In this document: positions 1-64,000 of the stretch, piece by piece
Position numbering within the stretch: position 1 is the first letter of the stretch
Layout: every line of letters starts with the position of its first letter
NCBI GenBank assembly: GCA_035544215.1
Contig: DATKHY010000007.1
Location: forward strand, 310,001-374,000
Source of the DNA: Candidatus Binatia bacterium
GTDB taxonomy: Bacteria; Vulcanimicrobiota; Vulcanimicrobiia; Vulcanimicrobiales; Vulcanimicrobiaceae
DNA: 64,000 nucleotides
Direction of reading: 5' to 3'
Program-made: the position numbers and the translations under genes
Notes under the pieces: model-generated
Databases searched by the model: none
The model's input: the letters and a program-made list of their open reading frames with translations, nothing else
Told to the model about the DNA's origin: nothing

Positions 1-321
1 ATTCAGGCGCAGCTTGCAGTAGATACGGGCGACGAGTCGAATGTCAACCTTGGGTACGAATTTTATGCCAAGCATCCGGGACTGTTCAGCGTCACCCAGC
101 GCCGCGCCGTCGGTGGAATCGGCGGCAGTAGCATCGAGATGATCGGCGAAATACCCGAGGTGCGAATCGGGGACTACCGCACGGGTCCGCAGCGCATCGG
201 CGCGACGCAGACGTTGGCTGGCACCGCTTTCGGCCATCTCGGAGCCGCCTTTCTGGATCAGTTCCTCGTCCAACTCGACTACGGCGCGAGCGAGCTGCGC
301 CTCGTTCCGAGGCGAGGTTAA
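1..321 (+). CDS. Retropepsin-like aspartyl protease, C-terminal part (5' end outside window)
   Basis: The frame is open from the first base to a TAA at 319-321. A VDTGDES motif lies seven residues into the visible part, matching the catalytic Asp-Thr-Gly of the second lobe of a retropepsin-like protease. The end, around 'FLDQFLVQLDYGASELRL', matches the usual C-terminal strand pattern in which a Phe-Leu-x-x-Phe segment precedes 'DY' and a final 'L.L.P'. The N-terminal half, including the first DTG and any signal peptide, lies upstream of the window. The secreted gene that follows starts three bases after the stop, so the two are probably co-transcribed. Confidence 0.6.
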   Translation: MQAQLAVDTGDESNVNLGYEFYAKHPGLFSVTQRRAVGGIGGSSIEMIGEIPEVRIGDYRTGPQRIGATQTLAGTAFGHLGAAFLDQFLVQLDYGASELRLVPRRG

Positions 322-324
322 GCG

Positions 325-891
325 ATGACGGCGTCCGCGCTTCGCCGCCTCCGCGGATTCGCCGTCTTCATCGTCTCCCTCTCCGCCGGAACGAACGGCG
401 CGCACGCGATGGCGCTGGATCGCTGCACGGTCGTCGCCGCACAGATGATGGACACCGTCGACTCCGACGACGCGCGCCCCGGCGACTTCTTCCGTTTCGA
501 GACCGTCAACGCCGTGACCAACGGCGCGGACGTGGTGATTCCTCAGCGGACGATGGGCTACGGCATCGTCGCCGTCGCGTCGCCGGCGGGCCACCACGAT
601 GCGCGCCCGGGAGTGCTTGTGCTGGAGCCGCGCTTTCTGATGCTGCCCGACGGCCGACGCCTCGGCGTCGTGCTCGATCACAACACGGACGCGCTGGACA
701 AGGCCGGTCCGACCGACGGGATACCCGGCTACCTCGGCGCAATCCCGATTCCCGGCGTCGGCGCCGCCGTCGGCCTCTTTAATTACTTCCGCAAGGGCAA
801 GAACATCGTGGTGCCGCGCGGCGCCATGTTCGCGCTCTTCCCGAGCGACGATCCCTCGGTCGAGCGCTGCCAAGACCACCCCGCATACTAG
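325..891 (+). CDS. Secreted protein of unknown function
   Basis: 188 residues. The first ~29 look like a signal peptide: basic start, then a hydrophobic stretch ending near 'NGAHA'. The mature part has a 'PGDFFRFETVNAV' motif, then 'VVIPQRTMGYGIVAV', a long strand pattern and 'IVVPRGAMFALF' near the end. This layout (Gd.f.f.v, then iP.gt...G.v) recalls the periplasmic beta-barrel of VirB10/TrbI-like proteins and is loosely shared with the secreted protein at 33042-33671. I assign no function. It starts right after the protease gene and is followed by an ABC transporter with no gap suited to a strong terminator. Confidence 0.6.
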   Translation: MTASALRRLRGFAVFIVSLSAGTNGAHAMALDRCTVVAAQMMDTVDSDDARPGDFFRFETVNAVTNGADVVIPQRTMGYGIVAVASPAGHHDARPGVLVLEPRFLMLPDGRRLGVVLDHNTDALDKAGPTDGIPGYLGAIPIPGVGAAVGLFNYFRKGKNIVVPRGAMFALFPSDDPSVERCQDHPAY

Positions 892-917
892 CGCGCGAAC
901 AGTAGCGGCGCTTGCGA

Positions 918-2657
918 ATGCCGAGCGGGTTTCGGACGTTCCCATCCGCGGAGGCGTTGCGCCGGCCGCAGTTTGGGCTGCCCGATCTGGTCGTGATCGT
1001 CGGCGCGCTGGCGCTGCTCGTTGCGCTCGCGCGGGTCGGCTCCGGGACACTCGTGGCGTTCGTTCCGCAGAAGCATCTCGTTCCGCACGTCGATCTCGAT
1101 CCGCGTCTGCTGCCGTACTACGCGGCCCGCTCGACGCTGCGCATGTTCGTCGCGCTGATCTGGTCGTTGATCTTCACCTTCGCGTACGGATACGCGGCGG
1201 CGCACAGCCGGCGGGCCGAGCGTGTGCTGATCCCTCTGCTCGACATCTTGCAATCGGTCCCGGTGCTGGGATTCCTGACGATCACCGTCACGGGATTCAT
1301 CGCGCTCTTCCCGGGCAGCTTGATCGGGCTGGAGTTTGCGTCGATCTTCGCGATCTTCACCGCCCAGGTCTGGAATATGACGTTCTCCTTCTACCAATCG
1401 GTGCGGTCGATCCCGAAGGAGCTCGAGGAGACGGCCGAGCTCTACCGCCTGTCGCTCTGGGAACGCTTCGCCAAGATCGAGGTGCCGTTCGGGATGGTGG
1501 GGCTCGTTTGGAACGCGATGATGAGCTTCGGCGGCGGTTGGTTCTTCTTGGCCGCGAGCGAAGCGATCAGCGTCGCCAACTCCAACTACACGCTCCCCGG
1601 GGTTGGATCGTACGTCGCGGCGGCGGTCGTACAAAAGAACCTCCCCGCGCTCGTGTGGGCAGCACTCACGATCGCGATCGTGATCGTGATCGTCGATCAG
1701 CTCTTCTGGCGCCCCGTCGTCGCGTGGTCCGACAAGTTTCGCTTTGAGCAAAGCGCGGCAGCCAGCCAGCCGGCATCCTGGGTCTACGACATCCTGCGCG
1801 GGGCCCGCATTCCGAGGCTCGTCGGGCGCGCGTTGGCGCCCGCCGGCGAGGCCGTCGATCGTGCGTTGTCGCGAATGACCCCGGCGCGCGAGCGCCTGAG
1901 CACCGGCGAACGTCACGTTCTCGGCGATCGCGTTTTCAACGCGATTCTCGTCGTGGCGCTCCTGCTGCTGGTGTTCTACGTCGCCCGCTTCATGCTGACG
2001 TCGCTGGGATTGCCGGAGATCGGACACAGCCTCGTGCTCGGCGTGGCGACCATGCTGCGCGTCGCTGTGCTGATCGTTTTCTCGACGCTTGTCTGGGTGC
2101 CGGCCGGCGTCGCGATCGGCTTTCATCCGCGCCTCGCGCGCTTGTTGCAGCCGGTCGCACAGTTCCTCGCCTCGTTTCCCGCCAACATCGTCTTTCCGTT
2201 CGCGACTCTTGCGTTCATCACGTACCGCGTGCCGATCAACTACGGCTGCGTCCTGCTGATGGCGCTCGGTTCACAGTGGTACGTGCTGTTCAACACGATT
2301 GCGGGCGCGCAGAGTGTGCCGACCGAGCTGCGCGAGATGGCGTCCGATCTGCAGGTACGCGGCCGGCTGCGCTGGCTGCGGCTCATTATTCCCGGCGTGT
2401 TCTCGTCGTGGGTGACGGGCGCGATTACGGCGAGCGGAGGCGCCTGGAACGCGAGCATCGTTTCCGAGGTGGTAACCTGGGGTGGCACGACGCTCGTCGC
2501 TACCGGACTCGGCGCCTACATCACCGACGCCACCGCCAAGGGCAACGGCGCGCGCGAGGCACTGGGCATCTGCGTCATGAGCCTGTTCGTGGTGACGATC
2601 AATCGATTCTTCTGGCGCCGGCTGTATGCGTACGCCCAGACAAAGTTCTCGCTGTGA
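918..2657 (+). CDS. ABC transporter permease, two fused NitT/TauT-type domains
   Basis: About 579 residues with two consecutive binding-protein-dependent permease domains in one chain. The first coupling (EAA-like) loop is 'PKELEETAELYRLSLWERF', the second 'PTELREMASDLQVRGRLRW'. Each sits in a group of about five to six hydrophobic helices. This is the SsuC/TauC-like fold, here duplicated and fused so that one polypeptide could supply both membrane halves. I chose ATG 918. A TTG at 912 in the same frame would add two residues. The stop overlaps the GTG of the ATPase gene (GTGA), indicating translational coupling. No substrate-binding protein is visible, so the substrate is unknown. Confidence 0.85.
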   Translation: MPSGFRTFPSAEALRRPQFGLPDLVVIVGALALLVALARVGSGTLVAFVPQKHLVPHVDLDPRLLPYYAARSTLRMFVALIWSLIFTFAYGYAAAHSRRAERVLIPLLDILQSVPVLGFLTITVTGFIALFPGSLIGLEFASIFAIFTAQVWNMTFSFYQSVRSIPKELEETAELYRLSLWERFAKIEVPFGMVGLVWNAMMSFGGGWFFLAASEAISVANSNYTLPGVGSYVAAAVVQKNLPALVWAALTIAIVIVIVDQLFWRPVVAWSDKFRFEQSAAASQPASWVYDILRGARIPRLVGRALAPAGEAVDRALSRMTPARERLSTGERHVLGDRVFNAILVVALLLLVFYVARFMLTSLGLPEIGHSLVLGVATMLRVAVLIVFSTLVWVPAGVAIGFHPRLARLLQPVAQFLASFPANIVFPFATLAFITYRVPINYGCVLLMALGSQWYVLFNTIAGAQSVPTELREMASDLQVRGRLRWLRLIIPGVFSSWVTGAITASGGAWNASIVSEVVTWGGTTLVATGLGAYITDATAKGNGAREALGICVMSLFVVTINRFFWRRLYAYAQTKFSL

Positions 2658-3967
2658 ACGACGCCATTATCATCTGCGACCACCTGACCAAACGCTTTCC
2701 GCTGCCGGGCGGGAAGGGCGAGTTCACCGCGTTGAGCGACATCTCGCTGCGCGTCAACGGCGGCGAGCTGCTCGCGCTTCTCGGGCGCAGCGGAAGCGGA
2801 AAGAGCACGCTGCTGCGGATCATGGCCGGGCTCATTCCGGCGAGCGACGGCGTCGTGACGAGCAGCGGGCAGCCGCTGCACGGGCCGAATCGAGACGTGG
2901 CGATGGTCTTTCAGAGCTTCGCCTTGCTGCCGTGGCTCACGGTGCAGCAAAACGTCGAGCTGGGGCTCGACGCCCGCGGCACGCCGAAAGCGCAGTGTCG
3001 CGAGCGCGCGCTGCAGGTGATCGACGTGGTCGGACTCGACGGGTTCGAGAGCGCCTATCCGAAGGAGCTGTCGGGCGGCATGAAACAGCGCGTGGGGTAC
3101 GCCCGCGCGCTCGCCGTCGAGCCGAAGGTGCTCTTCATGGACGAGCCGTTCAGCGCGCTCGACGTGCTGACCGCCGAAAACCTGCGCGGCGAGGTCGACT
3201 CGCTCTGGAACGCGGGAAACTTCCCGTCGCAGAGCATCTTGCTCGTGACGCACAACATCGAGGAGGCGGTGCAGCTCGCGGACCGCGTGCTCGTGCTCGG
3301 TTCGAATCCCGGGCACCTGCGCGGCGAGGTACGGATCGATATGCCGCGGCCGCACGATCGAACGGCCCCGCGCTTTAAAGAGATCGTCGACTACCTCTAC
3401 CAGGTGATGACGAATCCCGAAGCCGACGTCTCGCGCGAGGCCGCACTCGGTCCGGCGGCGATCTCTCCGTTTGCGCGACCGCTGCCGCACGTGCGCCTCG
3501 GCGGCATCAGTGGACTGCTCGAAATTCTCGCCGGGATGCCGGAGGGCCGCCGGGAGATCTCCGCGCTCGCCGATGGACTGGCCGTCACGCCCGACGACCT
3601 GCTCGCGCTTCTGGAAGCGACCACGCTGCTCGATTTCACGCGAACCAGCGGCGGCGTAGTAGAGCTGACCCCGAGCGGACGCGACTTCGCGACGGCCACG
3701 ATCCTGCGCAGCAAGGAGATCTTCCGCGACCAGCTGCTCGAGCGCGTTCCCATCTTCGACACCATCATGCGGACCCTCGGCGCCAGCAACGGCGTGATGC
3801 GCGCCGACTTCTTCCTCGACTTGTGGGACGAGTATTTCCCGCCCGCGGAGACGCAGCGACAGCTCGCGACCGCGGTCGACTGGGGTCGCTACGCGGAGCT
3901 CTTCGAGTACGACACCATCGAGCAAGTGCTACGTCTGAGCGAAGGCGTCCCCGAGGGAGCAGAGTAA
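2654..3967 (+). CDS. ABC transporter ATPase, NitT/TauT type, with C-terminal AAA-associated domain
   Basis: 437 residues from GTG 2654, which overlaps the permease stop. Walker A is 'GRSGSGKST' at residues 44-52. The signature is 'LSGGM' and Walker B is 'VLFMDEPFSALD', followed by the switch His in 'LLVTHNIEEAV'. After the ~250-residue ATPase core comes an extension starting at 'GGISGLLEILAGMP', with a winged-helix-like 'LTPSGRDFATATILRSKEI' and ending 'WGRYAELFEYD'. This is the C-terminal domain seen on a subset of NitT/TauT-family ATPases (AAA-associated domain). It should energise uptake through the fused permease just upstream. The substrate cannot be read from the sequence. Confidence 0.9.
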   Translation: MNDAIIICDHLTKRFPLPGGKGEFTALSDISLRVNGGELLALLGRSGSGKSTLLRIMAGLIPASDGVVTSSGQPLHGPNRDVAMVFQSFALLPWLTVQQNVELGLDARGTPKAQCRERALQVIDVVGLDGFESAYPKELSGGMKQRVGYARALAVEPKVLFMDEPFSALDVLTAENLRGEVDSLWNAGNFPSQSILLVTHNIEEAVQLADRVLVLGSNPGHLRGEVRIDMPRPHDRTAPRFKEIVDYLYQVMTNPEADVSREAALGPAAISPFARPLPHVRLGGISGLLEILAGMPEGRREISALADGLAVTPDDLLALLEATTLLDFTRTSGGVVELTPSGRDFATATILRSKEIFRDQLLERVPIFDTIMRTLGASNGVMRADFFLDLWDEYFPPAETQRQLATAVDWGRYAELFEYDTIEQVLRLSEGVPEGAE

Positions 3968-4010
3968 ATAGGATTCCCTCGAGCTCCTACGGCGGCGTCA
4001 ACGCGAATGC

Positions 4011-4024
4011 GGCTCAGGATGACA
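4011..4024. repeat. Possible fragment of a dispersed repeat
   Basis: The 108-base gap between the ATPase gene and the next lipoprotein contains GGCTCAGGATGACA. I recall this type of string as a dispersed intergenic repeat in several environmental bacterial genomes. Only one copy is visible here, so repeat status is a recollection and not shown by this window. Confidence 0.25.
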
Positions 4025-4075
4025 TAGGGAGGCTGTCGAACATAGCTTTCAGTTACTTAAAGATCGGAGGATAGA

Positions 4076-4609
4076 ATGCGAAGCGTCTTTCTACGAAAGG
4101 TCGTCGGCATAGCCGTCGGCCTTGCACTTTTGAGCGCGTGCGCGGGAAGCGGAAGCGGCGCACCGGCGCCTGGCGTCGCGCCGCAGGCCGATGGATTCGC
4201 TGGAAACGGCGAAGCGGGCGCTTCGAATCTGAGCGGTCAATACAAGGGCACGTTCAGCGAGAACGAACGTTTACGCGAGGCTACCCTGGACGTCGCCCAG
4301 TATCACGCGGCGATCGGAGGAAAGCTAACGCTCCAATTCGCCAGGTTTTCCAAAGCCGAGGACGCCGTGTGGACGCTCAGCGGGAGTAAGCTCGCGGGAA
4401 CGATCATCATAGCAGCCGGTGGCTGGTGCGTCCTCGCAACCACGGCGACGTACGATCCGACGACGCATGTATTGATCGGAAAATTCAGCCCGACACCCGG
4501 GTGCTCGGGGTTAACAAATGGTGGGTACAACCTAAGGCACAAATGCGTTTATAAGCCTGCCCGGAGTCAGGACGTTCGACCCGACGCGGGTGGCTTGAGG
4601 ATGTGCTGA
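4076..4609 (+). CDS. Lipoprotein of unknown function
   Basis: 177 residues. A strong ribosome site CGGAGG ends six bases before ATG 4076. The N-terminus has Arg and Lys residues, a hydrophobic core and the lipobox 'LLSAC' (Cys near residue 22), so the protein should be lipid-anchored. After a Gly/Ala/Pro-rich linker, the body contains 'SGQYKGTFSENERLREATLD' and 'GKLTLQFARF', typical of short beta-sandwich lipoproteins that repeat 'G.y.G.f'. I do not recognise a named family. The stop is one base before the apparent start of the alpha/beta hydrolase. Confidence 0.7.
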   Translation: MRSVFLRKVVGIAVGLALLSACAGSGSGAPAPGVAPQADGFAGNGEAGASNLSGQYKGTFSENERLREATLDVAQYHAAIGGKLTLQFARFSKAEDAVWTLSGSKLAGTIIIAAGGWCVLATTATYDPTTHVLIGKFSPTPGCSGLTNGGYNLRHKCVYKPARSQDVRPDAGGLRMC

Positions 4610-4610
4610 C

Positions 4611-5375
4611 CTGATCGCGTACCAGGATCGCGGGGGCGGCGAGGTTACCCTGCTGCTGGTTCACGGCTGGCAGGGCGATCAATCGGTGTGGAACGGCGTC
4701 GTGGCCGAGCTAGGGCCCGACGTGCGAACGATCGCCGTGGATCTGCCTGGCTTCGGCGCCTCGAACAGCGTCGCCGGGCCTTACGACCTCGACCGTTTTG
4801 CGGCCGAGCTTCGCGCTCTCCTCGCATCGCTGGGGACCGGTCCGGTCGTCGCCGTCGGACACTCGATGGGCGCGAAGGTCGCGCTGCGTCTCGCCATCGA
4901 AGCGCCCGAAATGGTGCGCGGCCTCGTGCTCGTCGCGCCGGTTCCCATCGGTCCGGCGGGCTTTTCGGAAAAAGGCGAGGCGTATCTTCGCGCGACCGCC
5001 GGCGATTCGGTACGCCTTCGCGCGTGGCTCACTAAGACGATCGCCGACCCGCCCGACGAGGCCATGCTCGATCGGCTCTGCGCCGTCGCCGGGCAGTCCC
5101 CGCCGGAAGCGGTGCTCGAAAGTCTCGAATCGTGGATGCGCACGGATCTCAAGGAAAAGGCAACGGGCGCCCTCATGCCCGCGGTCGTGATCGCCTCGGA
5201 ACTCGACGCGCCCGAGCGCGCGCAGAGCAACGTCGCGGCGCTTCTCCCCAGCGCGCGCTTCCTCGTCGTTCCCGACGCCGCGCACTACGCGATCCTCGAA
5301 AGGCCCGACGCAATCGCGTCCCGCATCAGCGACTTCGTGGCCACGCTTTCGAAGGACGGTGATCGACATGAATGA
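4611..5375 (+). CDS. Alpha/beta-hydrolase with apparent CTG start
   Basis: Alpha/beta hydrolase with all key elements: oxyanion-loop 'LLLVHGWQGD', nucleophile elbow 'VGHSMGAK', acid in 'ASELDAPERA' and catalytic His in 'DAAHYAILERP'. The HGW segment lies upstream of the first canonical start (GTG 4686). The in-frame stop at 4596-4598 leaves no ATG, GTG or TTG between. CTG 4611 gives '(M)IAYQDRGGG', the usual family N-terminus, and TGAGG at 4597-4600 is about ten bases upstream. I therefore place the start at CTG 4611. The substrate is unknown. The end overlaps the pterin dehydratase start by eight bases. Confidence 0.8.
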   Translation: MIAYQDRGGGEVTLLLVHGWQGDQSVWNGVVAELGPDVRTIAVDLPGFGASNSVAGPYDLDRFAAELRALLASLGTGPVVAVGHSMGAKVALRLAIEAPEMVRGLVLVAPVPIGPAGFSEKGEAYLRATAGDSVRLRAWLTKTIADPPDEAMLDRLCAVAGQSPPEAVLESLESWMRTDLKEKATGALMPAVVIASELDAPERAQSNVAALLPSARFLVVPDAAHYAILERPDAIASRISDFVATLSKDGDRHE

Positions 5376-5724
5376 ACTCGCGCAGCGTCAGTGCGTGCCG
5401 TGCCGCGGCGGCGTTCCGCCGCTGACCGACGAGCAGATCGCGCCGCTCTTGGCGCAGCTGGATCCGGCCTGGCACGTGGCCGAGCGCGCCGACGCAAAGC
5501 ATGGAATCGTAAAGCTGCTGGCGCGCACGTACGTCTTCGCGAACTTCAACGAGGCGATGCAGGCGGCGCAGCGCATCGGCACGATGGCCGAAGAGCAGCA
5601 GCACCATCCCGATCTACAGGTAGCGTGGGGGCGCCTCGGCGTCGAAGTGTGGACGCACAAGATCGGCGGGCTGACGGAGAGTGACTTCATCTTCGCCGCA
5701 AAGTGCGACGCGCTGATCCTATAA
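5368..5724 (+). CDS. phhB: Pterin-4a-carbinolamine dehydratase
   Basis: 118 residues from ATG 5368. GTG 5359 is possible, but the AAGGA at 5352-5356 suits the ATG better. The enzyme dehydrates 4a-hydroxytetrahydropterin to quinonoid dihydropterin. The diagnostic signature is present: 'EEQQHHPDLQ', an aromatic residue, 'THKIGGLTESDFIFAAKCD'. The N-terminus carries an extra CxxC ('CVPC') before 'LTDEQIAPLL', which is common in bacterial members. No aromatic amino acid hydroxylase is nearby, so its partner pathway is unclear. It overlaps the upstream hydrolase stop (ATGAATGA), suggesting coupled translation. Confidence 0.9.
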   Translation: MNELAQRQCVPCRGGVPPLTDEQIAPLLAQLDPAWHVAERADAKHGIVKLLARTYVFANFNEAMQAAQRIGTMAEEQQHHPDLQVAWGRLGVEVWTHKIGGLTESDFIFAAKCDALIL

Positions 5725-5738
5725 CGGAGGTACGGCTC

Positions 5739-6833
5739 ATGGACCGCGGCTACTTCCTCACGTCGCTCGCCGCGATGGTCGACGCTCCGGTCGCAGCCGC
5801 GGCCACACCCGCGCCCTCGCCCCAACCCGTGACAACCTTCGATGCGCTCAAACTGCCGAAGGCAGAGCTGCACCTGCACATCGAGGGCACGTTCGAGCCC
5901 GAGCTGATCTTCACGATCGCGGCCCGCAACGGTGTGCGGCTCAACTACCCCAACGTTGAGGCGCTGCGCGAGGCGTACAACTTCGCCGACCTGCAGTCGT
6001 TCTTGAATGTTTACTACGACGGGATGGAAGCGCTGCGCGTCGAGCAGGACTATTACGACCTCACGACCGCGTATTTGAAGCGCGTGCGGGCGCAGGGCGT
6101 CCGCCACGCCGAGATCTTCTTCGATCCGCAGGCGCACACGAAGCGCGGGGTCGAGTTCGCCGTGGTGGTCGAAGGCATCTCGAGTGCGCTCGCGGACGGC
6201 GAGAAGAACTTCGGCATCACGTCGCGTCTGATCATGTGCTTCCTGCGCGACATGACCGCCGAATCGGCGATGACGACGCTGGTGAGCTCGCTACCCTACA
6301 AGGAGAAGATCATCGGCGTCGGCCTGGACTCCGCCGAGGTGGGCAACCCGCCGTCGAAGTTTACGGCGGTCTTTGACCGTGCCCGCGCCGAAGGATTCCT
6401 CACCGTCGCGCACGCCGGCGAGGAGGCCGGCCCGGACTACGTTTGGGAGGCACTAAATCTGCTCAAGGTGTCGCGTGTCGACCACGGTGTACGCAGCCTG
6501 GACGACCCGAAGCTCGTGGCCCATCTGGTCGAACAGCGCGTGCCGCTCACGGTCTGCCCGCTCTCCAACGTGCGGCTGCGCGTCGTCCCGAACCTCGCGG
6601 CACATCCGCTCAAGCGCATGATGGACGCGGGCTTGATGTGCACGTGCAACTCCGACGATCCAGCGTACTTCGGCGGCTACGTCGGCGACAATTTCGTGCA
6701 GACGGCAGCCGCGCTGTCACTCACGGATCAACAACTCGTCATGCTGGCGCGCAACTCGTTCGAGGCATCCTTTATCGACGATGCGCTCCGCCGCCAGTAT
6801 CTCGCGGATCTCGACGCCGTAGTGGTTTCATAG
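5739..6833 (+). CDS. Adenosine/adenine deaminase family amidohydrolase
   Basis: 364 residues from ATG 5739, with CGGAGG eight bases upstream. It has the metal site 'LPKAELHLHIEGT' (HxH), 'VAHAGEEAGP' with the third His and catalytic Glu, 'RVDHGVRSLDD', and the terminal 'NSDDPAYFGGYVGDN' with the metal-binding Asp. The 'CPLSNVRLRVV' and 'SDDPAYFGGY' wording is closer to adenine deaminases of this family than to classical adenosine deaminase, so purine-base deamination is a fair guess. The first 30 residues ('DRGYFLTSLAA', then an Ala/Pro-rich linker) look like a decayed twin-arginine leader. A DUF302 gene follows after two bases. Confidence 0.85.
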   Translation: MDRGYFLTSLAAMVDAPVAAAATPAPSPQPVTTFDALKLPKAELHLHIEGTFEPELIFTIAARNGVRLNYPNVEALREAYNFADLQSFLNVYYDGMEALRVEQDYYDLTTAYLKRVRAQGVRHAEIFFDPQAHTKRGVEFAVVVEGISSALADGEKNFGITSRLIMCFLRDMTAESAMTTLVSSLPYKEKIIGVGLDSAEVGNPPSKFTAVFDRARAEGFLTVAHAGEEAGPDYVWEALNLLKVSRVDHGVRSLDDPKLVAHLVEQRVPLTVCPLSNVRLRVVPNLAAHPLKRMMDAGLMCTCNSDDPAYFGGYVGDNFVQTAAALSLTDQQLVMLARNSFEASFIDDALRRQYLADLDAVVVS

Positions 6834-6835
6834 CG

Positions 6836-7210
6836 ATGACGAAGCTAAGCCGCTATCCTTATGCCGAGACCCTCGAGCGGCTCTCGAGCGCGATCGCCAA
6901 CGCGGGCAACACGATCTTCGCGACGATCGACCAGGCGGCCGCGGCGCAGGCGGTGGGCGCGAGGCTGCGACCCACCACGCTGATCGTCTTCGGCAACCCC
7001 AAGGGCGGGACGCCCCTCATGGACGCTTTCCCCCTCGTGGGGCTCGAGCTTCCGCTCAAACTGCTGATCTGGGAGCAGGACGGGGCGACGAACGTCGCCT
7101 ACGTGCCGATGGCCGAGATCGCCGCGCGTTGCGGCGTGACCGGCATGGATGCGCGCATCGCCGCGATGGACGCGGCCCTCACCGCGCTGGTTGCGACCGT
7201 CGCCGAATGA
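6836..7210 (+). CDS. DUF302 domain protein
   Basis: 124 residues from ATG 6836, two bases after the deaminase stop. It shows the DUF302 pattern: 'ETLERLSSAIANAGNTIFATID', the strand 'TTLIVFGNPKGGTPLMDAFPLVGLELP' and 'LKLLIWEQDG'. DUF302 proteins are small alpha/beta proteins without a settled biochemical role. No signal peptide is visible, so it is probably cytoplasmic. It is the last gene of the run that began with the lipoprotein at 4076, and a hairpin terminator lies about 30 bases beyond its stop. Confidence 0.85.
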   Translation: MTKLSRYPYAETLERLSSAIANAGNTIFATIDQAAAAQAVGARLRPTTLIVFGNPKGGTPLMDAFPLVGLELPLKLLIWEQDGATNVAYVPMAEIAARCGVTGMDARIAAMDAALTALVATVAE

Positions 7211-7239
7211 CTTCACAGCGGTTTAGAAGGCATTAAGAG

Positions 7240-7265
7240 ACGCGGGAGACCCCCGCGTTTCTTTA
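7240..7265 (+). terminator. Rho-independent terminator
   Basis: Perfect 7-bp inverted repeat ACGCGGG (7240-7246) and CCCGCGT (7252-7258) with a five-base loop, followed by a T-rich tail (TTTCTTTATT). It closes the plus-strand run ending with the DUF302 gene. Confidence 0.85.
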
Positions 7266-7379
7266 TTCTGCACGCTCGTTCGGTACAAACGTATGACCAT
7301 GACGGCCGGCGCCTTTGGCGCTAGTCTAGTTTTCTAACCCTCCCTCATCGTTGCCAAGCGATTTTGCAAAGGAGCCCAC

Positions 7380-8696
7380 GTGTTTATGTCGTGCAAACAT
7401 GCCTCCGCGTCCATGGCTCTCGCGCTCGTGCTGCTCGAAGCATCCTGCGCATCCGGGAGCGGCGGCCTTGTGCCCGAAACGTCCGCGGTCAACTCTTCGA
7501 TTGTTACGAACTTCGCCGGTCTCGCACCGGACCGAGCTCCCAAAGATACGATCGTCGGGTGCAGGATCGTAACCCCCAAGCGACGGACGGTGCTCGATCC
7601 CCCGTCCGTGCAAAGGTTTGTGCTCTCGCCGAGCTTCAACCCCACCGGGTACGTGTTCTATTTCGAGATCGGACTGGGCAAGCAGTGTTACTCGCTGCCG
7701 CCGGCGCTGTACACGACGGTTCCCGGAAGACTCAAACGGGCGAAGACGGAAGTCGTGTTCGAAAGCGGCCGTAACAAGCTCATCCTCCAGGCCAAACAGT
7801 CGTACGAGTACGTCGCCTACGCCGTAAAGGCGAAGCCGGCGCGATACATTTACGTCATCGACCATGCCAGCTCGGACGTCTCGGTGTTCCTGGCGGGCTC
7901 TAACGGTAACGTCGCTCCGTACTATCGCATCAGAAACGTCGGCGGCAATCACGCCGCTCCACAGGGAATTGCCGAAGACGCCCAAGGCTACGTGTACGTT
8001 ACGACGATCGCGGCGGACGGCGTCACGACGTCGGTGCTCGTCTTCGCGCCGGGCGCTCATGGCAACGCGAAGCCGGTACGCGCGATTACCGGCCCGCACA
8101 CGACGCTGACGAATAATTCGAGCGACACGGGCGTCGGCCCAGACGGATCGATTTACGTCAACGACGGCAGCGGGATCGTCGTCTTCGCCCCGAACGCCGA
8201 CGGCGACGCGAAACCGGTGCGACACATCAAGAACCTGAACGGCGGCGGAGCCGCGGTTTCGCCCAGCGATCTGCTGTACACCACGACGGCCGTCGGGACC
8301 GCCAATAAGACGGCGCTCGACGCCTTCGGCCCCACGGAGCACGGCCACGAGCCGCCGCTCGCGTCGATCGAGGGAAGAGAGGCCCGCGTCGTCGGTCATC
8401 TCACCGGCGTCGACGCACAGGGAGACGTTTATCTATGCAGGCAAAAGGCGGTGATCGAGTTCGCGCCTTATCAGAACGGCGACGTCTTCCCCATTCGCGA
8501 TATCCCGGGTGCGAGTTTCGTCGGCCTGCAGCCGATTGCGGTCGACGGGGCTGGAAACGTCTTTGCCGGCGACGAGGACGGCGCTCGCATCTACCGGTTC
8601 GCACCGGATGCCGACGGCGGCGTCGCGCCGGTAGCGACCATAGCCGGGACTAACACCGGCTTGGTCAATCCCGCTGCGATAGCGGTCGGGAAATAG
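7380..8696 (+). CDS. Secreted beta-propeller (NHL/SMP-30-like) lipoprotein
   Basis: 438 residues from GTG 7380, six bases after AAAGGAG. ATG 7386 is the alternative. A signal sequence ends in the lipobox 'LLEASC'. The mature protein has repeated blades of the type 'YIYVIDHASSDVSVFLAGSNGN', 'YVYVTTI...VLVFAPGAHGN', 'SIYVNDGSGIVVFAPNADGD' and 'NVFAGDEDGARIYRFAPDADG'. These are NHL/SMP-30-like six-bladed propeller repeats, each about 50 residues. Its ligand or role is unknown. It ends 14 bases before the converging glycosyltransferase gene. Confidence 0.75.
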   Translation: MFMSCKHASASMALALVLLEASCASGSGGLVPETSAVNSSIVTNFAGLAPDRAPKDTIVGCRIVTPKRRTVLDPPSVQRFVLSPSFNPTGYVFYFEIGLGKQCYSLPPALYTTVPGRLKRAKTEVVFESGRNKLILQAKQSYEYVAYAVKAKPARYIYVIDHASSDVSVFLAGSNGNVAPYYRIRNVGGNHAAPQGIAEDAQGYVYVTTIAADGVTTSVLVFAPGAHGNAKPVRAITGPHTTLTNNSSDTGVGPDGSIYVNDGSGIVVFAPNADGDAKPVRHIKNLNGGGAAVSPSDLLYTTTAVGTANKTALDAFGPTEHGHEPPLASIEGREARVVGHLTGVDAQGDVYLCRQKAVIEFAPYQNGDVFPIRDIPGASFVGLQPIAVDGAGNVFAGDEDGARIYRFAPDADGGVAPVATIAGTNTGLVNPAAIAVGK

Positions 8697-8709
8697 CGTA
8701 GCGGCGTGG

Positions 8710-9498
8710 CTAGGCATCGAGCCCTTGAGGCTGGTGTCTAGCCGCGCCGACCTTGGCGCCGGCGGGATCGAAAATTCGAAACCGAACCATGCGCCAGCGC
8801 TGCAGCCGAAAGGCGAGGGCCGTCGCCACGACGTCGAACCCATAGCGCACGCTGCGGGCGAACCCGATCGAGGATGCCTCGGGAAAGTAGCGGGTCGGGC
8901 ACGAGATCTCGCCGATGCGCAAGCCGAAATAGATGGCCTGCGCGAGGACTTGGTTATCGAAGACGAAGTCGTTGGAGTTCGCCGCCAGCGGAAGCGTTTC
9001 CAACACGCGGCGGGAGAATGCACGCAGACCGGTGTGATACTCCGACAGCCGTGCTCCGACAAGCAGGTTCTCGAACGCCGTGAGCGCCCGGTTGGACACA
9101 TACTTATAGAGCGGCATGCCCCCGGCGCGCGCTCCCCCGCACAGGATTCGAGAGCCCAACGCAACGTCGTACTCGCCGTACGCCACCATCGCCGCCAGCG
9201 CAGTGACCAAACGAGGCGAGTACTGGTAGTCCGGATGGAGCATCACGGCCACGTCGGCGCCGAGCTCGAGCGCCGCGCGATAGCACGTCTTCTGATTGGC
9301 GCCATAGCCCAGGTTCCGCTCGTGGGTGACGACGTGTGCGCCGAGCCGTCGCGCCAACGAGACCGTCTCGTCGTCGCTGGCGTCGTCGACCACGACGACC
9401 GCGTCGACGATCTCCGGCAGCTCGGCGTACGTGCGTCGCAACGTCTGCGCCGCGTTGTAGGCCGGCATGACGACGACGACTTTCTGTCCGTTCAGCAC
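8710..9498 (-). CDS. Family 2 glycosyltransferase (dolichol-phosphate-mannose synthase-like)
   Basis: 262 residues. GT-A fold start '[19 protein letters not shown]', then '[12 protein letters not shown]', '[20 protein letters not shown]' and '[12 protein letters not shown]', in which the HPD-type Asp replaces the usual DxD. '[14 protein letters not shown]' is the conserved acceptor region of DPM1/GtrB-like enzymes. It probably transfers a sugar from a nucleotide donor to a polyprenyl phosphate or an envelope acceptor. The GT39-type membrane protein upstream on the same strand (39-base gap) could use a polyprenyl-linked sugar, so the two may work as a pair. Confidence 0.85.
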
Positions 9499-9537
9499 TT
9501 GTGTTACTCTACGCCGCCTCGCCTCGCGGTGGCCTGC

Positions 9538-11085
9538 TCACTGCAAGCGGGGGCCCGTACGAAGGCGATAGACGGTCACCGACTCCATCCGGCCGGGATA
9601 TGACGTCTGGCCGACGAGCAGATAATGGGCTTTCATCGCATCTAGAAAGTCGCGGGTGGGCGAACGGTAGACGACGCCGCGCGATACCTTTCGCCGGTCG
9701 GCGGTATCGTCGACGATCAGATCGATGTATTCATACGTGCGTGCATCTTGGACCAGCCGGTTGACGGCATCTGGAACTGCGCCGGGCGCGTACGCGTTCG
9801 CGTTGTGACCGAACTTGAATATCTCGGGGTGATCGGTCTGAGGGAACGCGGTGTACGCGACATGCGCGTCGCGCGAATAGAAGGCGAAGGTCGCGGTTAT
9901 ATCGTCTGGTGCAATCACGTAGAGCGTCGCGGCATCCAGCGGCTGCGACACGGCGAAGGTCCGAATGCCGGACTTGGGCATGCCGGCGGTGTGTAGGGCA
10001 AAGATGACGTCCTCCGTCGCGATAAAGAGCGAAATTGTCGCGGTTACCGCGGCTCCCCAGCGCGCCCAATGCGACGGATACTCACGCGTGACGCGTTGGA
10101 ACCATGCCGCGACGATCCACGCGAGGAACACGCATAAGAGGCCTTCGAAGATGACGGCGTATCTGACGTTCAGGCGGCCCGCCGCCGAGATGAGCGCCAG
10201 CGCTGCCCCGTATATCACTCCCAGCGCGATCGCGTCGGCGTTGAGCCTGCGCGCCATTATCAACCTTGCTAATGCGACGGCCAGAAACGCGCACAGGACG
10301 ATGGCTAGTTTCTCCGGCCAGAGCGGCATCGACCGCACTATCGTCCACGCGAAGAAGCCGAGCTTCGCGAGCGCGTTCGGCGGCGGCTCAAACAAAGGAT
10401 TTACGGGACCCAGCGCCGGTTTCACCAGGTAGGGGTCGGGCTGATGCGCGAGGACCGGCAGCCAGAAGAGAAACGGCAGCGCGCCGAGCACCATCGCACC
10501 GGCTACCGCCGCACCGTGGCGCACTCCGCGGGGCGACCGTAGCGCCCACACGACGAGCATCGGCACGTAGAAAAGTGCCGCGTAGTGCGTATACGTGGTC
10601 AGCGCCGTCACCAGCGCGATCGCGACGAAAAGTGTCGGCCGTAGCGGTTCGCGCCGCGCCGTCATAACGAGCGCCGCCAGCACTGTGCACAGCAATGCCA
10701 TCAGCGGATAGAGATAGTCGCCCGACTCCAAGATCGCCATGGGACTCACGGCGTACATCGCGGCTGCCAGAAGCCCGACGCCGGCCGAGCCGGCGATCGC
10801 GCCGAGGCGATAGACCGCCGCAATGGTGAATACGCTGCAGACGAAGGGAATCGCCTTGAGCGCGAGCTCGCTCGTGCCCGCCAGCCCCAGCCAAGCGTAG
10901 CTGATCGCGAAGTAGAGCGGCGGATGATACTCCGTTACTATGACGCGGTGCAGAAACGTCTGGAAAGTCGGGGCAATTGCGTCGACGTAGACGTACGCCT
11001 CGTCTCGCCAGAGGCCGTCGTGCAGCAGGCCTGGGATGCGGATTAACACACCCGCCGTCAGGATCCCGGCGAGAAGCAGCCTCAT
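9538..11085 (-). CDS. GT39-type membrane glycosyltransferase
   Basis: About 515 residues from ATG 11085, one base after the stop of the acetyltransferase gene. An upstream start at 11106 would overlap that gene. The protein begins with a membrane helix followed by 'GLWRDEAYVYVDA', whose Asp-Glu pair is the catalytic motif of GT-C (PMT/ArnT-like) enzymes. 'TEYHPPLYFAISYAWL' is another conserved loop of the family. Around ten further hydrophobic helices follow, then a ~130-residue soluble tail. It should move a sugar from a polyprenyl-phosphate donor to a protein or lipid acceptor on the outer face of the inner membrane. The acceptor is unknown. Confidence 0.8.
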   Translation of the reverse strand: MRLLLAGILTAGVLIRIPGLLHDGLWRDEAYVYVDAIAPTFQTFLHRVIVTEYHPPLYFAISYAWLGLAGTSELALKAIPFVCSVFTIAAVYRLGAIAGSAGVGLLAAAMYAVSPMAILESGDYLYPLMALLCTVLAALVMTARREPLRPTLFVAIALVTALTTYTHYAALFYVPMLVVWALRSPRGVRHGAAVAGAMVLGALPFLFWLPVLAHQPDPYLVKPALGPVNPLFEPPPNALAKLGFFAWTIVRSMPLWPEKLAIVLCAFLAVALARLIMARRLNADAIALGVIYGAALALISAAGRLNVRYAVIFEGLLCVFLAWIVAAWFQRVTREYPSHWARWGAAVTATISLFIATEDVIFALHTAGMPKSGIRTFAVSQPLDAATLYVIAPDDITATFAFYSRDAHVAYTAFPQTDHPEIFKFGHNANAYAPGAVPDAVNRLVQDARTYEYIDLIVDDTADRRKVSRGVVYRSPTRDFLDAMKAHYLLVGQTSYPGRMESVTVYRLRTGPRLQ

Positions 11086-11086
11086 A

Positions 11087-11518
11087 TTACGGCCGGCGCT
11101 TCTCAAAAATGTGTTGACTCTTCACGCGCCGGTAGCCGTTGCGTTCGTAGAACCTGTGCGCACGCTCCCGGATGACGTTGGAGCGCACTCCGACCGCCGC
11201 TGCCCCGCGGTCGAACGCCCAGCTCTCTGCAGCGGCGAGGAGCTCTGCGCCGACGCCGGCGCTGCGCAATCCGTCCGCGACGACGAGCCCGAGGATCATT
11301 CCGCGCGTTCCGACAATGAAGTCCCGTGTTATGGCCACGGCGACGAATCCGGAGAGACCGCGGTCGCCCGCAGCGACGAGAACTTGAGAGTCGCCCTTCA
11401 ATGCAGCCAGACGCGCACGGATGTCCTCGACTCCCGCCGGATAGCCCAGTTGATCCAGAAGCGGCGCGAGCGCCTCGGCGTCGCGCGCGTCCACCACGCG
11501 AACTTCAAATGACGGCAC
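11087..11518 (-). CDS. GNAT-family N-acetyltransferase
   Basis: 143 residues from GTG 11518. It has the GNAT layout: N-terminal 'VRVVDARDAEALAPLLDQLGYP', the central strand 'VAVAITRDF', the acetyl-CoA loop 'GLVVADGLRSAGVGAELLAAAESWA' and the C-terminal 'RAHRFYERNGYRRV'. The substrate cannot be predicted. It heads a minus-strand set with the two glycosyltransferases. Its start codon overlaps the divergent receptor start by ten bases, so one of the two starts may be misplaced. Confidence 0.85.
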   Translation of the reverse strand: MPSFEVRVVDARDAEALAPLLDQLGYPAGVEDIRARLAALKGDSQVLVAAGDRGLSGFVAVAITRDFIVGTRGMILGLVVADGLRSAGVGAELLAAAESWAFDRGAAAVGVRSNVIRERAHRFYERNGYRRVKSQHIFEKRRP

Positions 11519-14256
11519 GCTGCTCGGGACTGTTCAGCGTCCGCCTTCGCCGCTCCGTCCTGGCGCTGGGCGTTATGCTTGTGACAACGCTGGTCATCGG
11601 AATGCGAGCCAATGCCGCGGAGCTAACGACCGGCGCGATCATCGGGCGCGTGCAGACCGGCGCCGGCGCGCCGATCGCGAACGCGCGAGTGGAGGCACGA
11701 TCGGCGTCAGGGCGCTACGCCGCGACGACCGACTCGTCCGGCGCCTTCGTGATTCTGGGCATCGCACCCGATACGTACGACGTCACCGTGCGCGCGGGCG
11801 GCTTCGAGCCGGCCGGCGACGTCGCGATCATCCTGCCGGGCGAGCGCGAGCAGCTGACGTTCACGCTGCGACCTGCCCTCAAAGAGATCGCGCGCGTGGA
11901 GGCCAAGGGCGAGGCATTCTCGGTCGGCAGCACGAGCGATACGTTCACCGTGACGGGCGACGCGGCGCGAGCGTCGTTTCCCGACGCAAACTCCTCGGGC
12001 TTGGCGAACTACGCGCAGGGCTCGGTTCAGGGAGCGATCGCCGGCGTGCCGGGCGTGCAGCTCGACACGTTCGCGAACGCGGTCGTACGCGGCGGCAAGG
12101 TGCAAGACACCGTGTTTGACTTCGATTCGGTTCCGATTCCGCAAGGCCTGATCGCCGAGCCCGGCGGCAACATCGTCGGCGCGCAGCTGGGCACGGCGGG
12201 CGTCGGCGCGACGACACTGACGCTGGGCGGCTTCACCGACTCGAGTCAAAACGCGCTGGGGGGCGTCGTGAACGAGATCCCAATGGTCGGCACCTATCCC
12301 GCGCGTTCGACGTTCGACGTCGCGACAGGGATCGGCGCGCAGTACGGCGCCGTGGACGCGAGCTCGCAGTGGGCGACGCCGGACCTGCGCTGGCGCTACG
12401 CCGTCGGCGTGACTTCTTCTAACGCCTACTTTCCCTACGGCGACGGCGTGACGTTCTATCCGTCGGAGATGGGCACGTACGGGCTAGCTTTGCAGACGCG
12501 GGCGGCGACGGCTTGGTCAGGCAACGTGCACTTCGCGCCGAACGATAGCAACGACTTTTCCGCCACTTTCCTCGCCGGCGTCGCCACGTACGACCAGTAC
12601 GACACGCCTTATGCCGGTGAAACGTGGGCGACGTTCAACTCGAAGTCGACCTTCTTCCCAGGTCAGCCCGCCGACCCCAACGCGCAGGTCGACACGCCGT
12701 CGCGAGCGCGCGGCACCTATTTCGTAGCGAAGCTGCAATGGCTGCATCGTTGGGCACACTCCCTGGGACGCGTGTACGTCTATCAGTCACAGGTTGATGC
12801 GATAGCGAACGGCCCGTTTTGGGACGACCTCTCCTTCCCCAACGGCGTGATCTCGCTGTGGTCGCAGCAGAGTCAGCGGCAAGACGGAATCGGCTACGAC
12901 TTCGACGATCAGGCCGGTGCCAAGCACGACTTCCGGGGCGGCGTCCAGTACGCGGTGAACACGAGCAACCTCGATCAGCTCGTTCCGACTGCAGACGAGC
13001 TCGTCACGTCGAATCCGCGTCTGGATCAGTACCTGCTCTACGCCGGCGACACGTGGTCCGTGGACGATCGCTTCAACGCGAACGCGACGCTGCGGCTCAC
13101 GGGCGAGAACGTGCTGAGCGGCACGGGCATGGCGTATGGCGTGGACGCGATAGACCCGCACCTCGCCGCTACGTACACGCTCGGCGAAGCCGGCGCCGTG
13201 CGAGCGACGTTCGATCACACGTCCGTCGCGCCGCTTCCCTTGGAAGTCCGGCGGACTGACTCCGCCGCGCCGGCGACGCCGATCACGCTGGCGCCGGAAA
13301 CGGCCGACGACTACAGCCTCTCGTACGAACACGCCGGGCCGATGCAGGTGCGGCTGACGTACTATGCCGAGCTCGAGAAGAACCGCATCGACGTCTTGCC
13401 GCCGAACCTTCGCGCGACGTCGCAGAATCCCAACGCGGTTGGAGTACCGACCAACGCCGGCCTGCTTCGATCGCACGGCGTGGGGTTGTTCGTCAAGCGC
13501 GGCGGACTGCAGCTCACGGCGAACTACGATCGTACGTATACCTCGAGCGTCGATCAGTTTGCGTACAACGATCTCAACCCGGCGGCGATCGCAGCCGGCC
13601 ACCTCTATCCTGCGGGTTACGTTCCCGATTTCACCGCGGTGCTCGGCTACGAGGTCGGCCTCATGCGCCGGCGGCTGCGCGTCACGCCGTTGCTCTCCTA
13701 CGAGAGCGGCTATCCGTACGGCAACGGCACAATGGTGTGGATCCTCAACCCCAAGACCGGCGCGCCGGAATTAGTACCCAACGACAATCACGTGAACCCC
13801 GGGTATAACTATTACTTCCTGAGGAACCCGGCGCTTGGGTACAATGCGGTGGCGAACCCATATATCGCAACACTCGGCACCGCAGAGGGCAGCGATCCGA
13901 ACACTCTGCGAACCGCGCCGCAGACGCTCGCCTCGCTGCACGTTGAGCTGGACCTGTCGCAGCACGTGACGGCGATGCTCGACGTCTCCAATCTCTTTGC
14001 GGACGGCGCGGCTACGCAGATGCAAGGCAATCCCTATCTCATCGGACCGCCGGGCTACACGGGGGGCGATCTTTTGTACGAGAGAGCATACGGAGCTCAG
14101 TACTGCAAAGGTTGTCTCTACACGCTCGGCAACGGCGTAGCGACGAACGACGGGCGCATGCAAATCGTGCCGTGGACGTACGGAGCGGCCGGGTACGTGC
14201 CGCAAGCCTATCCGATGGCTCGCACGGCGCAGATCCGGCTGCGGTACCGCCTCTAG
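11509..14256 (+). CDS. TonB-dependent receptor-like outer-membrane protein with carboxypeptidase-regulatory-like domain
   Basis: 915 residues from ATG 11509. The signal peptide has 'RLRRSVLALGVMLVTTLVIG' and a cut near 'ANA'. Residues ~40-130 form a carboxypeptidase-regulatory-like beta-sandwich ('GAIIGRVQTGAGAPIANARV', 'TTDSSGAFVILGIAPDTYDV'). A plug-like region follows ('AGVPGVQLDTF'), then a long barrel rich in Tyr/Trp-ended strands ending 'AQIRLRYRL'. This architecture belongs to a large outer-membrane transporter family in environmental phyla. No exbB, exbD or tonB is in the window, and the ligand is unknown. ATG 11572 is an alternative start that avoids overlap with the divergent gene. 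Confidence 0.8.
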   Translation: MTARCSGLFSVRLRRSVLALGVMLVTTLVIGMRANAAELTTGAIIGRVQTGAGAPIANARVEARSASGRYAATTDSSGAFVILGIAPDTYDVTVRAGGFEPAGDVAIILPGEREQLTFTLRPALKEIARVEAKGEAFSVGSTSDTFTVTGDAARASFPDANSSGLANYAQGSVQGAIAGVPGVQLDTFANAVVRGGKVQDTVFDFDSVPIPQGLIAEPGGNIVGAQLGTAGVGATTLTLGGFTDSSQNALGGVVNEIPMVGTYPARSTFDVATGIGAQYGAVDASSQWATPDLRWRYAVGVTSSNAYFPYGDGVTFYPSEMGTYGLALQTRAATAWSGNVHFAPNDSNDFSATFLAGVATYDQYDTPYAGETWATFNSKSTFFPGQPADPNAQVDTPSRARGTYFVAKLQWLHRWAHSLGRVYVYQSQVDAIANGPFWDDLSFPNGVISLWSQQSQRQDGIGYDFDDQAGAKHDFRGGVQYAVNTSNLDQLVPTADELVTSNPRLDQYLLYAGDTWSVDDRFNANATLRLTGENVLSGTGMAYGVDAIDPHLAATYTLGEAGAVRATFDHTSVAPLPLEVRRTDSAAPATPITLAPETADDYSLSYEHAGPMQVRLTYYAELEKNRIDVLPPNLRATSQNPNAVGVPTNAGLLRSHGVGLFVKRGGLQLTANYDRTYTSSVDQFAYNDLNPAAIAAGHLYPAGYVPDFTAVLGYEVGLMRRRLRVTPLLSYESGYPYGNGTMVWILNPKTGAPELVPNDNHVNPGYNYYFLRNPALGYNAVANPYIATLGTAEGSDPNTLRTAPQTLASLHVELDLSQHVTAMLDVSNLFADGAATQMQGNPYLIGPPGYTGGDLLYERAYGAQYCKGCLYTLGNGVATNDGRMQIVPWTYGAAGYVPQAYPMARTAQIRLRYRL

Positions 14257-15461
14257 GTCTCGGCGCCGGCGAGGCGCTCGCTCCAGCGGATGCGGCCGGT
14301 CAACTGCATCACCGCAAATAGCGTGACGATCGCGCCGACCGTGATCGTGAGGCCGCTCCAGCCCTCGTTAAAGAGCGCGTACGAGAAGAGGACGAGGTAG
14401 ATCAGCTGCGCGAGCCCGCTTTCGACCGCCGCGAACCTCCAGCCGACCGCGAGCCGCAGATATGAGATCGTCAGGAACAGCGTGACCGCCGAGCAGATGA
14501 CGAAGGCGGCCTCGACCGGAATTCGGTCGACGAGATACGCGAAGAGCAGGTGAAACGAAAAGAACGACGCGGCCAGGAAGAAGTAGTTGATCGGGTGCAG
14601 ATCGACCTTACGCAGCGTTGTGATCACCAGCATCACGAAGAAGTAGAAGAACAGCGCGACCGGCGCCCAGAACGTGATGCGCTGCGCGAGCGGTCCCGGC
14701 TGGAGCGGATAGGGAAACGCCATGCCGATGCCGTTGCCGGTCACGAGCGTCCCATAGTGCCAGTCGAGCCGCCAACCCTTGGGGAGCCTGTGCTCGGCGA
14801 GGGGCAGCAGCGTCTGCGGCGGGAAGTCGATCGCGTCGAAGTCCGTCCGCATCGTTAGCGCGAAGTCCCGAACCAACTCGACATCGTTACCGAAACGATA
14901 CGTCCACGTGCCCATGCCGCGCGACGTATACCGGATGTCGATAAAGGTTTCCGCTCCCGGCGGCAGATCGAAGCCTACGTAGCCCTGGTCCAGCGCGGTC
15001 GGGTCGGTCACGCGTTCCCCGCCGATCGAGCAGGCGAAGTTCGCGTAGGTGCCGTCGCTGGAGGGGAATGGGAAGTGCACGGAGAGCTGCCGGCTCTTCG
15101 TGTCGTTGCGGAGGCGATAGTGCGCCACGAAGGCAACGTCGTAGAGATTGTACCAGAGCAGTCCGTCCCGCCGCTGCTCGAGATGCAGATTGACCGCGAC
15201 TCGGCTGCGGCTCAGCGGCACCGCGACGTCTTGGTAGCCCCGTTCCACCCGCTTCTTGTCCTTGTTGTAGGTGTCGACTGCCACGCGCGCGTTCACCTGA
15301 GGCGCCAGCTGCGTCTGGGCGCTTCCCCATTGCGCGCTGAGCTTCTGGCGCTGGCTCTCGTCGGACGATGCCGTGCGCTGCACGAGCGTCGCCCCCAGGA
15401 TCATCCAGGCCACACCAGCCGAGCAAAAAATGAAGGCGATGGCGATCAGGCGCTTGAGCAT
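14253..15461 (-). CDS. CreD-like inner-membrane protein
   Basis: 402 residues. One N-terminal helix is followed by a large periplasmic beta-rich part ('VAHYRLRNDTKSRQLSVHFP', 'GYVGFDLPPGAETFIDIRY') and then six or so C-terminal helices with 'PINYFFLAASFFSFHLLFAYLVD', the most conserved CreD segment. CreD is linked to envelope integrity and beta-lactam response in proteobacteria. There it is controlled by CreBC through TTCAC direct repeats, which are absent here; two tandem palindromes lie upstream instead. GAGGGG sits six bases before ATG 15461. It overlaps the end of the converging receptor gene by four bases. Confidence 0.8.
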   Translation of the reverse strand: MLKRLIAIAFIFCSAGVAWMILGATLVQRTASSDESQRQKLSAQWGSAQTQLAPQVNARVAVDTYNKDKKRVERGYQDVAVPLSRSRVAVNLHLEQRRDGLLWYNLYDVAFVAHYRLRNDTKSRQLSVHFPFPSSDGTYANFACSIGGERVTDPTALDQGYVGFDLPPGAETFIDIRYTSRGMGTWTYRFGNDVELVRDFALTMRTDFDAIDFPPQTLLPLAEHRLPKGWRLDWHYGTLVTGNGIGMAFPYPLQPGPLAQRITFWAPVALFFYFFVMLVITTLRKVDLHPINYFFLAASFFSFHLLFAYLVDRIPVEAAFVICSAVTLFLTISYLRLAVGWRFAAVESGLAQLIYLVLFSYALFNEGWSGLTITVGAIVTLFAVMQLTGRIRWSERLAGAET

Positions 15462-15487
15462 GCGGTACCCCTCGGCGTCGGTCAGTT

Positions 15488-15526
15488 ACTTTGCACTGCA
15501 AAGTCATTAACTTTGTATCACAAAGT
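15488..15526. promoter_or_regulatory. Two tandem palindromes, probable operator for creD and the TIR gene
   Basis: Palindrome 1 is ACTTTGCA-C-TGCAAAGT (15488-15504). Palindrome 2 is ACTTTGT-ATC-ACAAAGT (15510-15526). Both are perfect and share the half-site ACTTTG. Their centres are 22 bp apart, about two helical turns, so two dimers could bind the same face. The block is 27 bases from the creD start and about 50 from the TIR gene start. The cognate regulator is not in the window. Confidence 0.75.
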
Positions 15527-15577
15527 ATCGACCGGCGCAAGGCCTTTCCGATGAGTGGGCTTACGCGAGGAAGCAGG

Positions 15578-18247
15578 ATGGGCCGCCGCGCCGGGCGGAC
15601 CAAGCGGGGGATGAATCGCGACGTGTTCATATGCCACGCGAGCCCCGATGCTCGGACCGCCGAGGATATCTGCGCGCGCCTCGAATCGGACGGCGTTCTT
15701 TGCTGGATCGCGCCGCGCGATCCGACGGCGGGAATTCCGTACGCCCAACAGCTCGTGGGCGCGATCGAATCCACCCGCATTCTTCTGTTGGTCCTTTCAG
15801 CGCATGCCAACGCGTCACGCGCGGTTCTCAGCGAGGTGGAACTCGCGTCCAACCGCGGCAAGATCGTCTTGCCGGTGCGCATCGACGACGTGCCGCCTTC
15901 GCCCGGTCTCGAGTTCTACATCCGCGCGATCCACTGGTTCGACGCGACGCGGCCGGCAGAGCTCGCGTGGGCGGAGCTCGTGCGCCAAGTGCGCGAGCTC
16001 ATCGGGAGCGGCACCGAAGCCGCACCGGTCGTTCAAGCGCCGAGGATCGCGCAACACAACCTGCCGCTGGCGCTCACCTCGTTCGTCGGTCGCGATGCCG
16101 AGATCGCGCAGATTGAGAAGCTGCTGCAGTCGTCGCGCCTCGTGACGCTGTGCGGCCCCGGCGGCATCGGCAAGACGTCCCTCGCGATCGCCGTCGTGAG
16201 GCGGAATCTCGACGCCTATCGTGACGGTGCATGGTTCGTGGACCTCGCGCAGGTGCACGACGCCGCATCTTTCCTCCAGGCCTTCGCCGCGACGTTCGGT
16301 CTGCAAGAATCGCCGAGCCGCGAGACGATCGATCTGGTGATCGCTCATCTCAAGAACAGGCGAGTGCTGCTCGTCATCGACAACTGCGAACAGGTCGTCG
16401 TCGAAGCCGCGCGGATCGTCGAAGCGATCCTCCAAGCCTGCCCTTACGTCATAGTGGTCGCCACCACGCGCGAGCCGCTCGACATCCGTGGCGAAGAGGT
16501 GTTTCGCGTACCCTCGCTCGCCGTGCCCGACGAACGTTCGTCGCGCACGCTGAGCGCGGCGGCCGCGCTGGAGTACGGCGCGATCGAGCTCTTTGCAGAT
16601 CGCGCGCACGCCGCCAATCGATCATTCGCTCTAACGGATGAAAACGCGCCGGCGGTCGCGGCGATCTGCCGTCGGCTCGACGGCATCGCGCTTGCCATCG
16701 AGCTTGCCGCGGCGCGCGTGAAGGTGCTCTCGGTAAAGGGCGTCGCGTCCAGTCTCGACGAGCGCTTCGCGCTGCTCACCGGCGGGTCGCGCACGGCGCT
16801 CCCGCGGCAGAAGACGCTCCGGGCGATGATCGATTGGAGTTATGATCTGCTTTCGGAAAGAGAGCGCGTGCTGTTCCGCGGCCTCGCCGTCTTTGCGGGG
16901 AGCTTCACCCTGAGCGAGGCCGCGGCTGTCATAGAGCTCGAGCCGTCCGAGATACTCGATCGGCTCGCGTCGCTCATCGACAAGTCGCTTCTGCAGGCCG
17001 ATTTCACCGTCGAACCAACGCGGTACGCGCTGCTCGAGTCGATGCGAGCTTACGCGAACGAGAAGTTGCGCGAGCACGGAGAGCTCGCGTCGTTGAATCG
17101 CGCCCACGCCATGGCCTTCGCGGCTGCCGCCGAGGAATTGGAACGCGCGTTTGACACCATACCCGATGACGCCTGGCTGCGGCTTGCGGAGCCGCAGCTG
17201 GATAACTCGCGCGCCGCGCTGCGCTGGGCATTCGGACCGGACGGCGACGTCGCCCTGGGGCGTCGCCTCGTCGCCGCGTTGCGCCCGACCTGGTTCGCGA
17301 TGGCGCCGTCGGAAGGACAGCGCTGGATTGCGGTCGCGTTGGCGAGCCTCGACAGCGCGACTCCGACGGCGATCGCCGCTAAGCTTGCATTGTGCGAGGC
17401 GCATCTGGCCATGGTTTCCCAACAATACACCGCTGCGCTCCCGCAAGCGGAGCTGGCGAGTCAGCTCTTCGGCGAGCTCGGCGATCGCCAGGGAAGAGCA
17501 CTTGCGAACATGTTCGCGGGCGCAGCTCTCGGCATGCAGGGCGAGGTCGCCGAGGGAACTTCGCTGCTACAGGCTTCGCTGGAGGAGTTTCGCGCGAGCG
17601 GGTCGCGCCGAAACAGCGCCGCGGCGCTGAACTATCTCGGCATCTGTCAGCTGGTCTCCGGCAACGTCGCGGCCTCCCGCCCCTTCTTCTTCGAGGGGCT
17701 CGACTTACTGAAGTCCATCGGAGCGGCGCGACCGGCGGCCCACGTCGCGTCGTATCTCGCCGAGGCGGCGTTTCAAGACGGTGACCCGGCCGATGCCGCG
17801 CGGCTAGTTCGCGAGTCCCTGAGCGCCGAGCGGCGCCTCAACGAGCCAGATATGGTCGCCTTCGTTCTCTGCAACCTCGCCGCGTATCTCGTCGCGCTGG
17901 ATTCGTGGAACGACGCTCGCGACAGCGCGCAGGAGGCGCTGCAGCTGGCTCTCGACCGCGAGATCCCTGCGGCGACGGTCTGGGCGCTCCACCATCTCGC
18001 TGCGATCGCGGCGCTGCGCGCCGGCGACGACGAAGCGCAGGACCGGCGGCGCGCCGCGCGCCTCGCGGGTTTCGTCGACGGCCGCATCGCCGAACTGAAC
18101 CTTCCGCGCAACTTCACCGAGCAGGCCGAACACGAGCGGACTAGCGAAGCTATCGGCAATGCACTCGGTACCGAGGCCTCCGCGCTCAAGGAAGAGGGGC
18201 GAGGCTGGAGCGAGTCGCGCGCCGTGGAAGAAGCGCGCGCGATTTAG
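15578..18247 (+). CDS. TIR-STAND ATPase-TPR protein
   Basis: 889 residues from ATG 15578 (GAGGAAG upstream; ATG 15551 and 15611 are alternatives). Residues ~12-155 are a TIR_2 domain ('DVFICHASP', 'GVLCWIAPRD', then 'SAHANASRAVLSEVELA', whose Glu88 or Glu86 fits the catalytic Glu of TIR NADases). A STAND/NB-ARC-like ATPase follows: Walker A 'CGPGGIGKTSLA' near residue 193, Walker B 'VLLVIDNCEQ' near 265, sensor 'VATTREPL', GxP-like 'LDGIALAIELAAARV', then a winged helix ('WSYDLLSERERVLFRGLAVF'). The C-terminal ~300 residues are TPR-like. The layout fits an inducible NAD-consuming sensor or a signalling protein; which one is inference. Confidence 0.85.
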   Translation: MGRRAGRTKRGMNRDVFICHASPDARTAEDICARLESDGVLCWIAPRDPTAGIPYAQQLVGAIESTRILLLVLSAHANASRAVLSEVELASNRGKIVLPVRIDDVPPSPGLEFYIRAIHWFDATRPAELAWAELVRQVRELIGSGTEAAPVVQAPRIAQHNLPLALTSFVGRDAEIAQIEKLLQSSRLVTLCGPGGIGKTSLAIAVVRRNLDAYRDGAWFVDLAQVHDAASFLQAFAATFGLQESPSRETIDLVIAHLKNRRVLLVIDNCEQVVVEAARIVEAILQACPYVIVVATTREPLDIRGEEVFRVPSLAVPDERSSRTLSAAAALEYGAIELFADRAHAANRSFALTDENAPAVAAICRRLDGIALAIELAAARVKVLSVKGVASSLDERFALLTGGSRTALPRQKTLRAMIDWSYDLLSERERVLFRGLAVFAGSFTLSEAAAVIELEPSEILDRLASLIDKSLLQADFTVEPTRYALLESMRAYANEKLREHGELASLNRAHAMAFAAAAEELERAFDTIPDDAWLRLAEPQLDNSRAALRWAFGPDGDVALGRRLVAALRPTWFAMAPSEGQRWIAVALASLDSATPTAIAAKLALCEAHLAMVSQQYTAALPQAELASQLFGELGDRQGRALANMFAGAALGMQGEVAEGTSLLQASLEEFRASGSRRNSAAALNYLGICQLVSGNVAASRPFFFEGLDLLKSIGAARPAAHVASYLAEAAFQDGDPADAARLVRESLSAERRLNEPDMVAFVLCNLAAYLVALDSWNDARDSAQEALQLALDREIPAATVWALHHLAAIAALRAGDDEAQDRRRAARLAGFVDGRIAELNLPRNFTEQAEHERTSEAIGNALGTEASALKEEGRGWSESRAVEEARAI

Positions 18248-19169
18248 CGTACTCGCGGCGATCGCGTTTCTCGCGGGCTGCGCGAGTCCGAGTCAGCTTG
18301 CGACGCCGGGCATCGCCGTTAAAAACGGCGTCGCCGCGCGTTCAACGGATCTGCTCTACGTCTCGGACCTGGGGTCGAACAGCGTTGACTATTTCACGTA
18401 CCCCGCCTTGAAGGCCGTCGGGAAGCTGACGGGATTCGGTTCGGTCGCGGGAGTCTGCTCGAACAAGGGCGGCGACGTTTTCGTGGTGGACGAGGCGGGG
18501 CCAGTCGTCGTCTACGCCCACGGCGGTACCCAGCCGATCCGGAAGCTGCAAATCCGCGGCGCTCCATACGGTTGCGCCGTCGATCCCGTTACAGGTGACC
18601 TCGCCGTCACGAACCTGTCCGCGGTGCTGTACGGCACTGTCACGATCTACGCCCATGCCAAGGGCAAAGGCAAGATCTACGAAGACTACAAAGTCGGAAC
18701 CACCGATTTTTGCGCCTACGACGGCAAAGGCAACCTGTTCATCGACGGCTCGAACCTATCGGCGCAGTTCGTCCTCTTGGAGCTGCCGAAGGGCGGCCAC
18801 GGGTTTCACACGTACAGCCTTACGCGGTCGGTCAAGAACGCAGGCGGCGTGCAGTGGGACGGCAAGTACGTCGCGATCTCCGACCGCGGCGCGGGCGTGA
18901 TCTACCGCACGACCACGACCGGCAAGGTCGCGCAGGTCATACGGCTCAAGGGTGGCCCCCAGGTCGACGGGTTCTGGCTCGCGGGGGCGACGCTCATCGG
19001 GCCCAACGCGCAGAGCGGCGGCGCCGTCGCCTTCTGGCACTACCCGGCGGGCGGCGCGCCGATCAAGACGATGCGCGAGTTTCTCGAACCGTACGCCGCG
19101 ACGATCAGTGCGTCTGCTGGAACACTGAGGCCGGAATCGGCTGATTCAGCTGATAGTTCCCGTAATTGA
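18159..19169 (+). CDS. Beta-propeller lipoprotein (intact member of a local family)
   Basis: 336 residues from ATG 18159, the only in-frame start, overlapping the end of the TIR gene by 89 bases. A long basic N-region precedes the hydrophobic core and the lipobox 'LAGC'. The body has propeller-like repeats ('LLYVSDLGSNSVDYFTYP', 'GDVFVVDEAGPVVVYAHGG', 'GCAVDPVTGDLAV', 'FCAYDGKGNLFIDG', 'VQWDGKYVAISDRG', 'VAFWHYPAGGAPI'). The same motif series, in the same order, occurs in the broken copies at 20210-21152 and 30386-30879. Function is unknown. Its 3' end overlaps the converging gene by 65 bases. Confidence 0.75.
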   Translation: MHSVPRPPRSRKRGEAGASRAPWKKRARFSVLAAIAFLAGCASPSQLATPGIAVKNGVAARSTDLLYVSDLGSNSVDYFTYPALKAVGKLTGFGSVAGVCSNKGGDVFVVDEAGPVVVYAHGGTQPIRKLQIRGAPYGCAVDPVTGDLAVTNLSAVLYGTVTIYAHAKGKGKIYEDYKVGTTDFCAYDGKGNLFIDGSNLSAQFVLLELPKGGHGFHTYSLTRSVKNAGGVQWDGKYVAISDRGAGVIYRTTTTGKVAQVIRLKGGPQVDGFWLAGATLIGPNAQSGGAVAFWHYPAGGAPIKTMREFLEPYAATISASAGTLRPESADSADSSRN

Positions 19170-19782
19170 TCGTCGCGTTGCCGCTGTAAGCGGGGAAGTG
19201 TGCGACGACCGTCGCGCTGCGCGCAAGGCGATATTGCGAGATGCCGGTGTGGTGGATGAACGTCACGACGAGCGAGGCTCCGTTGTTGTAAGCAAAGTTG
19301 ATCGACTCGATGACGTACGTGGTGGCGCTGACCGACATCGTCATGCTCTTCACGCGGCTGCCGGACTTCTTCGGCGTACCGGTTAGGACGTAGGCGGTGT
19401 GGTGCCCGTGCGGCTGCGAGGCCGGCGCGGAGATCGCGTAGTCGCGCAGCCAGGTCTGCGGCGTTCCCATCGTCGAGAGCGTGTCACCGAGCCCGCGTGC
19501 GTAACTCGGCGGGTTGTTGAGGTGCAGCGCCTGCTGGTCTGGGGCCTTGTAGTACTGCGTCCCGGTCATGTGAACCGGCACCGAGATGATCGCCACGCGC
19601 ACGCTGCCGGCGATCGTGACCGGCACCTGATACGAGCTGAGGCCCTGCCATTTGGCCTCGCTGCGCTGCAAGACCGTCGCCGCGTCGAGCGGAGCCGAAG
19701 GCGGCGTCGGCGCCGGAGTGGCGCCGGTCGCGAGCATTAAGGCCACGAGTGCCGGCACGTTAAGTCGTTGCGATGGAATCAT
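19105..19782 (-). CDS. Secreted LolA-like protein
   Basis: 225 residues from ATG 19782, with AGGGGGT upstream. The signal peptide ends near 'LATGATPAPTP'. The mature part starts 'ATVLQRSEAKWQGLSSYQVPVTI' and continues with alternating strands ('MTGTQYYKAPDQQALHL', 'VKSMTMSVSATTYVIESINF', 'INYGNYQLNQPIPASVF'). This is the pattern of outer-membrane lipoprotein sorting (LolA/LolB-like) beta-sheets, in which an early helix is followed by an antiparallel half-barrel. No LolCDE partner is nearby, and many such proteins in environmental phyla have no proven sorting role. Confidence 0.6.
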   Translation of the reverse strand: MIPSQRLNVPALVALMLATGATPAPTPPSAPLDAATVLQRSEAKWQGLSSYQVPVTIAGSVRVAIISVPVHMTGTQYYKAPDQQALHLNNPPSYARGLGDTLSTMGTPQTWLRDYAISAPASQPHGHHTAYVLTGTPKKSGSRVKSMTMSVSATTYVIESINFAYNNGASLVVTFIHHTGISQYRLARSATVVAHFPAYSGNATINYGNYQLNQPIPASVFQQTH

Positions 19783-19874
19783 ATCGGTTACCCCCTGGCG
19801 CGTTTTACGACAAAACGTCGCCTCACCATCCTTTAGGCTGTTTTCCATCAAACGTTTTCGGGGAACATTCGAGC

Positions 19875-20231
19875 ATGGCATCGCTCCTCGCCCGCTACCC
19901 AATTGCGATCACGGTCTTTTTCCTGACGTGCTCGAACCTCTTCATGACCATCGCCTGGTACGGACACCTGAAAAACACAAAGACGCCGCTGATTCTTGCA
20001 ATCCTCGCGAGCTGGGCGATCGCGCTGCTGGAATACTGCTTTCAGGTTCCGGCAAATCGCATCGGCTACGGCGTGCTGACGCTGACGCAGCTTAAGATCC
20101 TTCAGGAAGTGATCACGCTCGCCGTCTTCACCGTCTTCGCGCTGGTCGTCTTCGGGCAGGCGCCCAAGTGGAACTACGGCGTCAGCTACCTGCTTATCAT
20201 CGCCGCCGTCTACTTCGCGTTCAAGGCCTGA
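19875..20231 (+). CDS. DUF486 small membrane protein (DMT-like)
   Basis: 118 residues from ATG 19875. Four hydrophobic helices, with 'FLTCSNLFMTIAWYGHLK', 'LASWAIALLEYCFQVPANRIGY' and 'LTLTQLKILQEVITLAVF' matching DUF486, a family related to drug/metabolite transporters of the EamA/SMR type. Such proteins usually stand alone and their substrate is unknown. It overlaps the last 22 bases of the broken propeller gene on the other strand. Confidence 0.9.
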   Translation: MASLLARYPIAITVFFLTCSNLFMTIAWYGHLKNTKTPLILAILASWAIALLEYCFQVPANRIGYGVLTLTQLKILQEVITLAVFTVFALVVFGQAPKWNYGVSYLLIIAAVYFAFKA

Positions 20232-21152
20232 GGCGCGGGTGCGGCTGGCCCGCCGGCGGCGCTTACGGTCGCACCGTAGGCCGAGGTTTCCGAAATTGCT
20301 TTGTAAGCAAATCCGCCATGCGGGTATCTCCAGAATCCGGCGATCCACCCGTGGGAGTAGGCCGGGGCGACGATCGTGCTGCCCTGGATCCAGAACTGCT
20401 CCCCCTGCGACGGACCCGCGAGATGCAGCGACCCCACCTGCGTCCCCCGGGTGCCGCTAATTGCGAACCGACGAATCAGCAGATTACGGCCGTCGCCGAC
20501 GGCGAGATAACGTCCGTCCCACTCGATGTTCCCGGGAATCTTGGGAAGTTTGCTCAGGCTCACGTCTTCAAACTTCGAACCGCCTCTGGGGAGCTCCTTA
20601 AAGTATGGTGGAACGCCGTCCACGAACAGATTCCCCTTCCCGTCATAGCCGCACGACAATAGCCTCGGAATCTTGTACAGGCGCGGCAGATGCCACTGGT
20701 AGCGCGGACCACCGCGATAGATCGCAACACCGCTGTTGGGTATAGCGGCAGCTAGATCGCCGGTAATCGGATCGATGGAGCATCCATCCGCTGCAGCCGC
20801 GATCGTTGCGAACTGGCGTGGCGAAGCCATGTTGGTATTCGTAGATCGCATACGGCGTTGTGATAAAGACGTCGCCGGCTTTGTCCGAGCACAGCCCACC
20901 TGTGCCGCTACCCGGGTACGTGAGGCTTCCGACGAACTGTCCGCGCGGATATGTGTAAACGTTCGTGACGTCAGAGTACAACTCCGAAATGTAGAGCAAG
21001 TCGCCTTGAGCGGCGGGCGCCTTCCACGACTGCCGCGTAGCGGGGATCGTCGCGGGTGGGGCGCCGTTTCCCCCGAGCGGTCCACTGCAGGCCGCGAGAA
21101 ATACGATCGCTAGAACGCCTAGCGTACCCCGGCTAAAATGCATCGTGACCAT
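20210..21152 (-). pseudogene. Frameshifted beta-propeller lipoprotein
   Basis: Second copy of the propeller family at 18159. The first part starts at ATG 21152 ('MVTMHFSRGTLG', lipobox 'LAAC', then 'GDLLYISELYSDVTNVYTYP'). The second part is in another frame ('DGCSIDPITGDLAAAI', 'SCGYDGKGNLFVDG', 'IEWDGRYLAVGDGR', 'AGFWRYPHGGF'). Removing one T at 20806/20807 joins them as 'ATPVRTIAAAADGCSIDP', which lines up with 'TQPIRKLQIRGAPYGCAVDP' in the intact copy. The lesion is thus a single-base insertion. The rest is well preserved, so it is either recent decay or a sequencing/assembly error. Confidence 0.8.
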
Positions 21153-21169
21153 GAGCGCGCTCCTCCCGT

Positions 21170-21466
21170 TTATCGTAGGTCTGCAACCGTGTAGAGCCAC
21201 CACGGCGCCGCGCCGCGCCGAGTTTCGCGGTCATAGTAGATCTCAATCTTGAGGCCGCAGGCGGTCTCGAGCTCGAACCAGTGCCGCTTGAGATACGTGT
21301 CGCCGCGGTCGGTCTTCGTGGAGCGCCACGCGCGTAGGACGGCCGTTATGACGAGCGTGCGATCATCCCATAAAAAGGCGCGCGGGACGGGCGGCCGGCT
21401 TCCGTCGGCGGGCGTAACGAAGCCGTCCCCGGCGGGCACGAGCGGGCGGCTCACGAATTTCCGCAC
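21170..21466 (-). CDS. Small protein, possibly DUF6504-like
   Basis: 98 residues from GTG 21466. The sequence contains 'PRAFLWDDRTLVITAVLRAW', a central 'RHWFELETACGLKIEIYYDR' and the ending 'WWLYTVADL'. This resembles the small 'f.w.gr...v..v...W...WW.y.v' proteins grouped as DUF6504. No signal peptide or membrane helix is present, so it is probably cytoplasmic. It diverges from the cyclophilin gene (42-base gap) and lies 17 bases upstream of the frameshifted lipoprotein. Confidence 0.5.
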   Translation of the reverse strand: MRKFVSRPLVPAGDGFVTPADGSRPPVPRAFLWDDRTLVITAVLRAWRSTKTDRGDTYLKRHWFELETACGLKIEIYYDRETRRGAAPWWLYTVADLR

Positions 21467-21508
21467 GCGACAGGCGTTCGTCGCTTCGTCCCGCGAAACT
21501 GTTGCCGA

Positions 21509-22117
21509 ATGAAGAACTTTTCTCTTTTCGGCTTTATGGTACTTGCGTTCGCCGGCTGCGGCGGCGGCTCAAAGCAGGCGGCGTCGCAGAGCTCCCCCGC
21601 CTCGACGTATCGAGTCGAACTGGACACGACGAAGGGGCCTGTCGTCATTGTGGTGGACCGGAATCTCGCACCCAACGGGGCGCAGCGTTTTTACGAACTC
21701 GTGAAGGCGGGGTACTTCGACGGGGCACGCTTCTACCGCGTCGTCCCGGGCTTCGTCGTGCAGTGGGGCGCCGCGGCCGATCCCGCCGTGACCAAGAAGT
21801 GGGACGTCACGATCCCCGACGATCCGGTCAAGGCATCGAATATGCGCGGCGACGTGACGTTCGCCGCAACAGGCCAGCCCAATAGCCGCACGACGCACAT
21901 GTTCATCAACCTGGGCGACAACCAGCGGCTTAGCGCGATGGGCTTCGCCCCGATCGGTCATGTCAGCAGCGGCATGCAGGCCGTCGACCACATCTACAGC
22001 GGCTACGGTGAGCAGCCGGATCAGGGCCAGATCGCGGCGCAGGGCAACGCCTACCTGCAGCGCGCGTTTCCGCGGCTGGACTACATCAAGAGCGCGCGCA
22101 TCGTCAGCGGCTCGTAG
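21509..22117 (+). CDS. Cyclophilin-type peptidyl-prolyl isomerase lipoprotein
   Basis: 202 residues. Lipobox 'LAFAGC' (Cys near residue 17) and a Gly/Ser linker anchor it to a membrane. The cyclophilin core begins 'YRVELDTTKGPVVIVVDRNLAP' and includes 'VKAGYFDGARFYRVVPGFVVQWG', with the catalytic Arg in 'FYRVVPGF', then 'TGQPNSRTTHMFINLGDN' and 'GFAPIGHVSSGMQAVDHIY'. It should catalyse cis-trans isomerisation of prolyl bonds in envelope proteins. Such a foldase suits a region rich in exported proteins. Confidence 0.9.
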   Translation: MKNFSLFGFMVLAFAGCGGGSKQAASQSSPASTYRVELDTTKGPVVIVVDRNLAPNGAQRFYELVKAGYFDGARFYRVVPGFVVQWGAAADPAVTKKWDVTIPDDPVKASNMRGDVTFAATGQPNSRTTHMFINLGDNQRLSAMGFAPIGHVSSGMQAVDHIYSGYGEQPDQGQIAAQGNAYLQRAFPRLDYIKSARIVSGS

Positions 22118-22140
22118 CCGTTAACGCTCGGGGTCTAGCA

Positions 22141-22653
22141 TTACGTCCGGGTGCAGCTCACGTTGTACTGCGCCTTCCAGGCTCCACCGGAACGATACTC
22201 CCCGAGATCCGCGTAGTTGTTCGGGCCGATCGAATTCGTGTCGCGAATCGCCATCATCTTACCGGAGTCGCCGAAGTAGGCGCTGCCGACCCAGACGATC
22301 TTCTTTCCGGTTTGCGACGTCGACTCGGTGCCGTAGCTCCCGTCTGCGAGGATGAAGGGGCTGGTCCACATCTTCTTGGCCGGGAGGTACACGTTGTACC
22401 AGACGTTATCGAAGTTCGTTCCGGTGCTGCGGTAGAAGATCGCGCCGTTGTTGGCCTTGCTGACGGTCAACGTCGTGCGCGTCGGACCGCCCATCGGCGA
22501 CGGCAGCGTGTTGGTGCACGACCACGTTCCGATCGCCCAGTCGTAGCCGTGCGGCCCGGCGCCGTACATCGCGGACGCCATTGTTTGCGATCGAGCCATA
22601 GACGGCGCGACGATCGCCAGAAGCGCGCCGAGCGCGCATAAAAATTGCTTCAT
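22141..22653 (-). CDS. Secreted protein, paralogue of the gene at 29397-29915
   Basis: 170 residues from ATG 22653, with AGGAGG seven bases upstream. The signal peptide ends near 'APSMARSQ'. Motifs: 'GAGPHGYDWAIGTWSCTN', 'GGPTRTTLTVSKANNGAIFY', 'ILADGSYGTESTSQTGKK' and a terminal Cys, likely in a disulphide with the 'TWSC' Cys. The 'iGtWsC' start is typical of small lipocalin-like proteins of the DUF1579 kind. No function is known. The same motif order is found in the gene at 29397. Confidence 0.65.
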   Translation of the reverse strand: MKQFLCALGALLAIVAPSMARSQTMASAMYGAGPHGYDWAIGTWSCTNTLPSPMGGPTRTTLTVSKANNGAIFYRSTGTNFDNVWYNVYLPAKKMWTSPFILADGSYGTESTSQTGKKIVWVGSAYFGDSGKMMAIRDTNSIGPNNYADLGEYRSGGAWKAQYNVSCTRT

Positions 22654-22757
22654 AGTGAGCCTCCTAGAGAGCCGACGCTTGCTTAGTTCTTTGCCTTCGC
22701 CCGGAGGCCCTGCGAATTGCCTGCCAGAAAGCTATTTTTGTCGCGGAGGGACTCTTT

Positions 22758-23708
22758 ATGGCCCGTTTGCACTTCGTCGTTCGCGCGTATCTGAGCGCGG
22801 CGCTGTTGGCTGGATGCGGGGGCGGCGTGCCCGCACAGCCATCGTTTAGCGCAGGCGCATCATTTCGCGCCGCGCACCACTCGCAGACGTTTCGGTACAC
22901 CGGTAAGTACAACCAATACTTCAACGTGCCCGGCGACGTCAGGCACCTGACGATCACCGCATGGGGCGCGAGCGGAGGCGGCGGCAGCGGCAGCGGCACG
23001 TTCGGTCCCGGCGGCAAGGGCGCTTTCGTGAAGGCTACGATTCCAGTGAATGCCGGAGAGAGATTGGCCGTCGTCGTCGGCGGGGCGGGCCAGACGTACT
23101 CAAACGGCTACGACCGCGGCTTTAATGGCGGCGCTAATAGCGTCGGCGGCGGTGGTGGCGGGGGCGGCGCGTCCGACGTGCGCGAGGGCGGCCTGCGGTT
23201 TGTCGCGCGAGTGCTCGTCGCCGGCGGCGGCGGAGGAGGCGGCGAGGGAGGAATGACCTATTTCGGCCGCGGGGGCGGCGGCGGCGCCGGCGGCCCCGAC
23301 GTCGGTGCGAGGGGCCGCGCGGGCGGCGGCGTCGACGGCAGTCCCGGCACGGGCGGTTCAGGCGGTACGCAGACGGCCGGCGGCAGCGGCGGGAGCGGCG
23401 GTCCGAGCGGCTGCGACGGCAACCCGGGACTGCCGGGCGCCCGGCACGCGGGCGGCATCGGCGGCAGCGGGGGCAGCCAGGGTTCCAGCTGCGGCAAAGG
23501 CGCGGGCGGCGTGGGCGGCGGCGGCGGCGGCGGCTACTACGGCGGAGGCGGAGGCGGTCAGGGAGGGCGCTCTGCTCGAGGCAACAAGGGCGGCGCGGGC
23601 GGCGGCGGCGGAGGCGGTTCGTCGTACGTTGAGAGCACCGGCACGATATTGCAGAACGTTCGGGGCGGCGCGCCTGCCGGCAACGGGCAGATCGTCATCA
23701 GCTGGTAG
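22758..23708 (+). CDS. Glycine-rich lipoprotein
   Basis: 316 residues from ATG 22758, with GGAGG eight bases upstream. Lipobox 'LLAGC' is followed by 'FRYTGKYNQYFNVPGDVRHLTITAWGASGGGG', the usual entry to glycine-rich domains ('f.vP.gv..l.v.a.Gg.GG'). About 200 residues consist mainly of Gly with Ala, Ser and Arg, closing with 'SSYVESTGTILQNVRGGAPAGNGQIVISW'. This is the layout of the glycine-rich domain also present near receptor-kinase ectodomains and in many exported bacterial proteins. It probably forms a polyglycine-II-like stalk or sheet at the surface. Function is unknown. Confidence 0.75.
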   Translation: MARLHFVVRAYLSAALLAGCGGGVPAQPSFSAGASFRAAHHSQTFRYTGKYNQYFNVPGDVRHLTITAWGASGGGGSGSGTFGPGGKGAFVKATIPVNAGERLAVVVGGAGQTYSNGYDRGFNGGANSVGGGGGGGGASDVREGGLRFVARVLVAGGGGGGGEGGMTYFGRGGGGGAGGPDVGARGRAGGGVDGSPGTGGSGGTQTAGGSGGSGGPSGCDGNPGLPGARHAGGIGGSGGSQGSSCGKGAGGVGGGGGGGYYGGGGGGQGGRSARGNKGGAGGGGGGGSSYVESTGTILQNVRGGAPAGNGQIVISW

Positions 23709-23714
23709 GCAAAA

Positions 23715-25016
23715 CTAGGGCGTAAGTTCGAAGGCCTCACCGTGGCCGAGCCTCCCGCCGCGTGAGGTCGTGCCGAAGAAGTCGCCTCCGCTCGCAAGTA
23801 GCGGAGCTACGGGCTCGGCGCCGCCCCCTCCGAGCGTTCCGGTGAACGGGAACTGCACCTGATACAGGGGCTTGCCGGACGGATCGAGGCTGAACGCAAC
23901 GCCGCAGCCCTGCTTGAGATTGAGCGAACACTTAGAGGCGCTTCCGCCGTAGCGCGTCGTGCCGTAAAGAACGCCGTTGTACGCGATCAGGCTCGCCGCC
24001 GGAGCCCCGCCGCCGGAAAAACTATGCAACACGCGCTCGGCGCCAGACGTGCTCACGCTATAGATCGTTCCGCAATGGCAGAAGTTGTGCTGCCCCCCGG
24101 CCGACGTCGTGCCATAAAGGACGCCGTTGAGCTCGATGACGCCGCTTCCGAGCGGATCGCATCCGTCGTGCGGGCCATACTGGAACTCGTGCAGCACCTG
24201 CTCCGCACCGGACGTGCTCATGCTGAAAACTGAGCCGCAATTTTCGCTCGATCCGCCCGAGCTGGTCGTGCCGTAGAGCGTGCCGTTATAATCGATCAGG
24301 TTTGCATACGGCGTGGCGCCGTCGTTCGGCCCACCGAAATCATGCAGCGTTTTCGCCGACGAGGCGGTCACGCCGATGCTAAAGGCGGTTCCCTTGCCGT
24401 ACGTGCCGCCTTCGCTCGTCGTGCCGTACAGCACGCGATGTATTTCGATCAGGCTCGCATACGGGTATCGGCCGTCGGTCTTAGTGGCGCCGAAGCTGTA
24501 CAGAACTCTTTCCACGTACTTGAAGGGCCGTGTTGTCGGTGTGAGCCTGAAGACGATTCCCTTACCGTAGGCCCCGCCGAGTACCGTCGTGCCGTAGAGG
24601 ACGCCCGTGCCCCGCGCGCCGACGATCAACGTGGCGCTGGGTTCGGCTCCGTCCTGACCGGTTGCGCCGTGAAACGTGTAGATGCGCGTCTCTTTGTATG
24701 GCCTGGTTCCCGTCTGCGGCGTAAGCTCGTAGACGAACCCGCAGCCGCGGTATCCGTCCCGGCACTTGAGATCTCCGCCGGCGGGTGCGACGCCGAAAAG
24801 CGCGGTGTTCGGGTCGCCGACAAGTCCGGCAGAACCGCCGGATTTTCCGATGAAGGTTTCCGCAAATGTGTAGCTGTGGAGCGGAACGACGTGCAACGTG
24901 GCGGGTCGCGCGCCGTCCGGCGCAAAGAGCGCTGCTGCCCCGGGCGACGGCGCGAGGCTGCCGCGGCCGCACGCCGTGACGGCGAGCACGCAGAATACGG
25001 CAAGTCGCATGCGCAT
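23715..25016 (-). CDS. GloVer (Gloeo_Verruco) repeat lipoprotein
   Basis: 433 residues. ATG 25016 lies six bases after AGAAGG. Lipobox 'VTAC'. At least seven repeats of about 45 residues follow the pattern 'LYGTT..GG..G.GT.F....' (for example 'VLYGTTSEGGTYGKGTAFSI' and 'TLYGTTSSGGSSENCGSVFS'). This is the tandem repeat named after Gloeobacter and Verrucomicrobia, thought to form an extracellular propeller-like surface. It ends seven bases from the stop of the converging Gly-rich gene. Function is unknown. Confidence 0.85.
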   Translation of the reverse strand: MRMRLAVFCVLAVTACGRGSLAPSPGAAALFAPDGARPATLHVVPLHSYTFAETFIGKSGGSAGLVGDPNTALFGVAPAGGDLKCRDGYRGCGFVYELTPQTGTRPYKETRIYTFHGATGQDGAEPSATLIVGARGTGVLYGTTVLGGAYGKGIVFRLTPTTRPFKYVERVLYSFGATKTDGRYPYASLIEIHRVLYGTTSEGGTYGKGTAFSIGVTASSAKTLHDFGGPNDGATPYANLIDYNGTLYGTTSSGGSSENCGSVFSMSTSGAEQVLHEFQYGPHDGCDPLGSGVIELNGVLYGTTSAGGQHNFCHCGTIYSVSTSGAERVLHSFSGGGAPAASLIAYNGVLYGTTRYGGSASKCSLNLKQGCGVAFSLDPSGKPLYQVQFPFTGTLGGGGAEPVAPLLASGGDFFGTTSRGGRLGHGEAFELTP

Positions 25017-25086
25017 ACACACCTTCTTTCAGAGGCAGGCAAGTACGCGCTTCCCCCTTGCGGGGGCGTTTCCTACTCAGGCGGTC

Positions 25087-26352
25087 CTAGAATGCGCCAA
25101 TGCCCTTGGGGCTGCCGAGTCCGGTTGGACCGTCCCAACCGGGGCCTGCGACGCAGAGCGGCGCGCCGCACGCGCCGTCGCTTCCCGACGTGACGTCGTT
25201 CAAGCTCGAGGCATGTGAGTACAAGTTTGCCACTGGATCGCCGGCATCGTTTCCCGCGAGCGCGAAGACCGACGCGACGATCGGTGTGGCGACCGACGTT
25301 CCGCCAAAGACAAGCCATCCGCCGTGGTGAAACGTGTCGTAAACAGCAACGCCCGTGCGGGGATCCGCATCGGCCGAGGCGTCCGCCTCCGCGCGCATCG
25401 CGCAACCAGTGTTCGAACCGGCCTGGAAGCCGGGCTTGGCGTAAATCTTGCTGCAGCCGCTGCCTGCGCGTAGCCACGCGGTTTCCGCGCGTGGGCTGAT
25501 CGACGTCAAGCTCGTGCCGCCGACGCCGATGACGCGCGGAAGTATTGCAGGCCATTGGGCCGTGGCGTCGTGACCGGCATCGCCGGTCGCGGCCACGATC
25601 GCGCCGCAGTTGGCCCTGTAGTCGCCGTCGTAGGTCGTCGTTCCCTCGTTTCCGCTCCAGCTGTTGCTGACGTAGTCGGCATGAGCGGTGGCGTATCTCT
25701 CGGCCGTGGTGAGATCGCCGATGCTCGCCGACGCCGCTTCTACCAGGAGAATCTTACAGTTGGGACAGATGGCCGAAACCATATCGACGTCGACCGACTC
25801 TTCTCCGGCCCACCCGGCGTTCGTTTGCGACGTGTATTTCTGCTGGCTGAAGCATCCGTTGTCGGCGGGGCATGCCGGCAGACCGTACCGCGAACGGTAA
25901 ACGCTCAGATCGGACGCTGCGTTCGGATCGTCGTACGCGTCGACGATCGCGACGGTCTGCCCGTCGCCATCATTCTTGCTGGCGGCGATTAGCCCGTATG
26001 CGGTTTGGAGATCGCTGGGGGCGTAACCGCCGGGCGTGTCCGGCTGAATCTCCCGTTGAATGTCGGTACGTAACCAGGCTTGGCAGCGCGCAAAACCCTT
26101 CCCCACGTCGCCGCACACTCGGAGCGACGGTCCTTCGCGCGGCCAGAGTCCTAACTGCGCGGCCGTCGCGCGAGTCGGGGCCGCCATCGGGTACTGCGGC
26201 ACGGTGGATGCAGTTTGAGACACGGTCGAAACGGCTCGCTGCGTGTGCGGCCGGCATGACGCGCTCGACGCCAGCGGCAGCACGCTCGTCGACTTTGTGC
26301 AGGCCGTTAGCGCAGCAAGCGCCGCTGCGGCGGCGATGATCGTGAAGCGCAC
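25087..26352 (-). CDS. Sedolisin-type (S53) serine-carboxyl peptidase lipoprotein
   Basis: 421 residues from GTG 26352, with AAAGGAG upstream. Lipobox 'LTAC'. The catalytic set of sedolisins is complete: Glu and Asp in 'GEESVDVDMVSAICP' (E-x3-D), the oxyanion Asp in 'ATGDAGHD' and the nucleophile Ser in 'GGTSVATP' near residue 353. The usual ~170-residue pro-domain is much reduced: only ~120 residues, some Ser/Thr-rich, precede the catalytic start 'GYAPSDLQTAYGL'. Substrates are unknown. It should act outside the cell or in the periplasm, probably at low pH. Confidence 0.85.
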   Translation of the reverse strand: MRFTIIAAAAALAALTACTKSTSVLPLASSASCRPHTQRAVSTVSQTASTVPQYPMAAPTRATAAQLGLWPREGPSLRVCGDVGKGFARCQAWLRTDIQREIQPDTPGGYAPSDLQTAYGLIAASKNDGDGQTVAIVDAYDDPNAASDLSVYRSRYGLPACPADNGCFSQQKYTSQTNAGWAGEESVDVDMVSAICPNCKILLVEAASASIGDLTTAERYATAHADYVSNSWSGNEGTTTYDGDYRANCGAIVAATGDAGHDATAQWPAILPRVIGVGGTSLTSISPRAETAWLRAGSGCSKIYAKPGFQAGSNTGCAMRAEADASADADPRTGVAVYDTFHHGGWLVFGGTSVATPIVASVFALAGNDAGDPVANLYSHASSLNDVTSGSDGACGAPLCVAGPGWDGPTGLGSPKGIGAF

Positions 26353-26638
26353 CGACTCCCGCTCCTTTCGCAATCCGGTGACGCACCCAGCATGACACGC
26401 GTTTCGTTGTAAGTGCTGAGAGCGACGTCGGACGTATCGCGTCATGCAGCGACGCTGAAATGCAGAGAATCTGAGCCCATCTGCTTGGGGGCTAGGCAAG
26501 CGTGACAAAAAGCGGGCGCTTCCTGGTTAATCGCTCTCTCACGCCGGCTTAATGGTAGGCTAATCGCGTTTCGATGCTTGATCAGCCGGATTCCGCTTCA
26601 ATGAGACTCAGGGATTCGGCCTTCAGGGGGATATGGCA
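26353..26638. other. Intergenic region between divergent secreted-protein genes
   Basis: About 285 bases between the sedolisin gene (minus) and the FecR/DUF6600 gene (plus). It must hold both promoters. I see no clear palindrome, repeat or RNA structure. The only confident signal is AGGGGG at 26625-26630, the ribosome site for the downstream gene. Confidence 0.5.
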
Positions 26639-29338
26639 ATGACAAGCAAGTCGCTCATCAGCGTGATTTCCGCAAGCGCGATTTTCGTGGGGGTACTCGT
26701 TGGGGTGATCCTCACGGGTGCGCTGCGGACTCCGGACGTTCGGACTCCGGGCGAACGGGCACCTTATAAGAACGGGCCGGGCGTCGTTCGCGTGAGCTTC
26801 GTCGAAGGTTCAGCCGTCGTCCAGCGCGGCGCCAGCCGCGTGCAGACGAATGCGGTCCGCAACGCGCCGATGCTTCCGGGCGACTTTATCTCGACCGGTC
26901 CGACGTCGCGCGCGGAACTGCAGTTCGACGGCTACACGGCCGTTCGGCTGGGAGGGAGCGTCGAGGCGCGCATCGTCGACAACGACGCGAACCGACGGCT
27001 GCAGCTTGCGAGCGGCACCGTAGAGGTGGGAATGGTGCACGACGATCAGGCGATGGAGATCGACACGCCGTCGGTGAGCGTTCGCTCGCGTCAGGCCGGC
27101 GACTCTCGGATTTCGGTCGCCGCGGACGGCTCGACCTGGATCACCGCTCGCCACGGTAGCGTGGAGATAGTTACGCCGCAGGATACCCACACGCTCGGCG
27201 CGGGCAGCACGCTCGTCGCGAGCGGCTCGGCATCCGATCCGTCGATCAGCTATGTCTCGGCGACCGCGTTCGACTCGTTCGACCAGTTCAACGCGGAGCG
27301 CGACAAGGCGATGATCGCCGCGCTAAACGCGAGCCCCAACTTGAATCCCAGCATCGCCGGGTATGAGAATTTGAACGACTACGGCCATTGGCAAGCCATC
27401 GCCGGCTACGGCCAGTCGTGGGTGCCCAACGAGCCGGCCAGCTGGGTACCGTATCGCAATGGTTCCTGGACTTGGGAAGGCAGATACGGCTGGACGTGGA
27501 TAGGCTCCGAGGCGTGGGGCTGGACGCCGTATCACTATGGCAACTGGTTCTACTGCAGCTGCAGTTCATCGGGCTGGGCATGGCTGCCGCCGTCGTCTGC
27601 CACCAAACTTTCTTGGTCGCCGGCTTTGGTGGGTTTCTTCGGCTTCGACGTCGCGTCGACGGGCGGCCTCAATAACTGCGGCGGAAACTACGGGTACGCG
27701 CCTGAGGGCTCGGGCGCTCCCGCCGGCCCATCCGGCAACGCGGCTCCGGCAGCTCCATATGGCGAGGGCGGTCCCACCGCTCCAGCTAGCGAGGCCGCTC
27801 CCGCAGCTCCATCAAACGAGGCCGCCCCGTATGGCGAGGGTGGCCCGGGCGGCTATCCTGCGACCCAGTACGGCGAGGGAGGCCCGGGCTATTCGGCTCC
27901 ATACGCCTACCCATATCCTTATATCGGGTGGGTTCCGATCGCACCGTACGAACCGTTTTATCCGTGGTGGTATGGCGGCGTCGGCTTTGGCTTTGGCTTT
28001 GGCGGTTATGGCTACCCAGGCTTTGCGAACAACATCGTCAACGTCACCAACATCACCAACGTCTATCGGACCTATCGTAACTTCCGCCATGGCGGCGCGA
28101 CCGGAACCACGATTCGACACTTCCGTCACGGAACGGTTTCCGGACACACGGTTGCGGTGAATCGGCGTGACATCGGGCGTCGTTTCGGAACGATTCACGG
28201 AGCGCTGCCGATTAAGCCGACGCGCAGTAACCTGGCTTTCTCGCACGGCACTGTGCACGCACCCGTGACTTTCTCTAAGGCCTTCAACTCGCCACGCTTC
28301 GCGTTGCATGGGACACTTGCCGCGCGTACCTCTCGCGCCGGGCTAGCGGGACATTCCGCCGCACGGGCGCCGGTCAGTCGTGCGAACGCTCCAGTATCTC
28401 GCGAGAATATGGCGGCGACTCGCACGAACGCAGCAATGCATGCTACGGAGCGTGCGGCGCTCGGTCGTGCAAATGCTCCAGTGTCTCGCGTGAATGCGCC
28501 GGTAACTAGGGCCAACGCACCCATAGCTCATGCGAATGCGCCAGAGACTCGTGCGAATGCATTCCAAAGGCGTGGGAATCCGTCGTTTGCGCGTGAGAAC
28601 GCGCCGGTAACTCGTGAGAATGCCGCAACGTCGCGACAGATCGAAGCGACTCAACGAATGAACGCGCCGGTGACTCGGGAGAACGCGGCGCCGGCGGTGC
28701 GCGAGAATGCGGCGCCGACGATGCGCAGCGAGAATAGTGCGAGCATGCGTCAAGCCGAAACTCCTCGCAACGAGTTCGCACCATCTTCGTCGTGGGAGCG
28801 CTTCAATGCAGGCCGCGGCGAGGCACGGTCGGCTGAGTTTCCGGCCGGTTCCGGGGGCGCGACGTCAGCTAGGGATTCGCGTGGAGCGCTTTCCGCACCA
28901 AGTGAAGCTGGGCGAGAAGAAAGGGCGCCTTCCGATTCATGGGGCCGGTTCTCTACGTCGCGCGGCGATTCGTACGGAGGAACGCGCGAGTCATACGGAG
29001 GCACCCGCAACCCGTACGCCGAGCGTCAATCGGCTCCATCCTACCAGCGCGAGATGCCCTCGTACTCACGCGGATCGTACGCTTCTCCGTACTCACGTGA
29101 ATCGTACCCGTCATACTCACGCGGTTCGTATCCGTCATACTCACGCGGATCGTATCCGTCCTATTCGCGCGGATCCTATCCGTCGTCTCCGCGTGGATCG
29201 TATGGGTCTCCTCCCTCGTACTCGCGCGGCAATTGGGGAGCGCCGCATCCATCGGGCGGTGGTGGCGGCGGAGGCGGGCGCCCCGGAGGTGGTGGCGGAG
29301 GCGGCCGGCCCGGAGGTGGAGGCCGCCCACCTCACTAG
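26639..29338 (+). CDS. FecR-domain/DUF6600 membrane-anchored repeat protein
   Basis: 899 residues from ATG 26639, eight bases after AGGGGG (ATG 26633 is possible). One N-terminal membrane helix precedes a FecR-like domain (residues ~45-205: 'VSFVEGSAVVQRG', 'PGDFISTGPTSRAELQFDG', 'ATWITARHGSVEI'-type strands). A Trp-rich DUF6600 region follows ('YGHWQAIAGYGQSWVPNEPA', 'WTWEGRYGWTWIGSEAWGW'). After a Pro/Ala/Gly linker with 'YGEGG' repeats and a Gly/Tyr stretch come two repeat arrays and a Gly/Pro tail. It looks like a surface or periplasmic structural protein. No partner sigma factor is adjacent. Confidence 0.85.
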   Translation: MTSKSLISVISASAIFVGVLVGVILTGALRTPDVRTPGERAPYKNGPGVVRVSFVEGSAVVQRGASRVQTNAVRNAPMLPGDFISTGPTSRAELQFDGYTAVRLGGSVEARIVDNDANRRLQLASGTVEVGMVHDDQAMEIDTPSVSVRSRQAGDSRISVAADGSTWITARHGSVEIVTPQDTHTLGAGSTLVASGSASDPSISYVSATAFDSFDQFNAERDKAMIAALNASPNLNPSIAGYENLNDYGHWQAIAGYGQSWVPNEPASWVPYRNGSWTWEGRYGWTWIGSEAWGWTPYHYGNWFYCSCSSSGWAWLPPSSATKLSWSPALVGFFGFDVASTGGLNNCGGNYGYAPEGSGAPAGPSGNAAPAAPYGEGGPTAPASEAAPAAPSNEAAPYGEGGPGGYPATQYGEGGPGYSAPYAYPYPYIGWVPIAPYEPFYPWWYGGVGFGFGFGGYGYPGFANNIVNVTNITNVYRTYRNFRHGGATGTTIRHFRHGTVSGHTVAVNRRDIGRRFGTIHGALPIKPTRSNLAFSHGTVHAPVTFSKAFNSPRFALHGTLAARTSRAGLAGHSAARAPVSRANAPVSRENMAATRTNAAMHATERAALGRANAPVSRVNAPVTRANAPIAHANAPETRANAFQRRGNPSFARENAPVTRENAATSRQIEATQRMNAPVTRENAAPAVRENAAPTMRSENSASMRQAETPRNEFAPSSSWERFNAGRGEARSAEFPAGSGGATSARDSRGALSAPSEAGREERAPSDSWGRFSTSRGDSYGGTRESYGGTRNPYAERQSAPSYQREMPSYSRGSYASPYSRESYPSYSRGSYPSYSRGSYPSYSRGSYPSSPRGSYGSPPSYSRGNWGAPHPSGGGGGGGGRPGGGGGGGRPGGGGRPPH
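28361..28747 (+). repeat. In-frame heptad repeat 'NAPV[ST]R[AE]'
   Basis: About eighteen imperfect 21-base units encode variations of 'RANAPVS', 'RENAPVT' and 'RENAA' inside the FecR/DUF6600 gene. The spacing of seven residues is regular, with alternating charge from Arg and Glu. Confidence 0.85.
29057..29230 (+). repeat. In-frame repeat 'SYPSYSRG'
   Basis: Near-identical 21-24-base units encode 'YSRGSYPS' tandemly about six to seven times near the 3' end of the same gene. DNA identity between units is high, so copy number could vary by slippage or recombination. Confidence 0.9.
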
Positions 29339-29362
29339 CTAGGCTGCGAATCCCGCAAAGCC

Positions 29363-29389
29363 AAAGGCCCGCTCCATAGGCGGGCCTTT
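29363..29389. terminator. Bidirectional hairpin terminator
   Basis: Perfect 10-bp stem AAAGGCCCGC (29363-29372) and GCGGGCCTTT (29380-29389) with a seven-base loop, placed between two converging genes. The A-rich side serves the minus strand and the TTT side the plus strand. Confidence 0.85.
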
Positions 29390-29396
29390 GCAATCT

Positions 29397-29915
29397 CTAC
29401 GCCCTCCTACACGTGCTGTTCCCTTCGACCTTCCACGTGCCGTTTACATCGGCCTGATAGAGGTCGGTGTAGGTGGTGGCGTTCAGAAATGTATAGGTGT
29501 CACGAACTTGCACCGTCTTACCGGACGGCGGATCCGTGAACGAGCCGGTCCACATGGTTTTCCTGCCCGTCTGGCGCGATGATTCGGTCCCGTAGCCGCC
29601 GTCGGCTAGCATCGACGGATTCCACCACGTCTTCGTCTCAAAAGCATAGACGATATAACCCATAGCGTCGAAGTTCGCAGCGGAAACATGGACCGAGAGT
29701 GTGCCACCCGCGGTGCGTGCGATGGTGACGGTCGTCTTCGACGGTCCTTCCATCGTCGACGGCGTGCTGTTCCTGCACGACCAAGTCCCGATCAAGAAGT
29801 CGTAACCGTTCGGCCCGACGCCGATCGCGGCAGGCGTCATCGACGTGGCGGATGGCGGGATCGCCAACAGAACGACTGTGAAAGCCGCGGCGAGCAGCGC
29901 GAGACGATAACGCAT
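29397..29915 (-). CDS. Secreted protein, paralogue of the gene at 22141-22653
   Basis: 172 residues from ATG 29915, with AGGGGG upstream. The signal peptide ends near 'PPSATS'. The motif order 'GVGPNGYDFLIGTWSCRN', 'GPSKTTVTIARTAGGT', 'MLADGGYGTESSRQTGRK' and 'WKVEGNSTC' matches the gene at 22141 throughout, with the same two conserved Cys. I read them as an old duplication, since the proteins differ at many positions. No function is known; the fold may be lipocalin-like. Confidence 0.7.
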   Translation of the reverse strand: MRYRLALLAAAFTVVLLAIPPSATSMTPAAIGVGPNGYDFLIGTWSCRNSTPSTMEGPSKTTVTIARTAGGTLSVHVSAANFDAMGYIVYAFETKTWWNPSMLADGGYGTESSRQTGRKTMWTGSFTDPPSGKTVQVRDTYTFLNATTYTDLYQADVNGTWKVEGNSTCRRA

Positions 29916-30043
29916 GCTAAAACCCCCTGTCGCCGCTCATTCCAGGCGATCGAGCGCCTTCCTGGTCTGGTTTCCGTACGCTTTTGTACGCCCGGTTCGG
30001 TACGATGGGCTCCGTCTTCCGCGCCGTGATAAGGAGGTCAGCC

Positions 30044-30367
30044 ATGATCGCATCCCACCGCGTCCCGAAGCTGTCACAGCATCGCATGGAATCCGTCACG
30101 ATCGAGTATCGCCCAGAGAGCCTTGACGCTCTAGAACCAGCAATGCTTGAAGCGCTGCGCGCGGGCGCGGAGCGCGTTGTTCTCGACCTTGACTCCGTCT
30201 CCAGCCTAGATTCGGCGGCGTTGCGAGAGTTGATCCGGCTGTTGCGGCTCGCGCGTTCCAGCGGCGGCGACCTCGCACTTCGTTCGACTCGGGCCGGCGT
30301 ACTTCGCACGCTTTCGGTGACCGCGCTCGACCGGGTCTTTCCCGTCTTACAACCGAGAGCAGCGTAG
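30044..30367 (+). CDS. STAS-domain protein (anti-sigma-factor antagonist type)
   Basis: 107 residues from ATG 30044 with a near-perfect AAGGAGGT site at 30031-30038. It has the STAS core: 'RVVLDLDSVSSLDSAALRELIRLLRLARSSGG', where the Ser after 'LD' is in the position phosphorylated in SpoIIAA-like antagonists, and 'DLALRSTRAGVLRTLSVTALDRVF'. No partner kinase (RsbW/SpoIIAB-like) or sigma factor is adjacent. It is followed immediately by a degenerate lipoprotein fragment. Confidence 0.85.
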   Translation: MIASHRVPKLSQHRMESVTIEYRPESLDALEPAMLEALRAGAERVVLDLDSVSSLDSAALRELIRLLRLARSSGGDLALRSTRAGVLRTLSVTALDRVFPVLQPRAA

Positions 30368-30385
30368 GCCCCCTATCGCGGCACA

Positions 30386-30879
30386 AAGACGCCAAGTTCG
30401 CAACGTACGAATTCTGCGGCTACGACGATGCGTGGAACCTCTTTATCGTGGGACGAACCATGCAGACGCGCTTTGTGTTCGCGGAGCTTCCCAAAGGCAG
30501 CACGTCCTTTACGGCCATCCATCTCGGTCATTACGTTCTAAAACCCGGCGCGGTACAGTGACCGGAAACATATCGCGGTCGGCGATCGGTTGACAACATG
30601 GCGTACCAGTTCAAGATAAGCGGCTCGACCGCCACCTATCAAGGCAGGGCCGACCTAGCTGGCGGCGAGGGCCCGGTTCGCCAGTTCTGGATACCACGAT
30701 TTGGGCACCGTCTGGTGAATCCGCAAGCCAAGCACATCGTTGCAGGACAGTTTCACTTTTCTCGGTTCGACCCCGGCGACGTAGGCTATTGGGATTATCC
30801 GCACGGCGGCTTGGCTACGCACATAATCCTGGGCCCAGACCACCCAGTCGGCGTGACGGTCAGCATAGTGCCGAAATAG
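30386..30879 (+). pseudogene. Degenerate fragment of the propeller lipoprotein family
   Basis: Translation in two frames gives family motifs without an N-terminus: 'FCGYDDAWNLFIVG', 'FVFAELPKGSTSFTA', 'RKHIAVGDR', 'FKISGSTATYQGRADLAG', 'RQFWIP' and 'VGYWDYPHGGLATH'. They correspond in order to the second half of the gene at 18159. A frame-breaking TGA at 30559-30561 is best explained by loss of two bases ('VQWD' becomes 'VQ' then stop). A second shift lies near 30595. The signal peptide and first three blades are missing. Confidence 0.75.
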
Positions 30880-30887
30880 CGGCGAAT

Positions 30888-30920
30888 ACAAAGGCCCGTT
30901 CGAGAAACGGGCCCTTGTTT
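30888..30920. terminator. Hairpin terminator
   Basis: Stem ACAAAGGCCCGTT (30888-30900) and AACGGGCCCTTGT (30906-30918) with one mismatch and a CGAGA loop, followed by TTTTA. It lies at the 3' end of the tRNA gene on the minus strand and after the pseudogene on the plus strand. Confidence 0.75.
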
Positions 30921-30922
30921 TA

Positions 30923-30998
30923 TGGCTCCGGATGTTGGACTCGAACCAACGACCCGCTGATTAACAGTCAGCTGCTCTACCAACTGAGCTAATCCGGA
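30923..30998 (-). tRNA. tRNA-Asn (anticodon GTT)
   Basis: Read on the minus strand from 30998. Acceptor TCCGGAT pairs with ATCCGGA. The D arm contains AGCTCAGTTGGTAGAGC, the anticodon loop CTGTTAA has anticodon GTT, and the T arm contains GGTTCGAGTCC. The discriminator base is G and CCA is encoded. Length is 76 bases. Confidence 0.97.
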
Positions 30999-31077
30999 AC
31001 GGCGTGGTAGCTCGGCGGCCGGCGGTCCCTGGTTCCACGGCCAGGAACGCCACCCTGCCTTGCGGGTATAAGCGAGG

Positions 31078-32052
31078 ATGGCCGAGCGTCCCAGGCGCGA
31101 CCGCGATGCCGTGGCGATTCCGAGCGACGTCGACGACGCCACGCTCGACGTCGACGGGCGCCGCGTCGCGTTGACCAACCTGCGGAAGATCTACTTTCCG
31201 AAGCTCAAGCTCACGAAGGGCGATCTGCTGCGCTACTACCTGAACATCTCCGACGTGCTGATCCCGCACGTCGCCGATCGGCCGATGGTGATGAAGCGCT
31301 ATCCGCACGGCGTCACCGGAGACTTCTTCTACATGAAGCGCACGCCATCGCCGCGCCCGCCGTGGATCCGGACCTGTTCCGTGGAGCACAGCTCCGGCAA
31401 CGTCATCGACTTTCCGCTCGTCGACGGGCGGCCGGCGCTGCTCTGGCTGATCAACCTCGGATGCATCGATCTCAATCCGTGGTACTCGCTGTGCGAGGAT
31501 CCAGATCGTCCGCTCTATCTGCACTTCGACCTGGATCCGACGCCCGGCGCGACGTTCGCCGTCGTCCGCGAGGCGGCATTGATCGTGCGCGACGTGCTCG
31601 AGGGGCTGGGCATGACGCCATACGCCAAGACGTCGGGCAGCAAAGGCGCGCACGTCTACGTCGCGATTCGCCGCGAGCTCACGCAGCACGAGGTCTGGGC
31701 CATCGCCAAACAGATCGGTCATCACATGGCCAAGGCGCACCCCGACGTACTCACCGCGATCTATCGCGTCGCAAATCGGCCGCCGAACCACGTCCTCGTA
31801 GACTACAACCAGAACGCGTTCGGCAAGACGCTGGCGTCGATCTATTCCGTGCGCCCCAACGAGTCCGCCACCGTCTCCACGCCGGTGACATGGGAGGAGA
31901 TCGAGGCCGGCTGCGAGCCGGGCGACTTCACGATCTTCAACGTCCCCGAACGTCTCGCCAAAATCGGCGATCTGTGGCAGCCGTTGCTGAGCGCCCGCGG
32001 GCGTTTCAACCTCGCGAAGTTTGCCGACATGGGCGCTCATGCCGCGGTTTGA
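31078..32052 (+). CDS. ligD-pol: LigD-type DNA polymerase/primase domain, stand-alone
   Basis: 324 residues. It contains the whole LigD polymerase module: 'VALTNLRKIYFPKLKLTKGDLLRYYLNISD', 'MVMKRYPHGVTGDFFYMKR', the metal motif 'LHFDLDP' near residue 150, 'TSGSKGAHVYVAI' and 'VLVDYNQNAFGKTLASIYSVR'. In NHEJ this archaeo-eukaryotic primase-like domain fills gaps and adds nucleotides at breaks. It is a separate polypeptide here, and the ligase gene overlaps its end by 14 bases. No Ku and no phosphoesterase domain is seen in the window. TATAAG at 31067-31072 just before the ATG could make the mRNA leaderless (weak). Confidence 0.92.
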   Translation: MAERPRRDRDAVAIPSDVDDATLDVDGRRVALTNLRKIYFPKLKLTKGDLLRYYLNISDVLIPHVADRPMVMKRYPHGVTGDFFYMKRTPSPRPPWIRTCSVEHSSGNVIDFPLVDGRPALLWLINLGCIDLNPWYSLCEDPDRPLYLHFDLDPTPGATFAVVREAALIVRDVLEGLGMTPYAKTSGSKGAHVYVAIRRELTQHEVWAIAKQIGHHMAKAHPDVLTAIYRVANRPPNHVLVDYNQNAFGKTLASIYSVRPNESATVSTPVTWEEIEAGCEPGDFTIFNVPERLAKIGDLWQPLLSARGRFNLAKFADMGAHAAV

Positions 32053-33055
32053 ATCGCTGCTGCTTCGACCGCCGATCGAGCCGATGGAGACTCGAGCCGT
32101 CGCGCGCATTCCGGAAGGCGACGGTTGGAGCTACGAGCCCAAGTGGGATGGGTTTCGCTGCATCGCCTTTCGCGACGGCGACGAGGTCGAGCTGCAATCG
32201 AAATCCGGCGAAACGCTGACGCGCTACTTCCCCGAGATCGTCGCGGCCCTGCTGAAGGCGGGCGCACGGCAATTCGTCGTCGACGGCGAGCTGCTCGTGG
32301 CAACGGACGACGGCTCCGACTTCGACGCCCTCCTCCAGCGCATTCATCCGGCCGCGAGCCGCGTGCAGCGGCTCGCACAGGAGACTCCGGCATCGTATGT
32401 GGTCTTCGACTTGCTCGTCGAAGGCCGCAGCGCGTTCTACGAGCGTGCACTGCATGCGCGCCGCGAACGCCTCGATCTTTTCGTCACGCGAAACTTCGCG
32501 GAAATTCCGACCCTCCGGCTCTCGCCGGCGACGCGGGACGGCGCGCTCGCGAAGCTCTGGCTAGGCGGCAGCCTGGCGCGGCTCGACGGCATCATTGCCA
32601 AACGCGACGTCGCCTACGCGTTCGGCAGCCGCGATGCGGCCGTTAAGGTCAAGCGCAACTACACGGCGGACTGCGTCGTCGGCGGCTTTCGTACCGGGAG
32701 CGGCGGCGCGGTCGCGTCGCTGCTCCTCGGACTCTACGACGACGCGGGAAAGCTAAACCACGTGGGCTTCGTCGGATCGATGAGCGCTGCCGAACGTAAA
32801 CGGGCCGCCGAGCTGATCCGTCCGATCGTCGAACCACCGGGCTTCACGGGCACGGCCCCGGGCGGACCGAGCCGCTGGCGGCGCGGAGAGGCTTCAGAAT
32901 GGTTTCCGGTCCGGCCGCAGGTCGTCGTCGAGGTGGCTTTCGATCACGTGACCGGGCATCGTTTTAGGCACGCGGCGCGGCTGCTGCGCTGGCGAACTGA
33001 TAAGGCGCCGCGGCAGTGCACGATGGAGCAGTTACTGCACCCTACGGGACGGTGA
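32039..33055 (+). CDS. ATP-dependent DNA ligase (LigD ligase-domain type)
   Basis: 338 residues from ATG 32039 (an in-frame start at 32021 would overlap further). The nucleotidyl-transfer Lys is residue 35 in 'EPKWDGFRC'. Also present are 'VVDGELLV', 'YVVFDLLV', 'DGIIAKR' and 'AAVKVKRNYTADCVVGGF', then the OB-fold with 'LLLGLYDDAGKLNHVGFVG'. The C-terminal 'VVVEVAFDHVTGHRFRHAARLLRWRTDK' is the standard end of the family. It should seal breaks together with the polymerase encoded upstream. ATP dependence separates it from the replicative LigA. Confidence 0.92.
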   Translation: MPRFESLLLRPPIEPMETRAVARIPEGDGWSYEPKWDGFRCIAFRDGDEVELQSKSGETLTRYFPEIVAALLKAGARQFVVDGELLVATDDGSDFDALLQRIHPAASRVQRLAQETPASYVVFDLLVEGRSAFYERALHARRERLDLFVTRNFAEIPTLRLSPATRDGALAKLWLGGSLARLDGIIAKRDVAYAFGSRDAAVKVKRNYTADCVVGGFRTGSGGAVASLLLGLYDDAGKLNHVGFVGSMSAAERKRAAELIRPIVEPPGFTGTAPGGPSRWRRGEASEWFPVRPQVVVEVAFDHVTGHRFRHAARLLRWRTDKAPRQCTMEQLLHPTGR

Positions 33056-33671
33056 GGTTTTCGGCGAGCTCCACGGTGACGGATGTGCCCGCATTGACCA
33101 CGATCGGTTCGTTTGGCTTCGTGCCGTAGACGTAGCCGCCCAGCGTCCCGGATTGCTCGTGCTTGACGGTCGAAGGCCCGCTGCCGAGGCGCATTTGCCA
33201 CGCGATCGGTCCGGGCGTTACGGTGCCGTACGGGACGCCGGACATCGGCGAAAGCTGCTGGCGCTGTTTGTACTGTGCCGATGGGTTGAGTTGCACGACG
33301 CCCTTGTTGACGACGTAGGCGGTGATGCTCTTCTTCTGTCCGTTGGCAAGGTGGATCGTCGTCAGAAAGAAGCCGACGCGTGCGCGGTCGGATCCCGCCG
33401 GCTGCCGTACGTCGGTGATCCAGCCCACGATATACCCGCCGTGCAGCGCGGGGAACGACGTATCCACGATGAGCAGCCGGAACTTGTCGCCGTAGGTCAG
33501 CTTTGAAGAGTCGAGATGTTCCTCGAGCGAGCACTGAATGCGGGTTCCGGCCTTGAACGTCTGCGACGGCACGAACGTCGTCGCTTGCGCGAGCGCGCCG
33601 CATGCCGCGAATGCCGCAACGACGGCGGCGAGTCTAACCGGCAAAGTTCGGTACACGAAGTTCTTCTCCAT
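33042..33671 (-). CDS. Secreted protein of unknown function
   Basis: 209 residues. A signal peptide ends near 'ACGALAQA'. The mature part has '[29 protein letters not shown]', '[24 protein letters not shown]', '[13 protein letters not shown]' and a final strand '[17 protein letters not shown]'. The pattern of a Gd.f motif followed by surface strands and a closing 'l..G..v.v.l...l' recalls VirB10/TrbI-like periplasmic barrels and the protein at 325-891. It overlaps the ends of both the ligase gene (14 bases) and metK (38 bases). Confidence 0.6.
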
Positions 33672-34857
33672 TAAATGCAGTCGCCTTACGCAGCGCGTCG
33701 GTCCGGTCTAGCCGCTCCCAGGGCAGATCCAGATCCGGGCGGCCGAAGTGCCCGTAGGAAGCCGTTTGCCGATAGATCGGACGGCGCAACTGAAGGTAGT
33801 GGATGATCGCGGCCGGTCGAAGATCGAACACCGCCTTAACGGCGGCGGCGATGCGCTCCTCGGGGAGCCGGCCGGTGCCGAACGTCTCGATCGACACGCT
33901 CATCGGATGCGCGACGCCGATCGCGTAGGCGACTTGGACCTCGCAGCGGTCCGCGAGACCGGCGCCGACGACGTTCTTCGCGACCCAGCGGGCGGCGTAA
34001 GCACCCGAGCGATCGACCTTGGTGGGATCCTTCCCGGAGAACGCGCCGCCGCCGTGACGGGCCATGCCGCCATACGTATCGGCGATGATCTTTCTCCCGG
34101 TGAGCCCCGCGTCGCCCTTCGGACCGCCGATCACGAAACGGCCCGTCGGATTGACGTAGACGCGCGTGCGATCGTCGTGCATCGCGACAGGGATCACGTG
34201 GTCGATCACCTTCTCCGTGATCTCGCGACGGATCTGTTCCAGCGGGATCTCGGGATCGTGCTGCGTCGAAACCACCACGGCCTCGACGCGCAGCGGCCGG
34301 TCGCCGTCGTACTCGACCGTAACCTGCGACTTGCCGTCGGGACGGAGGTAGGGAATGTCGCCGTTCTTGCGCATCGCGGCCAGGTGGCGCGTGAGATTGT
34401 GGGCCAGCACGATCGGCAGCGGCATAAGCTCCTCGGTCTCGCGGCACGCGTAACCGAACATCATGCCCTGGTCTCCCGCACCTACCAGCTCGAACTCGTC
34501 GTCATCGCCCGAGCGCGCCTCGAGCGACCGATCGACGCCCAGCGCGATGTCCGGCGATTGCTCGTCGATCGAGACGCTGACGCCGCACGTCTCGGCGTCG
34601 AAGCCGATCGCCGAGCGCGTGTAGCCGACGTCGCGGACCACCTCGCGCGCAAGCTTCGGGATGTCGACGTAGGTCCTGGTCGTCACCTCGCCCGCGATGT
34701 GGATCTGGCCCGTGATTGCGAACGTCTCGACGGCCACGCGGGAATACGGATCGTCGCGCAGCAGCGCGTCGAGCACCGCGTCCGAGATCTGATCGGCGAG
34801 CTTGTCGGGATGGCCCTCGGTCACCGACTCGCTGGTGAAGAGCCGCGTGTACGTCAC
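33634..34857 (-). CDS. metK: S-adenosylmethionine synthetase
   Basis: 407 residues, a usual length. It makes SAM from methionine and ATP. Signatures: '[23 protein letters not shown]', '[12 protein letters not shown]' (signature 1), '[23 protein letters not shown]' (signature 2) and 'DRSGAY'. It starts one base after the stop of sahH on the same strand, so synthesis of SAM and removal of its product S-adenosylhomocysteine are likely co-expressed. A SAM riboswitch was looked for upstream of sahH; the ~80-base divergent gap is too short to hold a typical one. Confidence 0.97.
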
Positions 34858-34858
34858 C

Positions 34859-36810
<1,952 letters not shown>

Positions 36811-36811
36811 C

Positions 36812-38296
36812 TTACAGCGACTCGTACGTCGCGGCGGCCATCGCGCCGAGTATCTCCCCGGCGACGTGGCCGGTGTCTTCATCGTGCGGCCCGTTCATTG
36901 CCCCGATGTAGAACGCGAACGCGACGTGCCGGCCCGAACGGGTCGTAGTGTAACCAGCGAGGCCTTTTTCGTAGACGCCACCGTCGTTGAGATAGTTGTC
37001 GCTGTCGTCGGTTCCGGTCTTCGCGAAGACCTTGCCGCGCGCGGGCGACGATCGCTGAATGTCGACCAACGTTCCGTCGACGCCCAGGATCGGCAGGCCG
37101 CGCAGCAGCTGCGGATACCAGCCCTGCGCGCGCACCCACGCGAGATAGTGCACCATAAAATCGGGTGTGAAGTAGGCGGTGCCGCCCTCGCCGTCTTGCT
37201 GCGCCGCCTGGTCGAGCGTGAGCCCCGCGCCGGTCAGCAGCTTAGATTCGAGCGCGAACCCGTTCTTGAGGTAATCGCTCGACGCGCGCGCGCGGTACAC
37301 GGCCCACGTATACGGCATCAGCGCTGCATGGAGATTATCGCTGACCTTCAGCGTGACGTAGACGTCTTCCGAAAGCGGCGGCGAGACGTGCTTCGCGACG
37401 AGATCTTCCGCCGCGTAGCTGTGCTGAGCACCGTCGGGCGCGCCGGCTACCGTTACGCCGGCGCCCTCGAGCGCCACGGTGAACGCCGCTTGGGCGAAGA
37501 GTCGCGGCTCGGGGACGCGATAGGCGTAGAGCACGCTCGGACCGACCGGCTGCGCGCCGGCGATCGCCACCACGTGATTTCCGGCGGCATCCCGAGCGTC
37601 GGCACTGAGATCGATCGTCGCATCGCTCTTTGCCGCTCCAGTCGTTGCGCGGTTGACGAAACGCGCGTACGGCGTCTGCGGCGAAACGTTGATGCTCACC
37701 GGATCGGCAGGGTGCGCCCCAGGCGTCACCGTGACGTCGACGATGTTATCGTTGACGACGATTGGCGAGACGAACACGCCCGTGCCGCCTTCCGCACCTT
37801 GGTCCGGGAAGAGCGACGTATCGATCACGACGCCTCCCTCCACGCGCTTGATGCCGGCCTTTGCAACCTGCGCCGCGAGGTCGCGCAACACTGCAAGCGG
37901 ATCGCCGGGTACGGCCTTGGTGTCGGCCGAGCCGTCGTAGGCGTGATCCTCGTTCTCGAAGGCGAGGGTTCCGTCGGATTGGATGCGTTGCGACAGGTTG
38001 GGATCGCCGCTCGCGACGAGCACGATGTCGCCGTGCAGCACGCCCTGCGGGTCGATCGGCCCGGTGCGATAGACCGGCGTCGTCCAGCGGAAGTTCGGAC
38101 CGAGCAGCGCCAGGCTCGTCCCCTCCGTCAACAGCTTCGTCGTCGAAGCCGCGACCATGAGCAGGTTGGCATTGCGCCCGTACAGCACGCGGTGCGCGTC
38201 GAGATCGTAGATCTCACCGGCGACGACGGTGTGGGCGAGCCGCGGAGTGCGCGTCGGCGCGTTGATCGCAGCCGCCAGCGCTGCCGCGCTCAACAC
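36812..38296 (-). CDS. dacB: PBP4-type D-alanyl-D-alanine carboxypeptidase/endopeptidase (S13)
   Basis: 494 residues from GTG 38296, with AGGAGG eight bases upstream. Acts in the periplasm on peptidoglycan peptides. The active-site motifs are all present: SxxK in 'VAASTTKLLTEG', SxN in 'LKVSDNLHAALM' and KTG in 'VFAKTGTDDSDNYLNDGG'. The long insert between SxxK and SxN ('HGDIVLVASGDPNLSQ') is typical of S13. The N-terminus has only a short Ala-rich stretch and no clear basic n-region, so export is assumed. It is the last gene of the unit beginning at 40755. Confidence 0.9.
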   Translation of the reverse strand: MLSAAALAAAINAPTRTPRLAHTVVAGEIYDLDAHRVLYGRNANLLMVAASTTKLLTEGTSLALLGPNFRWTTPVYRTGPIDPQGVLHGDIVLVASGDPNLSQRIQSDGTLAFENEDHAYDGSADTKAVPGDPLAVLRDLAAQVAKAGIKRVEGGVVIDTSLFPDQGAEGGTGVFVSPIVVNDNIVDVTVTPGAHPADPVSINVSPQTPYARFVNRATTGAAKSDATIDLSADARDAAGNHVVAIAGAQPVGPSVLYAYRVPEPRLFAQAAFTVALEGAGVTVAGAPDGAQHSYAAEDLVAKHVSPPLSEDVYVTLKVSDNLHAALMPYTWAVYRARASSDYLKNGFALESKLLTGAGLTLDQAAQQDGEGGTAYFTPDFMVHYLAWVRAQGWYPQLLRGLPILGVDGTLVDIQRSSPARGKVFAKTGTDDSDNYLNDGGVYEKGLAGYTTTRSGRHVAFAFYIGAMNGPHDEDTGHVAGEILGAMAAATYESL

Positions 38297-38308
38297 CTCA
38301 CGAACCTC

Positions 38309-39121
38309 CTACGCGAAGACTTCGACGAGCTCGAGGAACGGCGCGATGTCGGCCGCGTCCACCTCCATGCCGACGCCCTGCGTGTGATAGCGGATGTCGT
38401 GAAAGTCCATGCCGCCGGTCATCACGAGCCCGTATTGCCTGGCCTTCTCTCGAAACTCGGCCGTGTCCGCCGCATCGTGCAGCGGATAGAATACCTCGAG
38501 CCCGCGCAGGCCGCGGCCCGCCAGCTCGTCGATCAGCACGCGGTCGCGTAGGCGTCCGGGGTGCGCGAGCACGGGGATCCCGCCGGCCTCCGCGATCTTC
38601 TCGATGGCGTGCTCCGGAGTCGTATAGTGCTGCGGCACGTAGCCGGGCCTCTCGCGCCCCAGCGCCCGCCTGAAGGCGGCGTCGACGCTGTCGACGATGC
38701 CCAGCCGCACGAGCGCTTTGGCCACGTGGGGACGGCCGATCGCCACAGCATCGCCGGATTCGCGCAGCACGTCTTCGAGCGTGATCGCGTAGCCCGCCTG
38801 GCGCAGCTTTTCCACCATCGTCTCCGCTCGCAGGCGCCGCTGCGTCTGGTTGTATTCGAGCAGCTCGTTGATCGGCGACGGGCCCAGAGGGACGCCGTAG
38901 CCGAGCACGTGGACCTCGTTCTCGCGCCACGTCGTGTTGATCTCGATGCTCGTGATCACGCGTGCTCCCGGCGGGGGCTCGAACATGCCGTATGCGGCCA
39001 GCGTGTCGTGGTCCGAAATTGAAAAGAGCTCGACTCCGCGCTCTCCCATGAAATCCGACAGCTCTTGAGGCGACAGCGTGCCGTCGCTCATCCGCGTGTG
39101 CGAATGCAGGTCAATCTTCAC
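38309..39121 (-). CDS. PHP-domain phosphoesterase (RNase AM/YciV-type)
   Basis: 270 residues. PHP motifs: 'KIDLHSHTRMSDGTLSP', 'ISDHDTLAAYG', 'TSIEINT', 'IPVLAHPGRL' and the terminal 'MTGGMDFH', giving the usual His/Asp/Glu metal ligands. This is the YciV/TrpH branch, whose known members act as 3',5'-nucleoside bisphosphate phosphatases and 5'-3' exonucleases on short RNA. It overlaps the end of spoVS by 11 bases, so it is likely translated from the same mRNA. Confidence 0.9.
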   Translation of the reverse strand: MKIDLHSHTRMSDGTLSPQELSDFMGERGVELFSISDHDTLAAYGMFEPPPGARVITSIEINTTWRENEVHVLGYGVPLGPSPINELLEYNQTQRRLRAETMVEKLRQAGYAITLEDVLRESGDAVAIGRPHVAKALVRLGIVDSVDAAFRRALGRERPGYVPQHYTTPEHAIEKIAEAGGIPVLAHPGRLRDRVLIDELAGRGLRGLEVFYPLHDAADTAEFREKARQYGLVMTGGMDFHDIRYHTQGVGMEVDAADIAPFLELVEVFA

Positions 39122-39413
39122 CCTTGGAAACCTTCTCTTCTACCTTGCGGCGTTCGACGAGCAGTGAGATCGCGGTGCGCTCGCTCTCGCCGATGGCGAC
39201 GACCACGAACGACGGCGTGCAAACCGCATCGAACTGAGCGCCCTTCAAATAACTGCGCGCAATCGCTACGGCCTTGATCGCCTGATTGATCGCGCCCGCG
39301 CCGACGGCCTGCAGCTCGACGCTGTTGCGCTCCCGCAGCGCCGCCGCCAGCGCGCCGGCCACCGCGTTGGGATTGCTCTTCGCCGAAACCTTAAGGGTAA
39401 CGCCGGAGTTCAC
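39111..39413 (-). CDS. spoVS: Stage V sporulation protein S-like (Alba-like fold)
   Basis: 100 residues from GTG 39413, overlapping the ymdB stop in GTGA. 'LKVSAKSNPNAVAGALAAALRE', 'VELQAVGAGAINQAIKAVAIARSYLKG' and 'ERTAISLLVERRK' match SpoVS closely. SpoVS is a small Alba-related nucleic-acid-binding protein required at stage V of sporulation in Bacillus, but it also occurs widely in non-sporulating phyla. Its pairing with ymdB is conserved in several lineages. Nothing else in the window points to sporulation. Confidence 0.93.
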   Translation of the reverse strand: MNSGVTLKVSAKSNPNAVAGALAAALRERNSVELQAVGAGAINQAIKAVAIARSYLKGAQFDAVCTPSFVVVAIGESERTAISLLVERRKVEEKVSKGED

Positions 39414-40180
39414 GCGATGCCCTTAAGAAAAATGCGTTTTATTTCGTTCGCCTTTCCTGAACTTGGATCGATTGTAACCACCGCGCCGCAAAACTGGCGC
39501 GATCCATTTCGCTGGACGCTGAAGCGCTCCGAGAGACCGGTCAAAAAACGGTCCAGTACGGCCTTGGCTTCCATTCCGATAATGCCTTCCGTCGGCCCCG
39601 TCATGCCCAGGTCGCTCAGGTAGGCCGTCCCTCCCGGCAGAATCTGCTCGTCCGCCGTCTGGACGTGGGTATGCGTCCCCACGACGCACGAGACTCGGCC
39701 GTCGAGGTAGCGGCCGAGGGCGACCTTCTCCGAGGTCGCTTCGGCGTGGACGTCGACGATGACGATCGGGGTTTGCGCTTGAAGTTCGGGGAGGTGAGCG
39801 TCGGCGCAACGGAACGGGTCGTCCACGGGCGGCATGAAGGTCCGGCCCATCAGGTTCAGTACGGCGAACGTGACACCGTTGGCGGTGAACGTTCCGGCGC
39901 CCCGGCCGGGCGCGGAGGGCGGGTAGTTGGCCGGACGGATGACGCGCGCGCTCGTTTCCAAATACTCCGCGAAGTCGCGCTTGTCGAAGATGTGATTCCC
40001 GCCCGTGATGAAGTCTACGCCGCTGTCGAACATCTCTTGGGCTGTCTGTCCGGTCAGGCCGAAGCCGCCCGCGGCATTCTCACCGTTAGCTATGCAAGCG
40101 TCGATGTGGTGCTGTTCCCGCAGCAGCGCGACGCAGCGCTTCAAGACTTCGCGGCCGGGAGATCCGACCACGTCCCCCAC
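39410..40180 (-). CDS. ymdB: YmdB-family metallophosphoesterase
   Basis: 256 residues from GTG 40180. Calcineurin-like dimetal site: 'GDVVGSPGREVL', 'ANGENAAGGFGLT', 'TGGNHIFDK', 'VDVHAEATSEK' and 'VVGTHTHVQTAD'. Family members hydrolyse 2',3'-cyclic nucleotides and influence RNA turnover and developmental choice in Bacillus. The conserved first strand ('KVLLV') lies just upstream in frame but without ATG, GTG or TTG (40181-40195), so the GTG start would drop it. The GTG has AAGG eight bases upstream. spoVS overlaps its end. Confidence 0.9.
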   Translation of the reverse strand: MGDVVGSPGREVLKRCVALLREQHHIDACIANGENAAGGFGLTGQTAQEMFDSGVDFITGGNHIFDKRDFAEYLETSARVIRPANYPPSAPGRGAGTFTANGVTFAVLNLMGRTFMPPVDDPFRCADAHLPELQAQTPIVIVDVHAEATSEKVALGRYLDGRVSCVVGTHTHVQTADEQILPGGTAYLSDLGMTGPTEGIIGMEAKAVLDRFLTGLSERFSVQRNGSRQFCGAVVTIDPSSGKANEIKRIFLKGIA

Positions 40181-40206
40181 CAGGAGTACCTTGAGGGCGG
40201 CGCGTT

Positions 40207-40755
40207 CTAGCGGCGAGCTGACGCCTTGGCTTTCTTCTGCGACTTCAAGAAGTAGACGAGCACGCGCTTTTCTTCTCTAAACCCCACCAAACTCTTGGAC
40301 TGCTCGGGATCGCGCAGTGCCTCGATCGCGTAGAGCGCGGCTTCGTCTTCGGCAGCCGGATCGGCCTCGAGGTAATCGTCCGGGTGCGGGTTGCGCACGA
40401 GCGCATCGCCCAAACGGTTGCTGAAGAGCCCGACCTGCAACTCCAGCTCTTCCTTGGAGAAGGTCTCCAAGTCGCGCGTCACGTGGACGAAGGTCATCGT
40501 ACGGTCGCCTTCGCACTCGACGCGCAGCACCGTCGGCTCTTCTTTGGCCAGCGCCAGGAAGCTGCGCACGTGGTCTTCGAGAGCCTCGCTCAGACCCGTC
40601 TGCGCGGCTCGGTCCAACCGCTGGCGCACCGCGAACGTCAGGCGCAACGTGCGCTCCGTCGGGCCGGAGCGAATCGACGCCAGCTCCGGAAAGCGCACCA
40701 ACAGCGCGCAAACCAGGCTAACGGTATCGGCGTTCTCGACGATTCGCGTGCTCAT
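40207..40755 (-). CDS. Conserved protein of unknown function
   Basis: 182 residues from ATG 40755. The body is soluble and acidic in its second half, with a basic C-terminal tail ('KSQKKAKASARR'). Visible elements are 'VSLVCALLVRFPELASIRSGP', 'LRLTFAVRQRLDRAAQ', 'FVHVTRDLETFSKEELELQVGLF' and 'EKRVLVYFLKS'. I recognise no named domain. It heads the minus-strand unit with ymdB, spoVS, PHP and dacB (26-base gap to ymdB), so a link to RNA metabolism or cell development is an inference from context only. Confidence 0.6.
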   Translation of the reverse strand: MSTRIVENADTVSLVCALLVRFPELASIRSGPTERTLRLTFAVRQRLDRAAQTGLSEALEDHVRSFLALAKEEPTVLRVECEGDRTMTFVHVTRDLETFSKEELELQVGLFSNRLGDALVRNPHPDDYLEADPAAEDEAALYAIEALRDPEQSKSLVGFREEKRVLVYFLKSQKKAKASARR

Positions 40756-40871
40756 GACTGTAAGGTTACTTCCCCGCTCCAATCCCGCTGGGCCGGCGTA
40801 GCGCCAAGGGGCAGGGTCAGTACGACGCGGCCCCAAGGTCTCCCCTTGACCCGGTCTAGAAATGGACCCGT

Positions 40872-41426
40872 GTGATCCCGCGGAAGGTTCCAGGCGCGCT
40901 CGCCCTGGGCTTGCTCGCCTCGCTGGGTGCCCACGCGGCGCTCTACGGCAACGAGCACGCCATGGGCGGCGGCTATCACGGCTTGCTGGTACAAGTCGCG
41001 ATCGTCGGCGCGCTGAGCCTCGTCGTCGGCTTGGGCGCGCTGGCTTGGAGCGCAGTGGGGGTCACCCCAGACGGCACCGTCCTTGCAGCGCGCTTGCACG
41101 AGCGCCTTCCGAGCCTTGCCGCGCTCGGCGCGGCCGTAACGCTCTGGTTCGGCATCGCCGAGGCCATTGAGCCGCATCATGCCGGCGTCGCGCCGCTCGC
41201 GGTCCTGCTCGTACTCGCCGCCGTCGCGTGGATCGTGCGGCGGATCGCCATCTTCGCGGTCGCGGTTCTCGCTAGCGTCGTCTTCGCGATTGCGCGACTC
41301 GCCTTCTCATCTCGGACGCCGCGCTGGGCGCGCCGTCCAACAACTCCGGCCCTTCATCGTTCTTTCTTCGGCGCACGCCGCCGCTTCGCTCGTCCTCCTC
41401 CGATCGCGGCGACCGTTCGCGCGTAA
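40872..41426 (+). CDS. Small integral membrane protein of unknown function
   Basis: 184 residues from GTG 40872. Four to five hydrophobic helices: 'ALALGLLASLGAHAALYG', 'LLVQVAIVGALSLVVGLGAL', 'LAALGAAVTLWFGIAEA', and two near 'LAVLLVLAAVAWIV' and 'IFAVAVLASVVFAIARLAF'. A His-containing loop ('NEHAMGGGYHG', later 'EPHHAG') might bind metal. The C-terminal ~35 residues are Arg/Pro-rich. It lies just upstream of a TonB-dependent receptor and may belong to that locus. Confidence 0.6.
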   Translation: MIPRKVPGALALGLLASLGAHAALYGNEHAMGGGYHGLLVQVAIVGALSLVVGLGALAWSAVGVTPDGTVLAARLHERLPSLAALGAAVTLWFGIAEAIEPHHAGVAPLAVLLVLAAVAWIVRRIAIFAVAVLASVVFAIARLAFSSRTPRWARRPTTPALHRSFFGARRRFARPPPIAATVRA

Positions 41427-41483
41427 TCGCGTACGCGCGGCGCTTCCTCGTCGCACTCGCTAACTGTAGATCGAAGGAGAGCC

Positions 41484-43880
41484 ATGTCCCGTTTTTTCAC
41501 GGCGCTTGCCGCCGCTTTTTTGGCGTACGCGCTGGCCCTGCCGGCCGCGGCCGCAACCATCGGGCTCGTCCGTGGCACCGTCACGGTCGATGGTAAGCCC
41601 GCTCCACACGCAAACGTCACCCTCGAGGGCGAAGGCTCGCGCTTCGCCGTCACTACCAACGCGTCGGGCGAGTACGTCTTCTCGCAGGTTCCATTTGGGC
41701 GATATCGCCTGACCGCTCACGCGGCCAACGCTCACGACCTGTCCTTTTTGGTGACCGTGACCAGCGAAACCGTCGCCACCGTGGATATTCCTCTCTCGAC
41801 GGAACTCAAGGAGATCGGTAGGACCACGGTAACGGCCGTCGGTCACGGCGCTCAGAGCAACGCACCTTCGGTACATTTGCTCGACCGTGACACGATCCAG
41901 GCGTCTCCGGTCAACAACAGCCTCGACAAAATGCTAGAAACGCTGCCCGGCGTCATCCAGTTCTCGTACAACGAGCCGGTGATCAACGGCTTCCACGGCG
42001 TGACGTACAACATCGACGGCGCGCCCCTGCCGCTGGCCACGACGTCGAACTTCGCCGAGATCATCGATCCGAAGGCCATCGACTCGATCGAGGTGCTGAC
42101 GGGGGCGATTCCGGCGGAATACGGTGGCGACCGCATGGGCGGGGTCGTCAACATCATCAGCAATAGGCCAACCGACATCCCAGCAGGATTTTACGGCACG
42201 ATCACCGGGGGCTTCGGCAACCAAAATCAGGGCGTAGGAACGCTCGACATCGCGTCACGCTTCGGGTCGAGCGAGCTGTTCCTCAACGCGAATACTCAGA
42301 CGACGAGCCGTGGACTGGATGCGCCGACCTTCAATCCGATCAACGACGCCAGTTCGAGCAGCGATCAGTTCGTGCGCTTCCTCACCCAATTGAATCCTCG
42401 CAGCACGCTGGCTTTCGATTACTCGAACCAATTTTCGCAATATGAGGTTCCGATCAACGTAGATCCGAACAATCCCTACGACCCTATTCTCAACGCGCAG
42501 GGTACGCTCGATACGCAGCGCGAGTACGACCAGTTTTCGAACTTGAATTGGACGACGATCTCGCGCGACGGCAACGGCGTGTTCCAGGTAATTCCCTGGT
42601 GGCGCTCGACTCGGATTGCCTATGACGGCGACCTCGCCAGCGACGTGCTCGCGACCGAACCCGACTTTAGCGTTTGTCCGCCGACCTGCGCGAAAACCGT
42701 CCATGGAATCGGCTTGCAGCAAGACACGTTCGCCGAGTACGTCGGCGTACGCGCCTCCGACTTTCGGGCCACGAAAAATCACGCGTGGAAGGTGGGCGTC
42801 GACATCAGCCGCGAGACCGCGACGGCAGACCAAATCTTCGCCTGCTATTTCGTCGACTGCAAGAGCTCCGGAAAGGTCGCCTCGCCGTATTTCCCGGCGT
42901 TCGTGGCGCCTCAAGGACAGGCCGGATCGCAGATCGGCCTCTATGCGGAAGACAAGTGGCAGATGTCGCCCAACATCGTTTGGAACTACGGGCTTCGGTA
43001 CGACCATTCGACCGGATACGTGGGAGGATGGCAGCTGAGTCCGCGCATCGGCGTCAACGTATGGGACGGCGGCAAGAACGTCGCGCACGCTTACTACGGC
43101 AGATTCTATGCGGCGCCGCTGTTGGAAGACGTTCGGCAAGACTGCGTCGCGCTCTCGCAGCAGGCGCCTTGCAGCACACCCAATCCCGTATACGACCTCA
43201 AGCCTGAGAGCGACGCGTACTACGAGCTGGGGTTAACGCACTCGTTCAACTCCCAGTTCACCGGATCCGTGAACGTCTTCAAGAAGACGGTGGTCAACAT
43301 CTTGGACACGCAACAGTTCCTCAACACGCCGCTCTTCGCGGTCTTCAATAACTCGATCGGTCTGAACAACGGCGTTGAGTTTCGCCTACAGGATCGGATG
43401 CTCGACGGCGACCGGTGGTTCTTCACTGGAACCGTCTCGGGCTCATACGCGGCGTGCGTATCGGGCTCGACCTTTCTCTTCCCACCTAACCCGCCCGGCA
43501 TTTCGTGCGTCGCCCAGCTCTCGCTGGAGGACCACAGCGAAACCGTCGCGTCCACAGCCGCGTACACGCACCACTTCGGTGGCCCCAATAAGCTCTGGTA
43601 CGCGACGCTGCAAGGCAACTATGGCAGCGGATTCCCGGTGCAGTTCGAGGACGCCAATGTCAGCTTGCACGGAACCCTGCCGGCGCATACGACACTCGAT
43701 TTCGCCCTCGGTCGCATAGTGAGCCCGGGAACCGGACCGCAGAGTCAAGGCCTCGGCGTGTCTCTGCAGTTGATCAACATCTTGAACCACCAATACCCGA
43801 TCAAAGTCGCCAACGGCTTCAACACGACGCAGATCGCGAACGGCCGTAACTTCCTGCTCCGCCTGGCCGCGCCGTTTTAG
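41484..43880 (+). CDS. TonB-dependent receptor with carboxypeptidase-regulatory-like domain
   Basis: 798 residues, with AAGGAGAG before ATG 41484. Signal peptide to 'LALPAAAA'. Residues ~25-110 form the regulatory-like beta-sandwich ('GLVRGTVTVDGKPAPHANVTL', 'NASGEYVFSQVPFGRYRLTA'). The plug is clear: 'SLDKMLETLPGVIQF', 'NGFHGVTYNIDGAPLP', 'IEVLTGAIPAEYGGDRMGGVVNIIS'. The barrel has typical strand pairs and ends 'NGRNFLLRLAAPF', with a terminal Phe. It sits beside a Fur-family regulator and a second receptor, which points to siderophore or metal-complex uptake. Confidence 0.9.
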   Translation: MSRFFTALAAAFLAYALALPAAAATIGLVRGTVTVDGKPAPHANVTLEGEGSRFAVTTNASGEYVFSQVPFGRYRLTAHAANAHDLSFLVTVTSETVATVDIPLSTELKEIGRTTVTAVGHGAQSNAPSVHLLDRDTIQASPVNNSLDKMLETLPGVIQFSYNEPVINGFHGVTYNIDGAPLPLATTSNFAEIIDPKAIDSIEVLTGAIPAEYGGDRMGGVVNIISNRPTDIPAGFYGTITGGFGNQNQGVGTLDIASRFGSSELFLNANTQTTSRGLDAPTFNPINDASSSSDQFVRFLTQLNPRSTLAFDYSNQFSQYEVPINVDPNNPYDPILNAQGTLDTQREYDQFSNLNWTTISRDGNGVFQVIPWWRSTRIAYDGDLASDVLATEPDFSVCPPTCAKTVHGIGLQQDTFAEYVGVRASDFRATKNHAWKVGVDISRETATADQIFACYFVDCKSSGKVASPYFPAFVAPQGQAGSQIGLYAEDKWQMSPNIVWNYGLRYDHSTGYVGGWQLSPRIGVNVWDGGKNVAHAYYGRFYAAPLLEDVRQDCVALSQQAPCSTPNPVYDLKPESDAYYELGLTHSFNSQFTGSVNVFKKTVVNILDTQQFLNTPLFAVFNNSIGLNNGVEFRLQDRMLDGDRWFFTGTVSGSYAACVSGSTFLFPPNPPGISCVAQLSLEDHSETVASTAAYTHHFGGPNKLWYATLQGNYGSGFPVQFEDANVSLHGTLPAHTTLDFALGRIVSPGTGPQSQGLGVSLQLINILNHQYPIKVANGFNTTQIANGRNFLLRLAAPF

Positions 43881-43895
43881 CGAAGCCTTGGTTCG

Positions 43896-44297
43896 CTAAC
43901 GCGCGCAGGCGGCGCAGACGCCGTAGAGCGTGACCGCGTGTCCGTTCAGCTTGAACTTGGGCGGCAGGAGCCGCCGCAGGTTGTCTAGGCATCCGCTGAT
44001 GTCGAACACGCGGTCGCAACGCTCGCACTGAAAGTGGTGGTGATGCCCCTTGTCCGCGCGCTCGTAGCGAGTGGGTTCGCCTGGAATCTCGACGGTCTCG
44101 ATTAGACCGCCCTCGAGAAGCGAGCCGACGGTGCGATAGACCGTCGCCACCCCAAGCCCCTCGATCCGCTTCGACGCGGCATCGTAGAGCTCGGTCACGC
44201 TCAAGGGCGACTCGGCGCGCTCCAAGATCTCCGAGAGCGCGTCTCGCTGTTTCGTTTTCCGGCTCTGTCCGCTCACCGCAAGCCCCTTGTTCGCCAC
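43896..44297 (-). CDS. fur: Fur-family metal-dependent repressor
   Basis: 133 residues from GTG 44297. Winged-helix part: 'QRDALSEILERAESPLSVTELYDAASKR' and 'GVATVYRTVGSLLEGGLIETVE', the Fur recognition helix region. Metal part: 'GHHHHFQCERCDRVFDI' with the first CxxC, and a terminal 'GVCAACAR' with the second CxxC, forming the structural zinc site. Fur, Zur and PerR cannot be separated with certainty, but the receptor genes on both sides favour iron. The likely operator lies 19 bases upstream of its start, so it may regulate itself and the divergent receptor. Confidence 0.92.
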   Translation of the reverse strand: MANKGLAVSGQSRKTKQRDALSEILERAESPLSVTELYDAASKRIEGLGVATVYRTVGSLLEGGLIETVEIPGEPTRYERADKGHHHHFQCERCDRVFDISGCLDNLRRLLPPKFKLNGHAVTLYGVCAACAR

Positions 44298-44305
44298 CCT
44301 GACCC

Positions 44306-44337
44306 TTGACCTTTTTGATAATGATACGCTATTATCA
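44306..44337 (+). promoter_or_regulatory. Promoter with overlapping Fur-box-like palindrome
   Basis: -35 TTGACC (44306-44311), an 18-base spacer and -10 TATTAT (44330-44335). A perfect inverted repeat TGATAAT (44316-44322) and ATTATCA (44331-44337) fills the spacer and covers the -10. The left half reads TGATAATGATA, very close to the Fur consensus GATAATGATAATCATTATC. Transcription would start at about 44342-44343, the A of the receptor's ATG. Confidence 0.8.
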
Positions 44338-44342
44338 ATAGC

Positions 44343-46736
44343 ATGGCAAGAGCAGCCGTGTGTTCGGCCCTTCTCCTCGCGTTAAGCGCCCTGGCGGCGG
44401 CGCCCGTATACGCCGTCAACGCGAGCGCCTTCTTGAGCGGAACCGTGACGCGCGACGGACATCCGGCAAGCGCCATTGCGGTCACCGCGTCAGGTAACAA
44501 TCTCACCGTCAAGACGAGCAGCGACGCGAGGGGGCATTTTGCGTTTCCTCCGCTCGCGCTGGGCACGTACGACGTAGAGGCGCGGCAGGGGGACTTGCGC
44601 GGGCTAATCCGAGTCGACCTGGGAAGCGGCGGCGCTACGATTAGCATCGCCCTCGTCAAGCTTAGCGAGATCGAGCATGCCGTGGTCACTCAGTCGCAGT
44701 CGCTCGCACTTCACGGAAGCGGCAGCGATGTCGTTTTGAACAGCACAGCCTTGACCCGCCTTCCCTTCAACAACAGCTTCACCAGGATGGAAACCCAGAT
44801 GCCGGGTGCCGTTGCGGGCGCCAACGGCGTGGTCCACATCAATGGCGATCACGGCGTCATCAATTATATGATCGACGGAGTTCCGCTGCCGCAGGAGCTG
44901 AACCGCGACATCGGCAGCGAGATCAACATCAACAATCTCTCCTTCGTCGATCTCATCGAAGGGGCGTACCCCGCGCAATACGGCCTGCGTTTCGGCGCGG
45001 TCTTCAACATGTCCACGCGGGCCGGGACGGGTCCGCCCGGCGCCGACGGTTACGCATCGTTCGGGTCGTACACCAACGCGCAATCGACGATGGGGTACCA
45101 CGCGCCGCTCGAGGGAGGCGGCGGCTTCGACGTCGCCCTGAGCAGCTCGACGACCACGCGCGGCCTCGATCCGCCCGATTGGAACTCGCCTCACAACGAT
45201 GCCAGCTCCGTCGGACAGTTCGCCCGCTTCACGTTGCCCGCCGGCGGAAACAACTTCACGAACATCACGTTCTTCAACAGCCACTCCACCTTTCAGATAC
45301 CCAACGACGTTCAGTTCGGTGCACCCGGCAACACGGATGACAGCGAATCGCAGTCGGACACCTTCTTGGCGGTGCAGTTCCGCCACGCGATCGGCAACAC
45401 CGGTGCTTTTACCTTCGGCCCGGCATACAACGCGTCGCGCATCCAGGATTTTGGCGACCCTCATAACGATTGGATCTACGGCGAGTCGCTCAATCTCACG
45501 CCGCCTCCCTTCGGGAACAACGGCAGCCCGACGGATTGCGCCAACGCGTTCACCCTTGCCCCGCAGAACCCGTTGGGCTTTGGGACGATGTGCGGCCTAT
45601 CGCTCGCCGACAGCCGTACCGAACTCGACTACACCTTGCAAGGAGATTACAATCAAAACTTCGGTGCTCACACCGTGGCGGCCGGCGTCTCCTACGACCT
45701 CACCCGCGTTCTCAAGTACTACGCGTTCACGCTCCAGCCGAACAACTACCTCGCTCCGCTTCTGACTCCCAGCACACCGAACGTGTCGACGACCGTGACG
45801 GACGATTCCCCGAATCTAGGCAATACCTATCAATCGTACCTTCAGGACAGCTGGCGCATGAGCCCGCTCTGGCAGGCCGACTACGGGCTGCGGTATGACT
45901 TCTTCACGATCAAATCGACCAATTTCAGCCAGGGCTTCGGCGCCTTCAGCCCGCGGTTCAAGCTTACCCGCTTCTTTGGAAATCGAGCGAGCGTCTACGC
46001 GTACGTCGGCCGCTTCTTCGAGCCATTCTCGCTCGAGAACGTCAGCCCGAGCACGGCCTATCTTCTCAACCTGCCGTTAACGCGTAACGCCGCGCAGTTC
46101 GATCTCAAGCCCGAACGCGACACCCAGCTCGAGCTCGGCGGTCACATGCCGCTGGGTCCAGGCGAGCTCGGCTTTCGCGTTTGGCAGAAGAACGCCAACG
46201 ACCTCATCGACGACACCCAAGTCGGCGTAACGCTCCTCCACCAAGACATCAACTACGTTCTGGGCCGGTTGTCGCAAGAAGCGCTGACCTATACGCAGCC
46301 GTTGCCCCTCAACGGACGCGCGTACTTCTCGTTTGCACACGTGGTATCGCTGAACTCAGGATGCGAAACGCAACTCCTCGCGCCGTGCTTTGGGCTGCCG
46401 ACGGGCTTCACGCCCGCCGACCACGAGCAGCGCTACACCGTCACGAGCGGCATCCTGCTCAACAACCGGCGCGGTGGATGGTTCTCGGCCGACGCGTATT
46501 ACGGCAGCGGCCTCTCCTCGGCGTTCTGTCCGTCCGATACGCCCGGCTACTGCAAAGAAACGCCGCACACGACCTTCGACGTCGAAGACGGCATCGCGCT
46601 ATCACCGAAGGCCGCCCTCACGCTCGACATCGCTAATCTGCTCAACGATCGCTATTATGTTACGCTGCTCAACGCCCAGGGCAATCACTTCGGGCCCGGA
46701 CGCGCGCTCAGCATAGGCGTGCGGTTTAGGCAATAG
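44343..46736 (+). CDS. TonB-dependent receptor, predicted Fur-controlled
   Basis: 797 residues from ATG 44343. The signal peptide 'ARAAVCSALLLALSALAAAPVYA' confirms this start, yet no ribosome site precedes it, and the predicted transcription start falls on the ATG. The N-terminal regulatory-like domain ('FLSGTVTRDGHPASAIAV', 'FPPLALGTYDVEA') precedes a plug ('NNSFTRMETQMPGAV', 'HGVINYMIDGVPLP', 'FVDLIEGAYPAQYGLRFGAVFNM') and a barrel ending 'GRALSIGVRFRQ'. It should import a metal complex under low-metal conditions. It is divergent from the Fur-family gene. Confidence 0.9.
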   Translation: MARAAVCSALLLALSALAAAPVYAVNASAFLSGTVTRDGHPASAIAVTASGNNLTVKTSSDARGHFAFPPLALGTYDVEARQGDLRGLIRVDLGSGGATISIALVKLSEIEHAVVTQSQSLALHGSGSDVVLNSTALTRLPFNNSFTRMETQMPGAVAGANGVVHINGDHGVINYMIDGVPLPQELNRDIGSEININNLSFVDLIEGAYPAQYGLRFGAVFNMSTRAGTGPPGADGYASFGSYTNAQSTMGYHAPLEGGGGFDVALSSSTTTRGLDPPDWNSPHNDASSVGQFARFTLPAGGNNFTNITFFNSHSTFQIPNDVQFGAPGNTDDSESQSDTFLAVQFRHAIGNTGAFTFGPAYNASRIQDFGDPHNDWIYGESLNLTPPPFGNNGSPTDCANAFTLAPQNPLGFGTMCGLSLADSRTELDYTLQGDYNQNFGAHTVAAGVSYDLTRVLKYYAFTLQPNNYLAPLLTPSTPNVSTTVTDDSPNLGNTYQSYLQDSWRMSPLWQADYGLRYDFFTIKSTNFSQGFGAFSPRFKLTRFFGNRASVYAYVGRFFEPFSLENVSPSTAYLLNLPLTRNAAQFDLKPERDTQLELGGHMPLGPGELGFRVWQKNANDLIDDTQVGVTLLHQDINYVLGRLSQEALTYTQPLPLNGRAYFSFAHVVSLNSGCETQLLAPCFGLPTGFTPADHEQRYTVTSGILLNNRRGGWFSADAYYGSGLSSAFCPSDTPGYCKETPHTTFDVEDGIALSPKAALTLDIANLLNDRYYVTLLNAQGNHFGPGRALSIGVRFRQ

Positions 46737-46802
46737 GTGGGCTCGTCCGGGTTTCAGGAAGGACTCCACCTCTGATCCGCGGGATTATCGTGCGTTGGAG
46801 CA

Positions 46803-47834
46803 ATGCACGACTTAGAACGCGGGAGAATCGTCGTTACGGGCGGCGCAGGCCTCGTCGGCAGTGCCGTCATTTGGGCGCTCAATAGGCGAGGAATCGACGA
46901 CATCCTCGTCGTCGACCGTTTGGACCGGTCCGAGAAGTGGAAGCACCTCGTTCCGCTGCGCTTCGCGGATTACGTCGACGCCGACGACTTCGAAGACCAG
47001 CGGGCCGAGGGTGGCACGTTCGGCGACGTGCAGACGGTCTTCCATTTGGGCGCCTGCTCTTCGACGACGGAAAACGACGCCGACTACCTCCTGCGCAACA
47101 ATTACGAGTATACGAAGAACCTGGCGCATTGGACCGTCAATCAGGAGGCGCGGCTCGTCTACGCGTCCTCGGCGGCAACGTACGGCGGCCTGGAGGCCGA
47201 CCTTTCCGACGAGATCGACTTGCACGTTCTCCGTCCGCTCAACGCGTATGCGTACTCGAAGCAGCTCTTCGACCTGTATTCGTCCCGTACGGGCCTCGAC
47301 CAGCGCGTCTGCGGCCTAAAATACTTCAACGTGTTCGGGCCGAACGAAGACCACAAAGGCGAAATGCGCAGCATCGTGCAGAAGGCGTACGAACAGATCC
47401 ACGAGTCCGGTGGCGTGCGGCTCTTCAAGAGTTACCGGCCGGAGTATCGTGACGGTGAGCAGCAGCGCGACTTCATCTACGTCAAGGAAGCCGTCGAAAT
47501 GACGCTGCACCTCGCGCAGTCCGGCGCCGCGGGCCTGTTCAACGTCGGCTCGGGGACGCCGCACACGTGGCTCGAGCTCGTCCGTCCGATCTTCCACGCC
47601 CTCGAGATGCCCGAACGCATCGAGTTCATCGAGATGCCGCTGCATCTGCGCGGCAAGTATCAGTACTACACCTGCGCGCGCATCGACCGGCTCCGGGCGA
47701 CCGGTTACGACAAGCCGGTGACGCCGCTCGCCGACGCCGTTACCGACTACGTCACGAACTACTTGGTGCCCGGGAGGCCACTCGATCTTTCCGACCAGCC
47801 CGTCGCCGCGCCGCTACGGGCCATGCCTCACTAG
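46803..47834 (+). CDS. hldD: ADP-L-glycero-D-manno-heptose 6-epimerase
   Basis: 343 residues. Short-chain dehydrogenase-type epimerase that supplies the heptose donor for LPS inner core. NAD(P) loop 'IVVTGGAGLVGSAVIWALNRRG' and family marks 'HLGACSSTTENDADYLLRNNYEYT', 'YASSAATYGG', catalytic Tyr-Lys 'YAYSKQLFD', 'VCGLKYFNVFGPNEDHKGEMRS' and 'DGEQQRDFIYVKE' fit HldD/RfaD. Its presence supports an LPS-bearing outer membrane. No other heptose genes (gmhA, hldE) are adjacent. GGAG lies just before ATG 46803. Confidence 0.93.
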   Translation: MHDLERGRIVVTGGAGLVGSAVIWALNRRGIDDILVVDRLDRSEKWKHLVPLRFADYVDADDFEDQRAEGGTFGDVQTVFHLGACSSTTENDADYLLRNNYEYTKNLAHWTVNQEARLVYASSAATYGGLEADLSDEIDLHVLRPLNAYAYSKQLFDLYSSRTGLDQRVCGLKYFNVFGPNEDHKGEMRSIVQKAYEQIHESGGVRLFKSYRPEYRDGEQQRDFIYVKEAVEMTLHLAQSGAAGLFNVGSGTPHTWLELVRPIFHALEMPERIEFIEMPLHLRGKYQYYTCARIDRLRATGYDKPVTPLADAVTDYVTNYLVPGRPLDLSDQPVAAPLRAMPH

Positions 47835-47843
47835 AAGGAATCC

Positions 47844-48572
47844 ATGTCACAACCCAGTCGTGCCGAACGCCGCCGCCAAGCCCGCGGAGGCGCCGCCCCG
47901 CCGCCGCGCCGCGACCCGATGCGCCCCGTGTACATCGGCATCGGCATCGCGATCGTCGCACTGATCGTCATCTTTGCCGGCCTCAACTGGTGGCAGAACC
48001 GTAAGGTCCAGCAAGCCTACGCCACGCCCACGCCGGGCCCGAGCGCGTCGGCCAAGCCGATACAGCTCGCCGACGGGCAGTCGCTCGGCACGAAATTCTT
48101 CAAGGGCAAGTATCCGGACACCGCGCAGGGCGGTCGCGGTCAGGCCGTCGACGGCATCGGCTGCGGCACGCAGGAGTACGCGACGTTACACGTGCACACC
48201 CACCTCGCGATCTTCAACGACGGCAAGCAGATCCAGGTCCCGCAATACATCGGTTTCGCTCCGAGCCTCGCCGGCGGCTGCCTCTACTGGATCCACACCC
48301 ATGACGCCAGCGGCATCATTCATCTCGAGGCGCCGGGCCTCACGCCGCCGCAGGGCGGGCCGTACACGCTCGGCATGCTCTTCGACGTTTGGGGTCAGCC
48401 GCTGCAGCGACAGGACGTTGCCGGATTCGTCGGCCCCGTCACCGCGTATGTCAACGGCACCAAGTACGACGGGGACCTAAGCTCGATACCGCTCGGCGCG
48501 CATCAACAGATCGTCTTGATGATTGGCAAGCCCGTTGCGCCGCCGAACTACGCCTTTCCGCCCAACGACTAA
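47844..48572 (+). CDS. Membrane-anchored His-rich protein of unknown function
   Basis: 242 residues from ATG 47844, with AAGGA upstream. A basic, Pro-rich cytoplasmic start is followed by one helix ('VYIGIGIAIVALIVIFAGL'), a Thr/Pro linker and an external domain. The domain has 'IGCGTQEYATLHVHTHLAIFNDGKQIQVP' and 'GGCLYWIHTHDASGIIHLEAPG', two His clusters and two Cys that could bind metal. I recognise the 'HTHDASGIIH' protein type from other phyla but know no tested function. The SCO and TlpA genes downstream make a copper or redox role plausible. Confidence 0.7.
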   Translation: MSQPSRAERRRQARGGAAPPPRRDPMRPVYIGIGIAIVALIVIFAGLNWWQNRKVQQAYATPTPGPSASAKPIQLADGQSLGTKFFKGKYPDTAQGGRGQAVDGIGCGTQEYATLHVHTHLAIFNDGKQIQVPQYIGFAPSLAGGCLYWIHTHDASGIIHLEAPGLTPPQGGPYTLGMLFDVWGQPLQRQDVAGFVGPVTAYVNGTKYDGDLSSIPLGAHQQIVLMIGKPVAPPNYAFPPND

Positions 48573-48581
48573 GGGTCGCAG

Positions 48582-49154
48582 CTAGCGCAGCACTTTTTTC
48601 ACAGCGGCGTCGAGCTCGCCAAAAGATATCTCGCCGCTGTTGAGATACGCGACCTTCTTGTCTTTACCGATAAGCGCGAAGGTCGGGAATCCGCCCTGGA
48701 GATAGAGGTTGGCCACGTTCAGCAGCGGGTCGTATGCGACCGGATACTGCACGTTGAATCGCTTCGCCCAGTCCAGGACGTCGAGCTGCGAGGACGCAGA
48801 GGTGCCGTCCATCGCGGTGTCGCTGCCCGAGACGGCCACGAACGCGACGCGCGAGCGATACGTCTTGTAGAGCCTGTCCACGACGACGGTCTCGCGCTGA
48901 CAGTGCGGGCACCACGTCGCGAATACCTCGAGGAACACCGGCCTGGTAATGGTCGCGAGATCGAACAGGCCGCCGGTCGTCGGTACCTCGAACTCGGGCG
49001 CGGTCTGACCGACCTGCGCCTTACCGACGATCGGCGACTCCGACGCCGTCTGAACGCGGTGGTGTCCGGGGCCGACATAGTAGAAAATCACCGCCCCGAT
49101 AGCGATGAGTGCTACGATGGCGATCGTTGCGAAGGCCCACGTGCGACTCGTCAC
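48582..49154 (-). CDS. TlpA-like membrane-anchored thioredoxin
   Basis: 190 residues from GTG 49154, which overlaps the MauE stop (GTGA). One helix ('FATIAIVALIAIGAVIFYYV') anchors it. The thioredoxin fold has the active site 'VFATWCPHCQRET' (CPHC), 'VAFVAVSGSDTA' and the cis-Pro segment 'QGGFPTFALIGKDKKV'. The CPHC pair is typical of oxidising or DsbA-like active sites, though the TlpA-like fold usually reduces. Together with the MauE-like protein it probably forms a thiol-redox pair in the envelope. Confidence 0.88.
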   Translation of the reverse strand: MTSRTWAFATIAIVALIAIGAVIFYYVGPGHHRVQTASESPIVGKAQVGQTAPEFEVPTTGGLFDLATITRPVFLEVFATWCPHCQRETVVVDRLYKTYRSRVAFVAVSGSDTAMDGTSASSQLDVLDWAKRFNVQYPVAYDPLLNVANLYLQGGFPTFALIGKDKKVAYLNSGEISFGELDAAVKKVLR

Positions 49155-49588
49155 GCGCTGCGCAGCCGTCGATCGAACGCGAGCGCTCCGGGAGCTCCCC
49201 ACGCAACGAAAACGCTCGCGGCGGCCAACAGCAGATCGAAGGCGACGTGGGGCCAGTCGGCGACGGTCGCGTCGCCGGGGCCGAAGCATCCGCAGTTGGC
49301 GGGGATGTGGCGCAGCACGGCGGAAGCAATCGCGCCGCTGTAAAGCACGAACTGCACCGACGCGATCGCGGCGACGACCCGAGTGAACAGGCCCGCCACC
49401 AGATAGAGCCCCAGCAACAGCTCGAAGTACGGCAGCGCGAGCGCGAGCGGGCCGGTGATGGCCGCCGGAAGCAGGCGAAAGCCGGCGATGCTCGCCGCGA
49501 GTTCCGGGGCGTGCCCAACCTTGAGCGCCCCCGCGACTAAGAGCAGCGCACCCAGCAGCACGCGGACGATGAAGACCGCAGCGTTCAT
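49151..49588 (-). CDS. MauE/DoxX-family membrane protein
   Basis: 145 residues. Four helices with 'FIVRVLLGALLLVAGALKVGH', 'FRLLPAAITGPLALALPYFELLLGLYLVAG' and 'IPANCGCFGPGD'. The CxC in the last motif is the likely redox or metal site of MauE-like DoxX proteins, which work with a thioredoxin-like partner (MauD/TlpA type). Here the partner is the overlapping downstream gene. In methylamine-utilisation loci MauE helps disulphide formation, but no methylamine dehydrogenase is seen here. Confidence 0.85.
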   Translation of the reverse strand: MNAAVFIVRVLLGALLLVAGALKVGHAPELAASIAGFRLLPAAITGPLALALPYFELLLGLYLVAGLFTRVVAAIASVQFVLYSGAIASAVLRHIPANCGCFGPGDATVADWPHVAFDLLLAAASVFVAWGAPGALAFDRRLRSA

Positions 49589-49641
49589 GGGTGCGTTCGT
49601 TGCCCTAGTAGCCGCAGAACCCCTGGGCGTACAATATTGCC

Positions 49642-50184
49642 GTGTGGAAACGCGTGCTCGGGTTCGGCGTGCTCGCTTGCATTGCGCTCGTCGCGGGTTG
49701 CGATAGCGGAAGCAGCGCCCCCGATTTCACGTTGCGAGACGACGCGGCCCGGCCGTGGACGCTCGAGGCGCAGCGCGGAAAAGTCGTGCTGCTGACGTTC
49801 GGGTTTACGCACTGCGCCGATACCTGCCCGGCGGCGCTCGGAAAGCTGACGCAGCTAACGCGCACGCTCGGTCCGCGTGGCCGTAACGCGGAGATCGCAT
49901 TCGTCACCGTCGATCCGGCGCGCGATACGCCTCCGGTGTTACACCGTTTCCTCGCTCGTTTCGAGCCGGGCTCGAGCCGGCTCGTCGGGTTGACCGGAAC
50001 GCCTAGCGAGATCGCCGTCGTCGAGACCGCATACCACGTACGGTCGCAGCGCCTGCCGCGGGACGAGTACGCTCACACCTCGGTAATCTTTCTGATCGAC
50101 CCGCGAGGCCGGATCCGCGCACTGCGCGACGATAACGACTCCGAGGCCTCGATCGCGCACGTCGTCGCGGAGATGCTCGGATGA
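49642..50184 (+). CDS. SCO1/SenC-family lipoprotein
   Basis: 180 residues from GTG 49642. Lipobox 'LVAGC' (Cys near residue 20). SCO core: 'APDFTLRDDAARPWTLEAQRGKVVLLTFGFTHCADTCPAALGKL' with the copper-binding CxxxC, 'FVTVDPARDTPPVLHRFL' and the third ligand His in 'YAHTSVIFLIDPRGRIR'. SCO proteins deliver copper to the CuA site of cytochrome oxidase or act as thiol reductants. No oxidase subunit lies in the window. A second SCO-like gene overlaps its stop by four bases. Confidence 0.92.
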   Translation: MWKRVLGFGVLACIALVAGCDSGSSAPDFTLRDDAARPWTLEAQRGKVVLLTFGFTHCADTCPAALGKLTQLTRTLGPRGRNAEIAFVTVDPARDTPPVLHRFLARFEPGSSRLVGLTGTPSEIAVVETAYHVRSQRLPRDEYAHTSVIFLIDPRGRIRALRDDNDSEASIAHVVAEMLG

Positions 50185-51137
50185 TTGCCGCGCTGGTGCT
50201 CGCGGCGATCTCGCTCATCCCGGTTCACGGCGTCGTCCTCGACACACTGCGCGACGGATCGGCGATCGTCCGCACCGAACCGGTGACGCAGATGCTGCCC
50301 GGGCGCACGCTGCGCTACGTGCTGCGACCCAACGCGGCGTTCGCGGCCGGCACGAACGTCGACGCGTTCCTGGACCCGTCGTCGCGGCCGCTGGCGTTGC
50401 TCGACCCCATCCCGGCGGCGCCGTTCGCGCCCGGGATGCCGGACGCGGGAAAGGCCACGCCGGTCGTGCTTGGCGGCGGGCTTCCGCGAGCCACGCTGGT
50501 CGACCAGGGCGGCCGATCGGTGCAGCTCGATCGCGCCTACCTAGGCAAGACGCTCCTGCTCTCCTTCATCTTCACGCGCTGTCCGGACCGGACGCTCTGC
50601 CCGGCGATTAGCGGCAAGTTCGCGTACCTTCAGGCGCACCTCGACCCGACGCACTTCGCGCTCGCCGAGGTCACGCTCGATCCCCAGTACGATTCGCCGG
50701 CGGTACTGCGGCGCTACGCGGACGCGTACGGTGCGAGGCGCGAGAGCTGGACCCTGCTCACCTCCACCGGTTCCACGATCCAACGCGTGCTCGACGCGTT
50801 CGAGATAAGCTCGATGCGCCTGAGCACGAGCAACTTTCTCCACGACGACAAGCTGTTCGTCGTCGCACCGACCGGGCGCGTCGCGTACGTCGTCGAGACC
50901 GCCGCCTGGGATCCGCGCGCCGTGCTCGCGGAGGCGCAGAGTATCTCCGGAACCGCTAGCAATCCGTTCGAGCGTTTTAAGCTCGCGCTGGTCGCCAACG
51001 TGATCGCGATCTGCGGGGGCAACCAGTTCGCGGGGATCGCCCTGCTCGAGATGTCCCTATTCGCGATCATCACGGTCATCGCGCTGGCGGCGCTATGGGT
51101 TGTCGCGCGCGTGCTTTGGCCACCGGTATCGTCGTAG
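50181..51137 (+). CDS. SCO-like protein with N-terminal extension and C-terminal membrane helix
   Basis: 318 residues. An N-terminal ~60-residue strand-rich part ('HGVVLDTLRDGSAIVRTEPV', 'LPGRTLRYVLRPNA') resembles a CusF-like copper domain. The SCO domain has 'FIFTRCPDRTLCPAISGKF', in which the two Cys are spaced CxxxxxC, a known variant, and the distal His in 'FLHDDKLFVVAPTGRV'. A C-terminal helix ('LFAIITVIALAALWVVARVLW') anchors it. The ATGA overlap with the first SCO gene implies coupled expression and perhaps successive copper hand-over. Confidence 0.85.
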   Translation: MIAALVLAAISLIPVHGVVLDTLRDGSAIVRTEPVTQMLPGRTLRYVLRPNAAFAAGTNVDAFLDPSSRPLALLDPIPAAPFAPGMPDAGKATPVVLGGGLPRATLVDQGGRSVQLDRAYLGKTLLLSFIFTRCPDRTLCPAISGKFAYLQAHLDPTHFALAEVTLDPQYDSPAVLRRYADAYGARRESWTLLTSTGSTIQRVLDAFEISSMRLSTSNFLHDDKLFVVAPTGRVAYVVETAAWDPRAVLAEAQSISGTASNPFERFKLALVANVIAICGGNQFAGIALLEMSLFAIITVIALAALWVVARVLWPPVSS

Positions 51138-51190
51138 GTCCCCAAGGGCGCAGGCGCTCGCAGGAAGGCAAGGAAGCGTAGTGCCTGGCT

Positions 51191-51724
51191 ATGGAGCAGA
51201 GGGCGTTCTTGGAGCATGCCATGGAACGGTATGGCAAGGCGGCGTACAACTTCGCCTACCGCCTGACGCACAACGAATCCGATGCAAGCGACCTCACCCA
51301 GGAAGCCTTCATCCGCGTCTTTCGAGCCTGGCGCAGTTTTAAACCAGGGACCTCCTTCCTGTCCTGGATCTATCGGATCGTCACAAACCTGCACCGAGAC
51401 GAACTTCGGCGGCGCAAAGGACGTTATCAGGAAGAGCTCCCGGAATCGGATGAGCCCCAGCAATTCGGCAGCGGCCGCCCGCTCGCGGTTCAACCCATCG
51501 AGGAATATATGGACGGCTACCTCAGCGAACCGGTCTCGAAAGCGCTCTCCGAACTCACCGCGGAGCAGCGTGAGATCGTGATGCTCGCCGACGTCGAAGA
51601 TTTCAGCTACCAAGAAATCGGCGAGGTCATCGGCTGTTCGGTCGGAACCGTTCGCTCGCGGCTGCACCGCGCCCGGGGGCAACTTCGCAAGCTCGTCAAC
51701 CGTCATATGAAATCGTCGCCATGA
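51191..51724 (+). CDS. ECF-type RNA polymerase sigma factor
   Basis: 177 residues from ATG 51191. Region 2: 'AYNFAYRLTHNESDASDLTQEAFIRVFRAWRSF' and 'SFLSWIYRIVTNLHRDELRRRK'. Region 4: 'LTAEQREIVMLADVEDFSYQEIGEVIGCSVGTVRSRLHRARGQLRKLV'. The linker is longer and more acidic than usual ('EELPESDEPQQFG'). The stop overlaps the anti-sigma start (ATGA), and a RseB-like gene follows, so the set forms an envelope-stress switch of the SigE type. Confidence 0.93.
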   Translation: MEQRAFLEHAMERYGKAAYNFAYRLTHNESDASDLTQEAFIRVFRAWRSFKPGTSFLSWIYRIVTNLHRDELRRRKGRYQEELPESDEPQQFGSGRPLAVQPIEEYMDGYLSEPVSKALSELTAEQREIVMLADVEDFSYQEIGEVIGCSVGTVRSRLHRARGQLRKLVNRHMKSSP

Positions 51725-52191
51725 ATCAAACGCATCCGACGCCGGAAGAACTCGTCGAATACCTTCACGGTGAGCTGCCGCCACCGCAAGACGCCGCCGT
51801 GCACGCGCATCTGGCGGAGTGCTCGCCGTGCGCGCGAGCGTACGAGGCGGAGACGTCGCTCAGGGAGCTGGTTCGCGCGCACGCTCGCTCGGAGGACCGC
51901 GAGCTTCCTTACCGCGTCGTCGCGGCGATTCGCGATGCTGCCGCCGAGCGAACGTCGCCGCCGGCATGGGAAAGCATCCGATCGGCGCTCCGTCCCGCCA
52001 TCCTGATCCCGGCCGCCGCCGCACTCGCCGTCGCGCTCTACTTCGGGGTGAGCGGCCGCCATTCGGGTGAAGCAACCCCGATCAATGCCGCGTACTACGT
52101 GAACAACCATGCCGCCCTTACGGCGACGACGCCCTTTTCCGAAGACGCGCCGATGCCGGCAATGCTGACCTCGGATGATCAGACGCGGTAG
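51721..52191 (+). CDS. Anti-sigma factor with zinc-finger (ZAS) domain
   Basis: 156 residues. The N-terminal anti-sigma domain has 'TPEELVEYLHGELPPPQDAAVHAHLAECSPCARAYEAE', with the zinc motif Hx3Cx2C. A helix at residues ~96-115 ('PAILIPAAAALAVALYFGV') crosses the membrane and leaves a ~45-residue external tail. It should hold the ECF sigma factor inactive until an outside signal triggers its release. It overlaps the next gene by 17 bases. Confidence 0.9.
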   Translation: MNQTHPTPEELVEYLHGELPPPQDAAVHAHLAECSPCARAYEAETSLRELVRAHARSEDRELPYRVVAAIRDAAAERTSPPAWESIRSALRPAILIPAAAALAVALYFGVSGRHSGEATPINAAYYVNNHAALTATTPFSEDAPMPAMLTSDDQTR

Positions 52192-53203
52192 CGCCATTGC
52201 GGCGCTCGCCATGCTGACCGGCAGCGTATCGCTAGCCGCGGCGGGACCCGTGCCCGCTGCACCGGAGACGATGCTCTTCGCGGCGATCGCGGCACCGTCG
52301 AGCGTCTCGTATACCGGCGTCGTCGAGGTCGTTCGTTTCGGCAGCCACGCAGCGGAGGCGTCCGTCTACAGCATCGAACACCGAGCGCCGGACCTCACGC
52401 TTCGCGTCTACAGCGCGCCGTCGGCGCTGTCCGGCGACTCGGTGATTTCGAAGGGAGACCTGAGCTTTTCCGTCGACGCCCGCCGGCACCGGATCGTCGA
52501 GACGCGCAATGCGGCGCTCGACGACCGCATCGCGATTAACGATAACTACGCGCTGCTGCGCGCGAACTATCAGATCGTCCGCAAGGACGACGAGACGTTC
52601 GACGGGCGGAGCGTCGTCGCGATCGTGTTGATCAACAAGTACAACCGCCGCACGGCGATGCTCGTGCGCGTCGATCGCGAGACGAAGCTGGTCTTAGACA
52701 AGCAGGAGTTCGCGCTCAATGGTTCGCTCGTGGGCGAGGTTCGCTTCCAGAGCGTACGCTACACGGCGGCGGTCGCGACCGCCGACTTCGCGCTTCCCAA
52801 GCAGTATCAGCTCGTGCAGGGCCCCACGTTCGGCGAGCCGCCGCAGAGCCCCGACAGCGCCGTCCGCAGCGCCGGCTTCGCGGCGCGCGAGCCGCGAACG
52901 CTGCCGGAGGGCTTCGCGCCAATCGAAGGTACTCTCGTCGAACTCAAGGGTGTCCGCACCGTTCACCTGTTGTACTCCGACGGCATCCGCACGATCTCGC
53001 TATTCGAAAACGCGTCGGCGTCAACTCTGGACATGACGGGATTGCAGACGGAGCGGACGCAGGTCGGCGGGCGCACGGCTCAATACGCGGAGGACGGCGC
53101 GATGGCGCTGCTCGCCTGGAGCGATACGACGCTCCACTACGCGCTCGTAGGCGAGCTCGGGCTGAGCGAGCTTCAAAAGATTGCCGCGTCGATCGCACCG
53201 TAG
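52175..53203 (+). CDS. MucB/RseB-like periplasmic regulator
   Basis: 342 residues. The signal peptide ends near 'VSLAAAGPVPAAP'. The N-terminal half has 'SVSYTGVVEVVRFG' and 'VYSIEHRAPDLTLRVYSAP', the LolA-like fold of the MucB/RseB lipid-sensing domain. It continues with 'YNRRTAMLVRVDRETKLVLDKQEF' and a C-terminal domain ('LPEGFAPIEGTLVELKGVRTVHLLYSDGIRTISLFENA'). RseB binds anti-sigma RseA and slows its cleavage. This gene completes a sigma/anti-sigma/RseB set. Confidence 0.85.
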   Translation: MIRRGSAIAALAMLTGSVSLAAAGPVPAAPETMLFAAIAAPSSVSYTGVVEVVRFGSHAAEASVYSIEHRAPDLTLRVYSAPSALSGDSVISKGDLSFSVDARRHRIVETRNAALDDRIAINDNYALLRANYQIVRKDDETFDGRSVVAIVLINKYNRRTAMLVRVDRETKLVLDKQEFALNGSLVGEVRFQSVRYTAAVATADFALPKQYQLVQGPTFGEPPQSPDSAVRSAGFAAREPRTLPEGFAPIEGTLVELKGVRTVHLLYSDGIRTISLFENASASTLDMTGLQTERTQVGGRTAQYAEDGAMALLAWSDTTLHYALVGELGLSELQKIAASIAP

Positions 53204-53238
53204 TGCGACCGACGCGGCTGTAGATTCCGAAACCCTAG

Positions 53239-56200
53239 CTAGATCTTGACGTTTGCCGTGAAGTAGAACTGGAGCGGCGTCTTATACGAGCCGTTCAAGG
53301 CCGTGACGATCGCCGGCCCTAGCTGCGGCTCGTAGGGGAACCGCCGGAACGGCTGGATCTGCGAGCCCGAAAAGCCCGGCGGGTTGACGATCGCGCCCGG
53401 CGTTCCGTAGGGTGCGACGGGATAGACCGTTCCCTCCAGGTTGCTGTAGGAGCAGACGTTGCCGTCGCTAACCGTCCACGGCTGCTTCGTGCCGCCCCAG
53501 CAGTAGTTCACGATGTTCGTCAGCTGCCCGACGAGCTGGATCTGCGGGCTCACGTCGTACGAGAGCTGCAGGTTGGCGATCAGCTCGTTGGGTTCCGTGA
53601 AGGCGCCGATCGGATCGAACACCCCGGTGTACGGATTCGGAATGTCGACCACGCCCGGGCACGTCGACGCATTGTAACGATCGCCGAAGAGCGGCTTGCC
53701 GCAACCGCTCGCCGGGTCGATGCCGGCCGAGCTAATCGGGATGCCGTACTTGCCGCCGCCTTGGAACTGCAACGACGGCGTAATCGCGAACTTCTTCTGC
53801 CGGTAGTTGAGCAGGATCGTGCCGACGTACGGCGAGCCGAAGCCCTGCGCCGCTAAGCCTAGCGACCCCGGGAACGTGTCGTAGGTCGGGAAGTTCTGGG
53901 CGGTGTTCACCAGCGCTTGCGGCGCCGAGAGCCAGTACGGATTGGCGATGTCGCCTCTCGGACATCCGCCGCCGGGCAACCCAGCGACCGGCGTGCCGGT
54001 GGTCGTATAGCACGCGTTCGCCGTCACGCCGTTCGAAGTGCTGCCGCCGCACATCGTGTTCAAAGCGCCAGGATGCGTGGCGCAGTACTTCGTGTAGGCG
54101 TTGTACTGAGCGATCGAGTTGTTGATCGGGGCGAGCACGGTCGTCCCGGAAGCGCCGGCCGCGATCGGCCCGTAGTGGACGTACGAGTTCGTGTAGGCAA
54201 ACGAGAGCAAGCCCGAGATGCCGTCGCGCGAGAAGTCGCCCTTCTGCAACTGGAACTCCAGGCCTTCGCTACGCTGGCTGCCGACGTTCAGACCGGACAC
54301 GAATCCGTTCTGCGGGATCAGGAAGAACTGCTGGATCTGATCTTGCGTCTGTCGCAAGAACGGAGTCAGCTTGAACGACCAGTCTGTGCCCTTCAGGCGA
54401 TGTTCCCACGAGATGTCGTAGTTGATGGAGGTCGGAGGCTGGATCGGATATCCTGGGCTGTTGCGGCCGAACTGCAGGAAGTGCGACCCGATGTAGTCCG
54501 CCAAGTCCTCCTGGCGCGTGTTGTATTGCTCGAATGCAGTGTTCGGCGCTTCCGTGTATCGGCCGTAGGAGAACCGGAACACGTCGTTCGCACTGGCCGT
54601 ATACGTTCCCGCGATGCGCGGCTGCCAGATGTTGAACGTGAAGTTCGCCGGAACGTTCTGCACGTTGGCCGTACGCGCACCCTTCGGGCACGCCGCGCCC
54701 GGACTTGGATTCGCGAACGGCGCCCCCGTGGTGTTGTTGATGCAATTGTCGAGGTTATACGCGTTGAACCAGAAGGCGCGCGCCGCCGTACCGCCGGCGC
54801 CGAGCGGCGGAGCCAGTGTATTTTGACCGACGAAGCCGAAGCTGTCGAGCCGCACGCCGACGTTGAGTAGCCACCGGTCGGTCGGGCGGTACTGGTCCGT
54901 GAGGGAGGCTCCGTAGAAGTTCGGGATCGTCCCGCTATACGTTCCGTTAAGGCCGTTCTCCGAGAGAAGGTAGGTGCAGGCGCTGCCGTCTTGCGGTTTG
55001 CCCGGGATCGGACACGAGTTGCCAACCGACGAAACGCTGTAACCAGGGGTCAGGGCGGTCTTGTTGGCGCTACAGTTGACGACGGCCGTTCCACTGGTAC
55101 TCGGAGCGTAGCAATACCCGCTATACGGATTCGCTGCGTTAACGACGTTGGCAAAATTGCCCTCGCCGGCAAGGTTGTAGAATCCATTGTTGTCGCGAAT
55201 GATCCGGGCCGTGGTATACGAGCCGGCGAGGCTGAGGAGATTCTGCTCGTTGAGCTGGTCCTGGAACTCCAAGCTGAGGCCGCGCGTATGCGTGTTCAGC
55301 TCGTAGTCGGGCGCGAGCGGGCAGAAGAAATTGCAGAAGTTTGTGTTGTAGGGACCGTTGAGGAACCAGTCGCTGTAGAACGTGAAGCCGTAGAGACGCA
55401 GGAAGGCCGACGATCCGAAGTTCTTCGTGTATTGGACCTTCGTGATGGCCGTGTCATTGTACGACTGATCGCGGGCCCCCGCGGGTATGACCGCCGGATT
55501 AGTCGGCGAACCGGTGTTAATGCTGTTGGGGAAGCTGTAGTTCCGCACGCAGCTGCCCAGGGCGTTGAGCGCCGCGCTGTTGAACGTCTTCCCGACGGAC
55601 GATCCGCAGCCCCATGTATAGGTGTTCAAGAATGTCACCGGGAGCGACGTGCCGTACGGGACGCCGCCGCCGGTTAGCGTGGAGGCCATCTCGCCGTTGA
55701 CGAGGGCCATGCAGTTCGCCCCTGATTGTGCGGCCGCTCCCGTACAGAACGATGAGGCAAAGTCGTTGGCGGAGTAATAAAACTGGTTCTTCAGCGACTC
55801 GTCGTCGTAGAGCAGCTGAACGTCGTCGCGGCCCGCGTCGTTACGATGCGGGATTCCGATGTGGAAGTTGAGGACGGTATTGCGGCCGTAGATCGTTGCC
55901 AATCCGACTGAGGCGTCGTTGTTCGGCCAATTTACCGGCCCGAGCGCGTAGTACGCGTCGCCGTTGCCTCCCCAAAACAGCGACCATCCGGGGGCAAACG
56001 GTTTCCCGAATGGGCCGGTTACGATGCCCTCTACGGGACCGAGCCAGTTATCGTACTCCGAGCCGTTGTTGCCGTTGATGTAGTTGAACGCTTGATTCAA
56101 CCCCGCGATGCCGACGTAGTACGAGAACATGCGATCCGGCGTCGCACCGCCGATCTCCACCGCCGCGCGGTGGTAGAACTGCGGCGTTGCGATGCCGAGC

Positions 56201-56979
56201 GAACCGGTGGCGTAACCCGGGAACGTTCCGCTCTTGATGACCTGATTGATGAAGCCCGACAGGCCTTGGCCTTCGGACGTCGCAGGGTTCGCACCCGTGT
56301 ATACCTGGACTTCCGCGTTGCCCAGCGACGACGCCGAGCTCGACGCGTAGTTATCGAACGACCGGTTTACCGGAACGCCGTCGAACTCATAGCCGACCTG
56401 ATCGTAGTCGCCGCCGCGAATGTTGACGGTGGCGTAGTAACCCGTCTGGTTGGGGATCACGTAGGCGCCGGGAACGGTAGAAATCGCCGAGTACGCCTGA
56501 TTGATCAGACCGCCGCCGCCCAGCGCGGCCGTGCCCGCTTGCGCTGCGGCGTTGATCGAATAGACGTCCGCGGTCGTGCCCGACTTGACGAGCGCGCCCC
56601 CCGCCACAGCGGAAACGCGGGCGATCGTCTTGAGCGCCTTGGGCATCCGGATCGAAACGGTCTGCACCGTGTCGGCGAAGACGATCTGACCGGGCACGCT
56701 GGTGGGTTGGTAGCCGGACTTCGACACGGTCACGGTGTACGTGTCCGGGCCGAGGGTGAGGAACGAGAAGTGGCCCGCCGCGTCGGTGGTTACACTCACC
56801 GACTGCGAAGGACTCGTGGCGGTGACTTGGGCTCCCGCGATGGGAGCAGCGGTATCGGCATCCACGACGGAACCGGTGAGACCGCCGGTCACGCTGGCCA
56901 GTGTCCACGTTGCCTGGCCGAAAAACATGACGAGCAGCAGCAGCGCGGTGCCGAGATGCCGGAGCGATCTCCGGATCAT
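53239..56979 (-). CDS. Very large TonB-dependent receptor-like outer-membrane protein
   Basis: 1246 residues from ATG 56979, six bases after GGGAGGT. The signal peptide ends near 'TLAS'. Residues ~35-115 hold the regulatory-like domain ('GLTGSVVDADTAAPIAGAQV', 'TTDAAGHFSFLTLGPDTYTV'). The plug has 'VPGAYVIPNQTGYYATVNIRGGDYDQVGYEFDGVPV' and 'GNAEVQVYTGANPATSEGQGLSGFINQVIK'. The barrel carries long extracellular loops with many Cys pairs (for example 'FCNFFCPL'). Size and Oar-like layout suggest uptake or display of a large ligand. The last residues are 'LQFYFTANVKI'. Confidence 0.85.
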   Translation of the reverse strand: MIRRSLRHLGTALLLLVMFFGQATWTLASVTGGLTGSVVDADTAAPIAGAQVTATSPSQSVSVTTDAAGHFSFLTLGPDTYTVTVSKSGYQPTSVPGQIVFADTVQTVSIRMPKALKTIARVSAVAGGALVKSGTTADVYSINAAAQAGTAALGGGGLINQAYSAISTVPGAYVIPNQTGYYATVNIRGGDYDQVGYEFDGVPVNRSFDNYASSSASSLGNAEVQVYTGANPATSEGQGLSGFINQVIKSGTFPGYATGSLGIATPQFYHRAAVEIGGATPDRMFSYYVGIAGLNQAFNYINGNNGSEYDNWLGPVEGIVTGPFGKPFAPGWSLFWGGNGDAYYALGPVNWPNNDASVGLATIYGRNTVLNFHIGIPHRNDAGRDDVQLLYDDESLKNQFYYSANDFASSFCTGAAAQSGANCMALVNGEMASTLTGGGVPYGTSLPVTFLNTYTWGCGSSVGKTFNSAALNALGSCVRNYSFPNSINTGSPTNPAVIPAGARDQSYNDTAITKVQYTKNFGSSAFLRLYGFTFYSDWFLNGPYNTNFCNFFCPLAPDYELNTHTRGLSLEFQDQLNEQNLLSLAGSYTTARIIRDNNGFYNLAGEGNFANVVNAANPYSGYCYAPSTSGTAVVNCSANKTALTPGYSVSSVGNSCPIPGKPQDGSACTYLLSENGLNGTYSGTIPNFYGASLTDQYRPTDRWLLNVGVRLDSFGFVGQNTLAPPLGAGGTAARAFWFNAYNLDNCINNTTGAPFANPSPGAACPKGARTANVQNVPANFTFNIWQPRIAGTYTASANDVFRFSYGRYTEAPNTAFEQYNTRQEDLADYIGSHFLQFGRNSPGYPIQPPTSINYDISWEHRLKGTDWSFKLTPFLRQTQDQIQQFFLIPQNGFVSGLNVGSQRSEGLEFQLQKGDFSRDGISGLLSFAYTNSYVHYGPIAAGASGTTVLAPINNSIAQYNAYTKYCATHPGALNTMCGGSTSNGVTANACYTTTGTPVAGLPGGGCPRGDIANPYWLSAPQALVNTAQNFPTYDTFPGSLGLAAQGFGSPYVGTILLNYRQKKFAITPSLQFQGGGKYGIPISSAGIDPASGCGKPLFGDRYNASTCPGVVDIPNPYTGVFDPIGAFTEPNELIANLQLSYDVSPQIQLVGQLTNIVNYCWGGTKQPWTVSDGNVCSYSNLEGTVYPVAPYGTPGAIVNPPGFSGSQIQPFRRFPYEPQLGPAIVTALNGSYKTPLQFYFTANVKI

Positions 56980-57029
56980 GTCGGGACCTCCCTTAAGGAT
57001 GCAATATAAGCAGGCTAGTTCGTAGTCCC

Positions 57030-58073
57030 TTAAGCGCTTCCTTGAGAAATCGTTAATAATGCTTGAACGCGCTCGCGCAGCTCGGGCGAAATCGCGTTCG
57101 GATCGGCGGTCGCATCCGGCGCTTGCGACGCGTCGTGAGTCGCCGCGATCGAAGCGATCGAGCGTGTCAGGGCGTCGAGGTCGTATCCGCCTTCCAGGAC
57201 GTATGCGACGGAGCCCTCGCAGTACTGCTCGGCCGCGCGGCGGATCGCAGCCGCGATGGGCGCCGCCGCTTCGACGCCTATGCCGAGGTCGCCCACCGCG
57301 TCGCCCGCGACGTAGTCGAAGCCCGCGCTCACGATAATCAAGCCGGGACGCACGGCTGCAGCCGCGAGCGGCAGCAGCCGCTCCCACAGCGCGACGAAGG
57401 CCTCCGTCGAGACTCCGCCGACCGGCAACGGCACGTTGAGCACGAGGTCGTCTCCACGACGGTAGCTGCGCGCCCCCGTGCCGGGATAGGCCGGATACGC
57501 GTGGGTGGAGACGTAAGAAAGCCCGTCGCCGGCAACGGCCTCGGTGCCGTTGCCGTGGTGGTAGTCGAAGTCGACGATCAGGACGCGCCGCGAGTTTCCG
57601 GTCGCGGCTTGGTAGGCGCGCGCCGCGATCGCGACGTTGTTGAAGAGGCAGAAGCCCATGCCGCGGTCAGGCTCCGCGTGATGCCCAGGCGGACGCACCA
57701 GCGCGAAGGCACCCCCGCGCCGCGCGACGGCGACCTCGACCGCGGCGATCGCACCGCCGGCGGCGCGCCGCGCGGCGCGATACGAGGGCGCGTCGACGAC
57801 CGTGTCGCCGGTGGAAAGATATCGTGCGTCGTCGGCAGCCGCGACCTCACGCTCGACGAGCTGGACGTAGCCTCGGGCGTGCACGCGCTCGATCTCCCCC
57901 TCGGTCGCGTCGCGCGCCGGTGCGCGATCCGCGAGAATGCCGCGCGCCGCGAGCGCAGCACCGACCGCCTCGACGCGATCCGGACGCTCGGGATGCGCTA
58001 CGCCGCGAAGATGCTGCGCGTAGAGCGGGTCAGTGACGAACTTCAGCCGGAGTGCTTCGTGCTGGGGCGGCAC
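57030..58073 (-). CDS. Histone-deacetylase-family (AcuC-like) deacetylase
   Basis: 347 residues from GTG 58073, overlapping the end of the TPR gene by 31 bases. Zn-dependent deacetylase core: 'HPERPDRVEAV', 'VRPPGHHAEPDRGMGFCLFNN' with the catalytic His pair, 'LIVDFDYHHGNGT' with Asp and His metal ligands, 'IIVSAGFD' with the third ligand and 'LEGGYDLDAL' with the active-site Tyr. Bacterial members remove acetyl groups from lysines, acetoin-related proteins or polyamines. Its operon with ETF genes hints at control of acylated metabolic enzymes, which is inference. Confidence 0.92.
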   Translation of the reverse strand: MPPQHEALRLKFVTDPLYAQHLRGVAHPERPDRVEAVGAALAARGILADRAPARDATEGEIERVHARGYVQLVEREVAAADDARYLSTGDTVVDAPSYRAARRAAGGAIAAVEVAVARRGGAFALVRPPGHHAEPDRGMGFCLFNNVAIAARAYQAATGNSRRVLIVDFDYHHGNGTEAVAGDGLSYVSTHAYPAYPGTGARSYRRGDDLVLNVPLPVGGVSTEAFVALWERLLPLAAAAVRPGLIIVSAGFDYVAGDAVGDLGIGVEAAAPIAAAIRRAAEQYCEGSVAYVLEGGYDLDALTRSIASIAATHDASQAPDATADPNAISPELRERVQALLTISQGSA

Positions 58074-59569
58074 CCGTTAGATGCGCCGTCGTGGACGGTA
58101 TTGTAGTCCTTCGTGCCCTTCTTCATCATCGGCAGCAGCCGCTTGTACGCCGCGGTCGCCTTGGCACACTGATTCGATCCCGCGTACGACTTGGCCGCGA
58201 TGTAGAGCAGCGGCGGATTCTGGTCGAGGAAGCCGTGCGCGGCCTTGTCCAGGGCGTCGAAGATCTGCGCCGCTTCTTTATAATTGCGTAGCTCGAAGTC
58301 GGCACCGGCGACGCATCCCAGCGTCTCGGGGTTGCGCTGAATTTCGAAGCTCTTGCCGCACGCGTCTCGAGCTCCCGAGTAATCGTGGACGCGCGAATAG
58401 GCCTGGCCGAGGAGCGCGAAGCCCTGCGCATCCGGCGAGATCTGCGTGTAGTGCTTCAAGTAGTTCACGCTGTCGTTGAGGCGGCCGGCCTGCATGGCCA
58501 TCTCGCCCATGCCGAGCAGCGCTCCCGGACTGTTGGGATCGAGCGCCAGCGCGGCTTGCCACTGCGTGACCGCCTGCCCGTACTGGCGCTGCGACGCGAG
58601 GTAGTTGCCGTAGGCGACGAAGCCGGCCGGCACCTTCGGGAACTGCGTCACCATCTGCTGGAAGATCGCAACGCCCTGTGCGTCCTTCTTCTCCTGCACG
58701 AAGTAGTCGGCCTTACGCGTCATGATCGCGACCTTTTCGTCGTCCGTAGGAGCGGCAACCACCGCGTCGTCGTACGCCTCGGTGGCGTGCGCGTCGTCGT
58801 GCTGCTTCGCGTACAGGTCGGCCCTGAACACCAGCGCTTGGATGTTGCGGGGGTCGACGGCCAAGGCGCGCGCGGTCGTCTGCAGCGCCAAGGGGATGTT
58901 GTCCTGCTGCGCGTAAGTCGTCGCGATCTGGAACAACGCCGACGTGTCCTTCTTGTTCATGGCGTAGGCGATCTCGAACTGCGCGCGCGCGTCGTCAAAA
59001 TGCTGCTCGGACGCGTATACGCTCCCCAGCGTCATGTACGCCTGCGGCTCCGCCTTGTTGAACGTCACCGCGCGCTTGGCCACCCGCTCCGCGTCATTCG
59101 GACGATTCGTGCGGATGTACACGTCGGCGAGCTGGGCGAGCACGCCGAAGTTGGTGGGATCGAGATTCGACGCCTGTTCGAGGTCGTATGTCGCGGCCAT
59201 CGCGTTGCCGAGCTGCTCCTCGGCGAAACCGTCGTAGTAAAAGACCTGTGCGGTCTTGTCGCCCATCTGCAGCAGGTGCTGCGTGTACTGCAGGGTGATG
59301 TCCGGCCGATTCACCTGGAGGTACTCGGCGGCGAGCTGCGCCATCGCGAGCTGATCGCTGGGGTTGGCCTTGAGCTTCGCCACCAAGCGCGGGATCGCGA
59401 TGCTCGGCGGCTCGGGACTAGCGGTCGGCAAGGCGGACGGCGACGGCGAGGGGCTCGGCGTCGATTTCTTCCCGCCGCCGAACAGGCCGGCTTGCGCGCT
59501 GGGGGTCGTCGCCGCGACGCCGACCGCGCAGCCGATGGCAATCAATGCGATGAGTCCAAATTGTTTCAA
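58043..59569 (-). CDS. Exported tetratricopeptide-repeat protein
   Basis: 508 residues. The signal peptide ends near 'PSAQA'. A Ser/Pro linker ('KKSTPSPSPSPSALP') precedes at least ten TPR units, for example 'AQLADVYIRTNRPNDAERVAKRA' and 'GEMAMQAGRLNDSVNYLKHY'. The C-terminal part has Cys residues that may form disulphides. It probably acts as a periplasmic scaffold. It overlaps etfA by four bases, so it is expressed with the ETF although it must be exported. Confidence 0.85.
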   Translation of the reverse strand: MKQFGLIALIAIGCAVGVAATTPSAQAGLFGGGKKSTPSPSPSPSALPTASPEPPSIAIPRLVAKLKANPSDQLAMAQLAAEYLQVNRPDITLQYTQHLLQMGDKTAQVFYYDGFAEEQLGNAMAATYDLEQASNLDPTNFGVLAQLADVYIRTNRPNDAERVAKRAVTFNKAEPQAYMTLGSVYASEQHFDDARAQFEIAYAMNKKDTSALFQIATTYAQQDNIPLALQTTARALAVDPRNIQALVFRADLYAKQHDDAHATEAYDDAVVAAPTDDEKVAIMTRKADYFVQEKKDAQGVAIFQQMVTQFPKVPAGFVAYGNYLASQRQYGQAVTQWQAALALDPNSPGALLGMGEMAMQAGRLNDSVNYLKHYTQISPDAQGFALLGQAYSRVHDYSGARDACGKSFEIQRNPETLGCVAGADFELRNYKEAAQIFDALDKAAHGFLDQNPPLLYIAAKSYAGSNQCAKATAAYKRLLPMMKKGTKDYNTVHDGASNGCRPSTKHSG

Positions 59570-60549
59570 GAGACGTGTCCTTTAGCAGTTTCTATCATTT
59601 TCGTCAGTTCGGGGACGATGCGAAACGCGTCGCCCACGACGAGCAAGTCTGAGAACTCGGCGATCGGCGCGGCCCCATCTTTGTTGATCGCGACGATCGT
59701 CCCGGACGCGCGCATGCCGACCTTGTGCTGAATCGCACCGGAGATGCCGACCGCGATGTACAGATTCGGGGTCACCGTCTTCCCGGTCTGTCCGATTTGC
59801 AGATTGTACGGCACCCAACCGGCGTCGGCCGCCGCGCGCGAAGCGCCGACTGCTCCGCCCAGCGCCCGGGCTAGTGGCTTCAACAGCGAGTCGAACGGTT
59901 CCGGGCCGCCGAGCCCACGCCCGCCCGCTACGACGACCGGGGCCTCCTCGAGGGCTAGCTCGCCGGCGCCCTCCTCGACGTCGCTCTCGATAACTGCTGC
60001 GTAGCTGCCGGCCGGCTTCTCGAGCCGCTCGACCCGAGCGCCGCCTCCGCCGGGAACCGCCGCGAACGCGTTTGGACGGACGGTCGCGATGCCGTAGTCT
60101 GCCGGGAGCAGTGCGCAATGCGTCACGATGGCCCCGCCCAGCTTCGGCGAGACGCAGACGACGGCGTCGCCCTCCACCTGCAGATCCACGACGTCGGCGA
60201 CGATGCCCGCGCCGAGCCGCACCAGGAGCTTGCCGGCGATGTCGCGGCCCGACAGCGTGTTCGGAATCAGCATCACCGAGGGACCGACTTGCTTCGCGAC
60301 GGCCTCGAGGTGGTCGACGACGGGATCGAGCAAGAAGCCGTCGACGTCTCGATCTTCGTCAACGTAGATCGTGTCGACGGGATAGGACTTCAATTGTTCT
60401 GCGAGCTGAGCGGCGCCCGAGCCGAGCGCGACCACGTAGGCCTTCCCGCCGAGCGCATCGGCGATCCGCCGCGCCTCGCTCGCAAGCTCGAACGTCACCT
60501 TGCGGGTCTGTCCCTGGCGGTGCTCCGCGTATGCGATGACGTGCTTCAC
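59566..60549 (-). CDS. etfA: Electron transfer flavoprotein alpha subunit
   Basis: 327 residues from GTG 60549. The N-terminal half starts '[29 protein letters not shown]'. The C-terminal FAD domain has '[28 protein letters not shown]', '[26 protein letters not shown]' and '[17 protein letters not shown]', the signature of EtfA. It pairs with EtfB to accept electrons from acyl-CoA or related dehydrogenases and passes them to ETF-quinone oxidoreductase. Neither partner is in the window. It starts two bases after etfB. Confidence 0.95.
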
Positions 60550-60551
60550 GG

Positions 60552-61340
60552 CTACACGAGCTTCTTTTCGCGGAGAAACTCTAAGATGGCCGTCGCGCCG
60601 GCTACGCCATCGGCGGCCTCGATAGTCCTGCCCTCACCGCGCGCCGGCGGAGGTGCGAAGCTCCGCAGCTCGGTTTTCGATCCGCCCGTGCCTACCGGCA
60701 GGTCCAGCGAGAGATCCGTGACGCCGATTGTGGCGATCGTCTTTTTCTTCGCGCCCATGATGCCTTTGAGCGAAGCATAGCGCGGCTCGCCGAACGTCAG
60801 GGCGGTGGTGATCAGCGCGGGCAGCGGCCCGCGAACGATCTGATAGCCCGCGTCGGTCTCGCGCTCGACCTCGAGCTTCCCGTCGCTAATGTCGATCTTG
60901 CGTGCGTTCGTAATGCAAGGCAAGCCCAAATGCTCGGCAAGCGCGCCGGGCACCGCCCCGGTACTACTGTCGTCGGTGAGCCCGCCGACCACGAGCAGAT
61001 CGAAGTCGAGCGTACGAAGGGCCTTGGCCATCGCGTAAGCAGTGGCCCAGACGTCGCTGCCCGCGAGCTCCCCGTCGCTCAAAACTAGCGCGTCGTCGGC
61101 GCCCATCGCGAGCGCGCGGCGCAGCGTCTCCTTGAGCGTGTCCGGCGCCATCGAGAAGATCGTGACGCGCGAGTCGCCGCCGACCCGCTCCTTCAACTGT
61201 AAGCCGGCCTCGAGCGCGTATTCGTCGTACGGGTTGAGGACCGTCTCGACGCCCGTGCGAACGAGCCGCTTCGTCGCGGGATCGATCTTCTTTTCGGCGT
61301 TGGGGTCCGGGACGAGCTTAACCGTCACCACGATCTTCAC
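60552..61340 (-). CDS. etfB: Electron transfer flavoprotein beta subunit
   Basis: 262 residues from GTG 61340. Typical EtfB: 'IVVTVKLVPDPNAEKKIDP', 'VLNPYDEYALEAGLQLKE', 'RALAMGADDALVLSD', 'LLVVGGLTDDSSTGAVPGALAEHLGLP' and the nucleotide-site 'RYASLKGIMGAKKKTI'. The beta subunit binds AMP in the classic heterodimer. It heads the unit etfB-etfA-TPR-HDAC. It is divergent from the M61 peptidase gene (129-base gap). Confidence 0.95.
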   Translation of the reverse strand: MKIVVTVKLVPDPNAEKKIDPATKRLVRTGVETVLNPYDEYALEAGLQLKERVGGDSRVTIFSMAPDTLKETLRRALAMGADDALVLSDGELAGSDVWATAYAMAKALRTLDFDLLVVGGLTDDSSTGAVPGALAEHLGLPCITNARKIDISDGKLEVERETDAGYQIVRGPLPALITTALTFGEPRYASLKGIMGAKKKTIATIGVTDLSLDLPVGTGGSKTELRSFAPPPARGEGRTIEAADGVAGATAILEFLREKKLV

Positions 61341-61469
61341 GTGGTCGCTTGACCTCCGTCAGAAAACGGGGGATGAAAAAATCTCCCTGCTTTTGGTTGT
61401 CTGCCATCCCCGGACCTGCCGCGCGCGTGAGGAAGGGCGGCCCACCGCCGGCTCCAGAACCGGTCGAAG

Positions 61470-63362
61470 ATGCGTCGACTGAGCGTACCCCTGATTTGCT
61501 TTGCGCTGCTCGCACCCTCTGCCGCCTCGGGCAGCGGTTTCATCGCGAAGCCTTCGCTGGCCACGCAGGAGCGGCCCGCAACGCTCGTAATCGACGCGGC
61601 GCATGCGGCCGATGGCATCTTGCGGGTTCACGAACGCGTCCCCGCGGCCGCCGGTTCGTTCACGCTGGTGTACCCGAAGTGGATCCCCGGCGAACACGGC
61701 CCGACTGGGCCGCTCAGCAACCTCGCGGCGCTGCGCGTTTCGGCCAACGGTGTGCCCCTGGACTGGCGGCGCGACTCCGTCGATCTCTACGCGTTCAGAG
61801 TCAACGTTCCGGCCGGTACGCAGGATGTCGACGTCGACTTCGACGTGCTGATGAACGCACCGGACGACGCGACCGCGACGCATTCCCTCGCGATCCTGCA
61901 GTGGAACCGGGCCCTCCTCTACCAGGATGGCGTCGATTCGCATCACTACTTCGTCAGGCCGTCGGTTATATTGCCCGGCGGCTGGGACTTTGCGACCGCG
62001 CTGCGCGAGTCGGGGCGCGACGGCAATCGGATCGACTTTGCCGTCACACCGCTCAACATGCTCGTCGACTCGCCGCTCGACATGGGGCGCTACGCCAAAA
62101 AATGGAACCTCTGGCAAGACGGCCCCGCCTTCGTGCAGCTCGACGCGTTCGCGGACTACCCGCAAGACCTCGACATCGGTTCTAGCCTGCTGCACGCGTA
62201 TCAGCGCATGCCCGCCGAGGCCTTTGCTATGTACGGCTCGCGGCACTTCGCCGACTACCACGCGCTGCTCACGCTGAGCGAATCAGTCGGCTTTCAGGGG
62301 ATCGAGCATCACCAGTCCAGCGACAACCGCGCCGGTGACGATTTTTTGACGGATCCCGACCAGTCGCTCTCTGCCGGCGACCTGATCACCCACGAGTTTT
62401 CGCACTCGTGGAACGGAAAGTATCGCCGGCCGGCCGACCTGACGACGCCGAACTTCCAGGTGCCGCAGCTCACGGATTTGCTCTGGGTGTACGAGGGCAT
62501 GAACCAATACCTCGGCGACGTGCTCTCATTCCGCTGCGGAATCCGCGAGCCGAAGCTGTATCCGGAGTATCTCGCGACGGTCTATGCCTCGATGGACTAC
62601 GAAACCGGACGCGCCACGACGCCGCTGATCGATCTGACGACTGGTGCGCCGTACTACTATGAGGCCCGCGGCGCGTATCCGGCGATACGCCGCAACGCCA
62701 ACGACTTCTACACCGAGGGCGAACTGGTCTGGCTCGACGTGGACACCATCATCCGCGAGCGCGCGCACGGCGCGCGCTCGCTCGACACGTTCCTGCATCG
62801 CTTCACGGAGCCGGCGGTCACCGGACCGATCGTCTTAACGTACACTCGCGCACAGGTCGAGAGCCTGCTGAACGAAGTCGAGCCCTACGATTGGCACCAC
62901 TTCTTCGAGCGTTACGTTTACCACCCGAGCCCGCATCCGCCGAACGATGAGCTGGCCCGGGCCGGCTGGCGAATCGTGTACACTCAAAAGCCCAACGAGT
63001 TCATCACCGCGGAGCAGTCCGACGACCACGGGATAACGGGCTGGTATTCGTACGGGGCGGATCTCAACGCCGAAGGAGCCGTACGCGACGTGCGCGAGAA
63101 CTCGGCGGCGTGGCGGGCCGGTCTCGCGCCCGGCATGCACATCCTCGCGGTCGATGGACAGCAGTTCTCGGAAGAGGTCCTTGGGTACGCATTACGCCGC
63201 GCGCAGCACTCCAACACCCCGATCTCGCTGATCACGAGGCAAAACGGCTGGTACCAGACCCTCTCACTCAACTACCAGGAGGGGGTCCGCTACCCGCACC
63301 TGGAGCGCGTCGCCGGCTCGCCGGACATGCTGGCCGAGATCGTCGCCCCCCACGCAAAGTAG
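61470..63362 (+). CDS. M61-family metallopeptidase with C-terminal PDZ domain
   Basis: 630 residues. The signal peptide ends near 'APSAASGSG'. The N-terminal beta domain has 'FTLVYPKWIPGEHGPTGPL'. The thermolysin-like zinc site is 'ITHEFSHSWNGKYRRP' (His308, Glu309, His312), with the third ligand in 'LLWVYEGMNQYLGD'. A PDZ-like domain follows near 510-600 ('GAVRDVRENSAAWRAGLAPG'). The known M61 enzyme is glycyl aminopeptidase. Members in this kind of genome are usually periplasmic with unknown substrates. Confidence 0.92.
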   Translation: MRRLSVPLICFALLAPSAASGSGFIAKPSLATQERPATLVIDAAHAADGILRVHERVPAAAGSFTLVYPKWIPGEHGPTGPLSNLAALRVSANGVPLDWRRDSVDLYAFRVNVPAGTQDVDVDFDVLMNAPDDATATHSLAILQWNRALLYQDGVDSHHYFVRPSVILPGGWDFATALRESGRDGNRIDFAVTPLNMLVDSPLDMGRYAKKWNLWQDGPAFVQLDAFADYPQDLDIGSSLLHAYQRMPAEAFAMYGSRHFADYHALLTLSESVGFQGIEHHQSSDNRAGDDFLTDPDQSLSAGDLITHEFSHSWNGKYRRPADLTTPNFQVPQLTDLLWVYEGMNQYLGDVLSFRCGIREPKLYPEYLATVYASMDYETGRATTPLIDLTTGAPYYYEARGAYPAIRRNANDFYTEGELVWLDVDTIIRERAHGARSLDTFLHRFTEPAVTGPIVLTYTRAQVESLLNEVEPYDWHHFFERYVYHPSPHPPNDELARAGWRIVYTQKPNEFITAEQSDDHGITGWYSYGADLNAEGAVRDVRENSAAWRAGLAPGMHILAVDGQQFSEEVLGYALRRAQHSNTPISLITRQNGWYQTLSLNYQEGVRYPHLERVAGSPDMLAEIVAPHAK

Positions 63363-63407
63363 CTGGGCGGCCGACCGTCGAATTGCAAAACTACGGAGGT
63401 ATTCCCT

Positions 63408-63848
63408 ATGCTTCTGACTCGATCGATTTTCACGTCACTCGCGCTCGCCGTCGCGCTGACCGCGGCCGGGACGGCCTCGGCGCCGATCATCGTGACGCCC
63501 GACACGGCGAAGTGGCAACCGGTGCCGCAGTTCAAGGGATGGGAGATGGCGATCGTCGTCGGCAATCCCGCGAAAGCGGATGCCTACTACGCGTACCTGC
63601 TCAAAGCGCCGTCCGGCGGCATGGCGCCGCCGCACTATCACGGCATGACGGAGAACGTCACGGTCCTGAGCGGCGAGCTGATGGTCGGACTCGGCGACAA
63701 GATGGACACTTCCAAGATGAAGCCGCTTGGGCCGGGCAGCGTCGTCTCGATTCCGGCCGGCGTTCACCATTACGCGGTGACGAAGGGCGAGACGGTGCTG
63801 GAGATCAGCGGCATCGGTCCCGATACGACGACGCTGCTCCACCACTAG
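63408..63848 (+). CDS. Exported cupin-domain protein
   Basis: 146 residues, with GGAGGT eight bases before ATG 63408. The signal peptide ends near 'AAGTASA'. The cupin has both motifs: 'PPHYHGMTENVTVLSGELMVGLG' (with His and Glu ligands) and 'PAGVHHYAVTKGETVLEISG'. It could bind a metal and act on a small molecule or serve as a sensor. No partner gene is visible. Confidence 0.85.
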   Translation: MLLTRSIFTSLALAVALTAAGTASAPIIVTPDTAKWQPVPQFKGWEMAIVVGNPAKADAYYAYLLKAPSGGMAPPHYHGMTENVTVLSGELMVGLGDKMDTSKMKPLGPGSVVSIPAGVHHYAVTKGETVLEISGIGPDTTTLLHH

Positions 63849-63852
63849 CGTC

Positions 63853-64000
63853 GTGCGGGCGCGCAGCGCCCTCATCGCCGCAAGCATTGCGCTGAGCGGC
63901 TGCGTTAGCGCGCCCACGGCGTTCCCGTTGCCGGCGAACGGCAGCGCCGCCCAAGCCGTGCACGGCATCCTACTCACCGTTCGGCCGGCGCCATCCGTCT
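63853..64000 (+). CDS. Lipoprotein, N-terminal part (3' end outside window)
   Basis: The frame from GTG 63853 stays open to the window's edge (49 codons). It encodes 'MRARSALIAASIALSGCVSA', a signal sequence with lipobox 'LSGC'. The rest is too short to assign. It starts four bases after the cupin stop, so the two are probably co-transcribed. Confidence 0.6.
   Translation, partial: MRARSALIAASIALSGCVSAPTAFPLPANGSAAQAVHGILLTVRPAPSV

Follow-up and report, generated by a model that had tools for sequence, protein, structure and literature searches.

Tandem palindromes at a creD promoter as predicted operators of an HTH_34 winged-helix repressor of an envelope regulon in Candidatus Eremiobacterota

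Among the described systems with which the locus studied here can be compared are the HAAS-PadR-like winged-helix dyads, for which a role in envelope stress has been proposed (excerpts of PMC11237479), and the PadR repressors of Listeria, which act on membrane proteins including an FtsW/RodA homologue (excerpts of PMC6624303). As far as these excerpts describe them, our locus shares with both a gene for a small stand-alone winged-helix repressor next to one for a multi-pass membrane protein, as well as a link to envelope genes and autoregulation; in our case the repressor, the link, and the autoregulation are predicted. It differs from them, as they appear in the same excerpts, in that the regulator proposed here fits best HTH_34 and not PadR, and in that its predicted targets are uppS and creD. 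The 198-aa membrane protein encoded in the operon of this regulator matches no Pfam family at E 0.01, and hence does not match DUF1700/HAAS. An AlphaFold model of an HTH_34 orthologue (monomer, pLDDT 80.7) is a winged helix whose closest solved fold is 1UB9 (PH1061), which suggests the same fold as that of the winged-helix repressors of MarR/ArsR type. Palindromic operators over the -10 region are common in repressors of this type, and the operator predicted here is likewise a palindrome over a -10 region. In contrast, the content of the regulon and the tandem spacing of two or three helical turns at creD are unlike those of the MarR/ArsR-type systems. In proteobacteria, the site of the CreBC system is a TTCAC direct repeat. 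The gene creD is a target there, as it is predicted to be here, and the loss of CreD harms the envelope in Stenotrophomonas (both according to excerpts of PMC4689548). No description of the regulon outlined below was found in open-licence PubMed Central papers.

The features of the analysed stretch of DNA (64,000 nucleotides in its full length, referred to as the window) and the candidate regulator gene of the same genome are as follows.

14253-15461, minus strand: creD, encoding an inner-membrane envelope-integrity protein, the predicted controlled gene (PF06123, E 1.2e-14)
15488-15504, minus strand: predicted operator site B, reading ACTTTGCAGTGCAAAGT on the creD strand, just 3' of the predicted transcription start; partner site at 15 of 17 creD promoters
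15510-15526, minus strand: predicted operator site A, reading ACTTTGTGATACAAAGT on the creD strand; contains the extended -10 TG-A-TACAAA and is kept at creD and four other gene classes
15512-15517, minus strand: predicted creD -10 element, TACAAA preceded by TG-N (direct reading and TG-N-TA orientation counts)
15535-15540, minus strand: predicted creD -35 element, TTGCGC, 17 bp from the -10 (TTG statistics over A-type sites)
15536-19101, no strand: block missing at this place from the related genome G012, in which the gene on its far side directly follows the creD promoter (14263-15535 and 19102-19500 align to adjacent G012 DNA)
15578-18247, plus strand: divergent TIR-STAND-TPR gene, probably not an ancestral target (Pfam TIR_2, STAND/NB-ARC NTPase and TPR)
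Own genome (G000), C7:174011-174367: HTH_34 gene, 119 aa, in the operon 198-aa membrane protein - HTH_34 - uppS

Direct reading of the window confirms the coordinates and letters of the two perfect tandem palindromes given by an earlier sequence-only reading: ACTTTGCA-C-TGCAAAGT at 15488-15504 and ACTTTGT-ATC-ACAAAGT at 15510-15526, with 22 bp between their starts. The palindrome pattern has two matches in the window versus none in 100 shuffles, and in the whole genome (3,230,016 bases) the exact ACTTTG-N3..7-CAAAGT is represented by these two palindromes only. The same reading had seen no TTCAC direct repeat, and indeed the exact CreB-type TTCAC-N6-TTCAC is absent from the window, the single match with one mismatch, at 14539, being set against a chance mean of 1.96. 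Thus, unlike in the case of CreBC, the creD promoter is devoid of the TTCAC repeat here, and both the operator and the regulator that we propose are of another type.

A search of the order with ACTTTG-N5-CAAAGT yielded 122 sites in 63 of 103 genomes, compared to 5 for the backwards control. When the pattern was made slightly stricter, another family of the same class was positive throughout (14 of 14 genomes); beyond the class, one family had it in 5 of 6 genomes, and two single genomes had it as well. Five gene families account for 109 of the 122 sites: the membrane-protein/HTH_34 operon, which often carries uppS (40 sites), stand-alone uppS (27 sites, 25 assigned by tblastn start and 2 by ORF), a class of small exported proteins (19 sites), creD (16 sites), and a membrane protein of about 95 aa (7 sites). 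One further site is at a contig end beside a tricorn-like gene, and 12 have no assigned gene. Of the 40 sites at the membrane-protein/HTH_34 operon, 38 are located where the membrane-protein gene begins and precede the HTH_34 match by 515-708 bp; the other two, in genome G080, are elsewhere in the operon. The start codon of uppS follows the site by 4-6 bp in 27 of 27 cases. Of 33 sites read in the other family of the class, 25 have one of the same gene classes downstream. Comparison of these loci shows that the putative operator is conserved, in a fixed orientation, upstream of creD, the HTH_34 operon, stand-alone uppS, and two small envelope-type genes, and that the predicted regulon is a conserved feature of a class of Candidatus Eremiobacterota. 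The sequence-only reading had proposed to look for the site in relatives upstream of creD homologues and of a winged-helix regulator gene; it is conserved at the former, the operon of such a gene carries it as well, and the sites are not scattered at random across the genomes. Among the 13 own-genome loci read for matches with one or two mismatches (L006-L018, 8 further match places being left out), only the HTH_34 operon (L017) has a homologue of a regulon gene.

The small exported or anchored proteins that are a frequent target of the site (L126, L150-L165, L294-L297) showed no Pfam match, as judged from one member scanned in full. Two other genes were considered and dropped. The dxs gene is near six sites, being directly downstream only in G058, where the promoter-like element faces away from it, and about 0.8-1.2 kb off at the others. 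A tricorn-protease-like gene, considered as a prime target, lies opposite uppS at a distance of 39-67 bp from the uppS sites; where the centre of the site is asymmetric, the -10 points to uppS instead. The divergent arrangement of this gene and uppS across the operator occurs at 24 sites (L124, L130, L140, L148, and others), a tricorn-like gene being present at 27 sites in all.

The assignment of creD is based on a PF06123 match of 54.4 bits (cut-off 23) in the C-terminal part of the profile; CreD is also the best match in NCBIfam, yet below the cut-off of that model. The predicted promoter of this gene is supported by the properties of its counterparts. Among the 127 distinct A-type sites whose flanks are long enough, 116 have a TTG 13-16 bases before the site, versus 6 of 127 at mirror positions; when the TTG is at -14 or -15, TACAAA follows after a spacer of 17 or 18 bp. 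Site A has an asymmetric centre, in which TG-N-TA is directed toward the gene assigned to the site in 48 cases and never away from it; this count concerns the 68 assigned of 117 sites read, the remaining 20 having a different centre, and it derives from a first regex classification that assigned no gene to 49 of the 117 sites and serves for orientation and start distance only. Results of this comparison show that site A overlaps a predicted sigma-70-like promoter (TTG, 17-18 bp, TG-N-TACAAA), and the covering of the -10 element by the operator speaks for repression. The messages of uppS and of the HTH_34 operon, whose start codons come about 7-8 nt after the -10, are probably leaderless; creD has a leader, and site B is within it.

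Tandem pairs of sites are present at 15 of 17 creD genes, including that of the window, with a spacing of 22 bp in nine cases, 21 bp in one, and 29-32 bp in five (upstream regions were read for 16 of the 19 other creD genomes, G093 and G096 being left out and G011 cut). A single site is found only at creD of G045 and at the broken creD of G069. A second family of the class has tandem pairs too, at a CreD identity of 46-51%; in four pairs there the distance is 29-31 bp. As the comparison shows, two or three helical turns separate the two putative sites at creD. The shorter and the longer spacing are about one helical turn apart, which fits a pair of dimers bound to the same face of DNA, and the conservation of the pair at 21-22 or 29-32 bp supports the earlier proposal of a repressor that acts as two dimers, side by side on one face of the helix.

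The segment 15488-15504 scored terminator-like on the plus strand, as would be the case if the palindromes were RNA hairpins or a terminator and not protein-binding DNA. We find this explanation hardly credible, as the conservation extends beyond pairing to the letters themselves, those of the half-sites being nearly invariant in the 127 A-type sites (although most of them were fixed by the search pattern itself), as site A overlaps promoter elements, and as the start codon of uppS and of the HTH_34 operon is almost adjacent to it. In three genomes, creD is split, TAG-interrupted, or fragmentary, with the operator sites kept (G010 C20:87835-88897, G023 C9:23360-24553, and G069 C16:43458-43733). 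A plasmid search with CreD gave no match.

The most likely start of the divergent TIR-STAND gene is 15578, immediately preceded by a ribosome-binding-like GAGGAAG, and not the TTG within the palindromes. The sequence-only reading had suggested that one repressor could control both divergent genes, and thus a bidirectional switch by which envelope stress would be connected with a TIR effector. While the end of the operator is 51 bp before the likely TIR start, and a repressor bound there could affect a divergent promoter, our results do not support this part of the proposal, and we regard such a switch as quite unlikely. In G012, the closest relative, the same creD promoter is present without the TIR block: the 3.57 kb that hold the TIR-STAND gene are absent from that place, which indicates an insertion or rearrangement, and the G012 orthologue (73% identity) is at C77:1-1509, about 4.8 kb from the creD site. 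Upstream of TIR, the homology between G012 and the window begins only at 15573, after the operator. The TIR-STAND orthologues of G012 and G024 (59-73% identity) are not at a site, the two of G024 being on contigs without sites, and no TIR-STAND gene was found in the DNA retrieved around 16 further creD loci (the G012 copy lies outside the retrieved part). Additionally, the oriented promoter elements within the operator face creD only, and no sigma-70-like promoter toward TIR was found when scanning for a strict consensus, a criterion that does not detect the creD promoter either. The simplest account is that the TIR gene was brought next to an older creD operator by a rearrangement whose breakpoint coincides with the -35 element, and the TIR-STAND gene looks like a recent arrival, a later neighbour of this operator. 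Its STAND-NTPase/TPR relatives are very numerous in the own genome and in the order, with 27 first-look candidates in the own genome and 45 in G024; most of the listed matches cover the NTPase-TPR part only.

The candidate regulator matches PF13601 with 58 bits (E 1.1e-15, cut-off 27), far better than PadR, for which its 26.7 bits are just below the cut-off of 27. Its own operon carries the same operator upstream, both in the own genome and in relatives. In the own genome this operator is GCTCTGTGATACAAAGT, with 15 of 17 consensus letters and the start codon 6 bp further on, and there is no clear second site. In the loci read, HTH_34 is the only regulator gene that is recurrently attached to the site. 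Among the 103 genomes, 59 have both the exact site and a close HTH_34 orthologue, 4 the site only, and 19 the orthologue only, while in 21 both are missing (Fisher p 1.5e-7, without correction for kinship); orthologues were counted at E below 1e-30 with the addition of two fragments (G006 and G055), and weaker paralogues of about 28-42% identity were left out. At a completeness of at least 90% (60 genomes), the respective numbers are 40, 1, 11, and 8. Many of the 19 genomes with an orthologue and no exact site show degenerate sites, and in several genomes that lack an exact site the degenerate one occupies the same place. All 10 genomes of genus g11 are without the site and without a close HTH_34 orthologue, and each has a single UppS.

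Possibly, the palindromes are operators of another regulator, the HTH_34 operon being merely one of its targets. The sites without a close orthologue in G016, G072 (94% complete), G084, and G092, which have to be explained by another protein or by a gap in the assembly, are in agreement with this, as is the presence in the own genome of another HTH_34 gene and a further weak match. We consider it improbable, if slightly less so than the bidirectional switch, because, among the loci read, no regulator gene other than this HTH_34 gene recurs with the site, and site and gene are missing together in 10 of 10 g11 genomes. The other HTH_34 gene of the own genome belongs to a second membrane-protein/HTH_34 pair (L003, C7:714754-717993), which is followed by a gene encoding an ABC-transporter ATPase, is devoid of the ACTTTG site, and presumably represents a paralogous dyad with another operator.

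We therefore favour, with good though not full confidence, the explanation that the palindromes are adjacent operators for dimers of the 119-aa HTH_34 protein, a predicted repressor of an envelope regulon and of its own operon. Dimers bound to site A would hide the -10 element, those at site B would cover the start of the transcribed region, and the two together may give cooperative repression. The 198-aa membrane protein adjoins the HTH_34 gene, and both queries match at 71 of 106 loci, those of other targets included; its model is poor (pLDDT 56), so that a sensor role is suggested solely by its position in the operon. Such a protein might report an envelope or lipid-carrier signal and release the repressor, so that envelope stress would relieve repression by HTH_34, and CreD and undecaprenyl-diphosphate synthase would rise together. 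UppS makes the undecaprenyl carrier, which, along with the envelope damage on CreD loss in Stenotrophomonas, makes the regulon read as one of envelope and lipid-carrier supply.

The analysis provides a little-studied phylum with a predicted operator, regulator, and regulon, and suggests that UppS, and thus the supply of the wall lipid carrier, is under joint control with CreD by a one-component repressor. More tentative, and in our estimate somewhat short of an even chance, is the full picture of a class-wide regulon for the homeostasis of the undecaprenyl carrier and the envelope, in which a membrane sensor of the state of either would trigger the release of HTH_34 from operators that form part of the core promoters, the leaderless uppS and the regulator's own operon would respond at once, creD would be held by a stricter two-dimer operator, and TIR-STAND, dropped beside the switch in this one lineage, would possibly be coming under the same control. 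The motif is carried also by large genomes (7-8 Mb) of family f14, which belongs to another class (L288-L292); some of its sites are in tandem, 25-27 bp apart, and one of them (L291) is near an HTH_34 homologue of 48% identity.

Follow-up and report, generated by a model that had tools for sequence, protein, structure and literature searches.

A TIR-headed STAND-TPR protein with a regulator-type core as a candidate NADase receptor in a Vulcanimicrobiaceae genome

We analyzed a stretch of 64,000 nucleotides from Candidatus Binatia bacterium (contig DATKHY010000007.1, positions 310,001 to 374,000; hereafter the window), which contains a gene for a protein with a TIR domain, a STAND ATPase and a TPR tail in a single chain (Table 1). 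Two starts are possible: M1, preceded at 6 nt by a good ribosome-binding site (GAGGA) and matched by a Met at the corresponding place in the genome of the relative G005, or M12; other relatives begin closer to the TIR domain. A Pfam search with the 889 residues placed TIR_2 at residues 16–128 (E 4.5e-20), nSTAND1 at residues 168–298 (E 3.3e-9), NB-ARC over the ATPase part (E 8e-6) and TPR_12 in the C-terminal part (E 1.9e-7), all above their curated cut-offs, and AAA_22 also matched the ATPase part. The P-loop is accompanied by a Walker-B-like LLVIDN at residue 264. The AlphaFold2 model of the whole chain (mean pLDDT 85) contains a TIR domain of alternating strands and helices, an ATPase that includes helical and winged-helix-like regions, and, from about residue 500, a long regular superhelix of helix pairs. 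This confirms the architecture described in the first-pass annotation, which had recognized an N-terminal TIR_2 domain with a Glu in the catalytic position, a complete STAND-type P-loop ATPase, a winged helix and a TPR-like tail. As a molecular switch made of one protein, it resembles a plant TIR-type immune receptor.

Table 1. Features of the locus, in window coordinates
Feature	Position	Strand	Remarks
TIR-STAND-TPR protein	15578..18247	+	889 aa; alternative start M12 at 15611
TIR_2 domain, NADase-type fold, residues 12-143	15611..16006	+	Pfam, structure model, fold search, alignment
E86 codon	15833..15835	+	alignment; Glu invariant in 10 TIRs
STAND ATPase core (nucleotide-binding, helical, winged-helix-like parts), residues 158-500	16049..17077	+	
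Walker A / P-loop GPGGIGKTS, residues 193-201	16154..16180	+	K199 invariant in 15 homologues
Arm and TPR superhelix, presumed sensor, residues 501-889	17078..18244	+	Pfam, model
GloVer-repeat exported protein	23715..25022	-	lead, not established part

The first-pass annotation had also proposed that the protein consumes NAD, and comparison of the predicted TIR structure with TIR NADases is in line with this. With the AlphaFold2 model of the TIR part (pLDDT 81), VIA-align returned the SARM1 TIR as the top match (Z 18.4, 1.9 Å over 125 residues), followed by SPARTA TIR-APAZ (Z 17.6), plant RUN1/RPP1 and AbTir, and Foldseek returned the same groups with RPP1 first. A profile search against PDB sequences was led by Toll-related receptor TIRs, after which came TIR-STING, Cat1, MyD88, TIR-APAZ, SpbK, AbTir and SARM1. 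E86 lies within helix 81–92 of the model, the αC helix position of the catalytic Glu, and aligns with SARM1 E642. Both E86 and S80 are invariant in all 10 aligned TIRs, down to 21% identity; the conservation of the Glu among relatives, on which the earlier proposal had been made to depend, thus holds. Many TIR NADases carry an SxWxxxE motif, whose Trp is common, not universal. The corresponding stretch here reads S80-R-A82-V-L-S-E86, with Ala82 in place of the Trp, and none of the aligned TIRs (CWIAPRD-type relatives) has this Trp. Because E86 is invariant but the Trp is replaced, catalysis by this TIR domain is likely but not certain.

The missing Trp in this TIR subfamily, together with the good structural matches of the model to the TIRs of MyD88 and MAL, would also suit a non-enzymatic TIR that acts as an assembly scaffold and recruits a partner, as those two proteins do. 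We consider such a role improbable, since even the most divergent relatives retain the catalytic Glu without exception, an NADase (SARM1) is the top structural match and no adjoining gene encodes a partner with a TIR or adaptor domain.

Related TIR domains also occur in other settings. Two proteins (L113:7513-8604 in G042 and L114:7522-9009 in G058) have a TIR 49–52% identical to that of the window protein and no STAND; their TIR is followed by an apparent membrane segment and a different C-terminal part, so that they look like membrane-anchored members of the same TIR subfamily. In the same genome as the window, two shorter TIR_2 genes (L169; G000:C7:542584 and 544278; frames of 418 and 174 aa) lie about 1.5 kb apart on opposite strands and are possibly a separate TIR pair.

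The remainder of the chain belongs to a regulatory family. Relatives of the full protein were found in 71 of the 98 genomes searched in the phylum, with nearly all matches beginning past the TIR domain; among named genomes, the closest full-length relative belongs to Candidatus Eremiobacterota (L048), so that the window most likely derives from this phylum. For the non-TIR part, AfsR chains are the nearest solved sequences (E 1e-9), and the nearest fold to the full-length model is the STAND-TPR protein PH0952 (6mfv), followed by the TIR-NLR RPP1 tetramer and Apaf-1. In 15 homologues, no change is seen in the P-loop (including K199), at D268 or at R298. The core is thus homologous to the MalT/AfsR/PknK kind, with an ATPase with intact P-loop and a TPR sensor both present, but the cyclase, DNA-binding or kinase output expected of that kind is replaced by a TIR. 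Paralogues in the same genome are headed by Guanylate_cyc (four), an XRE-type HTH (two) or LuxR (one). We scanned 78 N-termini (50 from a broad genome scan, 27 from the phylum and that of the window protein) and found 43 cyclases, 14 Trans_reg_C and 12 HTH_31 domains and, more rarely, BTAD (3), protein kinase (2), LuxR (1) and TIR (1), the last being the window protein itself. On plasmids, 335 records match, and the best 25 all start at residue 139 or later, past the TIR; those named among these 25 are kinases, BTAD regulators or cyclase-domain proteins, and plasmid-borne copies of the TIR version were accordingly rejected among these best matches. The core is typical of signaling and transcription regulators, namely the MalT/AfsR/PknK-like STAND-TPR family, and unlike known antiviral STANDs.

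This family background gives weight to a reading in which the protein is a non-lethal signaling receptor without a defense role. The TIR would replace a class III cyclase and make an NAD-derived nucleotide messenger that regulates the cell, with neighboring exported GloVer-repeat proteins as possible targets. The cyclase, XRE or LuxR heads of the nearest paralogues, the predominance of cyclases and, among the other N-termini, of DNA-binding domains, and the kinases and BTAD regulators that hold the same place in the best plasmid matches all favor it, as does a GloVer-repeat subfamily that shares the three genomes of the gene (see below). Against it, the bacterial TIR enzymes described so far are, as a matter of general knowledge, mostly immune or cell-killing, and the distribution of the gene is patchy, unlike that of most housekeeping regulators. 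As the rest of the family is regulatory and a defense context was looked for and not found, signaling is in our view a serious, though rather unlikely, rival to defense.

The same general TIR-NBD-TPR layout could alternatively point to a known antiviral system (Avs, bNACHT, Thoeris, SPARTA or the FxSxx/VMAP TIR-AP-ATPase) that has simply gone unrecognized, and weak matches of this sort do exist. In a PADLOC search with the protein, however, these were limited to TIR stretches and a 57-residue P-loop stretch (best E 1.8e-6), leaving the rest of the STAND and the sensor unmatched, and the NCBIfam model NF040586 (FxSxx/VMAP-linked TIR AP-ATPase-TPR) scored 54 bits against a cut-off of 300. With a core that groups with MalT/AfsR/PknK-type proteins, membership in a known system is highly improbable.

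A maximum-likelihood tree of the ATPase part bears on how a TIR came to stand on this core. In it, the window protein, that of G005 and two of G016 form one fully supported clade, placed among cyclase- and HTH-headed proteins of the phylum, while the TIR-headed proteins G016:C34 and that of G019 fall elsewhere. The well-supported branches force at least two head changes, that is, separate joinings of such TIRs. G016:C34 (L107:7780-10431) is itself a chimera, with a TIR 73% identical to that of G016:C69 and a core only 40% identical, whereas the window protein and G016:C69 share 65% identity in both TIR and core. Other TIR types occur on the same core in G046 and G047. The strongest conclusion of our analysis is that the switch-sensor core descends from a cyclase- or DNA-binding-headed family and that the TIR is a swapped-in output. 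More tentatively, and in our view doubtfully, one STAND-TPR chassis may serve in this lineage as an exchangeable receptor platform for cyclic-nucleotide synthesis, transcription or TIR NAD cleavage, with TIR heads moving between distant chassis. A signaling family would then be turning into immune receptors inside a single genus, perhaps with exported GloVer-repeat proteins as partners.

The genome encodes four more TIR-ATPase-TPR proteins (L165-L168; G000:C3:209662, C3:641506, C7:864200 and C4:21170), in frames of 883–942 aa with an HCQAEW-like TIR type, a different ATPase and kinesin-light-chain-like TPRs. G016 and G005 have similar sets; most of the phylum's other genomes have few such proteins or lack them. 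Their presence fits an immune-like repertoire.

Of 18 genomes of the genus, 3 carry this TIR on the STAND core, and G016 has it three times. It is missing from G008, although the creD of G008 is nearer to that of the window than the G016 creD is. In G005, the orthologue occupies another place within the same syntenic block, beyond the GloVer-repeat gene, and creD there abuts a LolA-like gene. From this patchy presence and shifted place, the gene is accessory and has moved locally, in keeping with the first-pass annotation, which had assigned it to an accessory part of the window. The neighborhood varies among relatives; a fixed non-defense neighborhood, which had been named as counting against a defense gene, was not seen.

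The neighbors in the window are creD, a TonB receptor, a GNAT, glycosyltransferases, lipoproteins without a Pfam match, a DMT and a cyclophilin, with SAM metabolism and TonB genes farther out. A PADLOC search with ten of them gave no convincing match (one generic ABC ATPase, another hit at E 7e-4). The neighbors in relatives are housekeeping or secreted proteins (SufBD, SAM decarboxylase, ice-binding, methyltransferase and others), and PADLOC again found no clear match. A defense island was rejected, as the genome-context search around the window gene and its relatives found no recognized defense genes. One exception among the relatives' neighbors is a DUF4231 gene close to the TIR-STAND-TPR gene of G019 (L111:5175-6767); DUF4231 is related to SLATT, which has been proposed as a membrane effector of conflict systems. 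A scan of viral contigs with the TIR alignment, a single pattern of low sensitivity, confirmed no phage-borne copies.

Upstream of the gene, at 15488-15526, lie two tandem palindromes (ACTTTGN5CAAAGT) 22 bp apart, the sole exact copies in the genome. We considered them as an operator of the TIR gene and rejected this, since six genus relatives retain them at about 63 and 41 bp before creD, some copies differing by one base; these relatives include G005, where the TIR gene is not beside creD. The retrieved TIR-STAND homologues have no exact copy in their upstream regions. The palindromes belong to creD, as a putative conserved operator. The creD gene itself is split into two frames in G003 (L188:8836-9898) and has an in-frame TAG in G008 (L184), through either decay or assembly error.

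The gene is under purifying selection. Compared with G005 and two G016 copies, dN/dS is about 0.15–0.27 in the TIR, STAND and TPR parts alike (rough values, as dS exceeds 1), which indicates a gene under constraint and no chance frame. Constraint on the TIR is as strict as on the switch, which argues against a decayed or idle head. Identity in the TPR tail is 56–69%, versus 60–75% for the rest, and a tail only slightly less conserved gives no strong sign of a sensor arms race.

A GloVer-repeat gene in the window provides a lead to a partner. The family is large, with 44 matching stretches in the same genome and 103 in G016, but the close subfamily of this gene (72% and 64% identity; next best 44%) occurs besides the window only in G005 and G016. 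The TIR-STAND clade is present in exactly these three genomes, and its gene adjoins the subfamily member in both G005 and G016. Across these genomes, a GloVer-repeat gene lies within 1.5 kb of 6 of 15 TIR-STAND genes (both kinds) versus 2 of 25 non-TIR STAND paralogues (Fisher p 0.036), and of 3 of 4 genes in the window's clade alone (p 0.010). The test was post hoc, and contig ends as well as the large number of GloVer-repeat genes confound it. When only the genome of the window is considered, there is weak proximity at the 10-kb scale (p 0.02). Besides the gene in the window, GloVer-repeat genes beside TIR-STAND genes were noted at L108, L109 and L106. Pairing of the GloVer-repeat protein with the TIR-STAND receptor is a lead.

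Taken together, we favor, with a probability of roughly 0.55, a single-protein STAND receptor with ligand-triggered oligomerization and an NADase-type TIR output, most likely for self-limiting defense. In PH0952 and MalT, the resting ADP-closed form is kept by NBD-arm and NBD-sensor contacts, and STANDs with TPR sensors multimerize in the ATP-open form after inducer binding (PMC6468293). By analogy, the C-terminal TPR superhelix would bind a ligand and free the ADP-locked ATPase, which would take up ATP and oligomerize; the N-terminal TIRs would be brought together and become active as NADases, leading to NAD depletion or an ADP-ribose product in a self-limiting (abortive) response to a phage or other intruder. 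We infer the ligand, the ATP-driven assembly, the TIR clustering, the NAD cleavage and the defense role from established STAND and TIR biology. Defense is plausible, and the most likely single purpose. The SARM1 match, the PH0952-like full-length fold, the invariant E86, K199, D268 and R298, the patchiness, the changed local position, the three G016 copies, the low dN/dS and the four further TIR-ATPase-TPR proteins speak for this receptor reading; the lack of adjoining defense genes, the regulator-type core, Ala82 and a TPR tail nearly as conserved as the rest speak against it. Of the earlier interpretation as a defense gene, the NADase-fold TIR with its conserved Glu, the STAND-TPR switch, the self-contained single gene and the patchy occurrence stand; a defense island and an antiviral-STAND core are not supported.

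Bacterial TIR-NBD-TPR proteins are often called relatives of plant immune receptors, and their origin is rarely visible. Here, paralogues in one genome join a single core to cyclase, HTH, LuxR or TIR outputs, and a clear TIR transplant is seen in a sister genome; together they make a natural comparison set. Provided that the TIR is indeed an active NADase, the gene is also a candidate defense system in a phylum with little experimental work. A full-text literature search found no paper with both ‘TIR-STAND’ and ‘antiphage’, and none with Eremiobacterota and ‘TIR domain’.

Among known systems, SARM1, AbTir, SPARTA TIR-APAZ and Cat1 share the TIR fold and the Glu in the catalytic position, but couple them to other switches (ARM/SAM, Argonaute, a CRISPR signal), and the SxWxxxE Trp is absent here. 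The antiviral STANDs (Avs, bNACHT) have the same tripartite layout of effector, STAND and sensor (PMC10907252), but no PADLOC match covers the full STAND or sensor of the present protein. Plant TIR-NLRs (RPP1, Roq1) and TNPs agree in the order TIR-NBD-repeat and in an overall fold match. They are distant in sequence, however, TNLs carry LRRs in place of the TPRs found here, and no EDS1-type partner is known for the present protein. Cell death by a maize TNP requires both the NADase site and the P-loop (PMC9806590). The MalT/AfsR/PknK/PH0952 regulators have a homologous ATPase and TPR, as seen in the AfsR match, the PH0952 fold and the PknK-type plasmid kinases, and differ in their DNA-binding, cyclase or kinase output. 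TIR-NB-ARC/AP-ATPase-TPR proteins have already been described in bacteria (PMC7159879, PMC9153377, PMC9806590), likewise with a TIR head, a STAND-type ATPase and a TPR tail in one chain; theirs is an ATPase of the AP-ATPase/NB-ARC type, whereas the core here is that of the cyclase/AfsR/PknK-headed STAND family. The TIR-NBD-TPR layout is thus already known in bacteria, and the present protein is a variant of it with a different core.
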